The notes beneath the pieces are model-generated. The model had not been told where the DNA came from, searched no databases, and saw nothing but the letters and a program-made list of their open reading frames with translations. 64,000 bases of DNA from Myxococcus fulvus (GTDB lineage: Bacteria > Myxococcota > Myxococcia > Myxococcales > Myxococcaceae): contig NZ_FOIB01000002.1 of assembly GCF_900111765.1 (NCBI RefSeq), forward strand, positions 868,001-932,000. Direction: 5' to 3'. Below, piece by piece: positions 1-64,000 of the stretch (position 1 is the stretch's first letter; the number at the start of each line of letters is the position of its first letter). Made by a program: the position numbers and the translations under genes.

Positions 1-132
1 GTCGGGCCGGACGTCCCCGAAGTCGAGGAAGAGGGTGGCCGTGTCGTGCGTGTCCATCCGCACATGGTCGACGGTGACCTCGTACTCCACGGGCTTCCTG
101 CTGCGCGAGGGGCTCGCTTCGGCGGCGCTCAT
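1..132 (-). CDS. N-terminus of a probable ferredoxin/flavodoxin-reductase-type oxidoreductase (partial)
   Basis: Only the first 44 residues lie in the window; the gene runs off the left edge. The ATG at 132 is preceded on the minus strand by a purine-rich ribosome-binding stretch (AGGGAAGG). The visible protein starts with a polar, charged leader and then a beta-strand-rich segment (YEVTVDHVRMDTHDTATLFL), which resembles the opening of the FAD-binding barrel of ferredoxin-NADP-reductase-like enzymes. That family call is inference from a short segment. It is divergent from the acyltransferase to its right. Confidence 0.45.
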   Translation of the reverse strand, partial: MSAAEASPSRSRKPVEYEVTVDHVRMDTHDTATLFLDFGDVRPD

Positions 133-435
133 GGGCCTTCCCTTAGCCCAAACCCGGGGTGCTCGCCGATGGGGTTGACGCCGGTGGAGTGGGATACCGG
201 TCCGTGACCGGGGGCCCGGGTGGCCCGTCCCGGAGTCGGTCCGGAGCGTTGGCTGCACGACGGGACGGCATGCGGGCAGGGGGCTGGCTCGGCGAGGGCG
301 CTGACCGGGGAGGAGGCTGGGACTACATCTTCTGGTGGCCAGTGGTGGGGCTGAAGGGTGGGTGAAAGAGGTCGGACGCCTGGGCGCCGACTTGTCCATG
401 CTCTCGGGCCGTCCCGAGGTGGAGGCGACCGACGC
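133..435. other. Intergenic region between divergent genes
   Basis: About 300 bases separate the oxidoreductase start at 132 from the acyltransferase start. It should hold the promoters of both genes, but I could not pick a convincing -35/-10 pair. The open frames here lack the codon bias of the neighbours. The acyltransferase frame is open upstream to a GTG at 358, so part of this stretch could be coding if that start is used. Confidence 0.5.
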
Positions 436-1188
436 GTGCTTCGCATTCTCTTTTCGCTGATGGCACGGCTGCCGGAGGGAGTCCGGCGCCACGTGGTGCG
501 TACCCTGATGGACGGGGTGTGGGATGCCCTGGCCGACGAGGTGGTGGAGGGCCGCGGCAACATCCCGGACGTGCCCTGCCTCTACATCTGCAACCACCTG
601 TCCAACGCGGATGGATTCACGCTGGACCGCGCCTTCCGTCCCCGGAAGCTGGTGTTCCTGGCGGGCGTGAAGCTGCAGGGCACCGTGATGACGCGGCTGG
701 CCTCGGAGGTGATGGAGACGATTGCCATCAAGCCGAACTCGCCGGACATCGAGGCGATGCGGCGCGCGGTGGAGACGCTCAAGGGCGGCAGCTCCGTGCT
801 CATCTTCCCCGAGGGCGCGCGCAGCCGGACGCACGAGCTGCAGCAGGCGAAGAAGGGCGTGGCGCTCATCGCGAAGCGCGCGGGCGTGCCCGTGGTGCCG
901 GTGGCGCTGATGGGGACGGAGAAGCTGATGCCCATCAACGACTCGGACATGGGGGGTGAGCAGCTGTATCACGCCGATGTCCGGGTGCGGGTGGGGCCGG
1001 CGTTCCGCATGGAGGACCTGGAGCCGGAGACTGTCGGCGCGGAGGACGCGAGGCAGGCGCTGGCGGACGCGATGATGCGCCGGGTGGCGCGGCTGCTGCC
1101 TCCCGAGTACCAGGGCGTCTACGCGAATGCCCCGACTCCGCTGTCCGTGACGCGCCTGCACGAGCCGCCCTCCGCTCCGGCGCCGTGA
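436..1188 (+). CDS. 1-acyl-sn-glycerol-3-phosphate acyltransferase family protein (PlsC-like)
   Basis: Predicted membrane-associated acyltransferase that moves a fatty acyl group onto lysophosphatidate or a related acceptor in phospholipid synthesis. The 250-residue product has the family's catalytic H-X4-D box at His54/Asp59 (NHLSNAD) and the glycerol-phosphate-binding FPEGARS block. The GTG at 436 has TGGAGG about ten bases upstream and begins right before the hydrophobic segment LRILFSLMARL. An in-frame GTG at 358 would add 26 Arg/Gly-rich residues that look non-native. It could instead acylate a lysolipid other than lysophosphatidate. Confidence 0.8.
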   Translation: MLRILFSLMARLPEGVRRHVVRTLMDGVWDALADEVVEGRGNIPDVPCLYICNHLSNADGFTLDRAFRPRKLVFLAGVKLQGTVMTRLASEVMETIAIKPNSPDIEAMRRAVETLKGGSSVLIFPEGARSRTHELQQAKKGVALIAKRAGVPVVPVALMGTEKLMPINDSDMGGEQLYHADVRVRVGPAFRMEDLEPETVGAEDARQALADAMMRRVARLLPPEYQGVYANAPTPLSVTRLHEPPSAPAP

Positions 1189-1242
1189 GCGCTGGCCATC
1201 GCGAGTTCGCACGGGAGTGCTCGGCCTGGGAGCGAGGCCGCA

Positions 1243-2430
1243 ATGAGTCGTTGCGGTCCGCCCGGGAGCACCGACAATGGGCCTCCCGTGACGAACGCCC
1301 GCGCCTCCGAGCATGTCTATGTCTCCACCCTTCCTGGACTGGAGCCCGCGCTGGAGTCGGAGTGCGCCGCGCTCGGCTGGAAGCCGCGCCGCGCCGAGGG
1401 CGGCGTGGAGCTGGAGGGGCCCGCCGGGCTGCATCAGGAAGCCAACCTGCGCCTGCGCACCGCGAGCCGCGTGCTGCTGCGGCTGGGCGTCTTCCGAGCG
1501 AATGACGAAGACGTGCTGGTTCGAAGCCTGCGCGGACTGGAGCTGTCGCGCAGCTGGGACCGCCGCTCGCCTCCGCGGATGTCGGTGACGCTGAAGCGCT
1601 CGGGAGTCCCGGGCGCGGACGTGGTGATGGACGCGGCAGCGGAGGCGTGGGGCGTGGAGTCGGTGGCTCGCGCGGGACCGCTCGATGAGGAAGGCGGTCC
1701 TGGGCTCACGTTGCTCGTGCGCGTGGAGGGCGACGTCTTCACGGTGAGCGCCGACACCAGCGGAGAGCCGCTGCATCGCCGGGGTTATCGACAGGAGATC
1801 AGCCGCGCGCCTCTTCGGGAGACGCTCGCCGCGGGCATCCTGACGCTGGCGGGCTACGACGGCACGGAGCCGCTCGTAGACCCGATGTGCGGCTCGGGAA
1901 CCTTCCTGGTGGAAGGCGCGTGGATGTCGATGAAGCGCGCGCCAGGCTTGATGCATGGTTTCGCGTTCGAATCGTTTCCTGGTTTCGATGCGAGTGGCTG
2001 GGCGGAGCGCAAGGCGAGGGCGGAGTCGGAGGCGCTGGCCGCGCCGCGTGGAGCCCTGCACGGCTTCGACATCAACGCGGGCTCGCTGGGAACCGCTCGA
2101 AGGAACGCGCGCCGCGCGGGCGTGACGCTCGCGCTGGAGCGCAAGGACGTGAAGACGCTGACGGCGCCCCCCGGAGGCCCCGGCCTGTTGGTCGTGAACC
2201 CGCCCTACGGGAAGCGCGTGGGCGAGGGCGAGGACCTGCCCGGGCTCTATCGGGCGATGGGCGAGACGCTGCGCAAGGGCTTCACGGGCTGGCGCGCGGC
2301 GCTGCTGGTGCCCGAGGACACCGGGCTCGTGAAGGCGCTGAACCTGCCGGAGGCCCGGAGCCTGCCCGTGCGCAACGGCGGCCTGCGCTGCAAGCTGCTC
2401 CTCACGGGCGCGCTCGCGCCGCGCCGCTGA
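1243..2430 (+). CDS. THUMP-domain class I SAM-dependent RNA methyltransferase (RlmL N-terminal/YcbY-like)
   Basis: A 395-residue protein with an N-terminal THUMP-type RNA-binding region followed by a Rossmann methyltransferase. The SAM-binding segment DPMCGSGTFLVEGA and the catalytic NPPYGKRVGEG motif (the NPPY of amino-methylating enzymes) are intact. The family makes m2G in 23S rRNA (position 2445 in E. coli). The length fits the single-methyltransferase form rather than the double-domain E. coli RlmKL. The ATG at 1243 has a GGGAGCGAGG stretch upstream, but homology-like sequence starts only around residue 24, so the GTG at 1288 is a possible alternative. Confidence 0.82.
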   Translation: MSRCGPPGSTDNGPPVTNARASEHVYVSTLPGLEPALESECAALGWKPRRAEGGVELEGPAGLHQEANLRLRTASRVLLRLGVFRANDEDVLVRSLRGLELSRSWDRRSPPRMSVTLKRSGVPGADVVMDAAAEAWGVESVARAGPLDEEGGPGLTLLVRVEGDVFTVSADTSGEPLHRRGYRQEISRAPLRETLAAGILTLAGYDGTEPLVDPMCGSGTFLVEGAWMSMKRAPGLMHGFAFESFPGFDASGWAERKARAESEALAAPRGALHGFDINAGSLGTARRNARRAGVTLALERKDVKTLTAPPGGPGLLVVNPPYGKRVGEGEDLPGLYRAMGETLRKGFTGWRAALLVPEDTGLVKALNLPEARSLPVRNGGLRCKLLLTGALAPRR

Positions 2431-2652
2431 GCAACCCCGCACGTGTCCGTGGGATGCGTGGCCCTCGCGCTGGGCGCCCCCGTCCATCGAGGCCACGCCC
2501 CCCTGCGACCGGGAGCCACGGTCGTCCCTTGTCAGCGAGCCCCCGGGACGCAGCACCGCGACCCGCTCACGGGACGAAGGTGCACCGGGCAACTCGAGTC
2601 CACACGCCCCTGCCCCATGGAGCCACGGTCTCCCCCTGTGATGCGGCCTTCA

Positions 2653-2674
2653 CCTCCGCGTTCCACCACGGAGG
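2653..2674. terminator. Hairpin between convergent genes
   Basis: Arms CCTCCG and CGGAGG enclose a ten-base loop just before the 3' end of the minus-strand gene that ends at 2689. No clear U-run follows on either strand. The rest of 2431-2688 shows no supported gene. Confidence 0.3.
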
Positions 2675-2688
2675 CGCAGCACCTCGGC

Positions 2689-3597
2689 TCAACCGCGGCG
2701 GCGAAAGCTCACCCGGGCAACGATGGCCACCGCGACGACGATGGCGAAGAGGGAGCCCACCCAGCCGACATGAATCGCCGAGGTGTCCGAATCCTCGACG
2801 GCCTTGGTCGCGGCTTCTTTCGGAGAAGGAGACGCCTGCCGCACCGACTCATCATCCACCTGTCGCTCCGGTGATGCCCTGTCCTGGGCGGGCATGGGCG
2901 CACCCCGCGGAGGAACGACACCCGGTGCTCCTCGCGCTTCGTCGGGCGCCGCTCGGGTCTCGGGTCCCACCTCCTCGACGGGAGCCTCTTCCGGCACCTC
3001 CTGTCCTGTCGCTTCACCCGTCACCTGCAGCGCCGGGTCTGGCGGCTGGGGCTGCTGCCGCTCGACGTCACGCGCCAGCGCGTCCTCGGGCGACTCCGGG
3101 ACGGGCTTGCGGGCCTCACGCACGAAGCCCCTGAACGACGCGAGCTTCGCGGGCGAGTCCACCTCGAACGAGCGGACGTGCACGATGATGAAAGTCTCAC
3201 CCTGCCCCTCCACGGGCAGCAACGCCAACCCCACCGCGACTCCAGGCGGCGGCGCGGTGAAGCTCTCGGGCGTGTGCAGCCCATCCACCGAGCCACCCAC
3301 CGTCAGGATGCGCAGCCGCGCCGGCGCTGGCGCGCCATCGACGACCTCCAAGACCTCGAAGTCGCGCAGCGTGTACGCCTCGCGCACCGTGACGGGCCGT
3401 CCCCGGTCGTCGAACTGTCCGCCCAGCTCGCGCCAGTGGACCGACACCCCCTCCAGGAAGCGGCCCACCACCACCGACGTGCCCTGCCGCACGATGTCCT
3501 CCGGGGGAACCGGCCCCACCGAGGACGAAGCCCTCGCCGACATCGAAACCGCGAACAGCACCATCATTGCAAGCCGCGCGAGCTTGGCCCCATGCAT
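2689..3597 (-). CDS. Exported protein with C-terminal membrane anchor, function unknown
   Basis: A 302-residue protein. The ATG at 3597 follows a good GAGGAG site and starts a signal peptide (LARLAMMVLFAVSMSARA). Residues from about 30 to 170 form a folded region with the look of a beta-rich extracytoplasmic domain. A long Pro/Glu/Ala-rich linker follows, then one transmembrane helix (GWVGSLFAIVVAVAIVARV) and a basic tail FRRRG. The layout of signal peptide, ectodomain, low-complexity stalk, helix and arginines resembles C-terminally sorted or surface-anchored proteins of myxobacteria, but no sorting motif such as a PEP or GlyGly tag is clear. Function not recognised. It is encoded downstream of the matrixin protease on the same strand. 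Confidence 0.65.
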   Translation of the reverse strand: MHGAKLARLAMMVLFAVSMSARASSSVGPVPPEDIVRQGTSVVVGRFLEGVSVHWRELGGQFDDRGRPVTVREAYTLRDFEVLEVVDGAPAPARLRILTVGGSVDGLHTPESFTAPPPGVAVGLALLPVEGQGETFIIVHVRSFEVDSPAKLASFRGFVREARKPVPESPEDALARDVERQQPQPPDPALQVTGEATGQEVPEEAPVEEVGPETRAAPDEARGAPGVVPPRGAPMPAQDRASPERQVDDESVRQASPSPKEAATKAVEDSDTSAIHVGWVGSLFAIVVAVAIVARVSFRRRG

Positions 3598-3683
3598 GTC
3601 AATCACTCCTCGCTTCGCACGACGAATGGAAGAGGCCCCCACTCCGCCTCACGCGGAGACGAGATGGGGCGCCTCGGAGGAAC

Positions 3684-5216
3684 TCACTGCAGGTAGTGCG
3701 CGAAGACGAAGCTGTAGTCCCTGTGCGCGGACACCGAGGGCGTGACGAGCGAGCCCGGAGCAATCTCCGGTCCCGCCGTGCCCCACTCGGAGCCATCGTT
3801 CGGAGACGTCCGCGAGTACAACACCCCCGCGAAGTTGGTGCCCCGAACGGCCTGGTGCATGCCACTGAGGCTCTTGGCCAGCGACGGCTGGGTGCGCGTC
3901 TCGTCCGTGCCGTAGAGCAGCCCGTCGTAGACCAGGTTCGCTCCGTCCCAGTGCAGCTTCATCGTCCGCACCCGGTACGCCGAGTGCAGGATGTCATCGG
4001 ACCAGCTGAACCCAATCCGGATGAAGCCGTTGCCGGAGCTGGTGATGGAGACCCCCGCGAGCGCCCGGTAGTAGGCAGGCACCGGCACCGCGACCTCAGG
4101 CCCCCAGTTCCAGCCGCCGTTGGTGGAGACGCGCGTCACCACCTGACCGTCATTGTTGGAATTGGCGCGGTCCAGCTTCGCGTACGCGAGAATCCACACG
4201 GTGTCGGTCAGCTTGTGCACCGCCGGAGTGCCGATGGTGGTGGCCCCGGCGACGTTGCCCACGCCGAACCAGCTGACGCCTCCGTCGGTGGACTTGACCA
4301 TGCGAATCTGCATGGCGTCGTTGAGCGGGTCCACCCACGCCATGATGTAGTCATTGTTCCAGCCATGGCCGGTGGTGCCATAGATGCTGCGCTCGCCGCC
4401 GAAGACGAACCACTTGCTGGTGTCATAGACGGAGCCATCCGCGTTGCCGCGAATCCACTGCGGGTTCTTCCCCGCGCCCGTGTAGAAGAACACCGTCTGG
4501 CTGGTGTCCCGCAGCGCCGTCGGGTCGATGGACGTCGTCACGCCGATGCCGGAGAGGTTCGTCGGGAACGCGCTCCAGGAGACGCCGTTGTCCGTCGAGC
4601 GCTTCATGTAGACGCGGTCGTAATCCCGCGCACCGTAGAGCGCGCGCACGTCCGTGTAGTCCTTCGTCGTCGGGCCATGGCGCATGCCCGCGTGCACCGA
4701 GGGGAACATCACCGCCGTGGTGATTCCGTCCTCGTGGTCCAGGCCGAACGCATGCCCGAACTCGTGGATGGCCACGCCCTGCATGTCGATGGCGCCCGTG
4801 GTGTTGCGGTGCGGCGTGAAGTTCCAGGGCGTCCCGTTGGAGCTCTTGCGATGGAAGATGATGGTGATGGCGCTCCCCGTCCCGAAGGTGGAGGCCACCC
4901 GGGAGCCATCGACGTGCTTCTCGTTCATCTGCACGATGATTTCGCCCGACGACGCCACCGTGCGCGTCGTGTAGCCATAGACGGCGGGCTTGAGTCGGAA
5001 GGCGCCGATGGTGCGCCACTTCACGATGGCGTTGTAGAGACAGGACATGAAGGGGTCGCGCCAACTGGCCGGAATCCCTTGCGCCTCGAAGCTGTCCCAG
5101 TTCACCCAGATGGGAACTTCGGCATCCTGATTGTAGATACGGACATCCGCTCGGGCTGAAGCGGAGGACAAGACGACGACACCCGCAAGCACTGCGCCCC
5201 ACCAATTCGAGGACAT
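3684..5216 (-). CDS. Secreted matrixin-family zinc metalloprotease with sialidase-like repeats
   Basis: A 510-residue exported protein. The ATG at 5216 has a GAGGGGG site and starts a signal peptide ending near SSASARA. The metzincin zinc site HEFGHAFGLDH covers residues 151-161 with the three His ligands and catalytic Glu152, and a Met-turn (VMFPSV) follows, as in matrixins and bacterial M10/M57-like proteases. The C-terminal two thirds carry Asp-box-like repeats (STDNGVSW, STDGGVSW, STNGGWNW) typical of sialidase-type beta-propellers, which may bind glycans or substrate. Likely role is extracellular proteolysis during predation or matrix turnover. That role is inference. Confidence 0.8.
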   Translation of the reverse strand: MSSNWWGAVLAGVVVLSSASARADVRIYNQDAEVPIWVNWDSFEAQGIPASWRDPFMSCLYNAIVKWRTIGAFRLKPAVYGYTTRTVASSGEIIVQMNEKHVDGSRVASTFGTGSAITIIFHRKSSNGTPWNFTPHRNTTGAIDMQGVAIHEFGHAFGLDHEDGITTAVMFPSVHAGMRHGPTTKDYTDVRALYGARDYDRVYMKRSTDNGVSWSAFPTNLSGIGVTTSIDPTALRDTSQTVFFYTGAGKNPQWIRGNADGSVYDTSKWFVFGGERSIYGTTGHGWNNDYIMAWVDPLNDAMQIRMVKSTDGGVSWFGVGNVAGATTIGTPAVHKLTDTVWILAYAKLDRANSNNDGQVVTRVSTNGGWNWGPEVAVPVPAYYRALAGVSITSSGNGFIRIGFSWSDDILHSAYRVRTMKLHWDGANLVYDGLLYGTDETRTQPSLAKSLSGMHQAVRGTNFAGVLYSRTSPNDGSEWGTAGPEIAPGSLVTPSVSAHRDYSFVFAHYLQ

Positions 5217-5362
5217 TCTTTCCCCCTCGTGTTCGAGTCGTGCAGCAACGCGTGAACGGGCAATCCGCGAGACCTTCGCCAAGAGCTCGACGAAACAGGA
5301 GGCGGCGCACGTATGCTTCCTGCTCCCACCCTGTCAGCACCACCCGGGCGCCCCACCCCACC

Positions 5363-6679
5363 ATGACGACTGGAAGCGATTCGAGTCCCCAAGACGTTGG
5401 AATGCGGCGCGCCGTCTCCCGCTGGGAGCTGGTGGGCTTCTCCATCAATGACGTCATCGGCAGCGGGGTGTACCTGCTGCCCGCGGCGGCCGCGGCGAAC
5501 CTCGGCTCCGCGAGCACCGGCGCCGTGGTGCTCGCCGGACTGGCGGTGCTGCTGCTCGTGCTCTGCTTCGCGGAGGCCGCCAGCTACTTCGACAAGCCCG
5601 GCAGCGCGTACCTCTACACGCGCGAGGCCTTCGGAGAGCTGGTGGGCTTCCAGGTCGGGTGGATGACCTGGCTGGCCCGCGTCGCCTCGGTGGCCTCGCT
5701 GTCCGTCGGCTTCTCCCGGGCGCTCGGCTACCTGTGGCCCGGCGCCAATGCGGGCTTCGGCCAGAGCCTGGCCATCGCGATTCCGCTGCTCGCGCTCACG
5801 GCCATCAACGTCGTCGGGGTGAAGAGCGGCGCTCGCACGGCGGTCTTCCTGGCCATCACCAAGACGGTGCCGCTGCTCATCTTCATCGGCGTGGGCATCT
5901 TCTTCGTGTCGGCGCCGTTGGCGACCTCCGTGGAGCCCAAGAGCACCGGCAGCCTGGGCTCGGCTGTATTGCTGCTCCTGTTCGCGTATGCGGGCTTCGA
6001 GAACACGGCCGCGCCCGCGGGAGAGTTCAAGAACCCTCGCCGCGACGTGCCCTTCGCGCTCATCGTGCAGATTGGCGTCGTCACGCTCATCTACACCGCG
6101 GTGCAGTGGGTGGCGCTGGGGACGTTGCCCGGGGTGGTGGACGCGAAGACGCCGCTGGCCGATGCCGCCGCGACGTTCCTGGGAGGCTGGGGCGGGTTGA
6201 TGATGACGGTGGGCGGCGCGCTGTCGATTCTGGGCACCAACAGCAACACGGTGCTCGCGGGGCCTCGGTATCTGTATGCGCTCGCGCGGGATGGCTTCGG
6301 CCCCGCGGTGCTCGCCACGCTGCACCCGCGCTTCCGCACACCCACGGCGGCCATCCTGGTGCAGACGGGCATCGCGTTGCCGCTGGCGTTCTCGGGCTCG
6401 TTCGAGGTGCTCGCCACGCTGTCCGTGGTGGCCCGGCTGGCCACGTACTTCGGCACGGCGGTGGCCGTCCCGGTGCTTCGCCGCAAGCTCCAGCAGCCGG
6501 CCAATGCGTTCCGCATCCCCGGCGGGCCGGTGATTCCCATCGCGGCGGCGTCGCTGTGTGTCGTGTTCGCGCTGAGCGCGGAGAAGAAGAACCTCATCGC
6601 GGGGGGCATCGCGCTCGCGGTCGGCTTCGTGCTGTATCGCTTCCAGCGACGGCCCGCGGAGAAGGTCGCGCTCGAGTAG
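5363..6679 (+). CDS. APC-superfamily amino acid permease
   Basis: A 438-residue inner-membrane transporter, all hydrophobic helices with the first-helix APC signature INDVIGSGVYLLPA, where the GSG turn normally binds the substrate backbone. About twelve membrane segments can be read, which is the usual APC length. Substrate cannot be deduced. The ATG at 5363 lacks a clear ribosome-binding site and the ATG at 5402 (MRRAVSRWELVGF) is a plausible alternative; the upstream extension to 5240 is Arg-rich and unlikely to be translated. It is divergent from the matrixin protease, 146 bases away. Confidence 0.78.
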   Translation: MTTGSDSSPQDVGMRRAVSRWELVGFSINDVIGSGVYLLPAAAAANLGSASTGAVVLAGLAVLLLVLCFAEAASYFDKPGSAYLYTREAFGELVGFQVGWMTWLARVASVASLSVGFSRALGYLWPGANAGFGQSLAIAIPLLALTAINVVGVKSGARTAVFLAITKTVPLLIFIGVGIFFVSAPLATSVEPKSTGSLGSAVLLLLFAYAGFENTAAPAGEFKNPRRDVPFALIVQIGVVTLIYTAVQWVALGTLPGVVDAKTPLADAAATFLGGWGGLMMTVGGALSILGTNSNTVLAGPRYLYALARDGFGPAVLATLHPRFRTPTAAILVQTGIALPLAFSGSFEVLATLSVVARLATYFGTAVAVPVLRRKLQQPANAFRIPGGPVIPIAAASLCVVFALSAEKKNLIAGGIALAVGFVLYRFQRRPAEKVALE

Positions 6680-6742
6680 GTCCGTCGCCGGGTGCCCAGG
6701 CCCGTTCCCCGTGGGCCTGGGTTTCGTGTTAGCGGTGGCGCT

Positions 6743-8449
6743 GTGGACGACGCGCGCATCACCTTGCTCGACCCAGGATGGGAGGCGCCTCTCGATGGAG
6801 GCAGCCTGCCGAGCCCGTTCGATGAGCTGGGTCCCTCGCCGCTGGCGAGGCAGGCGGCGGAGGTGTTGCAGCGCGAGCTTCGTGAGGGGTGGGTGGCTCC
6901 GGGCGTTGCTACCGCGCCGCTGGAGGGTCACGAAGGCGGGAAGATGTTCGGGGTGCTGGTGGTGCGGCTGCCCGAGGGACGCCTGGGGTTCCTCCGGGCC
7001 TTCTCGGGGATGCTCGCCGGACGATGGGACGTGGAGGGGTATGTGCCTCCGCTGTTCGACCGTGAGGCGCGAGCGAGCCTTGAGCCCCAGGGCGAGGCCA
7101 CCGTGAAGGCGCTCTTCGCCCGCGCGGAAGCCATGCGGGCCTCGCCCGAGCTGCTGACACTGCGGGCAGCGCATGCGGAGCAGTCCGCGAGGCATGCCTC
7201 GGAGATTGTGGCGCTGCGAGAGCGGCACGAGGTCCGACGAAAGCAGCGGCATGCACGCAGGGCGGAGCTGACCGAGGCTGCCTCGAAGAGCTCCACTCCG
7301 GAGGCCAGCGCCCATGCGGCGGAGCTGCGAGACAGTCTTCATGCGCTCGACCAGGAGAGCCGTGGTGACAAAGCCGAGCGACGGCGCCTGGAGGCCACCC
7401 ATGCTTCAGAACGAAGCAGCCTCGAGCCGAAGCTGCTGCGTCTCGAGCGTCGGCTGCGCGCACTGGACCGACTGCGCCACATGGTGAGCCGCGCCGTCAT
7501 GCGGCGCATCCACGACACCTACGTCATCACCAACGCGCGTGGCGAGCGCCGCCTCCTGCGCAGTCTCTACGAGCGAGCCCAGCCGCCCTCGGGCGCCGCC
7601 GACTGCGCCGCGCCCAAGCTGCTCGCGTATGCGCAGGCTCACGGACTGCGTCCCGTCGCGCTCGCGGAGTTCTGGTGGGGCGCGCCGCCTCCCTCAGGAG
7701 GCCGTGTCACCGGCGCGTACTACGCGGCCTGTCGCGACAAGTGCGGACCCCTGCTCCCGTTCATGCTGGACGGTCTCTTCGTCGCGAGGCCGCGGACCTT
7801 CACGCCCCCGTCCACCACGCCAGGCTCACTGAGCATCCTGTTCGAGGACCGCTGGCTCGTGGTCGTCGCCAAGCCCCACGGGCTGCTCTCCGTTCCCGGG
7901 CGCGAGGCCTCGCTGAGCGACTCCGTCCTCACGCGCCTGAAGGCGCGCTACCCCGACGCGACCGGTCCCCTGCTCGTGCACCGGCTGGACCTGGACACCT
8001 CCGGGTTGCTCGTCGCCGCGCTCGACGCGCGCACGCACTCCGCGCTGCAACGCCAGTTCGTCCACCGCGAGGTCCACAAGCGCTACGTGGCCTGGGTCGA
8101 CGGCATCGTCACGGGGGAACAGGGCCGCATCGACTTCCCAATGCGCGTCGACCTCGACGACAGGCCCCGACAGATTCACGACCCCATCCACGGCAAGCCC
8201 GCCGTGACGGAGTGGCGCGTCATCGAGCGTCGTGGCGACCGGACGCGCGTGGCCTTCTTCCCGCTCACGGGGAGGACGCACCAACTTCGCGTCCACGCTG
8301 CCCATCCGCTGGGACTCGGCGCGCCCATCGTCGGAGACCGGCTCTACGGCCGCGACGGCGAGCGACTCATGCTCCACGCGGAGTCACTCACGCTTCTGCA
8401 TCCAGGAACCGGTGAGCGCGTCACCTTCGACAGCCCCGTGCCCTTCTGA
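6743..8449 (+). CDS. RluA-family RNA pseudouridine synthase with long N-terminal coiled-coil extension
   Basis: A 568-residue protein. The C-terminal 230 residues are an RluA-type pseudouridine synthase that isomerises uridines in rRNA or tRNA: the catalytic motif HRLDLDTSGLLV with its Asp is intact, followed by the family's GRTHQLRVH and IVGDRLYG blocks. The first 330 residues are not S4; they hold an Arg/Glu-rich coiled coil (about 115-245) and then a conserved-looking segment YYAACRDKCGPLLPFML with two cysteines. This long form is found in other bacteria too. The GTG at 6743 is chosen because the frame upstream overlaps the end of the permease region; a GTG at 6692 is also open. Confidence 0.82.
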   Translation: MDDARITLLDPGWEAPLDGGSLPSPFDELGPSPLARQAAEVLQRELREGWVAPGVATAPLEGHEGGKMFGVLVVRLPEGRLGFLRAFSGMLAGRWDVEGYVPPLFDREARASLEPQGEATVKALFARAEAMRASPELLTLRAAHAEQSARHASEIVALRERHEVRRKQRHARRAELTEAASKSSTPEASAHAAELRDSLHALDQESRGDKAERRRLEATHASERSSLEPKLLRLERRLRALDRLRHMVSRAVMRRIHDTYVITNARGERRLLRSLYERAQPPSGAADCAAPKLLAYAQAHGLRPVALAEFWWGAPPPSGGRVTGAYYAACRDKCGPLLPFMLDGLFVARPRTFTPPSTTPGSLSILFEDRWLVVVAKPHGLLSVPGREASLSDSVLTRLKARYPDATGPLLVHRLDLDTSGLLVAALDARTHSALQRQFVHREVHKRYVAWVDGIVTGEQGRIDFPMRVDLDDRPRQIHDPIHGKPAVTEWRVIERRGDRTRVAFFPLTGRTHQLRVHAAHPLGLGAPIVGDRLYGRDGERLMLHAESLTLLHPGTGERVTFDSPVPF

Positions 8450-8479
8450 CCGCACCCGCTGAGATGACTTCGCCCCATC

Positions 8480-8500
8480 GCCGCGAGCAGCACTCGCGGC
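8480..8500. repeat. Hairpin repeat, copy 1
   Basis: A 21-base element of two perfect 8-base arms, GCCGCGAG and CTCGCGGC, around a five-base loop. An identical copy sits at 8582. Both lie in the 163-base gap between the convergent pseudouridine synthase and methyltransferase genes, so they may act as a double terminator or be a dispersed palindromic repeat. Confidence 0.6.
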
Positions 8501-8581
8501 CTCGGCATCCTCACCAACGGAGGAGCGGCGCCCGACGACCTCGCCTTTCGGACTCCTCGGCCCGCTCATCGCGAGGCCCAC

Positions 8582-8602
8582 GCCGCGAGCAGCACTCGCG
8601 GC
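8582..8602. repeat. Hairpin repeat, copy 2
   Basis: Identical over 21 bases to the element at 8480-8500, in the same orientation, 102 bases away. It ends ten bases before the stop codon of the minus-strand methyltransferase gene. Confidence 0.6.
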
Positions 8603-8612
8603 CTTAAGCGCC

Positions 8613-9530
8613 TCAACCCTCGGACGGAACCGGAGCCTCCTCGACGGGAGCCTCCGCCACGGGCTCCGCGGGCAGCTCCGTCGCACCCGACGCCGCGGGC
8701 TTCACGCCCAGCTCCCGCGTCAGCTTCGGGTTCACACCCGTCTCCGCCAACAGGCGCTCCAACTGCACCCGCGCCCGTCGATTGTCCCGGTGCACGCGCC
8801 GCCCCAGGATGAGCTCGTTCTTCAACGAGTGCTCCCACCCCGTCAGCTCCGTCACCGTCACCTGGTACCCGAACGCCTCCAACGTCAGCGCGCGGACCAC
8901 GTTCGTCAGATGCGAGCCGAACTCGCGCCGGTGCCACGGGTGCGCATACAGCAGCCCCATGCTCCCCTTCCCCGCCGCCCGCTGCTCCTTGAGCTGCGCC
9001 GCCACCTCGGCCTGACAACACGGCACCACCGCCACGTGGTCCGCGCCATGCCGAATCGCCGCGATGAGCGCGTCGTCCGTGGCCGTGTCACACGCGTGCA
9101 GCGCCATCAGCAGATGGATGCGCTCCGGATACGCCGCCTGGTCGATGTGCGCCGTCTGGAAGCTCATCCGCGAGAAGCCCAGCCGCTCCGCGCGCCCCTT
9201 CGCGCGCTCCGTCAGCTCCGGCCGCCCCTCCACCGACAACAACGTGCCCCCGGCCGCGTCCTTCAGGAACAGCTCGTAGAGCACGAACCCCAGGTACGCA
9301 TTGCCGCTGCCCGCGTCCACGAACACCGCGGACTCCGGATGGCGCGCCTTCACGTCCTCCACCGCCGGACGCATCAGCCCCATCAGGTGGTTGACCTGCT
9401 TGAGCTTGCGCAGCGCATCCGCGTTGAGGTGCCCCTCACGCGTGAGCAGGTGCAGCTCGCGCAACAGCGCCTGCGACTGGTCCGGCAGGAGCTCCCGCCG
9501 GACCTGCGATGCCTTGACGTTGCGCCTCAG
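8613..9530 (-). CDS. Class I SAM-dependent methyltransferase (Methyltransf_32-like)
   Basis: A methyltransferase with SAM-binding motif FVDAGSGNAYLGFVLYEL and a later block LHACDTATDDAL...VPCCQAE that is characteristic of the Methyltransf_32 group, some of whose members modify tRNA. The C-terminus ends in a Pro/Glu/Ala tail. The start is unclear. The reading frame stays open far into the upstream nfuA gene, but the only ATG/GTG codons there (9626, 9617) would overlap nfuA by 90-100 bases; the next ATG is at 9383 and would remove about 50 residues of helical N-terminus. I give 9530, a CTG whose last two bases are in the nfuA stop codon (CTGA), as the boundary. The stop position is secure. Confidence 0.68.
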   Translation of the reverse strand: MRRNVKASQVRRELLPDQSQALLRELHLLTREGHLNADALRKLKQVNHLMGLMRPAVEDVKARHPESAVFVDAGSGNAYLGFVLYELFLKDAAGGTLLSVEGRPELTERAKGRAERLGFSRMSFQTAHIDQAAYPERIHLLMALHACDTATDDALIAAIRHGADHVAVVPCCQAEVAAQLKEQRAAGKGSMGLLYAHPWHRREFGSHLTNVVRALTLEAFGYQVTVTELTGWEHSLKNELILGRRVHRDNRRARVQLERLLAETGVNPKLTRELGVKPAASGATELPAEPVAEAPVEEAPVPSEG

Positions 9531-10090
9531 ACGGACACCACTTCGAGCACCTCGGGGATGATCTCCCGCAGACGCCCCTCGATGCCCATCTTCAACGTCG
9601 CCGTCGACGACGGGCACCCCGCGCACGAGCCCTTCATGTGCAGGTACACGATGCCATCCTCGAAGCGGTCCAGCGTGATGTCACCGCCGTCCATCGCCAC
9701 CGCGGGACGAATCTCCGCGTCCAGAATCTCGCGGATGCGCGACTCCACCGAGCCACCACCCTCCGAGGACACCTGACGCGCCGCCGCCAGCGCCGCCTCG
9801 TCCACCACCGGCTCGTTCGCCGTCAGGTGCGTGTCGAGCGTCTCCATCACCTGGTCGTTCAGCTCGTCCCACTCACCGTCCTCGCCCTTCGTCACCGTCA
9901 CGAAGTTCGAGCCGATCATCACCGCCGTCACACCGCGCACGTCCATCAGCTTGTGCGCCAGGGGCGACTTCGTCTGGGCGTCCTCACGATTCGTGATACT
10001 CACCGCGCCACCCGCCAACAGGCGCCGATCCACCACGTACTTCAGCGTGCTGGGGTTGGGGGTCCACTCAAGCTGGATGTTCACGGACAT
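9527..10090 (-). CDS. nfuA: NfuA/NifU-family iron-sulfur cluster carrier
   Basis: A 187-residue protein that would carry and deliver Fe-S clusters to client enzymes in the cytoplasm. The N-terminal half (IQLEWTPNPSTLKYV...SPLA...GVTAVMIGSNFVTVTK) matches the Nfu_N scaffold domain. The C-terminal half is the NifU-like domain with the cluster-binding CxxC (GSCAGCPSS). The ATG at 10090 has a strong GAGGAG site; the frame continues upstream but without family sequence. It overlaps or abuts the methyltransferase downstream, suggesting a two-gene operon. Confidence 0.88.
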   Translation of the reverse strand: MSVNIQLEWTPNPSTLKYVVDRRLLAGGAVSITNREDAQTKSPLAHKLMDVRGVTAVMIGSNFVTVTKGEDGEWDELNDQVMETLDTHLTANEPVVDEAALAAARQVSSEGGGSVESRIREILDAEIRPAVAMDGGDITLDRFEDGIVYLHMKGSCAGCPSSTATLKMGIEGRLREIIPEVLEVVSV

Positions 10091-10285
10091 GCAGTTCTCC
10101 TCGGCCACTCCTCTAAGACGCTCGGGGCCCCATAGCAACCCGACCCTCGGGGAATCAAACGTCCGCTCGCGCCCCGCCCACCAGGTCCTCGCCTTCTCAA
10201 CGGGGAATAAAAGAACAGCCGGAATTCGCGGCGGAACCTGAAACACTCTATGGTGGGAGGACCTCTGCACCCCGGTGAGCCGTAC

Positions 10286-10858
10286 ATGGCCTCGAGTCCG
10301 CTGCGTCGCTCCGTCGAGTCAACCGCGCCCGCGGCTCCGCGCATCCCCACGAGCGTGCTGGAGGGGCTGTTCATCCGGGGGCTGAAGGTCTCCGGGCGGC
10401 TGGTGGAGGAGCTGAAGGCGCTGGGCTACGACATCAAGCAGCCGGAGGTGGACTATCCGGTGCAGGTCTTCCTGGGCGCGGTGCTGCTGGCGCGGCAGGA
10501 GGTCTTCGGCGAGCTGACGGACGAGGAGGCCTACCGGCGGGTGGGCCGCACGCTCGTGGACGGCTTCGCCTCCACGCTGGTGGGCCGGGTGGTGGCGGTG
10601 GCCCTGCCCATGATTGGGCCCGCGCGCGCGCTGGAGCGGATTCCGCGCTACCTGGCGCTGATGGGGCGCACGGACATCGACGTCACCCAGACGCCCGTGG
10701 GTGAGCGGGGCCGGCGCATCGTCTTCACGGACCGCTACAACCGCCCGGACCTGATGGCCGGCGGCCTGGAGCGGATGATGGAGCTGGCCAACGCCCAGCC
10801 GCGAATCACGGTGGAGGAGCGCAACGCCGAGGGCTACCGTCTGCTCGTCCGCTGGTAA
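10286..10858 (+). CDS. DUF2378 (TIGR02265) family protein, myxobacterial paralogous family
   Basis: A 190-residue soluble protein with features of the DUF2378/TIGR02265 family, which is expanded in Myxococcus xanthus and almost restricted to Myxococcales: an N-terminal LEGLFIRGLK segment, a middle acidic helix, and a C-terminal beta-rich region ending EGYRLLVRW. The family has no assigned biochemical function. The ATG at 10286 fits the compact family length; an ATG at 10250 is an alternative start. It is divergent from nfuA with a 195-base gap that should hold both promoters. Confidence 0.72.
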   Translation: MASSPLRRSVESTAPAAPRIPTSVLEGLFIRGLKVSGRLVEELKALGYDIKQPEVDYPVQVFLGAVLLARQEVFGELTDEEAYRRVGRTLVDGFASTLVGRVVAVALPMIGPARALERIPRYLALMGRTDIDVTQTPVGERGRRIVFTDRYNRPDLMAGGLERMMELANAQPRITVEERNAEGYRLLVRW

Positions 10859-10888
10859 CCCGGCCCCGCACCGGGCCCAGGAGTGCGC

Positions 10889-11329
10889 ATGTCCTACCCT
10901 CCCCGACTCGCCCACCTCGCCACCCGCGCCGTCGTGGTCGCGAAGCTGGTGCCCACCTACGCCCAGGCGCACCGACTCGACGAGGAGGAGGCCGCGCAGC
11001 GGCTGACCTCCGCGATGACCGGGAGGATGCTCGCGGCGCTGCTGGACACGGCGTGGACCGCGATGCGCGGCAATACGAAGCGGCTCACGGATGACGGCCT
11101 GTTGGAGAAGGTCGCCGGCACCTTGTCGGAGCGCCCGCTGCGCCCCGGCCGCGTGGCGGAGGTGACGCCCGCCTGGAGCGCCTTCCTGGTGCTGACGGAC
11201 CTGGAGGCGGGCACCGCCAGCGACGCGGCCCGCCGGGTGATGGAGTCCCCCGAGGGACGTCGACGAGGCGACGAGGGCATGGCCGAAGCGGGCCGCTTCC
11301 TTGCCGCCGAATTGACACGCGGCAAGTAG
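10889..11329 (+). CDS. Conserved-looking small protein of unknown function
   Basis: A 146-residue, soluble, helix-rich protein with strong codon bias. The ATG at 10889 has an AGGAG site five bases upstream; the GTG at 10883 is too close to that site. It has no signal peptide or membrane segment and I recognise no domain. It follows the DUF2378 gene by 30 bases on the same strand and is probably cotranscribed with it. Confidence 0.6.
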   Translation: MSYPPRLAHLATRAVVVAKLVPTYAQAHRLDEEEAAQRLTSAMTGRMLAALLDTAWTAMRGNTKRLTDDGLLEKVAGTLSERPLRPGRVAEVTPAWSAFLVLTDLEAGTASDAARRVMESPEGRRRGDEGMAEAGRFLAAELTRGK

Positions 11330-11401
11330 GGGCCGGCCCGCCGTGGCATGAGGGGCCCCGCGTCGTTATAGGCTGGCCCCACGCTCCACCGTGCGCCGCC
11401 G

Positions 11402-12562
11402 ATGTCCACCCCGCTGCCCACCACCCTGCGCATCCTGCCCTCCATCCACGAGGTCCCCGCCTCCCTCTGGGACGGGCTCGTGGACGAGGCCGCCCTGCCC
11501 TTCCTGGAGTGGACGTTCCTCGCGGCGCTCGAGGACAGCGGCAGCGCGGTGCCCGAGCGCGGCTGGCACCCCCGGCACCTGACCTTGTGGCGCGGCTCCC
11601 GGCTGGTGGCCGCCGCCCCCGCCTATCTCAAGGACGACAGCCAGGGGGAGTTCATCTTCGACGCGCCCTGGGCCACCGCCTCCGAGCGCGCGGGCCTGCG
11701 CTACTACCCGAAGCTGGTGCTCACCGTGCCCTTCACGCCCGCCACCGGCCGGCGCGTCCTGGTGGCCCCCGGCGAGGACCGCGCCGCCCGCGAGGCGGAG
11801 CTGTACCAGGGCGCGCTGGAGTTCGCGCGCGCCGAGCAGCTCTCCGGCATCCACGTCCTGTTCCCCACCCAGGAGGAGCTGCCCACGCTGGAGGCCCAGG
11901 GCTACGCGCTGCGGCTGGGCGTGCAGTACCAGTGGGACAACGCCGGCTACCGGACGATGGAGGACTTCCTCGCCCGCTTCCACTCCAAGCGCCGCAACCA
12001 GGTGCGCCGCGAGCTGCGCGCGCCCGCCGAGCAGGGCATCGAGCTGAAGACGCTGCGCGGAGACGCGCTGTGCGAGGTGGACGTGGACACGCTCCACCGG
12101 CTGTACGCCTCCACGGTGGACAAGTATCCGTGGGGCGCGCGCCTGCTCACCCGCGACTTCTTCGCGAGGATGCTCTCCGGTTTCCGTCACCGCTGCGAGC
12201 TGGTGGAGGCCCGGCGGGAAGGCCAGCTGGTGGCGGGCGCGTTCAACTTCAGGGCCCCCCAGGTGCTCTACGGGCGTTATTGGGGGTGTTTCGAGGAGCA
12301 CCCCTTCCTGCACTTCAACGTCTGCCTGTACCACCCGGTGGCCGAGGGCATCGCTCAGGGGCTGACACGCTTCGAGCCGGGCGCGGGCGGCGAGCACAAG
12401 CTCACGCGGGGCTTCGAGCCTCGCCTCACGTACAGTGCCCACCTGCTGCTCCACCCGGGGTTGGACCGGGCGGTGCGCGGCTTCCTGGAGCACGAGCGGG
12501 CAGCCGTCCAGGGCGGGCTGCCGCAGTGGCGGGCGGAGACAGGTTTCAAGGGAGTGGCCTGA
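11402..12562 (+). CDS. FemAB-like/GNAT-type N-acyltransferase (PF04339-like)
   Basis: A 386-residue cytoplasmic protein of the FemAB_like (former DUF482) group, related to the Fem aminoacyltransferases of peptidoglycan bridges but acting on unknown acceptors. The family features are visible: an early PFLEWTFLAALEDSGSA block, a substrate region around DAPWA, and the late GRYWGC...HFNVCLYHPVAEGIAQGL...FEPGAGGEHKL block. It sits just upstream of clpS with a 43-base gap and on the same strand, so readthrough into clpSA is possible. The actual substrate cannot be read from sequence. Confidence 0.78.
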   Translation: MSTPLPTTLRILPSIHEVPASLWDGLVDEAALPFLEWTFLAALEDSGSAVPERGWHPRHLTLWRGSRLVAAAPAYLKDDSQGEFIFDAPWATASERAGLRYYPKLVLTVPFTPATGRRVLVAPGEDRAAREAELYQGALEFARAEQLSGIHVLFPTQEELPTLEAQGYALRLGVQYQWDNAGYRTMEDFLARFHSKRRNQVRRELRAPAEQGIELKTLRGDALCEVDVDTLHRLYASTVDKYPWGARLLTRDFFARMLSGFRHRCELVEARREGQLVAGAFNFRAPQVLYGRYWGCFEEHPFLHFNVCLYHPVAEGIAQGLTRFEPGAGGEHKLTRGFEPRLTYSAHLLLHPGLDRAVRGFLEHERAAVQGGLPQWRAETGFKGVA

Positions 12563-12605
12563 AACGGCGCGCTTCCCAGGTCATCAGAGGGAGTCGGACA
12601 GGAAT

Positions 12606-12929
12606 ATGGCGCAGAAGCACGACAACGACGGCTCCGTCGCCACGGAGACCGCCCCCAAGCAGAAGCTCAAGAAGCCGACCCTCTACAAGGTGCTTCTGCA
12701 CAACGACAACTACACGACGCGTGAGTTCGTGGTGGCCGTCCTCAAGGAGGTCTTCCACAAGTCGGAGTCGGATGCCGTGCAGATCATGCTGCACGTCCAT
12801 TACAACGGAGTCGGAGTGGCCGGCGTCTATACGTTCGAGGTCGCCGAGACGAAGCTCAAGACGGTGGAGGCCGCGGCCCAGGACAATGGGTTCCCGCTGC
12901 GGTTGTCCATGGAACCCGAGGAAGGTTGA
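12606..12929 (+). CDS. clpS: ATP-dependent Clp protease adaptor ClpS
   Basis: A 107-residue adaptor that delivers N-end-rule substrates to ClpA. After a disordered N-terminus (about 24 residues) it has the ClpS core: YKVLLHNDNYTTREFVVAVL, where the acidic and Asn residues line the N-degron pocket, then the VHYNGVGVAGVYTFEVAETK region that contacts ClpA. It is followed three bases later by clpA, the usual arrangement. Confidence 0.93.
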   Translation: MAQKHDNDGSVATETAPKQKLKKPTLYKVLLHNDNYTTREFVVAVLKEVFHKSESDAVQIMLHVHYNGVGVAGVYTFEVAETKLKTVEAAAQDNGFPLRLSMEPEEG

Positions 12930-12932
12930 ACC

Positions 12933-15245
<2,313 letters not shown>

Positions 15246-15274
15246 CGCCGCGCGAGCAAGGCCCTCGAAACGTC

Positions 15275-15311
15275 AGAGGCCCCGATTCCCACCGTGGGAG
15301 TCGGGGCCTCT
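15275..15311. terminator. Strong bidirectional hairpin between clpA and the MCP gene
   Basis: Arms AGAGGCCCCGA and TCGGGGCCTCT pair perfectly over 11 bases, and the inside (TCCC...GGGA) extends the stem. It lies between two convergent genes and is followed by TAAAGTTT, so it can serve both strands. Confidence 0.75.
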
Positions 15312-15334
15312 AAAGTTTCCAGCAGGTGCCCGCG

Positions 15335-16948
15335 CTACTCGACGCGGTAGATCTTCACCGCGCTGGAGAGCTGCTCGGAGATGATTTGCAGCGTGGTGGC
15401 GGCCTCGCCGGTGGAGCCGATGCGGGCCACCGTCTCGTCCATCATCTTGGAGAGGTCGTTCACCGCGAGGGTGATCTGGTTGATGCCCACGTTCTGCTGG
15501 GACACCGCGGCGGCAATCTGACGGACGGCGGCGGCGTTGTCCTGGACGATGGAGGACAGCTCGCGCAGGTTCTGCCCGCTGGTGCGCACCTGGGCCAGGC
15601 CCGCCTCCATGCGCTCGGCGCCGCGCTCGGTGATTCGCACCGCGGCCGTCACCGAGTTGGCGATGTCGTCGAGCAGCTCCCGCACCCGCGTGGTCGCCTG
15701 GATGGACTGGTCCGCCAGCGCGCGAATCTCACGCGCCACCACGCCGAAGCCCTTGCCGTGCTCGCCCGAGCGCACCGACTCAATCGCCGCGTTGAGCGCG
15801 AGCATGTTGGACTGGTCGGCCAGGTCCTTCACCGTCTGGGTGATGCCGCCAATCTGCTGCGTGCGCTCGCCCAGCTCGAGAATCTTCTGGGCAATCTCGC
15901 CCACCTGGACGCGGATGTCGTTGAGGCCCGCCATCGTCTGTTCAATCGACGCCTCACCCGCGCGGGCCAGGGCGTCCGCGCGCTCGGCCACGGACAGCAC
16001 GCTCTCCGCCTTCTGCGCGGCGAGCATGGAGGTCTGCTTGATTTCCTGCGCCGTGACTTGCGTCTCCTGGAGCGCGGCGGCCTGCCGAGAGATGGTCTGC
16101 GCCTGGTCCGTGGAGGACGTGTTGAGGTGCTCGGTGGACTGGGTCAGCGCCTGCGCGGCCTGCTGGAGGTTGAGCGTCACCTCGCGCAGCCGGGCCACCA
16201 TCTGCGCGAAGGAGTTGGCCAGCCGGCCCACCTCGTCGCCGCTCTTGGCGTGGATGGGGCGCGTCAAGTCACCGGACTCGACGATGTGGCCGGCGACCTC
16301 AGTCAGCTCGCGCATGGGCCGCACGATGCTGCGCCCGAAGGCCGCGGCCACCGCCACGCCCAGCGCCACCAGCAAGAGCGCGAAGCCCATCATCCGCCAG
16401 CGCAGCGCGGACACCAGGTCGTCGATGTGGTCCCGGGAGACGCCCACGTGCACCGTGCCCAGCCGGCCACCGGCCACCGGCGCCGCCACGTTCGAGGCGT
16501 GCAGCGTGCGGCCCTCGGTCTCGAACGCGAGCACCTCGCCCCAGTCGTTCTCCTCGCTCACCTCGCCCTGCGCCACGGCGGACGCCTTCAACGCTTCGGG
16601 GAAGGCGCCCGTCAGGCTGTGCACCACCACGTTGCCGCCCGCGTCCGACACGAAGACGTAGGCGACGTCCTCGCTGGTGCGGGTGACTTCCAGCAGGGGC
16701 TGGAGGGTGGAGAAGCCCATCTTCGCGCCCTGCTCCGCGGCCACCGCGAAGCTGCGGGCGAGCAGCTGGCCCTCGCCCATGTGGCTGGAGATGAGGTCCG
16801 CCTCCAGCCGCCGCGTGGCGATGCCGGTGAGGATGGCGGCCACCGTCGCGCTGACGAGCGTGGTGACGAGGACGAGCTTCGGCGCCAGTCCGAGCGACTG
16901 ACGGAACTGCTGGCCGAGCTGGGTGAACGAGGTCTGTTCGGTGCTCAC
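15335..16948 (-). CDS. Transmembrane methyl-accepting chemotaxis protein
   Basis: A 537-residue receptor, last gene of the chemosensory operon. Layout: short cytoplasmic N-terminus, membrane helix 1 (about 22-42), a periplasmic sensor region of about 150 residues, membrane helix 2 ([15 protein letters not shown]), HAMP (from about 215), and a signalling domain whose hairpin tip [22 protein letters not shown] is intact. The GTG at 16948 is chosen; the frame stays open to 16981 without a site. There are 112 bases between it and cheB, the only sizable gap in the operon, so it may also have its own promoter. Ligand unknown. Confidence 0.9.
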
Positions 16949-17060
16949 GGCATCACCACCCGGAAGACGTCGGGACGACACCCGCGAGGGCGCGGGGTGA
17001 ATACAAACGACTCGGGACTACCAGCAAGCAACCCGCGACCACCAGGGGGCACTGACGGGC

Positions 17061-18131
17061 TCATCGTCCCACCCCGCCCTCTCCCCGGCCACCAGCCCGG
17101 AAGTTGGGGGGGATGCAGCTCTGGAGGATGAGCTCCGGCACCGAGGCCAGGGGCACGCCCTGGTCCGTGGCGTGGATCTCCAGCGCCGCGCGGGGCATGC
17201 CGTAGACGACGGAGGTGGCCTCGTCCTGGGAGAAGGTGACGCCGCCGGCCTTGCGGATGGCGAGCAGCCCCCGCGCGCCGTCCTCCCCCATGCCGGTGAG
17301 CACCACGCCGCCGCTGCGACGGCCGAACGACGACGCGAGCGACGCCAGCAGCACGTCCCCGTTGGGGCACGGGCCGCCCTTGCTGCGCTGCAGCCGCGCC
17401 AGCCCCGCCGGGTCCACCAGCAAGTCATGTCCGTCCAGCGGGAAGTACACGCGGCCGGGCTCCAGCCGCTCACCATCCCGCGCCACGTCCACCGTCAGCG
17501 GCGTCACCTGCGACAGCCAGCGCACCATGCCCTGCGTGAAGCCCACGGTGATGTGCTGCGCGATGAGCAGCGGGACGGGCAAATCCTTGGGCAGCTTGGA
17601 GAGCAGCTCCGCCAGCGCGGGCGGGCCACCGGTGGAGGCCACCACGCCGAAGACGTCCACGCGCGCGCCGATGGGCGGCGGCGTCACCACGTTGGCGCGC
17701 TGGCGCCGGGAGATGACCGGCACCTCCGCCATCAAACACACCGAGTGGGCCAGGTCTCGGCCCCACCGGCGCAGCTCCTCCACGTTGGTGACGTTGGGCT
17801 TGCCGATGAGCTCCAGCGCGCCGGCGCTCATCGCCTGGAAGCCCAGGTCCACGCCGCGCTGCTCGGCCACCGCGCTCACCACCAGCACCCGCGCGGGGGC
17901 CTGGGACATGATGGCCGTGATCGCGCTGGGGCCGTCCAGCCCCGGCAAGAGCAGGTCCATGGTGATGACGTCCGGGCGCAGCAGTCGCGCCAGCTGCACG
18001 GCGCGGTTGCCGTCCCCGGCGCGGCCGACGACCTCGATGCGAGGGTCCTCGGTGAGCAGGGCCGTCAGTGTGTTCGCCATGGTGGGCGAGTCGTCCACCA
18101 CGAGCACCCGGATGGGGCGTCGATTGTTCAC
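17061..18131 (-). CDS. cheB: CheB-type protein-glutamate methylesterase, response regulator
   Basis: A 356-residue enzyme that demethylates receptor glutamates. The receiver domain has the acidic pair Asp13/Asp14 and the phospho-acceptor Asp59; the esterase domain has the catalytic triad Ser166 (ASTGGP), His193 (AQHI) and Asp284 (GMGEDGA). The GTG at 18131 overlaps the cheA stop as GTGA, so translation is coupled. It would close the adaptation loop with the CheR encoded upstream in the same operon. Confidence 0.92.
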   Translation of the reverse strand: MNNRRPIRVLVVDDSPTMANTLTALLTEDPRIEVVGRAGDGNRAVQLARLLRPDVITMDLLLPGLDGPSAITAIMSQAPARVLVVSAVAEQRGVDLGFQAMSAGALELIGKPNVTNVEELRRWGRDLAHSVCLMAEVPVISRRQRANVVTPPPIGARVDVFGVVASTGGPPALAELLSKLPKDLPVPLLIAQHITVGFTQGMVRWLSQVTPLTVDVARDGERLEPGRVYFPLDGHDLLVDPAGLARLQRSKGGPCPNGDVLLASLASSFGRRSGGVVLTGMGEDGARGLLAIRKAGGVTFSQDEATSVVYGMPRAALEIHATDQGVPLASVPELILQSCIPPNFRAGGRGEGGVGR

Positions 18132-20296
18132 GCGCGCGCTCCCCTGCGGCTCATGACGTCGAGCACCTCGGCGAGCAGGCGGCCCGCGGCGCACTCGCGC
18201 TTGCTCAGGTAGCCATCCGCTCCCGCCGCCAGGCCCCGCTCCCGCGCCGCCGCGCTGTCATGCGCGGAGACGAGGATGACCGGCAGCGACGCCGTCTCTC
18301 GTTTCTCCCGCAGGCGGGCGATGAGCTGGGTGCCGTCCATCTCTTCCATGTCCAAATCGCAGATGACGACGTCGTAGGTGTCCGTCGCCAGCCGGTCCAG
18401 CGCGCGGGCACCGCTGGCCGCCAGGTGCACGCTGAAGCCGCCCGCCTCCAGCATGGCCCGGTGCAGCGCGCGCGCGGTGAGCGAGTCGTCCACCACCAGC
18501 GCCCGGCGCTGCGCCGTCACCTGCGTCTGGCCCGACTCCGTCACCAGCCAGTCCGGCCGGCAGATGAGGAGCAGCTCACCGCGGCTCAGCGTCGCCGCGC
18601 CCTGCCACGCCGGCACGTCGCGGACCTCGGAGGGCAGCGGCCGGATGACCAGGTCCCGGTCCCCCACCACCGCGTCCACGCCCAGCGCCACGCGCTTGCC
18701 TCCGCTCTGGACGATGAGCAGCGGCTGGCCTTCCGCGGGCGGCGCCAGCGCGCGCAGGCCCAGCCTGGCGCCCAGGTCCACCACCGGCAACAGCTGCCCC
18801 TGGTACTCCAGATGCGCCTTGCGCTTGCCCAGCCGCAGCGAGTCCGCGCGCGCCAGCTGCGTGGCCTCCACCGCGAGCATCGGCAGGCCCACCAGCTGCT
18901 CCAGCGCGCGCACCACCAACACGGGCGAGCTGCCCAGGTCCACCGGCAGCGTCATCACGAAGCGCGTGCCCTGGCCCGGCGTGCTGTTCACCTCGATGCG
19001 GCCCTGCAGTCCCTCCACCGACGCGCGCACCGCGTCCAGGCCCACGCCCCGGCCCGACGTGTCCGTCACGTCCGAGCGCGTGCTGAAGCCCGGGCGGAAG
19101 ATGAGGTCTCGCAGCTGGTTCTCGTTGAGCCGCTCCGCCTCATCGGAGGCGATGACGCCGCGCGACTCGGCCACCTTGCGCACCCGCGTCACGTCGATGC
19201 CCGCGCCGTCGTCCGCGCACTCGAGGAAGAGCAGGTTGCCCTGCTGCTCCACGCGCATCGTGAGCGCGCCCTCGTGGTGCTTGCCCGCCTTCTCTCGCTC
19301 GGACGGCATCTCCAGGCCGTGGTCGACGGCGTTGCGCAGCAGGTGCACCAGCGCGCCCTGGAGCTTCTCCAACAGGCGCCGGTCCAAGGACAGCTCCGAG
19401 CCCACCACCGACAGCCGCGCCTCCTTGCCCAGCTGGCGCGACAGGTCGCGCACCATGCGCTGCAGCGGGTCCAGGATGGTGCGCACCGGGCGCGTGGTGA
19501 TGGCCTTGAGGCCCTCCTCCAGCGCGTCGACGATGTCGCTCGTCTCCTCGCCATCGGTGCGCAGCGAGCGCGACGTGCCGGACAGGAGCGTGCGCGCCTC
19601 GGCCGTCTCCGCCAGCAGGCCCTGCTTGGCCAGCACCGTCACCACGCGGTCCAGCTCGCGGCCGCGCTCCTCCACGCGCAGGCGCACCTCGCGCAGCCGC
19701 TCCACCTCGCGCATCAGCGCCGTCACCTGCCGCACGCTGACGCGCCAGCCCGCGTCCGCGGACTCCGCCTGCGCGTCCGTGCCCAGCTGCGCCGACAGCT
19801 CCAGCGCTCCGGAGTCCTCCGAGGCGCCGTTCGTCTCCGGCTCCGCGGCGCCGTTCGAGCCCGGGGCCGCCTGCGCGCCCACCGACTCCGGCGCGGGGCC
19901 GTCCGCCACCAGCTGCGCCAGCGCGGCGGCCGGGTCCGGCAGCGAGTCCCCGCGTCCATCCGCGTGCGCCTGGGCGCGCAGCATGAACAGGTCCAGGCCG
20001 TGCAGCAGCACGTCCACCACGGACCGGGGCATCTTCTGCGTGGTGGCCTTCAGCGGCGCGAGCGCGTCCTCCAGCTTGTGGGCGATGTCGCCCAGGTCCT
20101 GGAGGCCCAGGCTGGACGCGCTGCCCTTGAGGGTGTGCAGGTGCCGGCCCAGCCGGACGTAGAGCTTCGCGAGCGCGCCCGAGTCCAGGCCCTCGCGCTC
20201 CAGCTCCAGCAGGTCCATGGTGACCTTCTGGATGACCTCCTGGGCCTCGACGGCGAACCCCGTGACGAGTCCCTGCAGCATCGGGTCAACGGGCAT
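18128..20296 (-). CDS. cheA: Hybrid chemotaxis histidine kinase CheA-REC
   Basis: A 722-residue kinase. The Hpt domain has the phospho-accepting His54 (HTLKG). A low-complexity acidic linker (about 110-195) follows, then the dimerisation helices, the HATPase with N-box LLRNAVDHGLE and the G-boxes (DDGAGID, GRGVGLDAV), a CheW-like domain, and a C-terminal receiver with phospho-acceptor Asp647 (VVICDLDMEEMDG). CheA with an attached receiver is typical of ACF/Wsp-type and Frz pathways. The ATG at 20296 has a GGGAGGA site inside the end of cheW. Confidence 0.93.
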   Translation of the reverse strand: MPVDPMLQGLVTGFAVEAQEVIQKVTMDLLELEREGLDSGALAKLYVRLGRHLHTLKGSASSLGLQDLGDIAHKLEDALAPLKATTQKMPRSVVDVLLHGLDLFMLRAQAHADGRGDSLPDPAAALAQLVADGPAPESVGAQAAPGSNGAAEPETNGASEDSGALELSAQLGTDAQAESADAGWRVSVRQVTALMREVERLREVRLRVEERGRELDRVVTVLAKQGLLAETAEARTLLSGTSRSLRTDGEETSDIVDALEEGLKAITTRPVRTILDPLQRMVRDLSRQLGKEARLSVVGSELSLDRRLLEKLQGALVHLLRNAVDHGLEMPSEREKAGKHHEGALTMRVEQQGNLLFLECADDGAGIDVTRVRKVAESRGVIASDEAERLNENQLRDLIFRPGFSTRSDVTDTSGRGVGLDAVRASVEGLQGRIEVNSTPGQGTRFVMTLPVDLGSSPVLVVRALEQLVGLPMLAVEATQLARADSLRLGKRKAHLEYQGQLLPVVDLGARLGLRALAPPAEGQPLLIVQSGGKRVALGVDAVVGDRDLVIRPLPSEVRDVPAWQGAATLSRGELLLICRPDWLVTESGQTQVTAQRRALVVDDSLTARALHRAMLEAGGFSVHLAASGARALDRLATDTYDVVICDLDMEEMDGTQLIARLREKRETASLPVILVSAHDSAAARERGLAAGADGYLSKRECAAGRLLAEVLDVMSRRGARA

Positions 20297-20831
20297 TGCG
20301 TCCTCCCGTCGAGCGCGTGGTGAACAGGCGCTTGAGGTCGATGAGGTGGATGAGCTGCCGGTCCTGGGTGAAGACCTCCATCACCGCTCCCTCGGCCCGC
20401 ACGCGCGCGGCCTCCACCGCGCTCGCGGGCACCGTGGTGGGGCGAGGAATCGCCTCGCAGTCCAGCGCGCACAGCTCGCCGTCGCCGCGGTCCACCACCA
20501 GCAGCACCGCCGGGTCCTGCCGCCAGCCGTGTCCGCCCAGCATGGACGCGAGGCTCAGCGCGGAGAGCACCTGGCCCTGGAAGCGCAGCACGCCCACGAC
20601 ATGCGGCGCGGACAGCGGCACCGGCGTCACCATCCGCAGGGGCAGGGCCGCGCGCAGCATCTCCAGCGACAGCGCGTAGCGCTCCTCGCCCAGCGGGAAC
20701 TCGGCGATCCAATGGACCGCCTCCTCCACCGTCGTCTCGGCCTGCTCGCGCAGACGCGAGGCGCGCCGCTCGAGCAGCTCGACGGCCTCCTGCTCCTGGG
20801 CCTCCTCCATGCTTCTGGGAAGGATTTTCAT
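20286..20831 (-). CDS. cheW: CheW-like coupling protein
   Basis: A 181-residue scaffold protein that would link receptor and CheA. After about 40 helical residues rich in Glu/Arg comes a CheW fold (EFPLGEERYALSLEMLRAALPL...VVGVLRFQGQVLSALSLASMLG). The long charged N-terminus is unusual for a plain CheW. The ATG at 20831 overlaps the cheR stop as ATGA, and its own end overlaps cheA by 11 bases. Confidence 0.88.
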   Translation of the reverse strand: MKILPRSMEEAQEQEAVELLERRASRLREQAETTVEEAVHWIAEFPLGEERYALSLEMLRAALPLRMVTPVPLSAPHVVGVLRFQGQVLSALSLASMLGGHGWRQDPAVLLVVDRGDGELCALDCEAIPRPTTVPASAVEAARVRAEGAVMEVFTQDRQLIHLIDLKRLFTTRSTGGRNAR

Positions 20832-22060
20832 TCGAGGGCCCCTTGATTGAGGTAGGCGTCAGCGGACGCCTGATAGAACCGCGCCGGCAGGGCCTCGGGC
20901 CCGTCCACGAGGTGGTCCGGCGCGAGCCGCTCCGCGCGAACCCTGAGCGCGCGCATCAGCGGCACCGCCGCCTCGCGCGCCCCGGTGCGCTCCCGCAGCA
21001 GCGCGAGCTCGAGCAGCCCCGGCAGATAGTCGGGAGCCTGACGCACCAGCGACTCCAGCACGGCCGCCGCGCCCTCCACGTCGCCCTCCTCGATGCGCTC
21101 CAGCGCCTCCAGGTGCAGCCGGGACGGCGGAGGCGGCGGCGTCACCCGCGCGGGCACCACCGGCACGGGCGTGGCCTTGGGCTTGCGGAACAGCGGCGCG
21201 GGCGGCTCGGAGCGCTCCACCGGGCGCGGCGCGGGCGCGGGCGTGGTCAGCTCCCCGGGCGCCAGCATGCGGAAGGTCTGCAGCTCCGGCGGCCCCTCGC
21301 GCACCATGCCGGGCGGAACCCGGTCCGCCTCCACCGCGCCCAGGAACAGGAAGCCGCCGGGGTTGAGCGCCCGCGTCAGCAGTGAGATGGCCTGCTCGCG
21401 CGCGGCCGGGGAGAAGTACGTGAGCACGTTGCGGCAGAGGATGAAGTCGAAGCGGCCGAAGCGCTCGGGCAGCGGCGCCAGCAGGTTTCCCTGCGCGAAG
21501 GTGGTGATGCGGCGCACGACGGGCAGGATGGTGACCTGCCGCTCCGGCGCGTCCAGGTAGAGCGGGAACAGCCGGGGCGCCGACTCGCGCCGGGACCAGG
21601 TGCCGTAGGACGCGCGCCGCGCCGTCTCCAGGCTGGCCTCGTGCAGGTCCGTGCCCAGCACCTCCACCGGGAAGCCATGCGGCACCGACGCCAGCAGCGC
21701 CGCCGCCAGCGAGTAGGCCTCCTCGCCCGTGGCGCAGCCCGCGCTCCAGCCGCGCAGCGCGAGCGCGCCCTTGCGCAGCGCCGCGGGCACGCCCGCCTGC
21801 GAGATGTAGCGGAAGTGCTCGGGCTGCCGGAAGAAGTACGTCTCCCCCACCAGCGCCGCGCGCACCAGCGTCCCGGACAGGGGCGACTGGGGGAAGAGCA
21901 TCTCCCCCAGGATGTCCGCCGACGAGCGCCCGCGCGCGAGCTCCTGGCGCACCACGCGCTCCATCGCCTCGGAGGCGATGGCGTCGTCGCGGAAGCCGGT
22001 GATGGAGGACACCACTTCCCGCGCTCGGGTCAGCAGCCGCGGGTCGAGCTCTGCGCTCAT
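20828..22060 (-). CDS. cheR: CheR-type protein-glutamate methyltransferase with C-terminal helical (TPR-like) extension
   Basis: A 410-residue enzyme that methylates receptor glutamates with SAM. The CheR N-domain covers about 1-75; the catalytic domain has the SAM motif WSAGCATGEEAYSLA and the FDFILCRNVLTYFS block. From about 270 a Pro-rich linker leads to a helix-rich segment (LEALERIEEGDVEGAAAVLESL...) that looks like TPR repeats, as in FrzF and WspC. The ATG overlaps the stop of the upstream gene (ATGA). Confidence 0.9.
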   Translation of the reverse strand: MSAELDPRLLTRAREVVSSITGFRDDAIASEAMERVVRQELARGRSSADILGEMLFPQSPLSGTLVRAALVGETYFFRQPEHFRYISQAGVPAALRKGALALRGWSAGCATGEEAYSLAAALLASVPHGFPVEVLGTDLHEASLETARRASYGTWSRRESAPRLFPLYLDAPERQVTILPVVRRITTFAQGNLLAPLPERFGRFDFILCRNVLTYFSPAAREQAISLLTRALNPGGFLFLGAVEADRVPPGMVREGPPELQTFRMLAPGELTTPAPAPRPVERSEPPAPLFRKPKATPVPVVPARVTPPPPPSRLHLEALERIEEGDVEGAAAVLESLVRQAPDYLPGLLELALLRERTGAREAAVPLMRALRVRAERLAPDHLVDGPEALPARFYQASADAYLNQGALE

Positions 22061-22923
22061 GCGCTCCGCCTGGCCTCCGCGGCCTCCACCATCTTGGGCA
22101 GGTCCTGCAGCAGGCCCCGCGCCACGAACACCCGCGGATCCAGGATGGGCAGCAGGTGCCCCCCGGTGCGCAACATGCCGATGAGCCCCTCGCGCAGCGG
22201 ACCATGGTCCGTGCCGCCCACGCGCTCGCGCCGGTCGATGTCCGCCGCCGCGTACTCCTCCGGGTCCTTCACCGTGTCCACCGCGAGCGCCAGCGCCACC
22301 CCGTCCACCTGGATGACCACCAGCATCCGCTCCACGCGCGGCAGCGAGTGCTCCACGCTCAGGCGGCGCGCCACGTCCAGCACGCACAGGGCCTCGCCGC
22401 GCACCTCCACGTATTCACGCAGGTACGAGGGCGCCGTGGGCAAGGGCCGCGTCGCCGGGTGCAGGAGCACCTCGCGCACCGCGTCCAGTGGAACGGCGAA
22501 CTCCAGCGTGCCCACCGTCACCCGCAACACCAGGAGCGAGCCGGTGCGCGCGCGGCGGCGCGAGTTCGCGAGCGCCTCACCCACCGCGTGCAGCAGCTCA
22601 TCCGCGCGGAAGGGCTTGGCCAGGAACGTCTCCGCGCCCAACCCCAGACACGCCTCCGCGCGCGACTTCTCCGAGGAGATGATGATGACCGGGATGTCCG
22701 ACGTGGCCGGGTCCGACTTCATCCGCTGGAGGACCTCGTCGCCGTCCATCTCCGGCATCGACAGGTCCAGCAGCACCGCGGCGGGCCTGAGGCGGGAGAC
22801 CTTCTCCAGCGCCTCGCGGCCGTTGCTCGCCGTGTGGATGGTGTAGTGGCCGGAGAGGATGGCGCGCTCGAGCGCCAGGATGGCGTCGCTGTCGTCGACG
22901 AGCAGCAGGGACGGCAGGCTCAC
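22057..22923 (-). CDS. REC-CheW fusion protein (CheV-like parts in reverse order)
   Basis: A 288-residue protein with an N-terminal receiver (Asp10/Asp11, phospho-acceptor Asp53, conserved KPF) and a C-terminal CheW-like domain from about 130 (VTVGTLEFAVPLDAVREVLL...LREYVEVRGEALCVLDVARRL). Classical CheV has CheW first and REC second, so the order is reversed. It may act as a phosphorylation-controlled coupling protein or phosphate sink. The start is a GTG four bases after the stop of the preceding regulator gene. Confidence 0.85.
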   Translation of the reverse strand: MSLPSLLLVDDSDAILALERAILSGHYTIHTASNGREALEKVSRLRPAAVLLDLSMPEMDGDEVLQRMKSDPATSDIPVIIISSEKSRAEACLGLGAETFLAKPFRADELLHAVGEALANSRRRARTGSLLVLRVTVGTLEFAVPLDAVREVLLHPATRPLPTAPSYLREYVEVRGEALCVLDVARRLSVEHSLPRVERMLVVIQVDGVALALAVDTVKDPEEYAAADIDRRERVGGTDHGPLREGLIGMLRTGGHLLPILDPRVFVARGLLQDLPKMVEAAEARRSA

Positions 22924-22927
22924 GGCA

Positions 22928-23314
22928 TCAGGCCTTGGACAGGAACTGACGGACGGTCTCCGTCAGCTCGTGGTGGGAGACCGGCTTCTGGATGAACGCG
23001 TTGGCGCCCGCCTCCGTGCCCCGCTGGCGCAGGTCCACGTTCTTCTCCGCCGTGAGCAGCAGGATGGGCACCGTGCGCAGCTGCGCGTTCTTGCTGGCCC
23101 GGACCTCCTTGACGAAGGTGATGCCATCCATCCCCGGCATGTTGATGTCCGCGATGACCAGATTCACCGGGACGAGCTGGAGGATCTTCAGCGCGCGAGT
23201 CGCATCGTCCGCCTCGAGCGCCTCCACCCGGAGGTTCATGAGGTAGATCTTGACGATGTTCCGAACGGTCGGGCTGTCGTCCACCAGCAAGACCTTGGTG
23301 CTGTTGGTGCTCAC
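22928..23314 (-). CDS. Single-domain response regulator (CheY-like), first gene of the chemosensory operon
   Basis: A 128-residue receiver with Asp12/Asp13, phospho-acceptor Asp56 (VIADINMPGMDG), the conserved Thr (LLLTAEK) and Lys in IQKPVS. The GTG at 23314 has an AGGAG site about 11 bases upstream; the longer frame to 23425 reads through the promoter region. It is the likely diffusible output of the operon's kinase. It closely resembles the receiver encoded at 46816 (both share the helix KIYLM). The 164 bases upstream, to fabI, should hold the operon promoter. Confidence 0.88.
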   Translation of the reverse strand: MSTNSTKVLLVDDSPTVRNIVKIYLMNLRVEALEADDATRALKILQLVPVNLVIADINMPGMDGITFVKEVRASKNAQLRTVPILLLTAEKNVDLRQRGTEAGANAFIQKPVSHHELTETVRQFLSKA

Positions 23315-23478
23315 GGTGCCACGGCTCCTGCGCGGGGGTTGGGCCGATGCGGCCGTCCCCTGCGAAACGTTGGAGACTCTACCGTGAGCGCTCTCACGGG
23401 AGAAAGCGGGGGGACCTGTCCGCATTCACAGCGGGCGGGCAGGTGTCGGATGACCTCGACGCCGGGAGCGGGTGACGC

Positions 23479-24309
23479 CTACTCGCTCGGAGGCTTGGTG
23501 CCTGCGGGCTGGGCGCCCGCCACGGACTCCGGGGGCACCGGTGGCGCACCCACGGCGTGATAACCACCGTCCACGTGGATCATTTCGCCCGTGGTGGAGG
23601 GGAGCCAGTCCGAAAGCATGGCACACGCCGTCCTGGACACCATGTCGTGGCTGTCCTTGGCGCTCCAGCCCAGTGGGGCCTGGGTACCCCACCCCGCCTC
23701 CAGGGCCTTGAAGCCCGGGATGCCCTTGGCGGCCATGGTGGACAGCGGGCCCGCCGCCAGCGCGTTGACCCGGATGCCCTTGGGGCCCAAATCCCGCGCC
23801 AGGTAGCGGACGGTGGACTCCAGCGCGGCCTTGCACACGCCCATCCAGTCATAGATGGGCCACGCCACGCGGTTGTCGAAGTCCAGCGTGACGATGGAGC
23901 CGCCCGGCGGCATCAGCGGCGCGCACGCCACCGCCAGCTCCTTGAGGGAGAACGCGGAGATGCGGAACGCCGTCTGGACGCTCTCCCAGGGCGTGTTGAG
24001 GAAGTTGCCGCCCAGGGCGTCGTCCGGGGCGTAGGCGATGCCGTGGAGCACGCCGTCCACCCGGTCCCAGCGCTGCTTGAGCGACTCGGTGAGCGCCTTG
24101 AAGTGCTCGGGGTTGGTCACGTCCAGCTCCAGCACCTCGATGCCCGGCTTGAGGCGCTTGGCGCTGCGCTCGGTGAGCGATTTGGCCCGACCGAAGCCCG
24201 TCAGGAGGATGTCCGCGCCCTGGGCGAGCGCGTGCTCGGCGATGCCATAGGCGAGGGACTGGGGGGTGAGCACCCCGGTGATGAGCAGCTTCTTGCCCTG
24301 GAGCAGCAT
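23479..24309 (-). CDS. fabI: Enoyl-[acyl-carrier-protein] reductase (NADH), FabI type
   Basis: A 276-residue short-chain dehydrogenase fold enzyme that performs the last reduction of each fatty-acid elongation cycle. Seen: the N-terminal FabI signature GKKLLITGVLTPQSLAYGIA (cofactor loop) and the catalytic Tyr153-X6-Lys160 pair (YDWMGVCK), the spacing that separates FabI from ordinary reductases. The C-terminal 25 residues are a Pro/Ala-rich tail beyond the usual end. The ATG at 24309 is preferred; the frame upstream to 24363 is Pro-rich and not family-like. Confidence 0.9.
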   Translation of the reverse strand: MLLQGKKLLITGVLTPQSLAYGIAEHALAQGADILLTGFGRAKSLTERSAKRLKPGIEVLELDVTNPEHFKALTESLKQRWDRVDGVLHGIAYAPDDALGGNFLNTPWESVQTAFRISAFSLKELAVACAPLMPPGGSIVTLDFDNRVAWPIYDWMGVCKAALESTVRYLARDLGPKGIRVNALAAGPLSTMAAKGIPGFKALEAGWGTQAPLGWSAKDSHDMVSRTACAMLSDWLPSTTGEMIHVDGGYHAVGAPPVPPESVAGAQPAGTKPPSE

Positions 24310-24374
24310 GTGAGGCGGCCTCGTGGGAGGGAGAAGGGGATGGGGGAGCGGGCTGTCTAGCACTCCTTTCGACC

Positions 24375-24392
24375 GAAACGGGACGAAACGGG
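24375..24392. promoter_or_regulatory. Two 8-base direct repeats, one helical turn apart, between fabI and sucA
   Basis: GAAACGGG occurs at 24375 and again at 24385, ten bases apart, inside the 255-base region between the divergent fabI and sucA genes. The same-face spacing fits a site for a dimeric or tandem-binding regulator. An inverted CTGGGA/TCCCAG pair follows. No regulator can be named. Confidence 0.35.
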
Positions 24393-24564
24393 TGCTGGGA
24401 GTCCCCGGGTGTCGGGGTGTTCCCAGGTGAAGCTGGGCTCAACAGCGGCATGACTTGGTCTGCTCACCTGAATAGGCCCCTCCCCTGGGGTGCCGCCAGG
24501 GCTCAACAAAGACGCCTCGAAAAACCCCCAACGGGGCGGTCATCCAGTAAAAGACGACACCGCC

Positions 24565-28657
<4,093 letters not shown>

Positions 28658-28686
28658 AGCCTCGCCAACGCGTCGCGTCAGCTTTG

Positions 28687-28726
28687 CCTGAGATGCCCGG
28701 CCTCAATGCAAACCGGGCATTTCAGG
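28687..28726 (+). terminator. Hairpin terminator after sucAB
   Basis: Arms CCTGAGATGCCCGG and CCGGGCATTTCAGG pair over 14 bases with one G-U, around a 12-base loop, starting 30 bases after the sucB stop. The U-run after it is poor, as is common at this GC content. Confidence 0.6.
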
Positions 28727-28844
28727 TCGCTGGCTGGACTTCCAGGCAGGCGTTTCACTAAAACCGGACATGTCTCCCGGTCGTCGGGGGGCGGGAAGAA
28801 CGGGCGACTCTCACGCGTCGCCCCGCAAGACTGAAGGAAGTGCA

Positions 28845-29048
28845 ATGGCAACCGGTACCGTGAAGTGGTTCAACGACGCGAAGGGCTTCGGCTTCATCAC
28901 CCAGGACGGCGGTGGTGAGGACGTGTTCTGCCACCACACCGCCATCAACATGGACGGCTTCCGCACCCTCGCCGAGGGTCAGAAGGTGGAGTTCGAAGTG
29001 ACGCGTGGCCCCAAGGGCCTTCAGGCGCAGAACGTTCGCGCCGGCTGA
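28845..29048 (+). CDS. Cold-shock domain protein (CspA family)
   Basis: A 67-residue single cold-shock domain that binds single-stranded RNA and DNA. The RNP1 motif KGFGFI and RNP2 DVFCHH (usually VFVH) are present with the start [12 protein letters not shown]. The ATG at 28845 has an AAGGAAG site. The 5' region from the sucB terminator is about 120 bases, long enough for a cold-shock-type leader, though I cannot show one. Confidence 0.93.
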
Positions 29049-29062
29049 AACGTCGTTGCCAT

Positions 29063-29126
29063 GAGCCCTTCCCCGCGGAGGGCTCGTGAACGGAGGCCCG
29101 GCCCCTGTCCAAGGGAACCGGGCCTC
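29063..29126. terminator. Two hairpins after the cold-shock gene
   Basis: First hairpin: GAGCCCT and AGGGCTC at 29063-29085. Second: GAGGCCCGG and CCGGGCCTC at 29093-29126, followed by TTGCTTT on the plus strand. They sit between the convergent cold-shock and S9 peptidase genes and probably end transcription from both. Confidence 0.65.
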
Positions 29127-29190
29127 TTGCTTTAGGCGGGACGGTGGAAGCCCCGGGCGCGTGTGCAGTCCGCGCCCGGGAGTGCTCCCG

Positions 29191-31398
29191 TCACAGGTTC
29201 TTCTTGAAGTGCTCCATCACGCGCTCCCACTGGCGCTGCTTCACCAGGGGGTCCGGCACCATGTGCGTCAGGCCGCTCAGGGGCAAAAGCTCGTGCGGCT
29301 TGCCGGCGCGGAACAGGGCGTCGCTGAGCTTCAGCGTGTGGAAGAAGTAGACGTTGTCATCCGCGGTGCCGTGGATGAGCAGCAGCTTGCCGATGGGCTT
29401 GTCCGCCTTGGCGTAGGTGAGCAGCGAGCTCTTCTCGTACGCCTCGGGGTGCTCCTGGGGCAGGCCCAGGTAGCGCTCGGTGTAGTGCGTGTCGTAGTCG
29501 AGCCAGTCCACCACGGGGGCGCCGGACACCGCGGCCTTGAAGACGTCCGGGCGCTTGAGGGCGGCCAGCGCGGCCATGTAGCCGCCGAAGCTCCAGCCCT
29601 GGATGCCCACGCGCTTGATGTCCAGCTCGGGCAGCTCCTTGGCCAGCGCCTGGAGCGCGTCCACCTGGTCATCCAGCGTGACGGTGGCGAAGTCGTACTT
29701 CACCTCGCGCTCCCAGGCGGCGCCGCGCAGCGGGGTGCCGCGCACGTCGAACTTCACGACGAGGAAGCCCTGGTCCGCCATCCACTGGGACATCAGGTGC
29801 GCGGCCATGCTGTGGTGCACCACGGTGGTGGTGGGGCCGCCGTAGATGTCGACGATGACGGGCAGCTTCTTGCCGGGCTTGAAGTCGCGCGGGCGGGTGA
29901 TGGACGCCCAGTAGCGCTTGGGGCCCACCTGCCGGAGCTCCGTGTTGGGGACGAAGGGCGGCTCCTGCGCCACCTCGGGGAGCTGGCCCACGCGCGTGCC
30001 GTCCGCGCGCAGCACCTCCGTGCGGCTCATGCTCTTGAGGCTGGACGTGTTGACGACGAACACCCCGCCCTCGCGCGAGGCGGAGCCGCCCTCGATGCCC
30101 TCGCCGTTCTTCGTCACGCGCTCGGGCGCCCCGCCATCCTTCACGCGCCAGAACAGGCTCTGCGTGGGGTTGGGGCCGCCGTTGAAGAACAGCGTGCGGT
30201 CCTTCTGCACGAAGCGCGTCATGCCCCGGAAGCCCGCGTCCGGCTTGACGAAGCTCTTGTCGAGCGAGCCGTCCGCCTTTCGCAGCTCCACCTCCGGGCC
30301 GCCGTTGCGCTCGGTGTACCAGAGGAAGCCCGAGCCATCGTCCAGCCACAGCGGGAAGTCCTGGTCCAGGTTGAGCCAGGCCGAGTCCTTCTCCACCAGC
30401 AGCTCCCGCGTCTTGCCCGTGGCCGGGTCGACGGCGAGCAGCTGCTGCTCCGTCTGGACACGGTTCTGCACCAGGATGGTGAGCGGGCCGCCCTTGGGCC
30501 ACACCACGGTGGCCAGGTACGGGTACTTCGCCGCGTCCCACTGCACCCACGTCGTCTTGCCGCCGGTGACGGCGGTGACGCCCAGGCGCACCTTGGCGTT
30601 GGGCTTGCCGGGGCGCGGGTACGCGAAGATTTCGCCGCCGCGCTCGGGGTGCATCACGTCGACGATGGTGAGCTTCTCCACCTCGGAGGTGTCGGACTCG
30701 GTGTAGGCGACGCGCTTCGCATCGGGGCTCCACCAGTAGCCGGAGAAGCGGCTCATCTCCTCCTGGGCGACGAACTCGGCCACGCCGTGCGTCTTCTCGG
30801 CGGTGCCGCCCTTCGTCACGCGCTGCTCCTTGTTCGCCGCGATGTCGATTCGATAGACGTCGTTCTCGCGGACATAGGCCACCTGCTTGCCGTCCTGGGA
30901 GAAGCGCGGATCCAACACGCCGGGGCCCGTCTTGAGCTCGGTCACCTTGCCGCTCGCGCGCTCCACGACGTAGAGCCGGCCGGAGAGCGGGACGAGCAGG
31001 CGCGAGCCGTCGTCGGAAATCTGGTACGAGGTGAAGCCCCGGGCGCTGACGCGCATGCGCTCACGGCGGGCCTTCTCCTCGGGGGTGAGCGTCTCCTCGG
31101 AGCCCTTGAGCAGCGCCTCGGGGGTGAGCACCTCCTTCACCTGACCGGTCGCCACGTCGAACGCGTAGAGCGTCTGCACGTTGGAGGTGTCCTGGGTGCG
31201 CAGGAACAGGACCTGCTTCTCGTCCGGGGTGACCCGCACGCTCACCGGACGGCCGCTGGAGAAGTTGCGGGTCTCCGACAGCTGCCTCAAGAAGGGGTCT
31301 TGCGAGTGCGCCGTCTGGGGCATGGTGAGGGGTTTCATCTCCTGGGCGAATACGGGCGCGCTCACGAAGATGAGCGCTGCGGTGAGGACCTGGCGCAT
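29191..31398 (-). CDS. Secreted prolyl oligopeptidase-family (S9) serine peptidase, DPP IV-like
   Basis: A 735-residue exported protein with signal peptide RQVLTAALIFVSAPVFA. An eight-bladed propeller with WD/DPP-IV-N-type repeats precedes the alpha/beta hydrolase domain. The nucleophile is Ser603 in GWSFGGY; the Asp lies in HGTADDNV and the His in GLTHMV. This matches S9B dipeptidyl-peptidase-IV-like enzymes that cut dipeptides after Pro or Ala in the periplasm or outside. The ATG at 31398 is chosen over the GTG at 31437 because the signal peptide begins there. Confidence 0.86.
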   Translation of the reverse strand: MRQVLTAALIFVSAPVFAQEMKPLTMPQTAHSQDPFLRQLSETRNFSSGRPVSVRVTPDEKQVLFLRTQDTSNVQTLYAFDVATGQVKEVLTPEALLKGSEETLTPEEKARRERMRVSARGFTSYQISDDGSRLLVPLSGRLYVVERASGKVTELKTGPGVLDPRFSQDGKQVAYVRENDVYRIDIAANKEQRVTKGGTAEKTHGVAEFVAQEEMSRFSGYWWSPDAKRVAYTESDTSEVEKLTIVDVMHPERGGEIFAYPRPGKPNAKVRLGVTAVTGGKTTWVQWDAAKYPYLATVVWPKGGPLTILVQNRVQTEQQLLAVDPATGKTRELLVEKDSAWLNLDQDFPLWLDDGSGFLWYTERNGGPEVELRKADGSLDKSFVKPDAGFRGMTRFVQKDRTLFFNGGPNPTQSLFWRVKDGGAPERVTKNGEGIEGGSASREGGVFVVNTSSLKSMSRTEVLRADGTRVGQLPEVAQEPPFVPNTELRQVGPKRYWASITRPRDFKPGKKLPVIVDIYGGPTTTVVHHSMAAHLMSQWMADQGFLVVKFDVRGTPLRGAAWEREVKYDFATVTLDDQVDALQALAKELPELDIKRVGIQGWSFGGYMAALAALKRPDVFKAAVSGAPVVDWLDYDTHYTERYLGLPQEHPEAYEKSSLLTYAKADKPIGKLLLIHGTADDNVYFFHTLKLSDALFRAGKPHELLPLSGLTHMVPDPLVKQRQWERVMEHFKKNL

Positions 31399-31515
31399 GC
31401 GTAGTCGAACTCCCGCCAGCGGCGGGGCTCCTTTCACGGAAAGGTGCGGGGAAGCCTACACTCGGCCGCCGCGCAAGCTGAGCAAACCCGCGACGGACGT
31501 GAGGATTCCCGAGGC

Positions 31516-32292
31516 ATGAAGACCGACGACGACGCACCGCTCCACCTGCGCCTGGCGGGCATCATCCGGCTGGGGCTGGGAGGCGGCCGGGGGCCGACGG
31601 ACGCATACGTCTTCGACCCCCACCGGCTCGCCCTGCCCTCCTGGGCCATGGCCCTGGGGGACTCCGGGCCCGCCGCGCTGCTCGTCACGCTGGACCGTCA
31701 CCTGGACGTGGTGGTGCCCCGGAGGCCGGAGGCGGTGCCGGACCGCTCGGCGGGCCTGCGAGCGCTGGATGAGCACGCCCGGTGGGAATTGGACGTGCGC
31801 AACTACGACCACATCCTCGCGGCCATGGAGGCGGGGCTGGTGGGGGATGCCCTGTTCATCGCCCGGACGCGGCCCCGGGGTGCGTTCGCGGGGGACACCT
31901 ACGTGGACACGAAGGGTCGCTCGCACCGACTGGTGGTGGTGCCCACCGTGGACCGCGCGTCCGAGGCGTGGAGCCACCCGGCTCCCGGTGACGCCGTGCG
32001 CGACGTGCTCGAGGACGCGGAGCGGGTGCTGCTGGACGTGGACCTGGACTGCTTCACCTCGCTGAGCGACGCGGACCCGACGACGGTGCTGCCCTGGCCG
32101 CGCGCCATCATCCGCGAGTTCCTGCTGCCCGAGGGCTGCGAGCCCTTCTGGGACGCGGTGCTCCAGCGCGCGGTGGCGCTGACGCTCGCGAGGGAGCCGC
32201 ACCACTGCGGCGGGCTGCTCGCGTCCGGGGAGCTGTTCCGGGACGCCGCCGACGTGTTGTTCCGGGAGCTCTTGCGCGTCGAGCCGCCGTGA
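31516..32292 (+). CDS. UPF0489-family protein (arginase-fold, possible metallohydrolase)
   Basis: A 258-residue soluble protein with the marks of UPF0489: TLDRHLDV near residue 60 and LLDVDLDCF near 175, which fit metal-binding Asp/His positions of the arginase/deacetylase fold. Some UPF0489 proteins act as peptide arginases in RiPP pathways; no precursor peptide or RiPP gene is seen here, so that function is not claimed. The ATG at 31516 has GAGG upstream. It is divergent from the S9 peptidase and ends four bases from the convergent Omp85-like gene. Confidence 0.68.
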   Translation: MKTDDDAPLHLRLAGIIRLGLGGGRGPTDAYVFDPHRLALPSWAMALGDSGPAALLVTLDRHLDVVVPRRPEAVPDRSAGLRALDEHARWELDVRNYDHILAAMEAGLVGDALFIARTRPRGAFAGDTYVDTKGRSHRLVVVPTVDRASEAWSHPAPGDAVRDVLEDAERVLLDVDLDCFTSLSDADPTTVLPWPRAIIREFLLPEGCEPFWDAVLQRAVALTLAREPHHCGGLLASGELFRDAADVLFRELLRVEPP

Positions 32293-32296
32293 GTGG

Positions 32297-34159
32297 CTAC
32301 AGCGGCGAGTCGAGGAAGCTGGGGCGCAGGTCCGTCACCTGGCCGCCGGCGAACGTGAAGCGGCTGCCGATGGGAGGCCGGTCGCCGTTGAGCACGTAGC
32401 CGAAGTCGATCCGGAACGGGTTGACGTTGAACTGCGGGAAGAGCAGTCGCAGGCCCACGCCCACGGACGTCACCATGTCCGGCCTGTCGTTGAACGCGCT
32501 GCCCGAGTCGAGGAAGAGCACGCCGCCCACGTGCACGGTCTTGATGACCAGCGGCGCGGTCCGGTACTCCACGTTCACGAGCAACATCCGCTTGCCGGAG
32601 TACTCGTCCGCGGGCGCGCCGCGAAGGCCGTTGCCTCCCCCGAGGAGCGTCACCCGGTCGAACAGGTCGTCGATGTTGACGTCCAGCAGGCCGCGCGCGA
32701 CGAAGCGGCCTCCGAGCACCTTGGGCGACACCTGCGTCAGCTCCGCGGCCCAGTGGCGGTTGTTCCACGTCGCCGCGTCGCCCATCTGTCGACGGATGGA
32801 GCCGGAGGCGGACACGGTGGTGAGCGCCTCGCCCCAGCGCAGGCGGTAGCGCGCGGCCAGTCCCGCCTCGGTGAAGTGCGTGTCGTCACCGAAGACGGGC
32901 GGTGCGTAGCGCAGCGTCGCGGAGAGCCAGTGGCCCATCTGGTAGTCCTCGGAGAGGACGTAGGAGTCCACGTCGCGGAGGACTTCGTAGCGGGCCTCGA
33001 AGGCGCGCAGTGACATGGACACGTAGCCCGCGTCCTCGGCGCGCGGCAGGTAGTTGCGCCGGAACCAGGCGGACTGGTCCTCGGTCAACATCGACGCCCT
33101 CGGCGGGTCGTAGGCGTAGTGGTACGCGCCCACGGAGCCGCTCAGGTTGAGCTTGTAGCGCAGCCCGAAGGAGCGCGTGTACGAGGCCGCGCCCGCGATC
33201 TCCTCCGTCCGATACACGTAGGGCACCGTCGGGCCGCCGGGGAACGGGAGCTGCCAGATGTCCGCGCCCCGGTAGACGCGGTTGGTCTCCACGTTCCACG
33301 CCACGGATGAGCTCACGCTCCACGGCGTCGACAGCGAGTACAGCGGCCGGCTCACGGAGACGCTGCCCCGGGAGCCCTCGGCCTGGCCACTCTCGCGTCC
33401 GATGATGATGGCGGCGGACTCGGTGAACGACCAGCGACTGCCCAGCACGCGCGGGTCCGTGTAGCTCTGTCCGAGGCTGAGCGTGTCCAGGCGCAGGATG
33501 AAGTCCACCGCGAGCTTCTTGCCCCGGCCCAGGAAGTTCTGCTCGGTGCCCTGCAGCCGCAGGTACTGGAGCAGCGAGCCGACGGCGGAGAAGTCGCTGT
33601 TGAGCCGCAGGGACCAGATGTCCTTGGTGACGACGAGCAGCGACACCGTGCCGGGCGTCTTGCCGACGAGCGGGACGACTCGCACCACGGAGAACAGGCG
33701 CAGTGAGCGCAGGTTGCGCGCCGTCTCCTCCGCGAGGCGCGTGGAGTAGGGCTGACCGAGCGGCAGCAACACCTCGCGTCGGACGACCTCGTCGCGCGTG
33801 CGCACGTGGAAGATGTTGAGGAAGTCCGGATACGGGTCGCTCTCGGCCACCACCTCCTCGGTGTCGACGAGCACGTCCGACAGCGGCTTGCCCTCGGGGG
33901 CAGGGTCCACCTGGCGGCCGCGGCGGACGAGCGACTCGACGACGAGCGCCTCCTCGTAGTTCTCCTGCGTCAGCCCGGGCGCGCGCGCGGGTGGAGGCTC
34001 CACCGTGGCGCCCTCGGGTTGCTCACCCTGCTGTGTCGCGACGGGCGCGTCGGGTGGCGGAGTCGCGACGACGGGAGCCGGCGTCTCGGAGACGGGCTCC
34101 GCCTGGAGTGGAGTCAGGGCAAGGGGAACGACGATGAGGGCAACCAGTGGTAGCGCCAC
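32297..34159 (-). CDS. Omp85/BamA-superfamily outer-membrane protein
   Basis: A 620-residue exported protein. The GTG at 34159 has AGGA upstream and starts a signal peptide (VALPLVALIVVPLALTPLQA); the frame is open 456 bases further but reads as non-native Arg/Gly-rich sequence. A Pro-rich stretch and a POTRA-like region (RREVLLPLGQPYSTRLAEETARNLRSL) precede a beta-barrel of alternating residues. The conserved Omp85 block (LGGGNGLRGAPADEYSGKR) and a barrel-end strand FRIDFGYV are visible. It has fewer POTRA domains than BamA, so it is more likely a specialised secretion or assembly porin than the essential BamA. Confidence 0.78.
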   Translation of the reverse strand: MALPLVALIVVPLALTPLQAEPVSETPAPVVATPPPDAPVATQQGEQPEGATVEPPPARAPGLTQENYEEALVVESLVRRGRQVDPAPEGKPLSDVLVDTEEVVAESDPYPDFLNIFHVRTRDEVVRREVLLPLGQPYSTRLAEETARNLRSLRLFSVVRVVPLVGKTPGTVSLLVVTKDIWSLRLNSDFSAVGSLLQYLRLQGTEQNFLGRGKKLAVDFILRLDTLSLGQSYTDPRVLGSRWSFTESAAIIIGRESGQAEGSRGSVSVSRPLYSLSTPWSVSSSVAWNVETNRVYRGADIWQLPFPGGPTVPYVYRTEEIAGAASYTRSFGLRYKLNLSGSVGAYHYAYDPPRASMLTEDQSAWFRRNYLPRAEDAGYVSMSLRAFEARYEVLRDVDSYVLSEDYQMGHWLSATLRYAPPVFGDDTHFTEAGLAARYRLRWGEALTTVSASGSIRRQMGDAATWNNRHWAAELTQVSPKVLGGRFVARGLLDVNIDDLFDRVTLLGGGNGLRGAPADEYSGKRMLLVNVEYRTAPLVIKTVHVGGVLFLDSGSAFNDRPDMVTSVGVGLRLLFPQFNVNPFRIDFGYVLNGDRPPIGSRFTFAGGQVTDLRPSFLDSPL

Positions 34160-34613
34160 CCCACCATCCTGGCATGCGCCGCATTCCTGGCGAGCATCTT
34201 CATCGCGGGAAGCTCGGATGGCGCGGGCCGCCAACGTCGGCCGTCCTGCGAGGACCAGGCTGCCGCTCGGGCACGAGCCGCCCAGAATTTCGGGGCGTGG
34301 ACAGCATCGCCAGGTGCACGGGGCAGCGCCCGTCTTCGGTGCGGCCTCTGGCAAGGCCCCCTCGTTGAGAGCTGTCGCCCGAGCCGCCGGACGGCCTGCC
34401 CCCACGTAGGAGCCGAATCCGGTGTGAGCATCCTCCTTCACAGCAGCGGCCCCCTGCCCCGCTGGCGGCACGCTCCCCTCCGGAAACCCTCGGGAAATGC
34501 CGCTGTAATACCGCGCGGAAGGTGGCGTCTTCCTGGGTGAACGGTGGGTCGCGGCTCGTGAGTCCTCGAGCGCTCCCCCCCGGAACCATCCAGTCCTGGA
34601 GGTCCCTTTCCCC
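34160..34613. other. Intergenic region without a supported gene
   Basis: About 450 bases between the divergent Omp85-like and cation-efflux genes. Open frames on both strands overlap each other, lack ribosome-binding sites and give Arg/Pro-rich products, so I do not call a gene. I looked for a riboswitch or metal-responsive leader before the CDF gene and saw no recognisable motif. Promoters of both genes must lie here. Confidence 0.5.
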
Positions 34614-35531
34614 ATGTCGGGTTCACACAGTCACGCGCCCACGTCGCACGGTCGAGCCTTCGCGCTCGGCGTCACCCTCAACCTGGCCTTCGTGGCCATC
34701 GAGGCGCTCTACGGCTTCCTCTCCGGCTCGCTGGCGCTGCTCGCGGACGCGGGCCACAACCTGAGCGACGTGCTGGGGCTCGTGCTCGCCTGGGGTGCCA
34801 GCATCCTCGCCCGGCGCCAGCCCACGGAGCGACGCAGCTACGGCCTGCGCGGTGCGTCCATCCTCGCGGCCCTCTTCAATGCGCTCCTGCTGTTGGTCGC
34901 CGTCGGCGCCATCGGCTGGGAAGCCCTCCGCCGCTTCGGCGAGCCCGCGCCCGTCGCCAGCCTCACCGTCATGAGTGTCGCGGGCATCGGCGTCGTCATC
35001 AACACCGCCACCGCCCTGCTCTTCTGGAGAGGCCGCGAGAACGACCTCAACGTGCAGGGCGCGTTCCTCCACATGGCCGCCGACGCGGGCGTATCGCTCG
35101 CCGTGGTGCTCAGCGGCGCGCTCATCTACTTCACGGGGCAGACGTGGCTGGACCCGGTGGTGACGCTCGGCATCGCGCTGCTCATCCTCGTCAGCACGTG
35201 GCGACTGCTGGTGGACTCCGTCAACCTCGCGCTGCAGGCCGTTCCCGCGAACATCGACCTGGGCGCGGTGCGAAGCCTCATGACGCAGGCGCCCGGTGTC
35301 ACCGGCGTGCACGACCTCCACGTCTGGGCCCTGAGCACCACCGAGTCGGCCCTCACCGCCCACCTCGTGGTGAACGCGCCGTCCGGTGACGAGGCGCTCG
35401 TCCCCTCGCTGAAGGCACGGCTGCACGACACGTTCGGCATCGAGCACGTCACGCTCCAGCTCGAGCCCGCGCTCGCCGCGACCTGCCACCCCTGCGCCCC
35501 TGGGGACGCGCGTCATGCTGCCTGCGCCTGA
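34614..35531 (+). CDS. czcD: CDF-family cation efflux protein (CzcD-like)
   Basis: A 305-residue inner-membrane antiporter that would export Zn, Co or Cd in exchange for protons. The His-rich start (GSHSHAPTSHG), helix II metal site HNLSD (ALLADAGHNLSDVLG) and helix V site HMAADAG are the CzcD-type His/Asp tetrad. Six membrane helices and a cytoplasmic ferredoxin-like domain ending LEPALAATCHPC follow, with a Cys/His-rich tail. The ATG has a GGAGG site. The next gene, DUF3703, commonly accompanies czcD-like genes. Confidence 0.88.
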   Translation: MSGSHSHAPTSHGRAFALGVTLNLAFVAIEALYGFLSGSLALLADAGHNLSDVLGLVLAWGASILARRQPTERRSYGLRGASILAALFNALLLLVAVGAIGWEALRRFGEPAPVASLTVMSVAGIGVVINTATALLFWRGRENDLNVQGAFLHMAADAGVSLAVVLSGALIYFTGQTWLDPVVTLGIALLILVSTWRLLVDSVNLALQAVPANIDLGAVRSLMTQAPGVTGVHDLHVWALSTTESALTAHLVVNAPSGDEALVPSLKARLHDTFGIEHVTLQLEPALAATCHPCAPGDARHAACA

Positions 35532-35549
35532 CCCACACCGAGACCTCCG

Positions 35550-35891
35550 ATGACCCCGACCCTGCGAACCCACTTCGACCTCGAGCTGCGGCGCGCCGCT
35601 GAAGCCCATGCACGCGGAGCCCACCACGACGCCTGGCGATTCCTGGAGCGCGCCCACATCCTGAGCCAGGCGCATGCGTGGCCCCACCTGCGCGTCCACG
35701 GCGCCATGTTCCGCTGGGCCGTTCGACATGGAGACTGGCGGGAGCTGCTCGGACAATTGCCGCGACTCCTCCTGGCCGCGCCGGGCTCGTGGTCCGGTCG
35801 CGCGCCGCTGGGCAACACGGGCGGCGCCGACGTGGGCATCTTCACGCCCATGGCCATCCCAGAGGACCTCCGCGCCATCCTGGACGCGTGA
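35550..35891 (+). CDS. DUF3703 family protein
   Basis: A 113-residue soluble protein with the DUF3703 look: HFDLELRRAAEAHARG, WRFLERAHILSQ, HxRVHGAM and a C-terminal GNTGGADVGIFTPMAIPEDL. Rich in His, which fits a metal-related accessory role, but no function is known. It starts 18 bases after the CDF exporter gene and is very likely cotranscribed with it. Confidence 0.78.
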   Translation: MTPTLRTHFDLELRRAAEAHARGAHHDAWRFLERAHILSQAHAWPHLRVHGAMFRWAVRHGDWRELLGQLPRLLLAAPGSWSGRAPLGNTGGADVGIFTPMAIPEDLRAILDA

Positions 35892-36027
35892 TAACTCCCC
35901 GCGTCGAGGTGACGTCCCGCGTCGAGCCCCCATCGACACGGGTCTGTGACGGACGCGGCACGCGATGCGGGCATGGACTGGCGCTAGGCTCGCGCCGGTG
36001 GAGTCACTCCACCGGGGGGCACGCTTC

Positions 36028-36945
36028 ATGACCGCGTCGGACACCGCGCATCGTCAGCCATCATCTCGTCTGCCCAAATCGCTGCCGGAGCTGCAAGCCC
36101 TGCGCGCATGGCGCGAACCCATCTCCGGCCCCGCGCGCTTCCACGTGGAGCCGACAGACATCTTCGTCGCCACCTATCCCAAGTGCGGAACCACCTGGAC
36201 GCAGCAGATCGTCCACGGACTGCGCACGCGCGGCGACATGGGCTTCGAGGAGATCTCCCTCGTCGTCCCGTGGCTGGAGAGCCCACCCCTCCCAGGCGTC
36301 GACCTCGCGGGACCCCAGGTCGCCAGGCCCCGCGCGTTCAAGACCCACCTGCATTGGGAGCGGGTGCCGAAGGGCGGGCGCTACATCCACGTGATGCGAG
36401 ACCCGGCGGACACGCTCACGTCCTTCTATCACTACGTGAATGGCTGGATGTTCGAGCCCGACTCCGTCAGCGTGGAGGAGTTCTGCTTCGGCATCTTCCT
36501 GAAGGACGCGCGCTTCGGCTGCTACTGGGAACACCTGCGCGCCTGGTGGAGCGTGCGTGAGCGCGACGACGTGCTGCTGCTCGCCTACGAGGACATGAAG
36601 GAGGACCTGGAGTCAGCGGTCCGAAGCATCGGCGCCTTCATGGGCATCCCCCTGGACGACGAGCTCGTCGCGCTCGTGACGAAGCAGTCCACCTTCGAGT
36701 TCATGCACGCGCACGAGTCCCAGTTCGACGACCACCCGACGACCGAGGCCGTCAATCGACTCATCGCGCTCCCACCCGAGGTCCAGACCACCAAGGTCCG
36801 GGCGGGCCGCGTGGGAGACTCCTCGGAGCTGTCCGCGTCGGTGCACGACGTGCTCGCCGCGACCTGGCGCGCGGACATCGAGGTGCCACTCGGCATCCCC
36901 TCCTATGCACACCTGCGCTCTCAAGCCCGGACGATTCGCTCGTAG
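36028..36945 (+). CDS. Sulfotransferase (PAPS-dependent, cytosolic type)
   Basis: A 305-residue enzyme that would transfer sulfate from PAPS to a small-molecule or sugar acceptor. The 5'-phosphosulfate loop YPKCGTTWTQQ covers residues 50-60 and the 3'-phosphate site HVMRDPADTLTSFYHYVNG is intact, as in eukaryotic-type SULT enzymes. The ATG at 36028 has a G-rich site upstream. Its 3' end overlaps the end of the convergent second sulfotransferase gene by 25 bases. The acceptor is unknown. Confidence 0.85.
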   Translation: MTASDTAHRQPSSRLPKSLPELQALRAWREPISGPARFHVEPTDIFVATYPKCGTTWTQQIVHGLRTRGDMGFEEISLVVPWLESPPLPGVDLAGPQVARPRAFKTHLHWERVPKGGRYIHVMRDPADTLTSFYHYVNGWMFEPDSVSVEEFCFGIFLKDARFGCYWEHLRAWWSVRERDDVLLLAYEDMKEDLESAVRSIGAFMGIPLDDELVALVTKQSTFEFMHAHESQFDDHPTTEAVNRLIALPPEVQTTKVRAGRVGDSSELSASVHDVLAATWRADIEVPLGIPSYAHLRSQARTIRS

Positions 36946-37694
36946 CCCAGCGCCTCCAGCACGTCCTCGTGGCCCGCGAGCGCCGTGTTGATTTCATCCA
37001 GGTCCGCGGCGCTCATGCGCCCGAGCGAGTCCCCGTTGAAGTCCCGGATGGTGCTGTGCTCGCCCATGATGTCGAACGCGCGGCCGACATCCAGCCGCCC
37101 CAGCTCCGGGATGTACTCGAGGATTCGCGCGGCGATGCGCTCCGGCGACTGACAGAGGTCTTCATAACGAAAGAAGAGCGAGCCTCGCAGCACGGCCCGG
37201 TTGCGCAGCTGCAGACGACTGGAGCGCACCCAATGCGCCGTCGCGACGGACAGCGGATAGCCGCGCTTGCGCCGCACGCCCTCGGCGAAGGCATAGGGAC
37301 TGCGCACCGAGACGATGAACCGCGCGGGCGCGAACTGCTCCTGCAACAGCGGCGCGGCCATCACCATGGGCGGGCTCTTCTCCACGAGCACCGCCTTGCC
37401 CAAATCCCACGCGCGATGCCAGACGGCCTTGATGCGCTCCCAGTGGTAGCGCTGGGGGTCCGCGAACTTCGCCTCGTTCGTCGTCCAGTTGCGAAGCTCG
37501 TCCGACCCGGTGTCGGGGATGGGCATCGCCTCCGGGTCATCCCGGTGCACCAGCCACTGTCCCTCGTGGTTCATCGAGTCGAACACGGACACCTGGTCCG
37601 ACGTGGCCAACAGCCGCACCAGCAACGTGCTGCCGCTGTTGTTCGGACAGATGACGAATGTGTACAGCGGCGACCTGCGCACCACCTGCTCCAC
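36921..37694 (-). CDS. Sulfotransferase-family protein (different subtype)
   Basis: A 257-residue protein with a P-loop-like PAPS motif CPNNSGSTLLVRLL near the N-terminus and a VEKSPPMVMAAPLL...RFIVSVRSPYAFAEG block that serves as the 3'-phosphate site in Sulfotransfer_3-type enzymes. It is only distantly like the convergent enzyme at 36028, so this is not a recent duplication. The GTG at 37694 follows a GGGGGTGAT site. Substrate unknown; this type often acts on glycans or lipids. Confidence 0.75.
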   Translation of the reverse strand: MEQVVRRSPLYTFVICPNNSGSTLLVRLLATSDQVSVFDSMNHEGQWLVHRDDPEAMPIPDTGSDELRNWTTNEAKFADPQRYHWERIKAVWHRAWDLGKAVLVEKSPPMVMAAPLLQEQFAPARFIVSVRSPYAFAEGVRRKRGYPLSVATAHWVRSSRLQLRNRAVLRGSLFFRYEDLCQSPERIAARILEYIPELGRLDVGRAFDIMGEHSTIRDFNGDSLGRMSAADLDEINTALAGHEDVLEALGYERIVRA

Positions 37695-37745
37695 GAATCA
37701 CCCCCGGGACCTGCGGACAGGCGTCTCACGAATCGCGCACCCACG

Positions 37746-39020
37746 TCATGACGAGACGCGGCGAGCCCTCGCGAATCCCCGCTCTCGCGCCGCCAGTCGC
37801 GTGACACCCCAGAACACCAGCGCCACGGCGGCGATGGCCGCCCCTTGCGCGCACACGCCCACCCAACCCGCGTGCGCGAACACCACCGTGGACGCGAGCG
37901 AGCCCGCGCCACTCCCGATGGAATAGAAGACCATGTAGCCCGCCACCAACCGGCTGCGCGCCTCCGGACGGACCGCGTACAGCTCGCTCTGGTTGGTCAC
38001 GTGCAACGCCTGGATGGCCAGGTCCAGGCCGATGATTCCCAACCCCAGCGCCCACAACGACTGGTGCGTCTGCGTCAACACCACGGGAACCCACGACACC
38101 AGCAGCAGCACCAGCGCGAACCACGTCGTCCGATTCCCGAAGCCCCGGTCCGCCAGTCGCCCCGCCCTCGACGCACCCAGCGCGCCCGCCACCCCCGCGA
38201 GGCCGAACAGGCCCACCTGCGTGTGCGAGAGCGAGAACGGAGGCGCCGCCAGCAGCAGCACCATCGGCGTCCACAAGGTGCTGAACGTGGCGAAGCCCAA
38301 CAGCGCGAGCACCGCGCGGACGCGCAACACGGGCTCCTCCACGAACAGCGTGAGCACCGAGCGCAACAGCTCCGGATAGGACAGCCGCGTGCGCGCGCGC
38401 TCCCGAGGCAGCACCCGCAGCAGCGCCAGCGCCACGAGCAACGTCGCGCCCGCCGACACGAGATAGACGGAGCGCCACCCGGCGACGTCCGACAGGAAGC
38501 CCGCCACGGTGCGAGCCATCAGGATGCCTATCACCACCCCGCTCGTCACCAACCCCACCACGCGGCCCCGCTCGGCCGGCGACGCCAGCGACGCGGAGAA
38601 CGCCACCAACACCTGCGTGACGACCGCGAGCAACCCCACCACCGCCAGCGCGCCGAGCAACACCGCACCCGTGGGCGCAAGCCCCACCAACACCAACGCC
38701 GCCACCGACAGCAGCATCTGCAGCGCGACCAGCCGACGCCGCTCCACCAGATCGCCCAGCGGCACCAGGAACAACAACCCCACCCCGTACCCCACCTGCG
38801 TGACGGTGACGACCACGCCCACCGTCGCCGGCGCCAACCCCAGCTCCCGCGCCATCGCATCCAACAGCGGCTGCGCGTAGTACACGTTGGCGACGGCCAG
38901 CCCGCAGGCCACCGCGAACAACCACGTCACCGCGCCCGACAGCCCGGGCACGCCCCTGCCCGCGGGCGCCCCCTCCTCCACTCCACCGTCGGAGACCCGC
39001 ACCCCGGACTCGCGCCGCAT
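37746..39020 (-). CDS. MFS transporter (drug/metabolite exporter type)
   Basis: A 424-residue inner-membrane protein with twelve hydrophobic helices. The MFS signature between helices 2 and 3 is present (VPLGDLVERRRLV), and the first helix block LAVANVYYAQPLLDAMARELG is typical of the YybF/AraJ-like exporters. It is divergent from an HxlR-type regulator with an 84-base spacer that holds a perfect palindrome, so it is probably the regulated target. A following gene on the same strand (37694) starts 51 bases after its stop. Confidence 0.82.
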   Translation of the reverse strand: MRRESGVRVSDGGVEEGAPAGRGVPGLSGAVTWLFAVACGLAVANVYYAQPLLDAMARELGLAPATVGVVVTVTQVGYGVGLLFLVPLGDLVERRRLVALQMLLSVAALVLVGLAPTGAVLLGALAVVGLLAVVTQVLVAFSASLASPAERGRVVGLVTSGVVIGILMARTVAGFLSDVAGWRSVYLVSAGATLLVALALLRVLPRERARTRLSYPELLRSVLTLFVEEPVLRVRAVLALLGFATFSTLWTPMVLLLAAPPFSLSHTQVGLFGLAGVAGALGASRAGRLADRGFGNRTTWFALVLLLVSWVPVVLTQTHQSLWALGLGIIGLDLAIQALHVTNQSELYAVRPEARSRLVAGYMVFYSIGSGAGSLASTVVFAHAGWVGVCAQGAAIAAVALVFWGVTRLAARERGFARARRVSS

Positions 39021-39037
39021 CCCTCACCTGCCCGCAT

Positions 39038-39058
39038 CTGGTTTCAAAATGAAACCAG
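39038..39058. promoter_or_regulatory. Perfect palindrome, likely HxlR operator
   Basis: Arms CTGGTTTCA and TGAAACCAG are exact inverse complements around three A residues. It lies in the 84-base spacer between the MFS exporter start (39020) and the HxlR gene start (39105), and is much richer in A/T than its surroundings. A dimeric winged-helix regulator of the HxlR type binds such sites, so it is the natural operator for both genes. Confidence 0.7.
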
Positions 39059-39104
39059 CGGGGAGTTAACGGCCTGGAGGGGATGTGGCAACCTTCGTTT
39101 CCGA

Positions 39105-39575
39105 ATGGCGCAGCGAAAGCCCCCCAGCCAGGCCGAGTGCCCCGTCGAGCGGACCGTGGACATCCTCGGCGACGAGTGGTCCCTGCTCATCCTCCGGGAC
39201 GTGTTCGACGGCCTGCGCCGCTTCGGAGAGCTCCACAAGAACCTGGGCGTGGCGCGCAACATCCTCTCCGGTCGCCTGCGCAACCTCGTCGCGCACGGCA
39301 TCCTGGAGACGGTGGCCGCGTCCGACGGGAGCGCCTTCCACGAGTACGCGCTGACGCCCAAGGGCAAGGACCTGTTCCAGGTCATCGTGGCTTTGAGGCA
39401 GTGGGGCGAGCACCACTGCTTCCAACCCGACGAGCCCCGCTCCCGGCTGGTCGACGCGGAGCACGGCAGGCCCGTGCGCCCCCTGGAGCTGCGCGCCGAG
39501 GACGGCCGTGCCCTGGCGTGCTCGGACGCCGTCGTGAAGAAGGTGTCCGAGCAGAAGCCGCGCAGGAAGCGCTGA
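39105..39575 (+). CDS. HxlR-family winged-helix transcriptional regulator
   Basis: A 156-residue regulator. The HxlR signature is plain: CPVERTVDILGDEWSLLILRDVFDG, RFGELHKNLGVARNILSGRLRNLV and the wing YALTPKGKDL. The Cys at residue 12 (AECPVER) is in the position used for redox sensing in some family members. The ATG at 39105 has no clear Shine-Dalgarno site, but the family N-terminus starts just after it; the long open frame upstream is the antisense of the MFS gene. It probably represses the divergent exporter and itself. Confidence 0.88.
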   Translation: MAQRKPPSQAECPVERTVDILGDEWSLLILRDVFDGLRRFGELHKNLGVARNILSGRLRNLVAHGILETVAASDGSAFHEYALTPKGKDLFQVIVALRQWGEHHCFQPDEPRSRLVDAEHGRPVRPLELRAEDGRALACSDAVVKKVSEQKPRRKR

Positions 39576-39578
39576 GCG

Positions 39579-40028
39579 CTACTGCGCGGACAGCACCTCG
39601 ATGGTCGGCTCCATCACCACCTCGGCGGTGATGCTCTGGCCGATGAAGCAGTACTTGTGCGCCTTCACGAACATCTCGCGCACCTTCTCCACGTCCGTGC
39701 CCGGCGCCACGCGGATGAGCGGCGCCAGGCGGACCTTGTTCACCCGCTTCACCTTCTCCACCGTGTCGAGGAACACCGTCACCTGGTCCTCGTACGAGCG
39801 CACGTCCAGCCGCAGCTTCTTCGCCAGCGCCAGGAACGTGAGCAGGTGGCACTGCGCCACCGAGGCCCCGAGCAGGTCCTCCGGATTCCAGCGCGAGTCC
39901 TCACCGCCATACCCCGTCCCCGCGCTCACCAGGATGTCCGGCTTGCCATCCGTGCCGGCCACCGCGTTGCGGCTGTACTCGCTCGCGGTGGAGCCCTTCC
40001 ACGTGAGCCTCAGCGGAAATCCTTCCAC
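39579..40028 (-). CDS. OsmC-family peroxiredoxin-like protein
   Basis: A 149-residue OsmC-fold protein likely to reduce organic hydroperoxides. The two active cysteines appear in SVAQCHLLTFLALAKK and AHKYCFIGQSI, and the front ESR-type region (NPEDLLGASVAQC) matches. The GTG at 40028 has a perfect AGGAGG six bases upstream. It converges on the HxlR gene with a three-base gap. It may be an OhrA/OsmC/YhfA-type; the exact subgroup is uncertain. Confidence 0.85.
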   Translation of the reverse strand: MEGFPLRLTWKGSTASEYSRNAVAGTDGKPDILVSAGTGYGGEDSRWNPEDLLGASVAQCHLLTFLALAKKLRLDVRSYEDQVTVFLDTVEKVKRVNKVRLAPLIRVAPGTDVEKVREMFVKAHKYCFIGQSITAEVVMEPTIEVLSAQ

Positions 40029-40149
40029 GTCCTGCCTCCTTGCGTTTCGTGTGTCCTCGGGCCCGAGCATAGGAGCCCCCGCGTCGTTCCGGCTCGACTG
40101 TCGCACCAGCTCACTCCATCGAGGGAGCCTGGCCCCCACGCGCAGTCGG

Positions 40150-41013
40150 TCAGCCGCCGCGCAGGTCCGCGCCCTTCGGCACGGGCAGCTTCTCCCCGCG
40201 CGCAATCGCCGAGACGATGCGCGCGAGCTTCTCCACGCCGTCCGACAACGCCGCGGGCCCCGGCTGCAGGATGAGGCTGCTCTTCACCTCGTAGAGCTGG
40301 TCGTCCACCACCGCCGTCACCTTCTCCCAGCCCGGACGCGCGGCAATCTTGTCCCGCTTCGCCTTGCGGCCACACCAGCTGGCGATGACGCCCTCGGGGT
40401 TCCTGCGCGCCACCTCCTCGGGCTCGAAGATGCGCCCCTTGGCGCCCTGCGACGCGCGCGACTCGCGGCACACGTCCACCCCGCCCACCAGCTCCACCAG
40501 CTCCGAGCACCAGCGGATGCCGGAGATGAGCGGCTCGTGCCACTCCTCGAAGAAGATGCGCGGCCGGCGCGGCAAGGACTCCGCCGCGTCCGCGTGGCGC
40601 GTGAGGTTCGCCGTCAGCTCCTCCGCCAGCTTCTCCGCCGCCTCCGCCCGCCCCACCAGCGCGCCCGTCAGCCGCACCGACTGGAGGATCTCCGCCACCG
40701 AGCGCTGGTTGAACAGGTACACGGGCACGCCCCGCTTGCACAGCTCGCGGCCCAGGTCCGCCTGCAGGTCGGAGAAGCCCAGCACCAGGTCCGGTTTGAG
40801 CTCCAAGATGCGCTCGAAGTTGGCGTCCAGGAACGACGACACCCGGGGCTTCTTGCGCGCCTCCGGCGGCCGCACCGTGAAGCCAGACACCCCCACCACC
40901 AGCTCCCCCGCGCCGATGCGGTAGAGCACCTCCGTCGTCTCCTCCGTCATGCACACCACCCGCCGCGGGTAGGCGGGCGCGCTGGAAAGCAACTCGGTCA
41001 GGTGGACGCTCAT
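40150..41013 (-). CDS. BtuF-like vitamin B12/metal-chelate substrate-binding-type protein, without signal peptide
   Basis: A 287-residue Peripla_BP_2-type protein: two lobes joined by a long helix, with RRVVCMTEETTEVLYRIGAGELVVGVSGF at the start, LKPDLVLGFSDLQADL in lobe one and a second lobe around GGVDVCRES. The sequence begins directly with the fold and has no hydrophobic leader at the ATG at 41013, so it would stay in the cytoplasm unless exported otherwise. No ABC permease or ATPase gene is next to it. It may bind cobalamin, but that is inferred only from the fold. Confidence 0.72.
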   Translation of the reverse strand: MSVHLTELLSSAPAYPRRVVCMTEETTEVLYRIGAGELVVGVSGFTVRPPEARKKPRVSSFLDANFERILELKPDLVLGFSDLQADLGRELCKRGVPVYLFNQRSVAEILQSVRLTGALVGRAEAAEKLAEELTANLTRHADAAESLPRRPRIFFEEWHEPLISGIRWCSELVELVGGVDVCRESRASQGAKGRIFEPEEVARRNPEGVIASWCGRKAKRDKIAARPGWEKVTAVVDDQLYEVKSSLILQPGPAALSDGVEKLARIVSAIARGEKLPVPKGADLRGG

Positions 41014-41302
41014 CCCGTCAGCCTAACCGCGCGCACCCTCTTCGCGGAGCCTTCGTGAAATCCCGAAAACCATGTTCCACACTCCGAGTCCCTCACGCTC
41101 GCGCCCCTCAGTCCGCGTCCGCCGGATGATCCACCGGCCGCGTGTCCGGTGCCGGACGTTGCGGCGCCCAGGCCGGTTTCTCGGCCGTTGATGCACTGCG
41201 CCAACCTGGCAGGTCGCTTGGGCAGTGGACGATTGCGGTGTTAGCATCCACACGCATGTTCGACCGGAGCGTCGTGTGCCTTCCCGGTCGGTGGGGGCAG
41301 AC

Positions 41303-42910
41303 ATGATTGAAAACAACGCCCCGACGAATGGCGCGCCGCCAGACATGGTGGATCCGCTGCTGGGGCGCGTCCTCAACGAGCGCTTCCGCATCCTGGAGAC
41401 CCTGGGCGCCGGAGGCATGGGCCGCGTCTACAAGGCGATGCAGGCGCCGCTGGACCGGCTGGTCGCGCTGAAGGTCCTGAACCCCCACTACAACGACGAG
41501 GGCAAGGACCCGGGCTTCCAGAAGCGCTTCTTCCTGGAGGCCAGCGTCACCGCGAAGCTGCGCCACCCCAACACCGTCACCGTCATCGACTACGGCAAGA
41601 CGGACGACGGCATCTACTACATCGCGATGGAGTACCTGGACGGGCTCACGCTCGGTCAGCTGCTCACGCAGGTGGGCCCGCTGCCGTGGGCGCGCGCGCT
41701 CAACATCACGCAGCAGATCGCCCGCTCGCTGCGCGAGGCGCACAAGGTCGGCCTCATCCACCGCGACCTGAAGCCCGCCAACGTGATGGTCCTCAACCAG
41801 GAGACGGACCACGACATCGTCAAGGTGCTCGACTTCGGCCTGGTGAAGTCCTTCATCGGCGACACGGACGTGCCGCAGGACACGTCGCTCACCCAGGCGG
41901 GCATCATCCTGGGCTCGCCGCAGTACATGGCGCCGGAGCAGGCGCGCAACGTCGCCGACCCGCGCAGCGACGTGTACAGCATGGGCGTGGTGCTCTATCA
42001 GATGCTGATGGGCCAGCCGCCCTTCCTGGCCGCGCAGAGCATCGACGTCATCGTCAAGCACATCAACGAGCCCCCTCCCGCCTTCGGCGCCGTCTGGCCC
42101 AGCCATGGCGTGCCCGCGGAGGTGGAGGCGCTCGTCATGAAGTGCCTCGCCAAGATTCCCTCCGAGCGCTACCAGTCCATGGACGAGGTGCTGGAGGCCA
42201 TGCGCCGGCTCTCGCACGTGGTGGGCGTCAGCGGCGTCTTCAGCGGCCCGCGCCTGACGGGCACCGGCAGCGGTCCTCGCAGCGGCCCCATCAGCGGGCC
42301 GGTGAGCGCCGCCGGCTCCGGCCCCAGCACCATGGCGCTGGACATCGCCGTGGAGGAGCCGGCCGCGAAGTCCGGCAAGGGCCTGCTCTTGCCCATGGCC
42401 ATCCTGGGCGGCGCCATCGTGATTGGCGGCGGACTGTTCGCGGTGGCGATGATGATGCGCGAGCCCAAGCTCAAGCCGCTGCCTCCCTCGTCCGTCCCTC
42501 CCGCCGTCACCGCGCGCCAGGCGCCCCCGGCCCAGCCCGCGAAGACGGCCCCGGACACCGCGGCCATCGCCGTGGACGACGAGCTGGCGCTGGCGCCGCT
42601 GGTGCCCGGCAACGCGCCCTCGGTGGTCTTCATCATCGAGAGCGACCCCATGGGCGCCCGCGTGCGCGCGGGGACCAAGGACCTGGGTGTCACCCCCGTG
42701 AAGTACAAGGTCCGGCAGGACGGTGAAGGCAAGGCGAACGCGGAGCTGACCTTCACGCTGGAGGGCTACCAACCCCTCACGGTGAAGGCCGAGGGCACCG
42801 GCACCGAACAGACCATCCGCCACAGGCTCTTCAAGAAGAAGCCGAATCCGCCGGCCCGCCCCCAACGGCCCGCTGAGTCGCGCGAGAATTTCAAGGAAAA
42901 CCCCTACTAG
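41303..42910 (+). CDS. Membrane-anchored eukaryotic-type Ser/Thr protein kinase with C-terminal PEGA-like domain
   Basis: A 535-residue kinase. The kinase domain (28-300) has the glycine loop LGAGGMGRVY (34-43), Lys57, catalytic Asp155 (HRDLKPAN), Asp177 (DFG) and the APE-like APEQA. A Gly/Ser/Pro-rich juxtamembrane stretch leads to one membrane helix (LLLPMAILGGAIVIGGGLFAVAMMM) and an extracytoplasmic part with a PEGA-type domain (IESDPMGARVRAG...ITLEGY-like). The ATG at 41303 has a G-rich site; the frame upstream to 41225 is less likely. Its stop overlaps the GTG start of the TonB receptor by one base. Confidence 0.88.
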   Translation: MIENNAPTNGAPPDMVDPLLGRVLNERFRILETLGAGGMGRVYKAMQAPLDRLVALKVLNPHYNDEGKDPGFQKRFFLEASVTAKLRHPNTVTVIDYGKTDDGIYYIAMEYLDGLTLGQLLTQVGPLPWARALNITQQIARSLREAHKVGLIHRDLKPANVMVLNQETDHDIVKVLDFGLVKSFIGDTDVPQDTSLTQAGIILGSPQYMAPEQARNVADPRSDVYSMGVVLYQMLMGQPPFLAAQSIDVIVKHINEPPPAFGAVWPSHGVPAEVEALVMKCLAKIPSERYQSMDEVLEAMRRLSHVVGVSGVFSGPRLTGTGSGPRSGPISGPVSAAGSGPSTMALDIAVEEPAAKSGKGLLLPMAILGGAIVIGGGLFAVAMMMREPKLKPLPPSSVPPAVTARQAPPAQPAKTAPDTAAIAVDDELALAPLVPGNAPSVVFIIESDPMGARVRAGTKDLGVTPVKYKVRQDGEGKANAELTFTLEGYQPLTVKAEGTGTEQTIRHRLFKKKPNPPARPQRPAESRENFKENPY

Positions 42911-45423
42911 TGAAACACTTCAAATCCCTTCGTCGAGTGGGCCTCGTGGCGCTGTGTCTTTGCGCGTCGCAGGCCCTGGCGGACGCACGTCTGGAAGCCC
43001 GTCGCCACTTCCGCAACGGCATGAGCCTCATCGCCCGGAAGGAGTACGACCAGGGCATCGCCGAGCTGGAGCAGGCGTACGCCATCAAGCCGCACCCCAA
43101 CGTCCTCTTCAACATCGCGCGCGCGTACCAGGACGCGGGCCGCTCGGCGGAGGCGCTGGAGACCTACCGGCGCTACCTGGCGAGCAACCCGCCCGACGCG
43201 TCCACGGTGGAGACCACCATCGCGGCGCTGGAGGCGAAGCAGCGCGAGGCGGAGGCCGCCGCCGGCGCGACGGACAACTCCGCGCTGCCCATGCCGCCGC
43301 CCCCCGCGAGCGTCCAGTCCCAGCAGCAGCTGGCGGGCCTGCTGGAGCGGCTGGAGAAGGCCATCGAGCGCGCGGAGACCATGCCCTCCGGCCCCGCGAC
43401 GAGCGCGCCCTCCACGTACGTGCCCTCCGTGCTGCCCGGCGTCTCCGAGGCGGTCACGGGTGACGACGGCGCGGTGCCCTACGAGGAGCGCGTGGTGACG
43501 GCCAGCCGCCGCGCCCAGTCCTCGCTGGAGGCGCCCAACGCCACCACCGTCATCACCGCGGAGGACATCCGCCTGTCGGGCGCCACCAGCCTGCCGGAGC
43601 TCATGCGGCGCGTGCCGGGCGCGGACGTGATGTCACTGGGCATCGGCAGCGCCAACGTGTCCATGCGCGGCTTCAACCAGCGCATCGCCAACAAGGTGCT
43701 CGTGCTCGTCGACGGCCGCACCGAGTACCAGGACTTCCTCGGCCTGACGCTCTGGTCGTCCATCCCCATCGGCCTGGATGAAATCGAGCGCATCGAGGTC
43801 ATCCGCGGCCCGGGCAGCGCGCTCTACGGCGCCAACGCCATGTTGGGCGTCATCAACATCATCACCCAGGCTCCCGGCTCCGGCCCCCGCGCGCGCTTCA
43901 CCGTGACGGGCGGCACCGGCCACAGCGTGGCGGGCTCGTTCCTGAGCCACGGCAGCTCCGGGGCGCTGCGCTACCGCGCGTCGGTGGCGTACTCGCAGGC
44001 GGACAAGTGGAGCCGCGACTACGCCAGCGACAGGCCGGACATCGTGCTGCGGGACCCGGACCCGGACATCGGCATGCGCGGGGCCCGGGCCACGCTGTCC
44101 ACGGTGTACAGCTTCGCGGAGGGCCGCACGGTGGGCCTGTCCGGCGGCGTGCACCGCTACGCGACGGAAATCTATCCGCTGGGCCTCTTGCGCAACTACT
44201 TCATGGACGGCCTCAACGCGTACGCCAAGGGCGACGTGGAGCTGGGGCCGCTGAAGCTCAAGACGTTCTGGAACCACATCTCCGGCAGCGCCGGTCCCCA
44301 GTACGAGCCCATCGGTCAGCGCTCGCTGGGCACGGAGGTCAGCTCCAACCTGTTCAACGCGGAGCTGCTCTTCGCGCGCGCCTTCCACCTGGGCGGCGAG
44401 CACCAGCTCAACGTCGGCGTGGAGGGCCGCCTCAAGCGCGTGGGCTGGGACTACCTGGGCCCCTTGCGAGAAGAGGTCCACGCCGCCGCCTTCGTGCAGG
44501 ACGAGTGGAGGCTCGCGGATCCGCTGCGCCTCATCGCCAGCTACCGCGTGGACCGGCACCCGCTGCTGGATGGCGGTTCGCCGGGCCTGGCGCACTCGCC
44601 GCGCGTGTCCGCGTTGTTCATGCCCGTGGAGGGCCACGCGTTCCGCATCAGCGCGGCGTCCGCCTTCCGCGAGCCCACGTTCCTGGAGAGCTACACGCGG
44701 CTGCTCGTCCCGGTGCAGGGCGTCAACGGCGCCAGCGCGCTGACGACGGGCAACACGGCCCTGCGCCCCGAGCGCCTCACCGCCTTCGAGCTGGGCTGGC
44801 GCGGCGAGTCCGCGGAGCTGGGCATGGACTGGGACGTGGCCCTGTACCAGAACCGGGTGAAGGACCTCATCGGCCTGTCCAACTTCGAGCGGCTGCCGGT
44901 GGGCGAGTCCTACGACGCGGCCACGGGCAACTACCTCATCGGCCGCTCGCGCTTCGTCAACGAGGACTCCATCTACACCGCGCGCGGCGCGGAAGCCGGC
45001 CTCACGCTGGCCGTCATCGATGGCCTGGGCCTCAAGGCGAGCGCCGCGTTCCAGACGGTCTCCTCGGACCTGGAGGACAAGGCGGAGTGCGGCCCGTGCA
45101 GCCAGGTGCCGCAGCTCAAGCTGTACGGCGGCGTCACCTACCGCACCAAGGCGGACCTCGAGTTCGGCGTGGACCTGGCCTACACCTCGTCCACGACCTG
45201 GATTGAGCGCGAGCCCGCGGCGGCGGACCCGACCCGCATCGAGCTGGCCGCGAACCCGCTGGGCGCCCACACCATCATCAACGCGCGCGTGGGCTACACG
45301 GCGGTGAAGAACCTGGTGGACGTGGCGCTCATCGGCAGCCAGCTCGGCGCCGCGCACTCCCAACACCCCTTTGGCAACCGCATCGAGCGGCGCGTCTACG
45401 CGACGCTGACGGTGACTCCATGA
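42910..45423 (+). CDS. TonB-dependent receptor with N-terminal TPR domain
   Basis: An 837-residue outer-membrane receptor. A signal peptide (GLVALCLCASQALA) is followed by a TPR region (about 28-100: ARRHFRNGMSLIARKEYDQGIAELEQAYAI, then NVLFNIARAYQDAGRSAEALETYRRYLA), a Gln/Glu-rich linker, a TonB-box-like EERVVTASR stretch, the plug (LPELMRRVPGADVM, VDGRTEYQDF, RGPGSALYGANAMLGVINIIT) and a 22-strand-type barrel ending in alternating hydrophobic residues. The TPR lies in the periplasm before the TonB box, an unusual fusion. Start GTG overlaps the kinase stop. Ligand unknown. Confidence 0.9.
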   Translation: MKHFKSLRRVGLVALCLCASQALADARLEARRHFRNGMSLIARKEYDQGIAELEQAYAIKPHPNVLFNIARAYQDAGRSAEALETYRRYLASNPPDASTVETTIAALEAKQREAEAAAGATDNSALPMPPPPASVQSQQQLAGLLERLEKAIERAETMPSGPATSAPSTYVPSVLPGVSEAVTGDDGAVPYEERVVTASRRAQSSLEAPNATTVITAEDIRLSGATSLPELMRRVPGADVMSLGIGSANVSMRGFNQRIANKVLVLVDGRTEYQDFLGLTLWSSIPIGLDEIERIEVIRGPGSALYGANAMLGVINIITQAPGSGPRARFTVTGGTGHSVAGSFLSHGSSGALRYRASVAYSQADKWSRDYASDRPDIVLRDPDPDIGMRGARATLSTVYSFAEGRTVGLSGGVHRYATEIYPLGLLRNYFMDGLNAYAKGDVELGPLKLKTFWNHISGSAGPQYEPIGQRSLGTEVSSNLFNAELLFARAFHLGGEHQLNVGVEGRLKRVGWDYLGPLREEVHAAAFVQDEWRLADPLRLIASYRVDRHPLLDGGSPGLAHSPRVSALFMPVEGHAFRISAASAFREPTFLESYTRLLVPVQGVNGASALTTGNTALRPERLTAFELGWRGESAELGMDWDVALYQNRVKDLIGLSNFERLPVGESYDAATGNYLIGRSRFVNEDSIYTARGAEAGLTLAVIDGLGLKASAAFQTVSSDLEDKAECGPCSQVPQLKLYGGVTYRTKADLEFGVDLAYTSSTTWIEREPAAADPTRIELAANPLGAHTIINARVGYTAVKNLVDVALIGSQLGAAHSQHPFGNRIERRVYATLTVTP

Positions 45424-46673
45424 GCCGCACCTCCTCGTTCAAGCACTCCGCGCTCGTCGCGCTCGCCTCCTCCCTGCTCGTGATGGGCTGTGAGTCCCCG
45501 TCCGTGGTCCCCACGGCGGACGGCCAGCAGGCCCTGCATACCGCCCGCATCGAGGGCAGCCTCGTCGTGCAGTCGGGCCTGAGGGGCAACGCGGTGGTGT
45601 TCCTCTACGACGTGGACAAGCGCCCGCTGCCGCCGCCCCAGGGCAGCGGTCGTCCGGTGGCCTTCACCGTCATCCCCGCCGCGCAGCTGTTCGGCCCGGC
45701 GCTCGGCACCAACTCGCCCGGCCCCTTCACCGCGCCCTTCGCGTTCAGCCTGGTGGGCGCGGGCCGGTACATGCTGCGCGGCTTCCTCGACGTGGACACC
45801 TGCGCGACGGGCGTCACGCCCTGCCACGTCCCCGACTTCAACCCCTGGTACGGCGTCACCAGCGAGCCCAACACGGGCGACATCGGCGGCGCCGCGGTGG
45901 ACCTGACCAACGGCCAGCCGCTGGTCCTGGAGGTCACCAAGGACGCGGAGGGCCACCCGCAGCCGCTCACCAACGTCACGGTGAGCTTCTCGCAGGCCAC
46001 CGCGCAGGTGCCGGTGGACCGGCCCGCCTTCCAGGTCACCGTCGCCGGCGGCGGGGACAACACCCTGGCGGCGGGTGGCCCCATGAAGGTGCTGCGGCTG
46101 ACGCCGCAGGTGGTGGAGGCCGGCCCGGTGATGCAGCGGCCCAAGGCCTTCCTCGTCAGCTACGTGGACGCCAACCGCGACGGCGTGCCGGACGACGCCA
46201 ACCGCGACGGTGTGCCGGATGTCTGGCCGCGCGTCGCGGTGCGCAAGCTGGCGGAGGCGCCGGGCCTGCTCGAGGACAATGATTTGGACCGCGACAGCGT
46301 CCTCGACGTGGACGGCATCGACTACCTGCGCGCCGACGGCACCCGTGACGGCAAGCCGGACCTGGTGGTGCTCGCGGCGGGGCTGGTGATGGACCCCATC
46401 ATCGCGGCGCTGACGGATGAGAACGGCCAGCCCCGGATGACGCCCGTCCCCCTGGCGGAGCTCCAGGTGGGCGTGCAGCCCATCGCCTTGGATGCCAGCG
46501 ACGCGGCCGCCCCGGCCCGTCTGGATGGGCTGCCGAAGGGCCGCTACTCCGTGGTGCTGATCCAATCCACGGGGCAGACGTGGCGGGTTCCCAACGAGCT
46601 CGCCCCGCCGCTGGCGGCGGGCATCGGGATTCCCGGCGTCGAAAGTCAGGCCTTCGTGCTTGAGGTCCCCTGA
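45420..46673 (+). CDS. Lipoprotein of unknown function, partner of the TonB receptor
   Basis: A 417-residue exported lipoprotein. The lipobox LLVMGC places the lipidated Cys at residue 24. The mature part has several beta-sandwich-like blocks and, near 250-265, a doubled ANRDGVPD unit plus later DNDLDRDSVLD and DGTRDGKPD stretches, acidic repeats of the kind that bind calcium in type-3 thrombospondin modules. The ATG at 45420 overlaps the receptor stop (ATGA), so the two are translated together. It may act as a surface substrate-binding partner of the receptor; that is inference from context. Confidence 0.72.
   Translation: MSRTSSFKHSALVALASSLLVMGCESPSVVPTADGQQALHTARIEGSLVVQSGLRGNAVVFLYDVDKRPLPPPQGSGRPVAFTVIPAAQLFGPALGTNSPGPFTAPFAFSLVGAGRYMLRGFLDVDTCATGVTPCHVPDFNPWYGVTSEPNTGDIGGAAVDLTNGQPLVLEVTKDAEGHPQPLTNVTVSFSQATAQVPVDRPAFQVTVAGGGDNTLAAGGPMKVLRLTPQVVEAGPVMQRPKAFLVSYVDANRDGVPDDANRDGVPDVWPRVAVRKLAEAPGLLEDNDLDRDSVLDVDGIDYLRADGTRDGKPDLVVLAAGLVMDPIIAALTDENGQPRMTPVPLAELQVGVQPIALDASDAAAPARLDGLPKGRYSVVLIQSTGQTWRVPNELAPPLAAGIGIPGVESQAFVLEVP
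46167..46220 (+). repeat. Tandem 27-base duplication inside the lipoprotein gene
   Basis: Two adjacent 27-base units (46167-46193 and 46194-46220) are identical except for two third-position changes. They encode the doubled DANRDGVPD unit and look like a recent in-frame duplication. Confidence 0.85.
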
Positions 46674-46728
46674 ACCCCACCTCGTGGTGCTCGAGGGTGT
46701 GAGACGCCCCACAGCGGGAAAAAAGAGA

Positions 46729-46763
46729 GGAAGGACGGTGCTTTGACTTCGCCATGTCCTTCC
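46729..46763. terminator. Inverted repeat after the lipoprotein gene
   Basis: Arms GGAAGGAC and GTCCTTCC, 19 bases apart, start 55 bases after the stop. They precede the response-regulator gene at 46816. The loop contains TTGACT. It may end the kinase-receptor-lipoprotein transcript or be part of the next promoter; I cannot choose between these. Confidence 0.35.
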
Positions 46764-46815
46764 GTCAACATGCCTGGGTCTGCAGGGGGACAGCCCCACC
46801 TGAGGTCGTGATCCG

Positions 46816-47298
46816 ATGAAGGCCGGTACCCTTCCCTCCCCAGAGCCCGTTCCCAACCGCACCACGACGGACCCGGCGCGCCCTGGTGGAAGCCGGACCG
46901 CGACGGGCGGCGCGCCGCAGCGCGTGCTGCTGGTGGACGACAGCCGCTCCATCCGGACGCTGCTGAAGATCTACCTCATGGCGCGCAACTTCGAGTTCCT
47001 GGAGGCGGAGTCCGCCGAAGAGGGACTGAAGGTCGCCGAGGCGGAGGGCATCGACCTCATCCTCACCGACTTCCACATGGACGGGATGAACGGCGCCGAC
47101 TTCGCGGCGCAGATTCGCGCCAACGCCAACCCCCGGCTGGCGAAGGTCCCCATCCTGATGATGACGGGTGACCCGAACGTCGCCGAGGTGCGCGCGCTGG
47201 GTCAGAAGGCCGGCATCAGCGCCTTCGTCCGCAAGCCGGTGAGCTGCGCACAGCTCATGACGCTGGTGGACACCATCCTCCCGCTGCCGCGCAAGTAG
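46816..47298 (+). CDS. Single-domain response regulator
   Basis: A 160-residue protein: a disordered N-terminus of about 35 residues, then one receiver domain with Asp41/Asp42, phospho-acceptor Asp85 (LILTDFHMDGMNG), a conserved Thr (MMTG) and Lys in FVRKPVS. It has no output domain. It is closely similar to the CheY-like regulator at 22928, sharing the helix KIYLM and the KPVS ending. No kinase is adjacent other than the Ser/Thr kinase gene upstream, which is not a His kinase. Confidence 0.85.
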   Translation: MKAGTLPSPEPVPNRTTTDPARPGGSRTATGGAPQRVLLVDDSRSIRTLLKIYLMARNFEFLEAESAEEGLKVAEAEGIDLILTDFHMDGMNGADFAAQIRANANPRLAKVPILMMTGDPNVAEVRALGQKAGISAFVRKPVSCAQLMTLVDTILPLPRK

Positions 47299-47329
47299 CA
47301 CCCGGGGGCCCCAAGGCCCCGTCCTCACC

Positions 47330-47956
47330 TCACGCCGGGTTCCGGGCCGCCGCAGCGGCACGAGCCCGGCGTTTTCGCATTGCCTCGCCCACGCGCACCG
47401 CGAAGAGCAGCGCCAGCACCGCGCCGTAGATGAGCGGCTCGGTGACGTCCTGCTTCACCCGCCACACGAAGTGCACCACGCCCAGCACCGCGGCCACGTA
47501 GGCCAGCCGATGCAGGCGCTGCCAGCGCGGAAAGCCCAGCCTGCGCACCCAACGGTTCGTGGACGTGACGGCCAGCGGCACCAGCAACACCCACGCGGTG
47601 AAGCCCACGGTGATGAAGGGCCGCTTCACCACGTCCTCCCTCAGCGTCCGCCACGCCAGCCCCTGGTCCAGCACCGCGTAGGTGAACAGGTGCGCGCACG
47701 CGTACGTGAAGGCCAACAGCCCCAGCGTGCGACGCACCCGCGCGGGCCACGTCCACCGCGTGAGCAGCCGTACGGGCGTACACGCCAACGACGCCAGCAA
47801 CATCACCAGCGCGAGCAGCCCCGTCTGGTTGAGCGCCGCCTCGATGGCGTTGGGCCCCAGCTGTCCCAGCGGCCCCTGCACGGCGAGCAGCGCCAGGGGC
47901 AACAGTCCGCCCACGGTGAGCGCGGGGTTGAGCCACGGATGGGGAGACGAGGCCAT
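47330..47956 (-). CDS. msrQ: Protein-methionine-sulfoxide reductase heme-binding subunit MsrQ
   Basis: A 208-residue membrane protein with about six helices and the ferric-reductase-like fold. Histidines in FTYACAHLFTY and PRWQRLHRLAYVAAVLGVVHFVW sit in helices as expected for heme ligands. It passes electrons from the quinone pool to MsrP. The ATG at 47956 lies four bases after the msrP stop, the usual operon order. Confidence 0.88.
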   Translation of the reverse strand: MASSPHPWLNPALTVGGLLPLALLAVQGPLGQLGPNAIEAALNQTGLLALVMLLASLACTPVRLLTRWTWPARVRRTLGLLAFTYACAHLFTYAVLDQGLAWRTLREDVVKRPFITVGFTAWVLLVPLAVTSTNRWVRRLGFPRWQRLHRLAYVAAVLGVVHFVWRVKQDVTEPLIYGAVLALLFAVRVGEAMRKRRARAAAAARNPA

Positions 47957-47960
47957 GGCG

Positions 47961-48950
47961 TCAGAAGTTCTCGCGCAGGTCCATGCCCGCGTAGAGGTGC
48001 GCCACCTGCTCGCCGTAGCCGTTGAACGGCAGCGTGGGCCGACGCTCGAAGTCACCGATGCGCCGCTCGGTGGCCTGGCTCCAGCGCGGATGCGTCACGG
48101 CGGGGTTCACGTTGGCGTAGAAGCCGTACTCGTGCGGCGCCGCCATGTTCCAGGTGGTGAGCGGCATGGTGCGAGTCAGAGAGATGCGCACGATGGACTT
48201 GCCGCCCTTGAACCCATACTTCCACGGCACCACCAGCCGCAGCGGCGCGCCGTTCTGCGCGGGCAGCTGCTTGCCGTACAGGCCCATGGCCATGAACGTC
48301 AGCGGGTGCATCGCCTCGTCCAGCCGCAGTCCTTCCAGGTAGGGCCAGTCCAGCACCGGCCGTTGCTGCCCGGGCAGTTGCTCCGGGTCCATCAGCGTGG
48401 TGAAGGTCACGTAGCGCGCGTGGCTGGTGGGCTTCACCCGCGACAGCAGCGCGGCCAGCGGGAAGCCCAGCCACGGAATCACCATGGACCAGGCCTCCAC
48501 GCAGCGCATCCGGTAGACGCGCTCCTCCATCGTGAACCAGGACAGCAGCTGGTCGATGTCCACCGTCTTCGGCTCGTGCACCTCACCGTCCACGGTGACG
48601 GTCCACGGCCGGGGCTTCAGGTAGTGCGCGAGCCGCGCCGGGTCCTCCTTGTCCAGGCCCAGCTCGTAGAAGTTGTTGTACGTGGTGACGTCCTCGTACG
48701 GGGTGCGAGGCTCGTCCGTGTCGAACGCCCCCTTCGCCTTCACCACGGGCCCGGTGACGGCGCCCGCGTCCGGGACATACGCGTCCATGAAGCGGCGCTG
48801 CTTGCGGGTGAGCAGGTACAGGCCCCCCGCCACGGCGGCGGCCGTGCCCGTGAACAGGCCCGCGTTGCGCAGGAAGTCCCGGCGGCGCAGGTAGAGCCGT
48901 TCGGAGGTGATTTCGGAGCCGGGCGGCTCCACGGGCGGCTTGTCGCTCAT
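47961..48950 (-). CDS. msrP: Protein-methionine-sulfoxide reductase catalytic subunit MsrP (molybdoenzyme)
   Basis: A 329-residue periplasmic enzyme that repairs oxidised Met in envelope proteins. It has a Tat signal (LRRRDFLRN at 21-29, then a hydrophobic stretch), and the molybdenum ligand Cys150 in RMRCVEAWS. The length and the [13 protein letters not shown] block match YedY/MsrP. Gene order with msrQ supports the call. The upstream gene, crtW-like, ends six bases before its start, so all three probably form one operon. Confidence 0.92.
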
Positions 48951-48956
48951 GGCCCT

Positions 48957-49733
48957 TTATAACGGCCCAGCGTCCCCGGCCGTTACATCGCCCGCCCGCT
49001 CTGGCACGGCGCGAGCGTCCTTGACGCGCCACAGCCGCCACCAGGGCGTGCCGGGGGACTGGTGGTGCTCCCAGTGGTAGCCGAAGAAGTAGCAGGACAG
49101 CATGGCCCACGCGTGGTTGCGCGGCAGCGTGCGCGCGTGGTGCGGCGCCATGTCCGGCGTGTCCGGGCGCCGGTGCGGCAGGTAGGTGCCGAAGTAGAAG
49201 AGCTGCAACGTGCCCAGCACGGCCGGCACCACCCAGAACACCAGCACGCGGGGCTGGGACACGCCCAGGAAGACGAGGACGTTGAACTTGGCCGCCATCA
49301 CCCCCAGCTGCGGCAGCGTGGTGTAGCGGACCATGAACGTCCCCAGCCACGGCCAGAAGGACTGGGTGCGGGTGGAGAAGTCCGGGTCGTCGTCGCCCGT
49401 GGGGTGCTGGTGGTGCGCGTGGTGGTTCAACACCAGTCGCCGGTAGGACAGCCCCGCGAACAGGAAGCAGGCGAGCGTCCCCACCGCCTCGTTCACCCAG
49501 CCCTGCCGGGCCACCGTGCCGTGCATGGCGTCATGGCCGGTGATGAACAGCCCCGTGCACAGCCACGCCTGGAAGGCGACGTGCATCCACGTCAGGGGCG
49601 AGTCCAGGGGCAGCCACCCCGGGGACATCAGCATCCACGTCAGGTGCGCGCCCCACGCGCCGATGATGACGAGCGCGATGACGACGCCCCAGGGGCCGAG
49701 CGGTGGTGCGCGATGACGGGCGGAGGTCTCCAT
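48957..49733 (-). CDS. crtW: CrtW-type beta-carotene ketolase (membrane di-iron oxygenase)
   Basis: A 258-residue membrane protein with the three His boxes HDAMH (67-71), HHAHH (104-108) and HWEHH (about 223-227). Beyond the generic fatty-acid desaturase fold, the stretches GLFITGHDAMHG, FAGLSYRRL, DDDPDF, FGTYLPHR and the ending YHWEHHQSPGTPWWRL follow the bacterial CrtW pattern closely, and the length is typical. CrtW adds a 4-keto group to a beta-ionone ring. The ATG at 49733 is preferred; the frame to 49781 reads as Arg-rich. A desaturase acting on lipids remains possible. Confidence 0.8.
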   Translation of the reverse strand: METSARHRAPPLGPWGVVIALVIIGAWGAHLTWMLMSPGWLPLDSPLTWMHVAFQAWLCTGLFITGHDAMHGTVARQGWVNEAVGTLACFLFAGLSYRRLVLNHHAHHQHPTGDDDPDFSTRTQSFWPWLGTFMVRYTTLPQLGVMAAKFNVLVFLGVSQPRVLVFWVVPAVLGTLQLFYFGTYLPHRRPDTPDMAPHHARTLPRNHAWAMLSCYFFGYHWEHHQSPGTPWWRLWRVKDARAVPERAGDVTAGDAGPL

Positions 49734-49812
49734 CTCACCTGACTCATGGGGACGACCGCGCCGCCGCGCACGGGAAAGCACCCCGGCGCGGCGAGCGGGC
49801 CGTCGGCCGTGG

Positions 49813-51537
49813 CTACTTCCGCACGCCGGCGTCGGCCGCGGGGGCGGTGGCCTCGCGCACCAGCTCCTCCGCGGTGACGTAGCGCGGCTCGATGTCCACC
49901 GGCACGTCCTTGAGCCGCTCGAGCACCTTGCGCACCGGCGGACGAATCACTCCCATCTTCGCCAGGAGCGCCTCGGCCGCCTTGCGGTCGCCCTTGGCCT
50001 GAATCTCCATCAACTGCTTCGTCAGCGCGGTGACGGACTTCTTCATCGTCTCCGGCACGACGGAGAAGGTGCCGTCGGCGGCGACCTTCACGGCGCCGGA
50101 GTCCAGGAAGTAGTTGAGCTGCAGCGCCACGCCCTTGCCGTGCGCCTCGTCGATGCCGAAGCGGATGGAGCGGAACGCGGAGGCCAGGAACGTCGTGTAC
50201 ATGGTGCGGCCCATCGACTTGTCGATGACACCCGTGTCCATCAGCCGCTGCAGCGCCCACAGGCCGGAGATGTCCGCCTTGGCCTCCTCGAGCGCGCTGG
50301 AGGACACCTGGAGCGCCTGGCGCACCGTCGTCGCCTTGCCGCCCACGGTGATGTTGTGCGGCCCCAGCCCGTGCATCAGCTCGTGCATCAGGATGTGCGT
50401 GAAGAAGGCGTCGAAGGCCACGTCCTGCTGGTCCTTGGCGGACAGCGCCACCTTCGCGATGGGCACCAGCACGCGCTGGAACTTGGCCTCCTGCACGTTC
50501 TTGAGCATGACCCGCTTGGAGCCCATGGCCTCCGTGACGCGCTCGTCGTTGGGCAGGTTGTACGCGGCCGTCTGCACGCCGCGGTTGGCGTCACCGGCGG
50601 AGAACAGGCTGTTGACGACGCGGATGGGGGCCAGCGCGCCCAGCTTCGGGTTGCGCAGCTTCGCGTCGATGGGCAGGTGGTTCTCCAAATCCTGGAGGTG
50701 GTCGCTGAACTTGGAGAGCTTCTGCGTCTCCGCGTCGTCGCGCAGGCCGACGAAGGCCTCGAACGCGGCCTTGTAGTTGAACCAGCCGTCCTCGTAGACC
50801 TCGTAGGGCCCCACGGTGGGCTCGATGCTCGCGTCCAGCTTCATCCAGGCGACTTCGCTCGCGTAGTAGTCGTTCGAGCCGAACGCGTCCGCGCGCGACT
50901 CCAGGAACGCCTTGAGCGTGGGCTGCTTCGTCAGCTGCGCGGCCTCGCGGAACAGGCGCGCGGCCTCGGCCAGCTCACCCTGGTACTCGATGCTGTACGG
51001 CACGGAGACGAACTTGCCGTCGGTGCCCCGGCGGATGGTCGTGTAGAAGCCCGTGGCCTCCTTCTGCTGGGCCTCCGGCAGCGACTTCACCCACGCCTCC
51101 ACCTGCGCCTTGGTGGCGCCGGCCGGATAGAAGTTGCCGGCCTCCGGCTTCGCGGGCACGCCGGGCAGGAACGGCCGCCCCTCGTCGAGGCTGTTCCACG
51201 GGCCCTTGTCCAACACGAACGCGTGCAGGCGCGCGCGGCCCAAGGGCGAGTCGTCCCGCGTGAGCCCCAGCAGCACCGTCTCGCTGCCCGCCCAGCGCTG
51301 GCGCAGGAAGAGCGCGTCCATCAGCTGCGAGGCCTGGACGATGCGCGCGAGCGCCTGACGCTCGTTGGCGGGCAGGGCCTTCAAGTCCACCTTCAGCTCC
51401 ACCGGGGCGAAGCGCGCGGTGAGGCGCTGCAATTCGGCGGCGTCGGGCAGGGCGGCGGGGGCGGCGGCGTGCTCGGCGGCGAGGGCGGAGCCGGACAGCA
51501 TCGCCGCACCGAGCACGGACAGGAGGGTTCGGTTCAT
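49813..51537 (-). CDS. Exported M49-family (dipeptidyl-peptidase III-like) metallopeptidase
   Basis: A 574-residue exported protein (signal peptide LLSVLGAAMLSGSALA). The zinc site is HELMH at 385-389 (HELMHGLGPHN) with the downstream pair Glu417/Glu418 in EEAKAD, the second-ligand segment typical of M49-like enzymes. The classical M49 sequence is HEXXGH; the HEXXH form here belongs to a bacterial subgroup. The family removes N-terminal dipeptides. It starts 178 bases from the divergent CBM gene and ends 79 bases before the crtW-like start. Confidence 0.78.
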   Translation of the reverse strand: MNRTLLSVLGAAMLSGSALAAEHAAAPAALPDAAELQRLTARFAPVELKVDLKALPANERQALARIVQASQLMDALFLRQRWAGSETVLLGLTRDDSPLGRARLHAFVLDKGPWNSLDEGRPFLPGVPAKPEAGNFYPAGATKAQVEAWVKSLPEAQQKEATGFYTTIRRGTDGKFVSVPYSIEYQGELAEAARLFREAAQLTKQPTLKAFLESRADAFGSNDYYASEVAWMKLDASIEPTVGPYEVYEDGWFNYKAAFEAFVGLRDDAETQKLSKFSDHLQDLENHLPIDAKLRNPKLGALAPIRVVNSLFSAGDANRGVQTAAYNLPNDERVTEAMGSKRVMLKNVQEAKFQRVLVPIAKVALSAKDQQDVAFDAFFTHILMHELMHGLGPHNITVGGKATTVRQALQVSSSALEEAKADISGLWALQRLMDTGVIDKSMGRTMYTTFLASAFRSIRFGIDEAHGKGVALQLNYFLDSGAVKVAADGTFSVVPETMKKSVTALTKQLMEIQAKGDRKAAEALLAKMGVIRPPVRKVLERLKDVPVDIEPRYVTAEELVREATAPAADAGVRK

Positions 51538-51715
51538 GGCCCTTCCCTACCCCAACGTCGCGCCCCCTCCCAGCGCTCCCGTGCTCCTGTACGCATCGGA
51601 ACATTCCAGCCACGACGGTTTGGCGGCGCGCGTCGGAGCGGGCTGACAACATGCGCAAGCCTGGATTTCCCGGGCAACCCAGGTGCCCTTCAATCCGGGC
51701 ACGCGAGGACTTCTC

Positions 51716-52516
51716 ATGACGACGACTCGAACCGACCCCCTGTCCCGCCGGGGTGCGCTGCCGGGGCTGCTGGTGGCCCTGTGCGTGGGGCTGTTCTCCT
51801 CCTCCGCCCTGGCGGCGGACGAGGTGCGCCTGCTCAAGGCGGTGAGCACCGTGAGCAGCCGCTATGGGCAGACGTGGCAGGACGTCACCTACCTCCTGGT
51901 GGTGAAGAACCTGGCCTACGAGAAGCAGGTCGCCATCCACGACAAGCAGCCGGACGGGACGTGGATTGATCTGGCGGCCAGCTACGCGGGCGACGCGGGC
52001 ACGGGCCACGAGCTGTGGAAGGTGACCCGGCAGTACCAGAGCTGGGGCACGTCCCCGCAGCCGACGCGCGATTTGGAGTTCGTGGCGAAGTACACGGTGA
52101 ATGGCCAGACGTACTGGGACAACAACGGCGGGGCCAACTACCAGCTGGTGCGCACCAACGGGCCGCTGCTCCCCCGCGCCAACGTGCTGGTGGGCAGCAG
52201 CTACTGGCAGCCCACGGGTGAGGTGGACATCGGCATCGACGTGAAGAACCTCGCCTACACCAAGAGCGTCACGGTGGTGTATTCGACGGACAACTGGGCC
52301 ACGTCCCACGAGGTCGCCGCGGCCTTCGTCCCCGGCTACTCGGTGGGCTACGCGTACATCTCCAGCCCCAACCCGTACGGCGTGGAGCGCTGGCAGGCGC
52401 GCATCCCGGCCGGGTCCGGCACGCCGCAGTACTACATCCGGTACGAGGTGAACGGACAGACGTACTGGGACAACAACTTCGGCTACAACTACCCGCCCAT
52501 CTACCCTCCCCTCTAG
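51716..52516 (+). CDS. Secreted protein with two CBM21-like carbohydrate-binding modules
   Basis: A 266-residue exported protein with signal peptide LLVALCVGLFSSSALA. It has two related modules. Each ends in the CBM21 signature: YTVNGQTYWDNNGGANY in module one and YEVNGQTYWDNNFGYNY in module two, the motif that binds glycogen or starch and glycogen-associated proteins. No catalytic domain is present. The ATG at 51716 has a GAGGA site. It may bind storage or matrix polysaccharide outside the cell; this is inference. Confidence 0.8.
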   Translation: MTTTRTDPLSRRGALPGLLVALCVGLFSSSALAADEVRLLKAVSTVSSRYGQTWQDVTYLLVVKNLAYEKQVAIHDKQPDGTWIDLAASYAGDAGTGHELWKVTRQYQSWGTSPQPTRDLEFVAKYTVNGQTYWDNNGGANYQLVRTNGPLLPRANVLVGSSYWQPTGEVDIGIDVKNLAYTKSVTVVYSTDNWATSHEVAAAFVPGYSVGYAYISSPNPYGVERWQARIPAGSGTPQYYIRYEVNGQTYWDNNFGYNYPPIYPPL

Positions 52517-52664
52517 CCCTCCCGAGGGCCGACCCGGGGGCCTGGCCGTCCAGCGCCGGGCCCGCCGGGGGGCATTCGGGCGACGGCCCTCGACAGGCCG
52601 GTTTGCATGGTTATGGGGAGACGACGCTTCGCGCCCACACGGGGCGCCCGGAGGCCTTGAACCC

Positions 52665-54632
52665 ATGACCGTCGACGCTTCCCCCCAGCGGGAAACCCAC
52701 GCCTTCCAGGCGGAGATCAACCAGCTCCTCAGCCTGGTCATCAACTCGCTCTACAGCCACAAGGAGATCTTCCTCCGGGAGCTGGTCTCCAACGCCTCGG
52801 ACGCGCTCGACAGGCTGCGCTTCCGCGCGATTACGGAGCCGGAGCTGCTCGCGGACGCGCCGGAGCTGGAGCTGCGCATCATTCCGGACGCGGAGAAGAA
52901 CACCCTCACCATCGAGGACACCGGCGTCGGCATGTCGCACGACGAGCTGGTGAAGAACCTGGGCACCATCGCCCACTCCGGCTCGCGCGAGTTCATCCAG
53001 GCCATGACTCAGCGTGGCCAGAAGGACATGCAGCTCATCGGCCAGTTCGGCGTGGGCTTCTACAGCGCGTACCTCGTGGCCGACCGCGTGGAGGTCATCA
53101 GCCGCGCCGCCGGCAAGGACAGCCAGGCGTGGAAGTGGACGTCCGAGGCGCACGGCACCTTCACCGTGGAGCCCGCCGAGCGCGCCGCCCGGGGCACCTC
53201 CGTCATCCTCCACCTCAAGGAGGACCAGAAGGAGTTCCTGGACGAGTGGCGCGTGCGCTCGCTGATTACCCAGTACTCCGACTACGTCGGCCACCCCATC
53301 AAGCTCCAGGTGACCAAGACGACGGGCACGGGGGACGACGCCAAGACGGAGAGCGCGCTGGAGGTGGTGAACAAGGCGAGCGCCCTGTGGCAGCGCGCGA
53401 AGTCGGACATCACCGAGGAGCAGTACCAGGAGTTCTACAAGCACCTGACGCACGACTGGGAGAAGCCGCTCGCGTGGACGCACTTCAAGGCGGACGGCAA
53501 CCAGCAGTTCACCGGGCTGCTCTTCCTGCCGAAGAACCCGCCGTTCGACCTGAACGCGCAGCAGCAGCGCGGGGTGCGGCTGTTCGTCAAGCGCGTGTTC
53601 ATCATGGACCGCTGCGAGGAGCTGGTGCCGCAGTGGCTGCGCTTCGTGCGCGGCGTCATCGACTCGGATGACCTGCCGCTCAACGTGTCGCGCGAGCTGC
53701 TGCAGGACTCGCAGGTGGTGCGCGCCATCCGCAAGCACGTGGTGAAGAAGTCGCTGGACCTCTTGGAGAAGCTCGCCAAGGACAAGCCCGAGGACTACAC
53801 GACGTTCTGGAAGGCCTTCGGCACGGTGCTCAAGGAGGCGCTGGCCACCGAGGCCGAGCACAAGGACAAGGTGGGCGGCCTCTTGCGCTACGAGAGCTCG
53901 CGCGACGAGGGGCTCACGTCCCTGGCCGACTACGTGTCGCGGATGAAGGAGGGCCAGGAGGCGCTCTATTACATCTACGGCGAGTCCCGGAAGGCGGTGG
54001 AGGACAGCCCGCATCTGGAGGCGCTCAAGCAGCGCGGCTACGAGGTCCTCTTCATGACGGACCCGGTGGACGAGTGGGCGGCGCAGGGCCTGCGCGAGTT
54101 CCAGGGCAAGCCGCTGGTGTCCGCGCTCCAGGCGGACCTGAAGCTGCAGTCCACGGACGAGCAGAAGAAGGAGCACGAGGAGAAGAGCGAGGGGCTCAAG
54201 GGGCTCACGTCGCGGATGAAGGACGTGCTGCAGGACTCGGTGCGCGAGGTGCGCGTGTCGGACCGGCTCACGGACTCGCCGGTGTGCCTCGTCGTTCCGG
54301 AGGGCGGCTCGCCCGCGTACCTGGAGCGGCTGCTCCAGCAGCGGGGTAAGGGAATGCCGAGGGTGAAGCGCATCCTCGAGGTCAATCCCAAGCACCCGGT
54401 CATCGAGCACCTGAAGACGCTCCATGCCCAGGACCCGGCCCAGGCGCAGGTGGCCGAGTGGATTGAACTGCTGCATGACCAGGCGCTGCTCACCGAGGGC
54501 AGCACCATCTCCGACCCGAACCGCTTCGCGCGCCGGCTGACGACGCTGCTCACGCAGGTGGCGGGGCAGGCCGTGAAGGCGCCCATGCCCGATGCGCCGA
54601 AGCCGGAGGCCCCGGCGCAGGCCGCGAGCTAG
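52665..54632 (+). CDS. htpG: Molecular chaperone HtpG (Hsp90)
   Basis: A 655-residue ATPase chaperone. N-terminal ATP-binding blocks are intact: LYSHKEIFLRELVSNASDALDRL, IEDTGVGM and LIGQFGVGFYSAYLVAD. The middle domain has LPLNVSREL LQ-type sequence and the C-terminal dimerisation region follows; the last 15 residues are a Pro/Ala tail. The ATG has a GGAGG site. Length matches the family. Confidence 0.95.
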   Translation: MTVDASPQRETHAFQAEINQLLSLVINSLYSHKEIFLRELVSNASDALDRLRFRAITEPELLADAPELELRIIPDAEKNTLTIEDTGVGMSHDELVKNLGTIAHSGSREFIQAMTQRGQKDMQLIGQFGVGFYSAYLVADRVEVISRAAGKDSQAWKWTSEAHGTFTVEPAERAARGTSVILHLKEDQKEFLDEWRVRSLITQYSDYVGHPIKLQVTKTTGTGDDAKTESALEVVNKASALWQRAKSDITEEQYQEFYKHLTHDWEKPLAWTHFKADGNQQFTGLLFLPKNPPFDLNAQQQRGVRLFVKRVFIMDRCEELVPQWLRFVRGVIDSDDLPLNVSRELLQDSQVVRAIRKHVVKKSLDLLEKLAKDKPEDYTTFWKAFGTVLKEALATEAEHKDKVGGLLRYESSRDEGLTSLADYVSRMKEGQEALYYIYGESRKAVEDSPHLEALKQRGYEVLFMTDPVDEWAAQGLREFQGKPLVSALQADLKLQSTDEQKKEHEEKSEGLKGLTSRMKDVLQDSVREVRVSDRLTDSPVCLVVPEGGSPAYLERLLQQRGKGMPRVKRILEVNPKHPVIEHLKTLHAQDPAQAQVAEWIELLHDQALLTEGSTISDPNRFARRLTTLLTQVAGQAVKAPMPDAPKPEAPAQAAS

Positions 54633-54651
54633 ACACGGTACTGGGGTGAAA

Positions 54652-54679
54652 GGGCCTCCACTCGCGAGGGTGGAGGTCC
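54652..54679 (+). terminator. Hairpin terminator after htpG
   Basis: Arms GGGCCTCCAC and GTGGAGGTCC pair over ten bases with one G-U around an eight-base loop, 20 bases after the stop codon. No strong U-run follows. Confidence 0.5.
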
Positions 54680-54776
54680 TCGGACACCGGGCGCGGGAGG
54701 GGCCTTTCGCCGCCTTTCGCGCGATTCGCCGGCGCACAATTAGACAGCCTTGTGAGCGATAGGGAATGATGGCTGG

Positions 54777-55706
54777 ATGTCCCAGACCTCTTTCGCCGTC
54801 TTCACTTGCGACATCCTCCCGACGGCGGACGCCTCTGTCCGCTCCGCCATCCAGGGAGTGGTCCGCGCGGAGCTCAGCAAGCCCCACCGTCGCGTGCGCC
54901 AGCCGCTCGGCAACCAGTGGCTGGTGCGCTTCGACGACGGTGGCTTCAACGCCTTCGTGCTGGTGCTCAGCACGCTGCGCGCGCGCTACCCGGAGTCCTT
55001 CCGCTACCTGGTCGTCGGTTGGAACGACATGGGCTCGGTGGCGCTCTATCCGTTGGGTGGGGCGACGCCCACCACGCTGAGCCTGGTCACCGCGATGGCC
55101 GCCGTGGCCTCGGGCGCGGACGAGCTGGCGGCGCCGCTGCTCTTGGCCTCGGGCCCGCTCACCGCAGACGACTTCCCGCTGCAGTGGGCGGACGAGGCGG
55201 GTGAGGCGCAGAGCCTCCTGGGCGCGGCGGCGGCGCGGACCCGGCGCGTGGCGACTCCGGGTCCCCGTCGGAGCGTGACGCGGACGCCCCGTGCGCCCGC
55301 GCCCGTCGTCAGCGCGGCGCCCGCGCAGGCCGAGGTGGTGGTGAGCGCGGTCGAGGTGGCGCCTGCTCCCGTGGTGAGCGAGGCCCCCGCGACGGAGGCC
55401 ACCAGCGGCGGACGCAAGGGTGCGCGTCGCAAGGGCGCGCGCAAGGCCGGCACGGCGCGGGCGAAGAAGGCCGCGGGCGGCAAGGCGCGTGGGAAGCAGG
55501 CCGCCAAGGTGGCCCGGACGGAGCGCACGGAGGAGGCCGCGAAGCGTCGGCGTCCCACCGCGACGAGCAAGCGGACCGGTGGCAAGCGCCGGGGCACCGC
55601 GGTCAGCGCGAAGCGCTCCACGTCGGGCAAGCCCAAGGTGGCCAAGGCGAAGACCAAGAGCCCTCGCGCGGCGACGAAGCGCAAGGGCAAGAAGGGCGCT
55701 CGCTGA
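54777..55706 (+). CDS. Protein with histone H1-like Lys/Ala/Arg-rich C-terminal tail
   Basis: A 309-residue protein. Residues 1-140 form a folded domain (SFAVFTCDILPTADASVRS...LVRFDDGGFNAFVLVLSTLRARYPESFRYLVVGWNDMG) that I do not recognise; it has the feel of a small nucleotide- or effector-related domain. A Pro/Val/Ala linker (about 165-205) leads to a basic tail of roughly 100 residues made of Lys, Arg, Ala, Thr and Gly (KGARRKGARKAG, AKKAAGGKARGKQAAK, RAATKRKGKKGAR). Such tails bind DNA non-specifically, as in histone H1 and myxobacterial HMGA/H1-like proteins. No signal peptide. Confidence 0.65.
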   Translation: MSQTSFAVFTCDILPTADASVRSAIQGVVRAELSKPHRRVRQPLGNQWLVRFDDGGFNAFVLVLSTLRARYPESFRYLVVGWNDMGSVALYPLGGATPTTLSLVTAMAAVASGADELAAPLLLASGPLTADDFPLQWADEAGEAQSLLGAAAARTRRVATPGPRRSVTRTPRAPAPVVSAAPAQAEVVVSAVEVAPAPVVSEAPATEATSGGRKGARRKGARKAGTARAKKAAGGKARGKQAAKVARTERTEEAAKRRRPTATSKRTGGKRRGTAVSAKRSTSGKPKVAKAKTKSPRAATKRKGKKGAR

Positions 55707-55754
55707 ACTGAGGTCCGTGACGCCGCGCGCGGCGGATGTGCGCGGCGTCTTGCT

Positions 55755-57002
55755 TCACAACCCCATGTCGAGCAGCACCGCCTCCGCCGCGCGCCGTCCC
55801 GAGCCCAGCGCACCGTGGATGGACGCGCTGTCCCGATGGTCGCCGCACACGTAGAGCCCCGGTGACAGTCGCACCGGCCGATGCGGCGGCTCCAGCGCGG
55901 CCACGGTCTGCGCCGGCAGCGCGAACGGCAGCGAGTACGTGCGCAGGTGCCGCCAGTCCGTCACCGCGGCGCCGAACCACTCCGCCAGCTCCACGCTCAC
56001 CCGCTCGCGCAGCGCCGCCTCATCCGAGTGCACGCCCAGCACGGACACGGACACGAGCGCCTGTCCGCGCGGCGCATACGCGGGCGACACCTCGCTCATC
56101 ACCGCGACGTTGTTCACCACGCCCTTGCCGTCACCATTGAGCAACAGCCACGGCCCCTCCACCGGAGGCTCCGGCGCGGCGAAGTACAGACACGTCACCG
56201 CGTTCATCGTCGGCACCGGCATCCCGGGGAGCAGCCGCGCCGCGGCCAACGGGTCCGTGGCCACCACCACCGCCTTCGCGCCCAGCATCTCCCCATCCGC
56301 CAGCCGCACCCGGTGCCCCCACACGTCGGCCACGGGCGCATGCCTTCGCAGCGCGACGGGCGGCAGCTTCGCGGCGAGCTGCTCCGCAATCACACCCATC
56401 CCCTGCTCCGGCACCCCGGCCTCGCCCGAGGCGAACATCCGGAAGACGAACTCCAGGAAGCGGCTGGACGTGTTCAGCGAGCGGTCCAGGAAGATGCCCG
56501 CGAGGAAGGGCCGCAGGAAGCCCTCCACCATCTCCTCCGTGAAGCCCAGCTCCTCCAGGTAGCGCCGCGAGGTGCGCTGGGGACGCAGCCACACGTCCTC
56601 GTCCTCTCCCGAGCGCGACAGCTGCCGCAGCTCCAGCACACGCAGCTTGTCGCCGAACGTCCCGGGCACATCGAGCAGGTGCGAGAGCGCCGTCATCGGC
56701 TGACGCAGCGGGTCCGCCACCGTGCACAGCCGTCCCTGTCGCCACACCTTCGCGCCCGGCATGAAGCGCCGCAGCCGCAGCGCCTCCAGGTCGAGCAGCT
56801 TGCGCCCCTCCGGGTAGGCCGTCAGGTACACCTGGAACCCACGGTCCAGCAGGAAGCCCTCATGAGCATCCGTGCGGACGCGGCCGCCGGGAGCATCCCC
56901 GGCTTCCAGGACCACCACTTTCAAGCGGGATTGGACGAGCGCTCGCGCGCACGCCAGCCCCGCGAGACCCGCGCCCACGACGATGACGTCCGGGTTCGAC
57001 AC
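55755..57002 (-). CDS. FAD-dependent amine-oxidase-family oxidoreductase
   Basis: A 415-residue flavoprotein. The N-terminal FAD site is [17 protein letters not shown] with Glu in [15 protein letters not shown], and the C-terminal FAD block [28 protein letters not shown] closes the fold. This is the amine-oxidase/protoporphyrinogen-oxidase/carotenoid-desaturase group; I cannot tell the substrate. Possible starts are GTG 57002, 57014 and 57020; 57002 has GGGAG five bases upstream, while 57020 has GGAGGGGAG. The frame continues far upstream without family sequence. It is divergent from the DAHP synthase gene. Confidence 0.8.
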
Positions 57003-57060
57003 GCGCTCTCCCACATCCACGCTGGCTCCCCTCCATGCTGGTGCGGCGAGCGCGCGGGCC

Positions 57061-57086
57061 GCAACCCGTACCGTCGTCCGGGTTGC
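57061..57086. promoter_or_regulatory. Hairpin in the aro-trp operon leader, first copy
   Basis: Perfect eight-base arms GCAACCCG and CGGGTTGC with a ten-base loop, in the 192-base region between the divergent flavoprotein and DAHP synthase genes. It may be part of the leader transcript or a binding site. Confidence 0.4.
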
Positions 57087-57102
57087 TCGGGAGCGAACAC
57101 TT

Positions 57103-57171
57103 GTGCAGAACTGGAAGGCGAGGCGCCACATGCAAGAGCCTCGAAACGCCGGGCTTCCCGGCGTCACCTGA
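57103..57171 (+). CDS. Possible leader peptide upstream of the aro-trp operon
   Basis: A 22-residue frame from GTG 57103 (or ATG 57130, 13 residues) to TGA 57169, with GGGAG about ten bases before the GTG. It has one Trp codon and overlaps the stable hairpin at 57146. It ends 23 bases before the DAHP synthase start. A single Trp codon is weak evidence for classic attenuation, so this is a low-confidence call. Confidence 0.2.
57146..57164 (+). promoter_or_regulatory. Stable hairpin just before the DAHP synthase gene
   Basis: Perfect eight-base arms ACGCCGGG and CCCGGCGT around a three-base loop, 30 bases before the start codon. No U-run follows, so it is more likely a translational or processing element than a terminator. 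Confidence 0.45.
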
Positions 57172-57194
57172 GTGGAGAGAAGGCGGGTTACCCC

Positions 57195-58220
57195 ATGTTG
57201 ATCGTGATGCGACCAGACGCGACGGCCCAGGACATCGAGCGTGTGAACGACGAGATCCGCCGCCGTGGCTGGCAACCGCACGCGATTCCAGGGGGCACTC
57301 GCACGGCCATCGGCATCACCGGCAACCCCGGCGCGGTGGAGCCCGAACCCTTCCGGGTGCTGCCCGGCGTCGCGGACGCGGTCTCCATCTCCCAGCCGTT
57401 CAAGCTCGTCAGCCGCGAGGTGAAGCCGGACGACACGCAGCTGCGCGTGGGCAACCTCACCATCGGCGGCGCGTCCTTCCACGTCATCGCCGGGCCGTGC
57501 TCGGTGGAGTCGCGCGAGCAGATTCTGTCCACCGCCCACGCGGTGAAGAAGTCGGGCGCCACCATGCTGCGCGGCGGCGCGTTCAAGCCGCGCACCAGCC
57601 CCTACGAGTTCCAGGGCCTCAAGGGTGACGGGCTCGCGCTCCTGGCCGAGGCGCGCCAGGAGACGGGCCTGCTCGTCACCACCGAGGTGAAGGACACCGC
57701 GACGCTGGACGCGGTGGCGGACGCCACGGACATCCTCCAGATTGGCGCGCGCAACATGCAGAACTTCAGCCTGCTGGAGGCGGTGGGCGAGCGGCGCAAG
57801 CCCGTGCTGCTCAAGCGCGGCATGAGCGCGACCATCAAGGAGCTGTTGATGGCGGCCGAGTACATCGTCGCGCGCGGCAACACCCAGGTCATCCTCTGCG
57901 AGCGCGGCATCCGCACGTTCGAGACGATGACGCGCAACACGTTGGACCTGAACGCCGTGCCCATGCTCAAGCAGCTCTCGCACCTGCCCGTCTTCGTGGA
58001 CCCCTCGCACGGCATCGGCGTGCGCAAGGCGGTGCCGGCGATGATGCGGGCGGCGGTGGCGGTGGGGGCCGACGGCATCATCGTGGAAGTGCACCCCGAC
58101 CCGCCGCGCGCGAAGTCGGACGGCGCCCAGTCGTTGGACTTCTCCGAGTTCGACAAGTCCATGAACGAAGTGCGGGCGATTGCACAGGCCATGGGCCGTG
58201 AAGTCGTGCGGTTGGGATAG
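57195..58220 (+). CDS. aroF: 3-deoxy-7-phosphoheptulonate synthase (DAHP synthase, type I-beta)
   Basis: A 341-residue enzyme that joins PEP and erythrose 4-phosphate, the first step of the shikimate pathway. An N-terminal ferredoxin-like regulatory domain (about 1-70, [20 protein letters not shown]) precedes the barrel, as in Thermotoga- and Bacillus-type enzymes. The metal/PEP blocks [23 protein letters not shown], the KRG and the FVDPSHGIG block are intact. The feedback effector is unknown. It heads the trp operon, six bases before trpD, so its output is tied to tryptophan synthesis. The gene letter is only a label; aroF, aroG and aroA are all used for this type. Confidence 0.9.
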
Positions 58221-58226
58221 CGCGCG

Positions 58227-59243
58227 ATGACCCTCAAGGAAGCGCTGGGCAAGGTGGTGGGCCGGCGCGACCTCACCCGCGAGGAGATGGCCCGGGTCAT
58301 GGGCCTGATGCTCGCGGGCGAGGCATCGCCTGCTCAAGTGGGGGCGCTGGCGACGGCGCTCAAGATGAAGGGTGAGACCGAGGACGAAATCCTCGGCGCC
58401 GCGGAGGCCATGCGGGCCTGCGCGGCGAAGCTGTCTCCGCGCGCGCAGGTGGTGCTCGACACCTGCGGCACGGGCGGGGACGGCGCGCACACCTTCAACA
58501 TCTCCACCGCGGTGGCCTTCGTGGCCGCCGGGGCGGGGGTGACGGTGGCCAAGCACGGCAACCGCGCGGTCTCCAGTCGGTGCGGCAGCGCGGACGTGCT
58601 CGCCGCGCTGGGTGTGTCCATGGAGCGTCCGCATGAGCGCGTCGCGCTCGACATCGACGAATACGGCGTGGGGTTCCTCTTCGCGCCCTCGCACCACAGC
58701 GCGCTCAAGCACGTGGCACAGGCGCGGCGGGACATGGGCTTTCACAGCATGTTCAACCTGCTGGGGCCGCTGACCAACCCGGCCGGCGCGCGCTATCAGC
58801 TGCTCGGCACCTTCGACGGCAAGCGCGTGGAGCAGACGGCGCGAGTGCTGGGGCGGCTGGGCAGCCGGCGCGCGTGGGTGGTGCACGGCCACGACGGGCT
58901 GGATGAAATCTCACCCTGCGCGCCCACCGAGGTGGCGGAGCTGCGAGAGGACGGCACGGTGCGCTGCTTCACGGTGCGGCCCGAGGACGCGGGGCTCGAG
59001 GTGGTGCCGCGCGAGGCCATCGCGGGCGGTGACGCGGACGAGAACGCGAAGCGGCTGCGCTCGCTGCTGGACGGTGAGCGCTCCGGGCTGCGCACGGCGG
59101 TGCTGCTCAACGCGGCGGCGTCGCTCGTGGTGGTCGGTCAGGCGAACGACCTGCGCGAGGGCGTGAAGAAGGCGGAGCACGCCATCGACTCGGGCGCGGC
59201 GTCGCGCAAGCTCGCCTCGCTCATCCATGGGGCCGTGTCATGA
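58227..59243 (+). CDS. trpD: Anthranilate phosphoribosyltransferase
   Basis: A 338-residue enzyme that joins anthranilate to PRPP. The PRPP/Mg site DTCGTGGDGAHTFNIST and the anthranilate-side GNRAVSSRCGSADVLAALG block are intact, with the HHSALKHVAQARRDMGFHSMFNLLGPLTNPA segment. No fused TrpG domain is present. The ATG at 58227 follows the DAHP synthase stop by six bases and its stop overlaps trpC (ATGA). Confidence 0.95.
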   Translation: MTLKEALGKVVGRRDLTREEMARVMGLMLAGEASPAQVGALATALKMKGETEDEILGAAEAMRACAAKLSPRAQVVLDTCGTGGDGAHTFNISTAVAFVAAGAGVTVAKHGNRAVSSRCGSADVLAALGVSMERPHERVALDIDEYGVGFLFAPSHHSALKHVAQARRDMGFHSMFNLLGPLTNPAGARYQLLGTFDGKRVEQTARVLGRLGSRRAWVVHGHDGLDEISPCAPTEVAELREDGTVRCFTVRPEDAGLEVVPREAIAGGDADENAKRLRSLLDGERSGLRTAVLLNAAASLVVVGQANDLREGVKKAEHAIDSGAASRKLASLIHGAVS

Positions 59244-60055
59244 GCTGGTGGAATCGCTTCTCGTCTCAGGCCGCCCCAGGGACGCTGGACCGCATCATGA
59301 AGCGCAAGCGCGCGGAGATTGAGGCGTTCACTCCCACCGCGACGTCTCCCAATCCCGCGCCACGAGACTTCGTGGGGGCCCTGCTGCAACGGCCCTCCGG
59401 GCGTCCCGTGAGCGTCATCGCCGAGGTGAAGCGCAAGAGCCCGTCCGGCGGAGCGTTTCCGCACACGGACGTGGTGGCGGTGGCGCGGGCCTATGAGGCG
59501 GCGGGCGCCAGCGCCATCAGCGTGCTGACGGACGGGCCTGACTTCGGCGGCGCGATGGGGGACCTGGTCGCGGTGCGCGCCGCGGTGTCGGTGCCGGTGC
59601 TGCGCAAGGACTTCCTCGTCTCGGCGTATGAGGTGGAGAGGAGCGGGCAGTTCGGCGCGGACGCGGTGCTGCTCATCGCTGACGCGCTGGAGGACAGCGA
59701 GCTGCGCGAGATGCTGGACGCGGCGCGCGAGTCGCGGGTCGCCGCGCTGGTGGAGGCGCACACGGAGGCGCACGCCGAGCGGGCCCTGGCGGCGGGCGCG
59801 GAGCTGGTGGGCATCAACAACCGGGACCTGGCCACGTTGAAGACGGACGTGGGCACCGCGTTGCGGGTGATGCCCGGGCTGCGCTCGAGGGCGCGTGTGT
59901 TGGTCGCGGAGAGCGGGCTCAAGTCGGTGACGGACCTCATCGCCGCGCGCGAGGCCGGCGCCGACGCGGTGCTGGTGGGCGAGTCGCTCTTGCGTGACGC
60001 GGAGCCAGGACGGGCGCTCGCGCGGCTGCTCGGAGAGGACGGCCCGCAGCCGTGA
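59240..60055 (+). CDS. trpC: Indole-3-glycerol-phosphate synthase
   Basis: A 271-residue TIM-barrel enzyme that closes the indole ring. The early block VIAEVKRKSPSGG carries the catalytic Lys, LRKDFLVSAYEV the second, and GINNRDLATLKTDV, LVAESGL and ADAVLVGESLL follow in normal order. It is not fused to TrpF. ATG overlaps the trpD stop; its own stop overlaps the trpF GTG. Confidence 0.95.
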   Translation: MSWWNRFSSQAAPGTLDRIMKRKRAEIEAFTPTATSPNPAPRDFVGALLQRPSGRPVSVIAEVKRKSPSGGAFPHTDVVAVARAYEAAGASAISVLTDGPDFGGAMGDLVAVRAAVSVPVLRKDFLVSAYEVERSGQFGADAVLLIADALEDSELREMLDAARESRVAALVEAHTEAHAERALAAGAELVGINNRDLATLKTDVGTALRVMPGLRSRARVLVAESGLKSVTDLIAAREAGADAVLVGESLLRDAEPGRALARLLGEDGPQP

Positions 60056-60690
60056 GTGTCCGGGTGAAGGTGTGTGGCGTGACGCGGCTCGAGGATGCTC
60101 GGGCCGCGTGGGACGCGGGCGTGGACGCGCTGGGGCTCAACTTCTATCCGCCCTCCCCCCGATATCTGGACCTGGCCACGGCGGCGCGACTCGGGCGCAC
60201 GCGGCCCCCGCTGGGCACTTTGATTGGGGTGTTCGTCAACGCGGCGCCGGAGGACATCCGGCGGGCGGTGACGGAGTGTGGCCTCACGGCCGTGCAGCTC
60301 CATGGGGACGAGCCACCGGAGGCCTGCTCGGGGTTCGGGGTGCCGGTCATCAAGGCGCTGCGGGTGCGCGGCGCGGATGACGTGGCGCGGGCGCGGGCGT
60401 ACGTGGGAGTGGGCGACGTGACGGGGCTGCTGCTGGACGGAGCGGCGCCGGGGTACGGCGGTGGGGGCGTGGGCTTCGACTGGTCGCTGGTGGCGGGAGT
60501 GTCGGGCAGCGGCGTGCCGGTGTTGGTTGCGGGAGGACTGAAGCCTTCCAACGTGGCGGAGGCGGTGCGCGCGACGCGGCCTTACGGAGTGGATGTGGCC
60601 AGTGGGGTGGAGTCGGCCCCGGGCATCAAGGACATGGACGCGGTGCGCGCCTTCGTGCGGGCCGCGAAGTCCATCAACCTCTGGGAGTGA
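60052..60690 (+). CDS. trpF: Phosphoribosylanthranilate isomerase
   Basis: A 212-residue TIM-barrel enzyme for the Amadori rearrangement. The catalytic Cys lies in [11 protein letters not shown], the general-acid Asp in [37 protein letters not shown] closes the phosphate site. Start is GTG in a GTGA overlap with trpC. Confidence 0.94.
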
Positions 60691-60695
60691 CAGGG

Positions 60696-61901
60696 ATGAA
60701 CACGGAGACTTCCACCGGCCGCTTCGGGCGCTTCGGTGGGCGCTACGTGCCGGAGACGCTCGTCCCGGCGCTGATGGAGTTGGAAGCGGCGTACACGGCC
60801 GCCAGGGCGGACCCGACGTTCGACGCCGAGGTGGCGCGGGTGCTGCGTGAGTTCGTGGGTCGGCCCACGACGCTGACGCCGGCGCGCAGGCTCACCGAGG
60901 CGTGGGGCGGCGCGAACGTGTGGCTCAAGCGCGAGGACCTGGCGCACACGGGGGCGCACAAGATCAACAACACCGTGGGGCAGGTGCTGCTCGCGAAGCG
61001 GATGGGCAAGAAGCGCATCATCGCGGAGACGGGCGCGGGCCAGCACGGCGTCGCGACGGCCACCGCGTGCGCGCTCTTCGGGCTGCCGTGCGAGGTGTAC
61101 ATGGGCGCGCTGGACGTGGAGCGGCAGGCGCTCAACGTCTTCCGGATGCGGGCGCTCGGCGCGGTGGTGCGGCCGGTGGAGTCGGGCTCGCGGACGCTGA
61201 AGGACGCGATGAACGAGGCGATGCGCACATGGGTGTCGCAGGTCTCGGACACGCACTACGTCATCGGCAGCGCGGCGGGGCCGCACCCGTATCCGACGGT
61301 GGTGCGCGACTTCCAGTCCATCATCGGGAAGGAGCTGCGCACGCAGGCGATGGCGGCGTTCGGCCAGCTGCCGGATGCGATTGTCGCGTGTGTGGGTGGC
61401 GGCTCGAATGCGATTGGCGTGCTGCATCCGTTCATCGGGGACGCGAGCGTGCGGCTCATCGGCGTGGAGGCGGGTGGGCATGGGCTGGACTCGGGCCAGC
61501 ACGGGGCGTCGTTGACGCTGGGGACGGAGGGCGTGTTGCACGGCTCGCGCTCGTTGGTGCTCCAGGACGCGGACGGACAGATTCAGGAGGCGCACAGCAT
61601 CAGCGCGGGCCTGGACTATCCGGGTGTGGGGCCGGAGCTGGCACACCTGGCGAAGATTGGACGGATGGAGGTGCGCACGGCGACGGACGACGAGGCGTTG
61701 GCGTCGTTCTACGAGGTGGCGCGCATGGAGGGCATCCTCCCGGCGCTGGAGACGTCGCATGCGTTCGCGCGAGGCAAGGAGCTGGCGCGGGAGTTGGGGG
61801 CGGGCAAGTACCTGGTCATCAACTGCTCGGGTCGAGGGGACAAGGACGTCGCGACGATTTCGGCGCGCGGGGTTCCGCCGGCGGTGGGGGTGAAGGCGTG
61901 A
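60696..61901 (+). CDS. trpB: Tryptophan synthase beta subunit
   Basis: A 401-residue PLP enzyme that couples indole with serine. PLP Lys is in [15 protein letters not shown] (Lys of AHKIN), and [17 protein letters not shown], the GGGSNAIG phosphate loop and the C-terminal CSGRGDKD are intact. The ATG at 60696 is chosen because GGGAG sits nine bases upstream; a GTG at 60687 overlaps the trpF stop but has no room for a site. Its stop overlaps the trpA GTG. Confidence 0.95.
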
Positions 61902-62689
61902 GCGGCGAAATCGCGAAGGCGTTCGCGCGGGCGAAGGCTCGGGGAGAGGGAGCGCTGGTGGCGTACGGGATGGCGGGAGACCCTGACCTGGCGCGCTCGG
62001 TGGATGTCTTCACCGCGATGGTGGAGGGAGGCGCGGACATCCTCGAGGTGGGCGTGGCGTTCAGCGACCCCATCGCGGACGGGCCGGTCATCCAGGGTGC
62101 ATCGGAGCGCGCGTTGAAGGCGGGCTCCACGCTCAAGCGGGTGCTCGACGAGGTGGTGCCGGAGGTTCATCGGCGCTGCCCGGAGACACCGCTGGTCATC
62201 ATGACGTACGTGAACGTCATCATGGCGATGGGCGAGGAGCGGTTCGCGAAGCTGGCGCGGGAGCGCGGTGTGTCGGGAGCCATCCTGCCGGACCTTCCGC
62301 CCGAGGAGAGCGAGGCGTTGCGAGCCACGTTCGACGCTGCGGGCGTGGACCTGATTCCGCTGTGTGCGCCGACGACCCCGCGTGCGCGAGCCGAAGCCAT
62401 CGCGAAGGACGGGCGCGGCTTCGTGTACTGCGTGTCAGTGGCGGGAGTGACGGGCATGCGCGCGGAGCTGCCGCCGGACCTGTCACAGCGGTTGGACCTG
62501 GTGCGCAAGGCGTCGCCGGTGCCGGTGGTCGCGGGCTTCGGCATCTCCAGCGCGGAGCAGGCGCGGACGCTGTCGGCGCACGCGGACGGCGTGGTGGTGG
62601 GCAGCGCGCTCGTCCGGGCCGCGCACTCGGATGGACCGCAGGCCGTCAAGGCGCTGTGCGCGGACATCAAGCGTGGCTTGAAGCGCTGA
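61898..62689 (+). CDS. trpA: Tryptophan synthase alpha subunit
   Basis: A 263-residue TIM-barrel enzyme that splits indole-3-glycerol phosphate. Catalytic Glu in [18 protein letters not shown] and Asp in the same block are present, with LPDLPPEES and the [10 protein letters not shown] phosphate site. GTG start overlaps the trpB stop. It is the last gene of the operon. Confidence 0.95.
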
Positions 62690-62696
62690 GGTCGAG

Positions 62697-62721
62697 CGGG
62701 CACGGACGCGTTGCGTGCCCG
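62697..62721 (+). terminator. Hairpin terminator after trpA
   Basis: Perfect eight-base arms CGGGCACG and CGTGCCCG around a nine-base loop, eight bases after the trpA stop. No U-run follows. Confidence 0.6.
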
Positions 62722-62814
62722 TGCACCCCGCGTGATGAGGTCATGATGCTTCCGTGAGGAAGCCGACCCTGCGTCATCGCTTTCATGTGCGCTCTTTCAT
62801 CGAAGGAGCGACAC

Positions 62815-63372
62815 ATGCGTGGCACCCCATGGATGGTGAGTGGGCTTCTCGTGGCGATGGTGACCAGCCCCTGCCTCGCAGGGGAGCAGTGGCGTCCTCA
62901 ACAGGAGTTCTCACCTGAGTGTCTGCTCGACGCCTCCCATGGAGCCGTGAAGCTCCGTTTCGCCCAGGCGCATTGCTACGGAGGCAATCACGGATGGCTC
63001 TCGCTGACTCAGACTCCTATCGCGTCACGCATTGAGGGGCACTTCAGCGAGTCTCGCTATACAAGCCTCAACGTTTCATCACGGGTCGTCTCGCCGTTCG
63101 TCTCGCAGCAGATGTTCCGAGCCCTGGTGGACGGAGCACTCCACCGGGAAGGCGACCCGAAATGCCAACCCTGGACGTGGAACTACGTCGTCACGCTCGA
63201 GTGGACCTGCGACACGAGAGAGCCTGCCGCATGGCAGGCGGCTACTTTCCATGGGCAGATATGCGACGACGCTGAGTTCCCCAACTTGCCCACCTCCGAC
63301 CCACGCCATGCAACTACCGCCCAACACCTCTATCGCATCGCGCACCTGATGCTCCGTGAGGCGCTCCGCTGA
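62815..63372 (+). CDS. Small exported protein of unknown function
   Basis: A 185-residue protein with signal peptide MVSGLLVAMVTSPCLAG; the Cys before the signal end is not in a clear lipobox. The mature part has six to seven Cys that may pair in disulfides, and no domain I know. The ATG at 62815 has an AAGGAG site. Codon use is a little less GC-rich than in the trp genes. It overlaps the next gene by one base (TGATG), so the two are probably a pair. Confidence 0.65.
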   Translation: MRGTPWMVSGLLVAMVTSPCLAGEQWRPQQEFSPECLLDASHGAVKLRFAQAHCYGGNHGWLSLTQTPIASRIEGHFSESRYTSLNVSSRVVSPFVSQQMFRALVDGALHREGDPKCQPWTWNYVVTLEWTCDTREPAAWQAATFHGQICDDAEFPNLPTSDPRHATTAQHLYRIAHLMLREALR

Positions 63373-64000
63373 TGAAGGCACCACGCGGATGGAGCATCCA
63401 CGCAGTGTTGGCACTGATGCTCCTGTTAGCAGGGGCCGGCTCCCGCGCCGAGGAGACACCGCTCCCTCTCGTGGACCTCGGGGTCAGGGAGTTCGACATC
63501 CAGGGTCCCATCACCTTCGCTCGGCGTACCGACGACGACTGGTGGGCCCTCGCGTTTCACAGAAAGCCGGCTCCGGACGGGATTGACGAGCGGGCACGCG
63601 TCTTCCGCAGCACGGACAAGGGACTCACCTGGCGAGAAGACAGGGAGGCCGCCTCGGCAATCCGCGCGCCCACGAGCCTCCTCTCCTCGGCTTCGCCTCG
63701 CTTCGAGTTCCTCATCTGGTACACCCCCAGCGTCGGAATCATCGCGGGCGACCTCGGGAACCATGTGTTCCGTACCTCGGATGGTGGCCGCACGTGGAAG
63801 AAGATCACTCTTACGAAGCCCCTCTCACTCCGTGCGATGGCGCGCGTGGGGCAACGCACCTGGCTCTGCGGAGTCGGTGACACCCTTCTCATCAGCAACA
63901 CCCAAGGCGCCGAGTGGCGAGAGCTCTCCAGCCTTCCATTCCAGAGCATCACCAACCGGTGCGAATCCCTCTCCTTCCGAGACGAAAACCACGGCTGGGT
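63372..64000 (+). CDS. Exported Asp-box beta-propeller protein (partial, cut by window end)
   Basis: Open to the right edge, with about 209 residues visible. Signal peptide HAVLALMLLLAGAGSRA, then repeats with the Asp-box pattern (RSTDKGLTW, RTSDGGRTW, SNTQGAEW) as in sialidase, Ycf48-like and photosystem-assembly propellers. No catalytic residues can be judged. The ATG at 63372 shares its first base with the stop of the upstream gene. Confidence 0.72.
   Translation, partial: MKAPRGWSIHAVLALMLLLAGAGSRAEETPLPLVDLGVREFDIQGPITFARRTDDDWWALAFHRKPAPDGIDERARVFRSTDKGLTWREDREAASAIRAPTSLLSSASPRFEFLIWYTPSVGIIAGDLGNHVFRTSDGGRTWKKITLTKPLSLRAMARVGQRTWLCGVGDTLLISNTQGAEWRELSSLPFQSITNRCESLSFRDENHGW

Follow-up and report, generated by a model that had tools for sequence, protein, structure and literature searches.

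A gene on the minus strand of the 64,000-nucleotide stretch of Myxococcus fulvus DNA analyzed here (the window) is predicted to encode a CrtW-type carotenoid beta-ring 4-ketolase and, judged from sequence, very probably (at roughly 0.82) accounts for the keto step of the myxobacterial red-carotenoid pathway, to which no gene is attached in the accessible text. An earlier reading of the letters (the sequence-only reading) had put the gene forward as a candidate for this missing 4-ketolase. The proposal was strengthened by the placement of the protein in the CrtW phylogeny, the presence of CrtYc/Yd in 64 of 66 genomes carrying the gene and one clean co-loss, by the gene being the sole CrtW match in its genome, with none in the carotenoid cluster and background CrtO scores in several carriers, and by its relationship to Bacteroidota CrtW proteins, among them one assigned to a monocyclic 4-ketocarotenoid.

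Organization of the crtW-msrPQ locus

The crtW-like open reading frame begins with an ATG at 49733 and its stop codon ends at 48957 (minus strand). The features of the locus, in window coordinates, were as follows:

49813..51537, minus strand, M49-family peptidase-like gene of 574 aa (Peptidase_M49, 51.3 bits), the conserved upstream neighbour of crtW
49734..49812, minus strand, spacer of 79 nt between the M49-family gene and crtW, with a GC-rich stem-loop (single-sequence folding, alignment)
48957..49733, minus strand, crtW-like gene, predicted carotenoid beta-ring 4-ketolase of 258 aa (CrtW profile, His residues, trees, predicted model)
47961..48950, minus strand, msrP, catalytic subunit of periplasmic methionine sulfoxide reductase, 329 aa (NCBIfam MsrP, Oxidored_molyb)
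47330..47956, minus strand, msrQ, heme-binding membrane partner of MsrP, 208 aa (NCBIfam MsrQ)
46816..47298, plus strand, convergent response-regulator gene beside msrQ (Response_reg, 73.5 bits)

The crtW-like gene, msrP and msrQ follow one another head to tail, separated by 6 and 4 nt; these calls agreed with the order, strand and gaps of the sequence-only reading, in which the extension of the same-strand block upstream to the M49-family gene was absent. Both partners of the reductase scored above their NCBIfam cut-offs (478 bits against 207 for MsrP, 181 bits against 130 for MsrQ), and MsrP also matched Pfam Oxidored_molyb (107.8 bits). The Tat profile gave 13.5 bits on MsrP, against a cut-off of 16.7, and the protein contains the stretch RRRDFL, a candidate motif of the Tat-signal type. 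The convergent response-regulator gene probably lies outside the crtW-msrPQ unit; it adjoins msrQ also in loci L048, L060, L132, L143, L150 and L154.

The 79-nt spacer ahead of crtW folded as a strong GC-rich stem-loop (z -3.1), and five of six spacers folded singly gave z values of -3.1 to -4.9. Since RNAalifold returned only three pairs on the spacers, of which 27 were aligned, the hairpin is described here from the single-sequence folds. It may be a terminator lacking a T run, a leader element or a processing site. The hairpin leaves little room for a promoter just before crtW, and transcription may therefore start within or upstream of the M49-family gene; a sigma-70 scan of 46700-52000, which did not extend to CarQ-type sites, found no promoter. 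As a repeat, the hairpin gave no match in its own genome with a strict pattern, but this pattern would miss the window's own copy as well, while a looser pattern gave one match in the window against 0.75 expected by chance; both outcomes carry little information. A TTTTCCC-like loop recurs in the M49-crtW spacers of relatives.

Identity and phylogeny of the CrtW-like protein

The sole Pfam match of the protein was FA_desaturase (PF00487, 84.8 bits), which excludes membership of the CrtO-type (FAD/CrtI-type) family. Among NCBIfam families the CrtW profile scored 220 bits across residues 15-240, followed by CrtR at 32 bits, and the DesA/DesB profiles gave 19-24 bits, in line with the suggestion of the sequence-only reading that the CrtW pattern extends beyond the His boxes. 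The score of 220 bits is under the curated equivalog cut-off of 350 bits for CrtW. Three plasmid-borne CrtW homologues, two of which adjoin a gene annotated as sterol desaturase family that is read as CrtZ-like, also miss the cut-off (207, 241 and 210 bits), so that it does not decide CrtW membership, and the sub-cut-off score was dropped as an argument against it. The genome of the window is rich in membrane diiron enzymes, with 19 FA_desaturase matches at 18 places (two are halves of the crtW-like gene, which is included in the count). In the genome-wide profile search there was a single real CrtW match, the second-best reaching 26 bits.

The three histidine boxes of a membrane diiron site were present (HDAMH, HHAHH and HWEHH), and nine histidines (H67, H71, H104, H107, H108, H187, H220, H223 and H224) were invariant in 34 CrtW sequences. 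The motif FGT[YFW]xPH is common to this protein and other CrtW. The third box reads YHWEHH here and mostly YHHEHH in the alphaproteobacterial CrtW rows; tryptophan occupies the same position in Poribacteria and other CrtW rows too, and the changed residue lies outside the ligand positions of HxxHH. The predicted model (pLDDT 90) resembles a membrane diiron oxygenase, with fold matches to AlkB (Z 13.8-13.9) and SCD1 (Z 9.9), although two chains of chloroplast FtsHi motor complexes ranked higher (Z 17.5 and 16.6) and such a fold alone shows no function. A Foldseek search with the model gave no match at E <0.001, and a sequence search of solved structures gave one chance-level match (E 0.3).

For the phylogeny, the best 80 of at least 552 relatives were taken from a scan of named genomes. 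In a tree of 124 rows, the Myxococcaceae sequences formed one clade of 35 rows (support 100/98) inside a CrtW group of 40 rows (100/99), which also held CrtW of Roseivirga, Pelobium, Cytophagales, Bacteroidales and Ignavibacteria. The nearest named relatives, among the best 80 of at least 552, were thus CrtW of Bacteroidota and Ignavibacteriota, and a 36-row tree agreed on the CrtW placement. The deep root of the CrtW/desaturase tree is unsure because the desaturase branches are very long. The tree that the sequence-only reading had proposed as a check, CrtW against lipid desaturases, did not refute the ketolase assignment: in the 36-row set, the best tree joining the myxobacterial sequences to eight desaturases of the same genome (a set confined to that genome, exclusive of reference lipid desaturases from elsewhere) was rejected by the AU test (p-AU 0.0043). 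On the tree and this test against the eight, a lipid desaturase identity was rejected. Together, the profile, His boxes, predicted fold and phylogeny identify the protein as a predicted CrtW-type carotenoid 4-ketolase. Roseivirga crtW adjoins genes of the CrtI, CrtB and LytB types, and at L148:1165-1668 a gene for a sigma-70 (ECF-type) factor lies directly ahead of crtI, crtB, lytB and crtW.

Distribution and linkage in the class

A search of 134 genomes of the class (completeness at least 85%; CrtW carriers defined by a match >100 bits, CrtYc/Yd by a score over the cut-off) identified crtW in 66, MsrP in 95 and CrtYc/Yd in 71. Every one of the 27 genomes in the window's genus group was a carrier. 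CrtYc/Yd was present in 64 of the 66 carriers, and crtW in 64 of the 71 genomes with CrtYc/Yd, the other seven being G030, G076, G079, G080, G110, G111 and G124. The two carriers without CrtYc/Yd, G006 and G008, fall in a different family; they have phytoene synthase, and their CrtW is diverged (36 and 43% identity). This co-occurrence is to be read as largely shared ancestry, because only one clean co-loss was found; relatedness among the genomes likewise means that a Fisher p for it cannot be taken at face value.

In 63 of the 66 carriers the gene lies directly ahead of msrP and in the same orientation, so the arrangement is not attributable to chance. A 64th linked carrier (G109) has msrP after crtW, cut off by a contig end, and the 64 linked genomes span nine genus groups. 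Of 30 loci examined, 27 had an M49 match upstream of crtW, and the other three, all of genus g7, had none. Thirty-one of the 95 msrP genomes had no crtW. In named genomes, msrPQ was within the available flank (<5 kb for some) at four of 80 CrtW loci (the best 80 of at least 552), namely those of Myxococcus dinghuensis, Myxococcus sp. CA023, Corallococcus carmarthensis and one Comamonas-labelled record. The last, Comamonas sp. KCTC 72670 (L154 4953-7351), holds the whole block of M49-family gene, crtW, msrPQ and response regulator at 77-86% protein identity, and is probably mislabelled or contaminated.

Loss of crtW together with the pathway

Genome G071, which nests with carriers G070 and G072 in a tree of M49, MsrP and MsrQ (99/98), had no match for phytoene synthase or CrtYc/Yd and nothing >24 bits for CrtW, and still has the M49, msrP, msrQ and response-regulator genes in unchanged order. 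Its M49-msrP spacer is 88 nt long. The left part resembled the M49-crtW spacer of G072 (score 60 against a best of 40 in 500 shuffles) and the right part the crtW-msrP spacer of G070 (57 against 31), while the other four comparisons gave 44 against 40, 43 against 40, 35 against 33 and 39 against 29. The junction looks like a clean removal of crtW along with loss of the pathway, though the assembly is split into 410 contigs; it is one clean co-loss, not many. A piece of the stem-loop of the M49-crtW spacer seems to have been left as a scar. In G075, M49 also adjoins msrPQ without crtW, and there was no match for phytoene synthase. This genome may show the state before insertion, since its long branch attaches outside the clade of carriers.

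The keto step of the carotenoid pathway and alternative enzymes

The end product of carotenoid synthesis in M. xanthus bears a ring keto group, and the accessible text of PMC8156234, which reports this, names no ketolase; that of PMC9304148 on M. xanthus carotenogenesis likewise names none. More widely, the literature records and open-access passages covered assigned no ketolase to myxobacteria, which bears out, for the text covered, the earlier statement that the myxobacterial ketolase is not firmly assigned. The genome of the window has a carB-type cluster with crtE, crtIa, crtB, crtD, a glycosyltransferase gene, CrtYc/Yd and two CarA/CarH-type regulators. This cluster is on contig C1 and held no CrtW match; the crtW-like gene is on contig C2.

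Enzymes of the CrtW family carry out O2- and electron-dependent oxidation of C4 of the beta ring. Myxobacton has the ring and chain pattern of deoxyflexixanthin, plus a sugar on the 1' oxygen. In the proposed mechanism, CrtYc/CrtYd would make a single beta ring on a monocyclic carotenoid, and the CrtW-type enzyme, a membrane non-heme diiron protein, would use O2 and electrons in oxidations at ring C4 to give a ketone, the product being myxobacton ester, the monocyclic carotenoid of Myxococcaceae, with its 4-keto group. We infer both the ketolase activity and its substrate. Probably a single insertion, in an ancestor of the carotenogenic Myxococcaceae, put the gene between the M49-family gene and msrP, where it has remained.

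That the protein is some other membrane diiron oxygenase, either a carotenoid ring hydroxylase or a lipid desaturase/hydroxylase, would fit the PF00487 match that it has in common with desaturases, the score below the NCBIfam CrtW cut-off and the YHWEHH box. We regard this as improbable, however, given the non-ligand nature of the altered position and the tryptophan of Poribacteria and other CrtW, the distance between the CrtW score and those of CrtR and DesA/DesB, the AU rejection of a grouping with desaturases of the same genome, and the loss of crtW along with the carotenoid pathway in G071. A shade less probable again is that the keto group is made by a CrtO-type enzyme or an unassigned CrtI paralogue, with the CrtW-like protein acting otherwise. 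CrtO-like matches reached 135 bits in the window's genome and 270 bits in G098, a fourth carrier of its genus group, but were at background (43-46 bits) in the single-contig carriers G088, G091 and G106 of the same group and 50-54 bits in G034 and G064, and none of 18 and then 34 genomes reached the CrtO cut-off. The CrtO-like score marks no carotenoid ketolase, because G071, G012 and G074, which have no phytoene synthase, give comparable or higher scores (125, 277 and 241 bits), and CrtO was rejected as the general myxobacterial ketolase on these grounds. Outside the carotenoid cluster, the window's genome encodes two CrtI paralogues (G000:C7:353109-354584 and G000:C4:870480-871958) that were conserved in all five genomes searched; one is presumably crtIb, leaving one without an assigned role as a minor rival.

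The sister genomes G076 and G110 (100/99) have CrtYc/Yd and msrPQ, have no CrtW, and encode CrtO-like proteins with 77% mutual identity (G076:C33:14933-16468, 330 bits; G110:C165:6-1526, 333 bits). These genes lie about 3.2 kb and 1.6 kb downstream of msrQ, respectively, on the same strand with other genes between. Their position would favour a CrtO-type ketolase, but as the genomes are sisters it represents one event, and matches of 230-320 bits were also found elsewhere; the proximity to msrPQ is a weak second link and was not counted as evidence. The CrtO-like protein of this pair is a possible non-homologous substitute for CrtW.

Linkage to msrPQ and stress responses

The linkage of crtW to msrPQ is real and old. 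In the accessible parts of the respective papers, E. coli msrPQ is described in an operon with hiuH and as induced by HOCl and copper (PMC9302797), singlet oxygen as a light signal in M. xanthus and copper as an activator of carQRS and crtIb in the dark (PMC8156234), MsrA and MsrB (not MsrP) of Rhodobacter as raised under singlet oxygen (PMC7074977), and a singlet-oxygen-inducible sigma factor of Bradyrhizobium as controlling peptide methionine sulfoxide reductases (PMC3420878). These reports make a stress logic common to carotenogenesis and methionine sulfoxide reductases plausible. Counting against it are the conservation of the entire neighbourhood, the survival of msrPQ on its own and the lack of any promoter hit in the sigma-70 scan. 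Light/dark RNA-seq, in the part of PMC11832031 available, found carotenoid genes unaffected by light in liquid cultures of M. xanthus, and only crtC and carA changed among those of M. macrosporus; the crtW-msrPQ locus goes unmentioned there.

That crtW, while a true ketolase gene, owes its place before msrPQ to inherited synteny without functional coupling is an evenly balanced proposition, and one compatible with the preferred explanation. The linkage may be of this kind because the upstream M49-family gene is conserved too (27 of 30 loci), and the response regulator is found downstream in six loci; msrPQ also persists without crtW in G071, 31 of 95 msrP genomes are without crtW, and 76 of the 80 named CrtW loci (the best 80 of at least 552) have no msrPQ in the available flank. 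On the other hand, the msrP linkage was kept in 64 of 66 carriers and nine genera though genus g7 lost M49 from this position, the intergenic gaps are short, singlet oxygen and copper signal carotenogenesis in M. xanthus, and E. coli msrPQ, in the text available, responds to copper and HOCl by induction. The sequence-only reading had suggested an operon that joins a pigment-modifying enzyme to envelope repair under light or oxidative stress, of which the conserved linkage is supported here. A functional module, with the ketolase within a methionine-repair operon and made together with it under singlet-oxygen (light) or copper stress, is accordingly put forward only tentatively, as possible but on balance doubtful; in such a module, pigment ketolation and envelope methionine repair would plausibly be produced together under these stresses. 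Co-transcription, regulation and coupling to MsrPQ are what we infer here. The boldest form, in which the heme protein MsrQ also helps supply electrons to the diiron ketolase, is very unlikely.

Comparison with known systems

The protein is like CrtW of Paracoccus, Brevundimonas and cyanobacteria in family profile, the three His boxes, FGTxxPH and tree placement, but differs in identity (36-43%) and in the YHWEHH third box; the gene adjoins msrPQ rather than crtZ or a carotenoid cluster, and its expected substrate has one beta ring. Another parallel is found in Algoriphagus, which also has a CrtYcd-type monocyclase pathway, the nearest named relatives among the best 80 being CrtW of Bacteroidota and Ignavibacteriota. 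There, however, crtW lies inside the carotenoid cluster and here on another contig, and the Algoriphagus CrtW is absent from our tree. In the accessible text, homology together with a previous cluster study was the basis for assigning Algoriphagus crtW with crtYcd to flexixanthin (PMC10784355), and an Algoriphagus strain makes deoxyflexixanthin, a monocyclic 4-ketone (PMC3111180). Relative to the E. coli hiuH-msrPQ operon, MsrP and MsrQ are alike in exceeding their family cut-offs, but crtW replaces hiuH ahead of them. Compared with the carB/carC loci of M. xanthus, the genome has a carB-type cluster as well, while the proposed ketolase gene is on the other contig (C2, against C1 for the cluster).

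Implications

In Myxococcus, carotenogenesis induced by light has been studied closely as a photosensory system (CarH, CarF, CarQ), and its keto step appears without a gene in the available text of reviews. A location outside the carotenoid cluster would explain why the ketolase gene has been overlooked, and one conserved, unlinked candidate gene makes the step testable. Should the linkage to msrPQ prove functional, pigment synthesis would be connected with the repair of envelope proteins oxidized by the same singlet oxygen.
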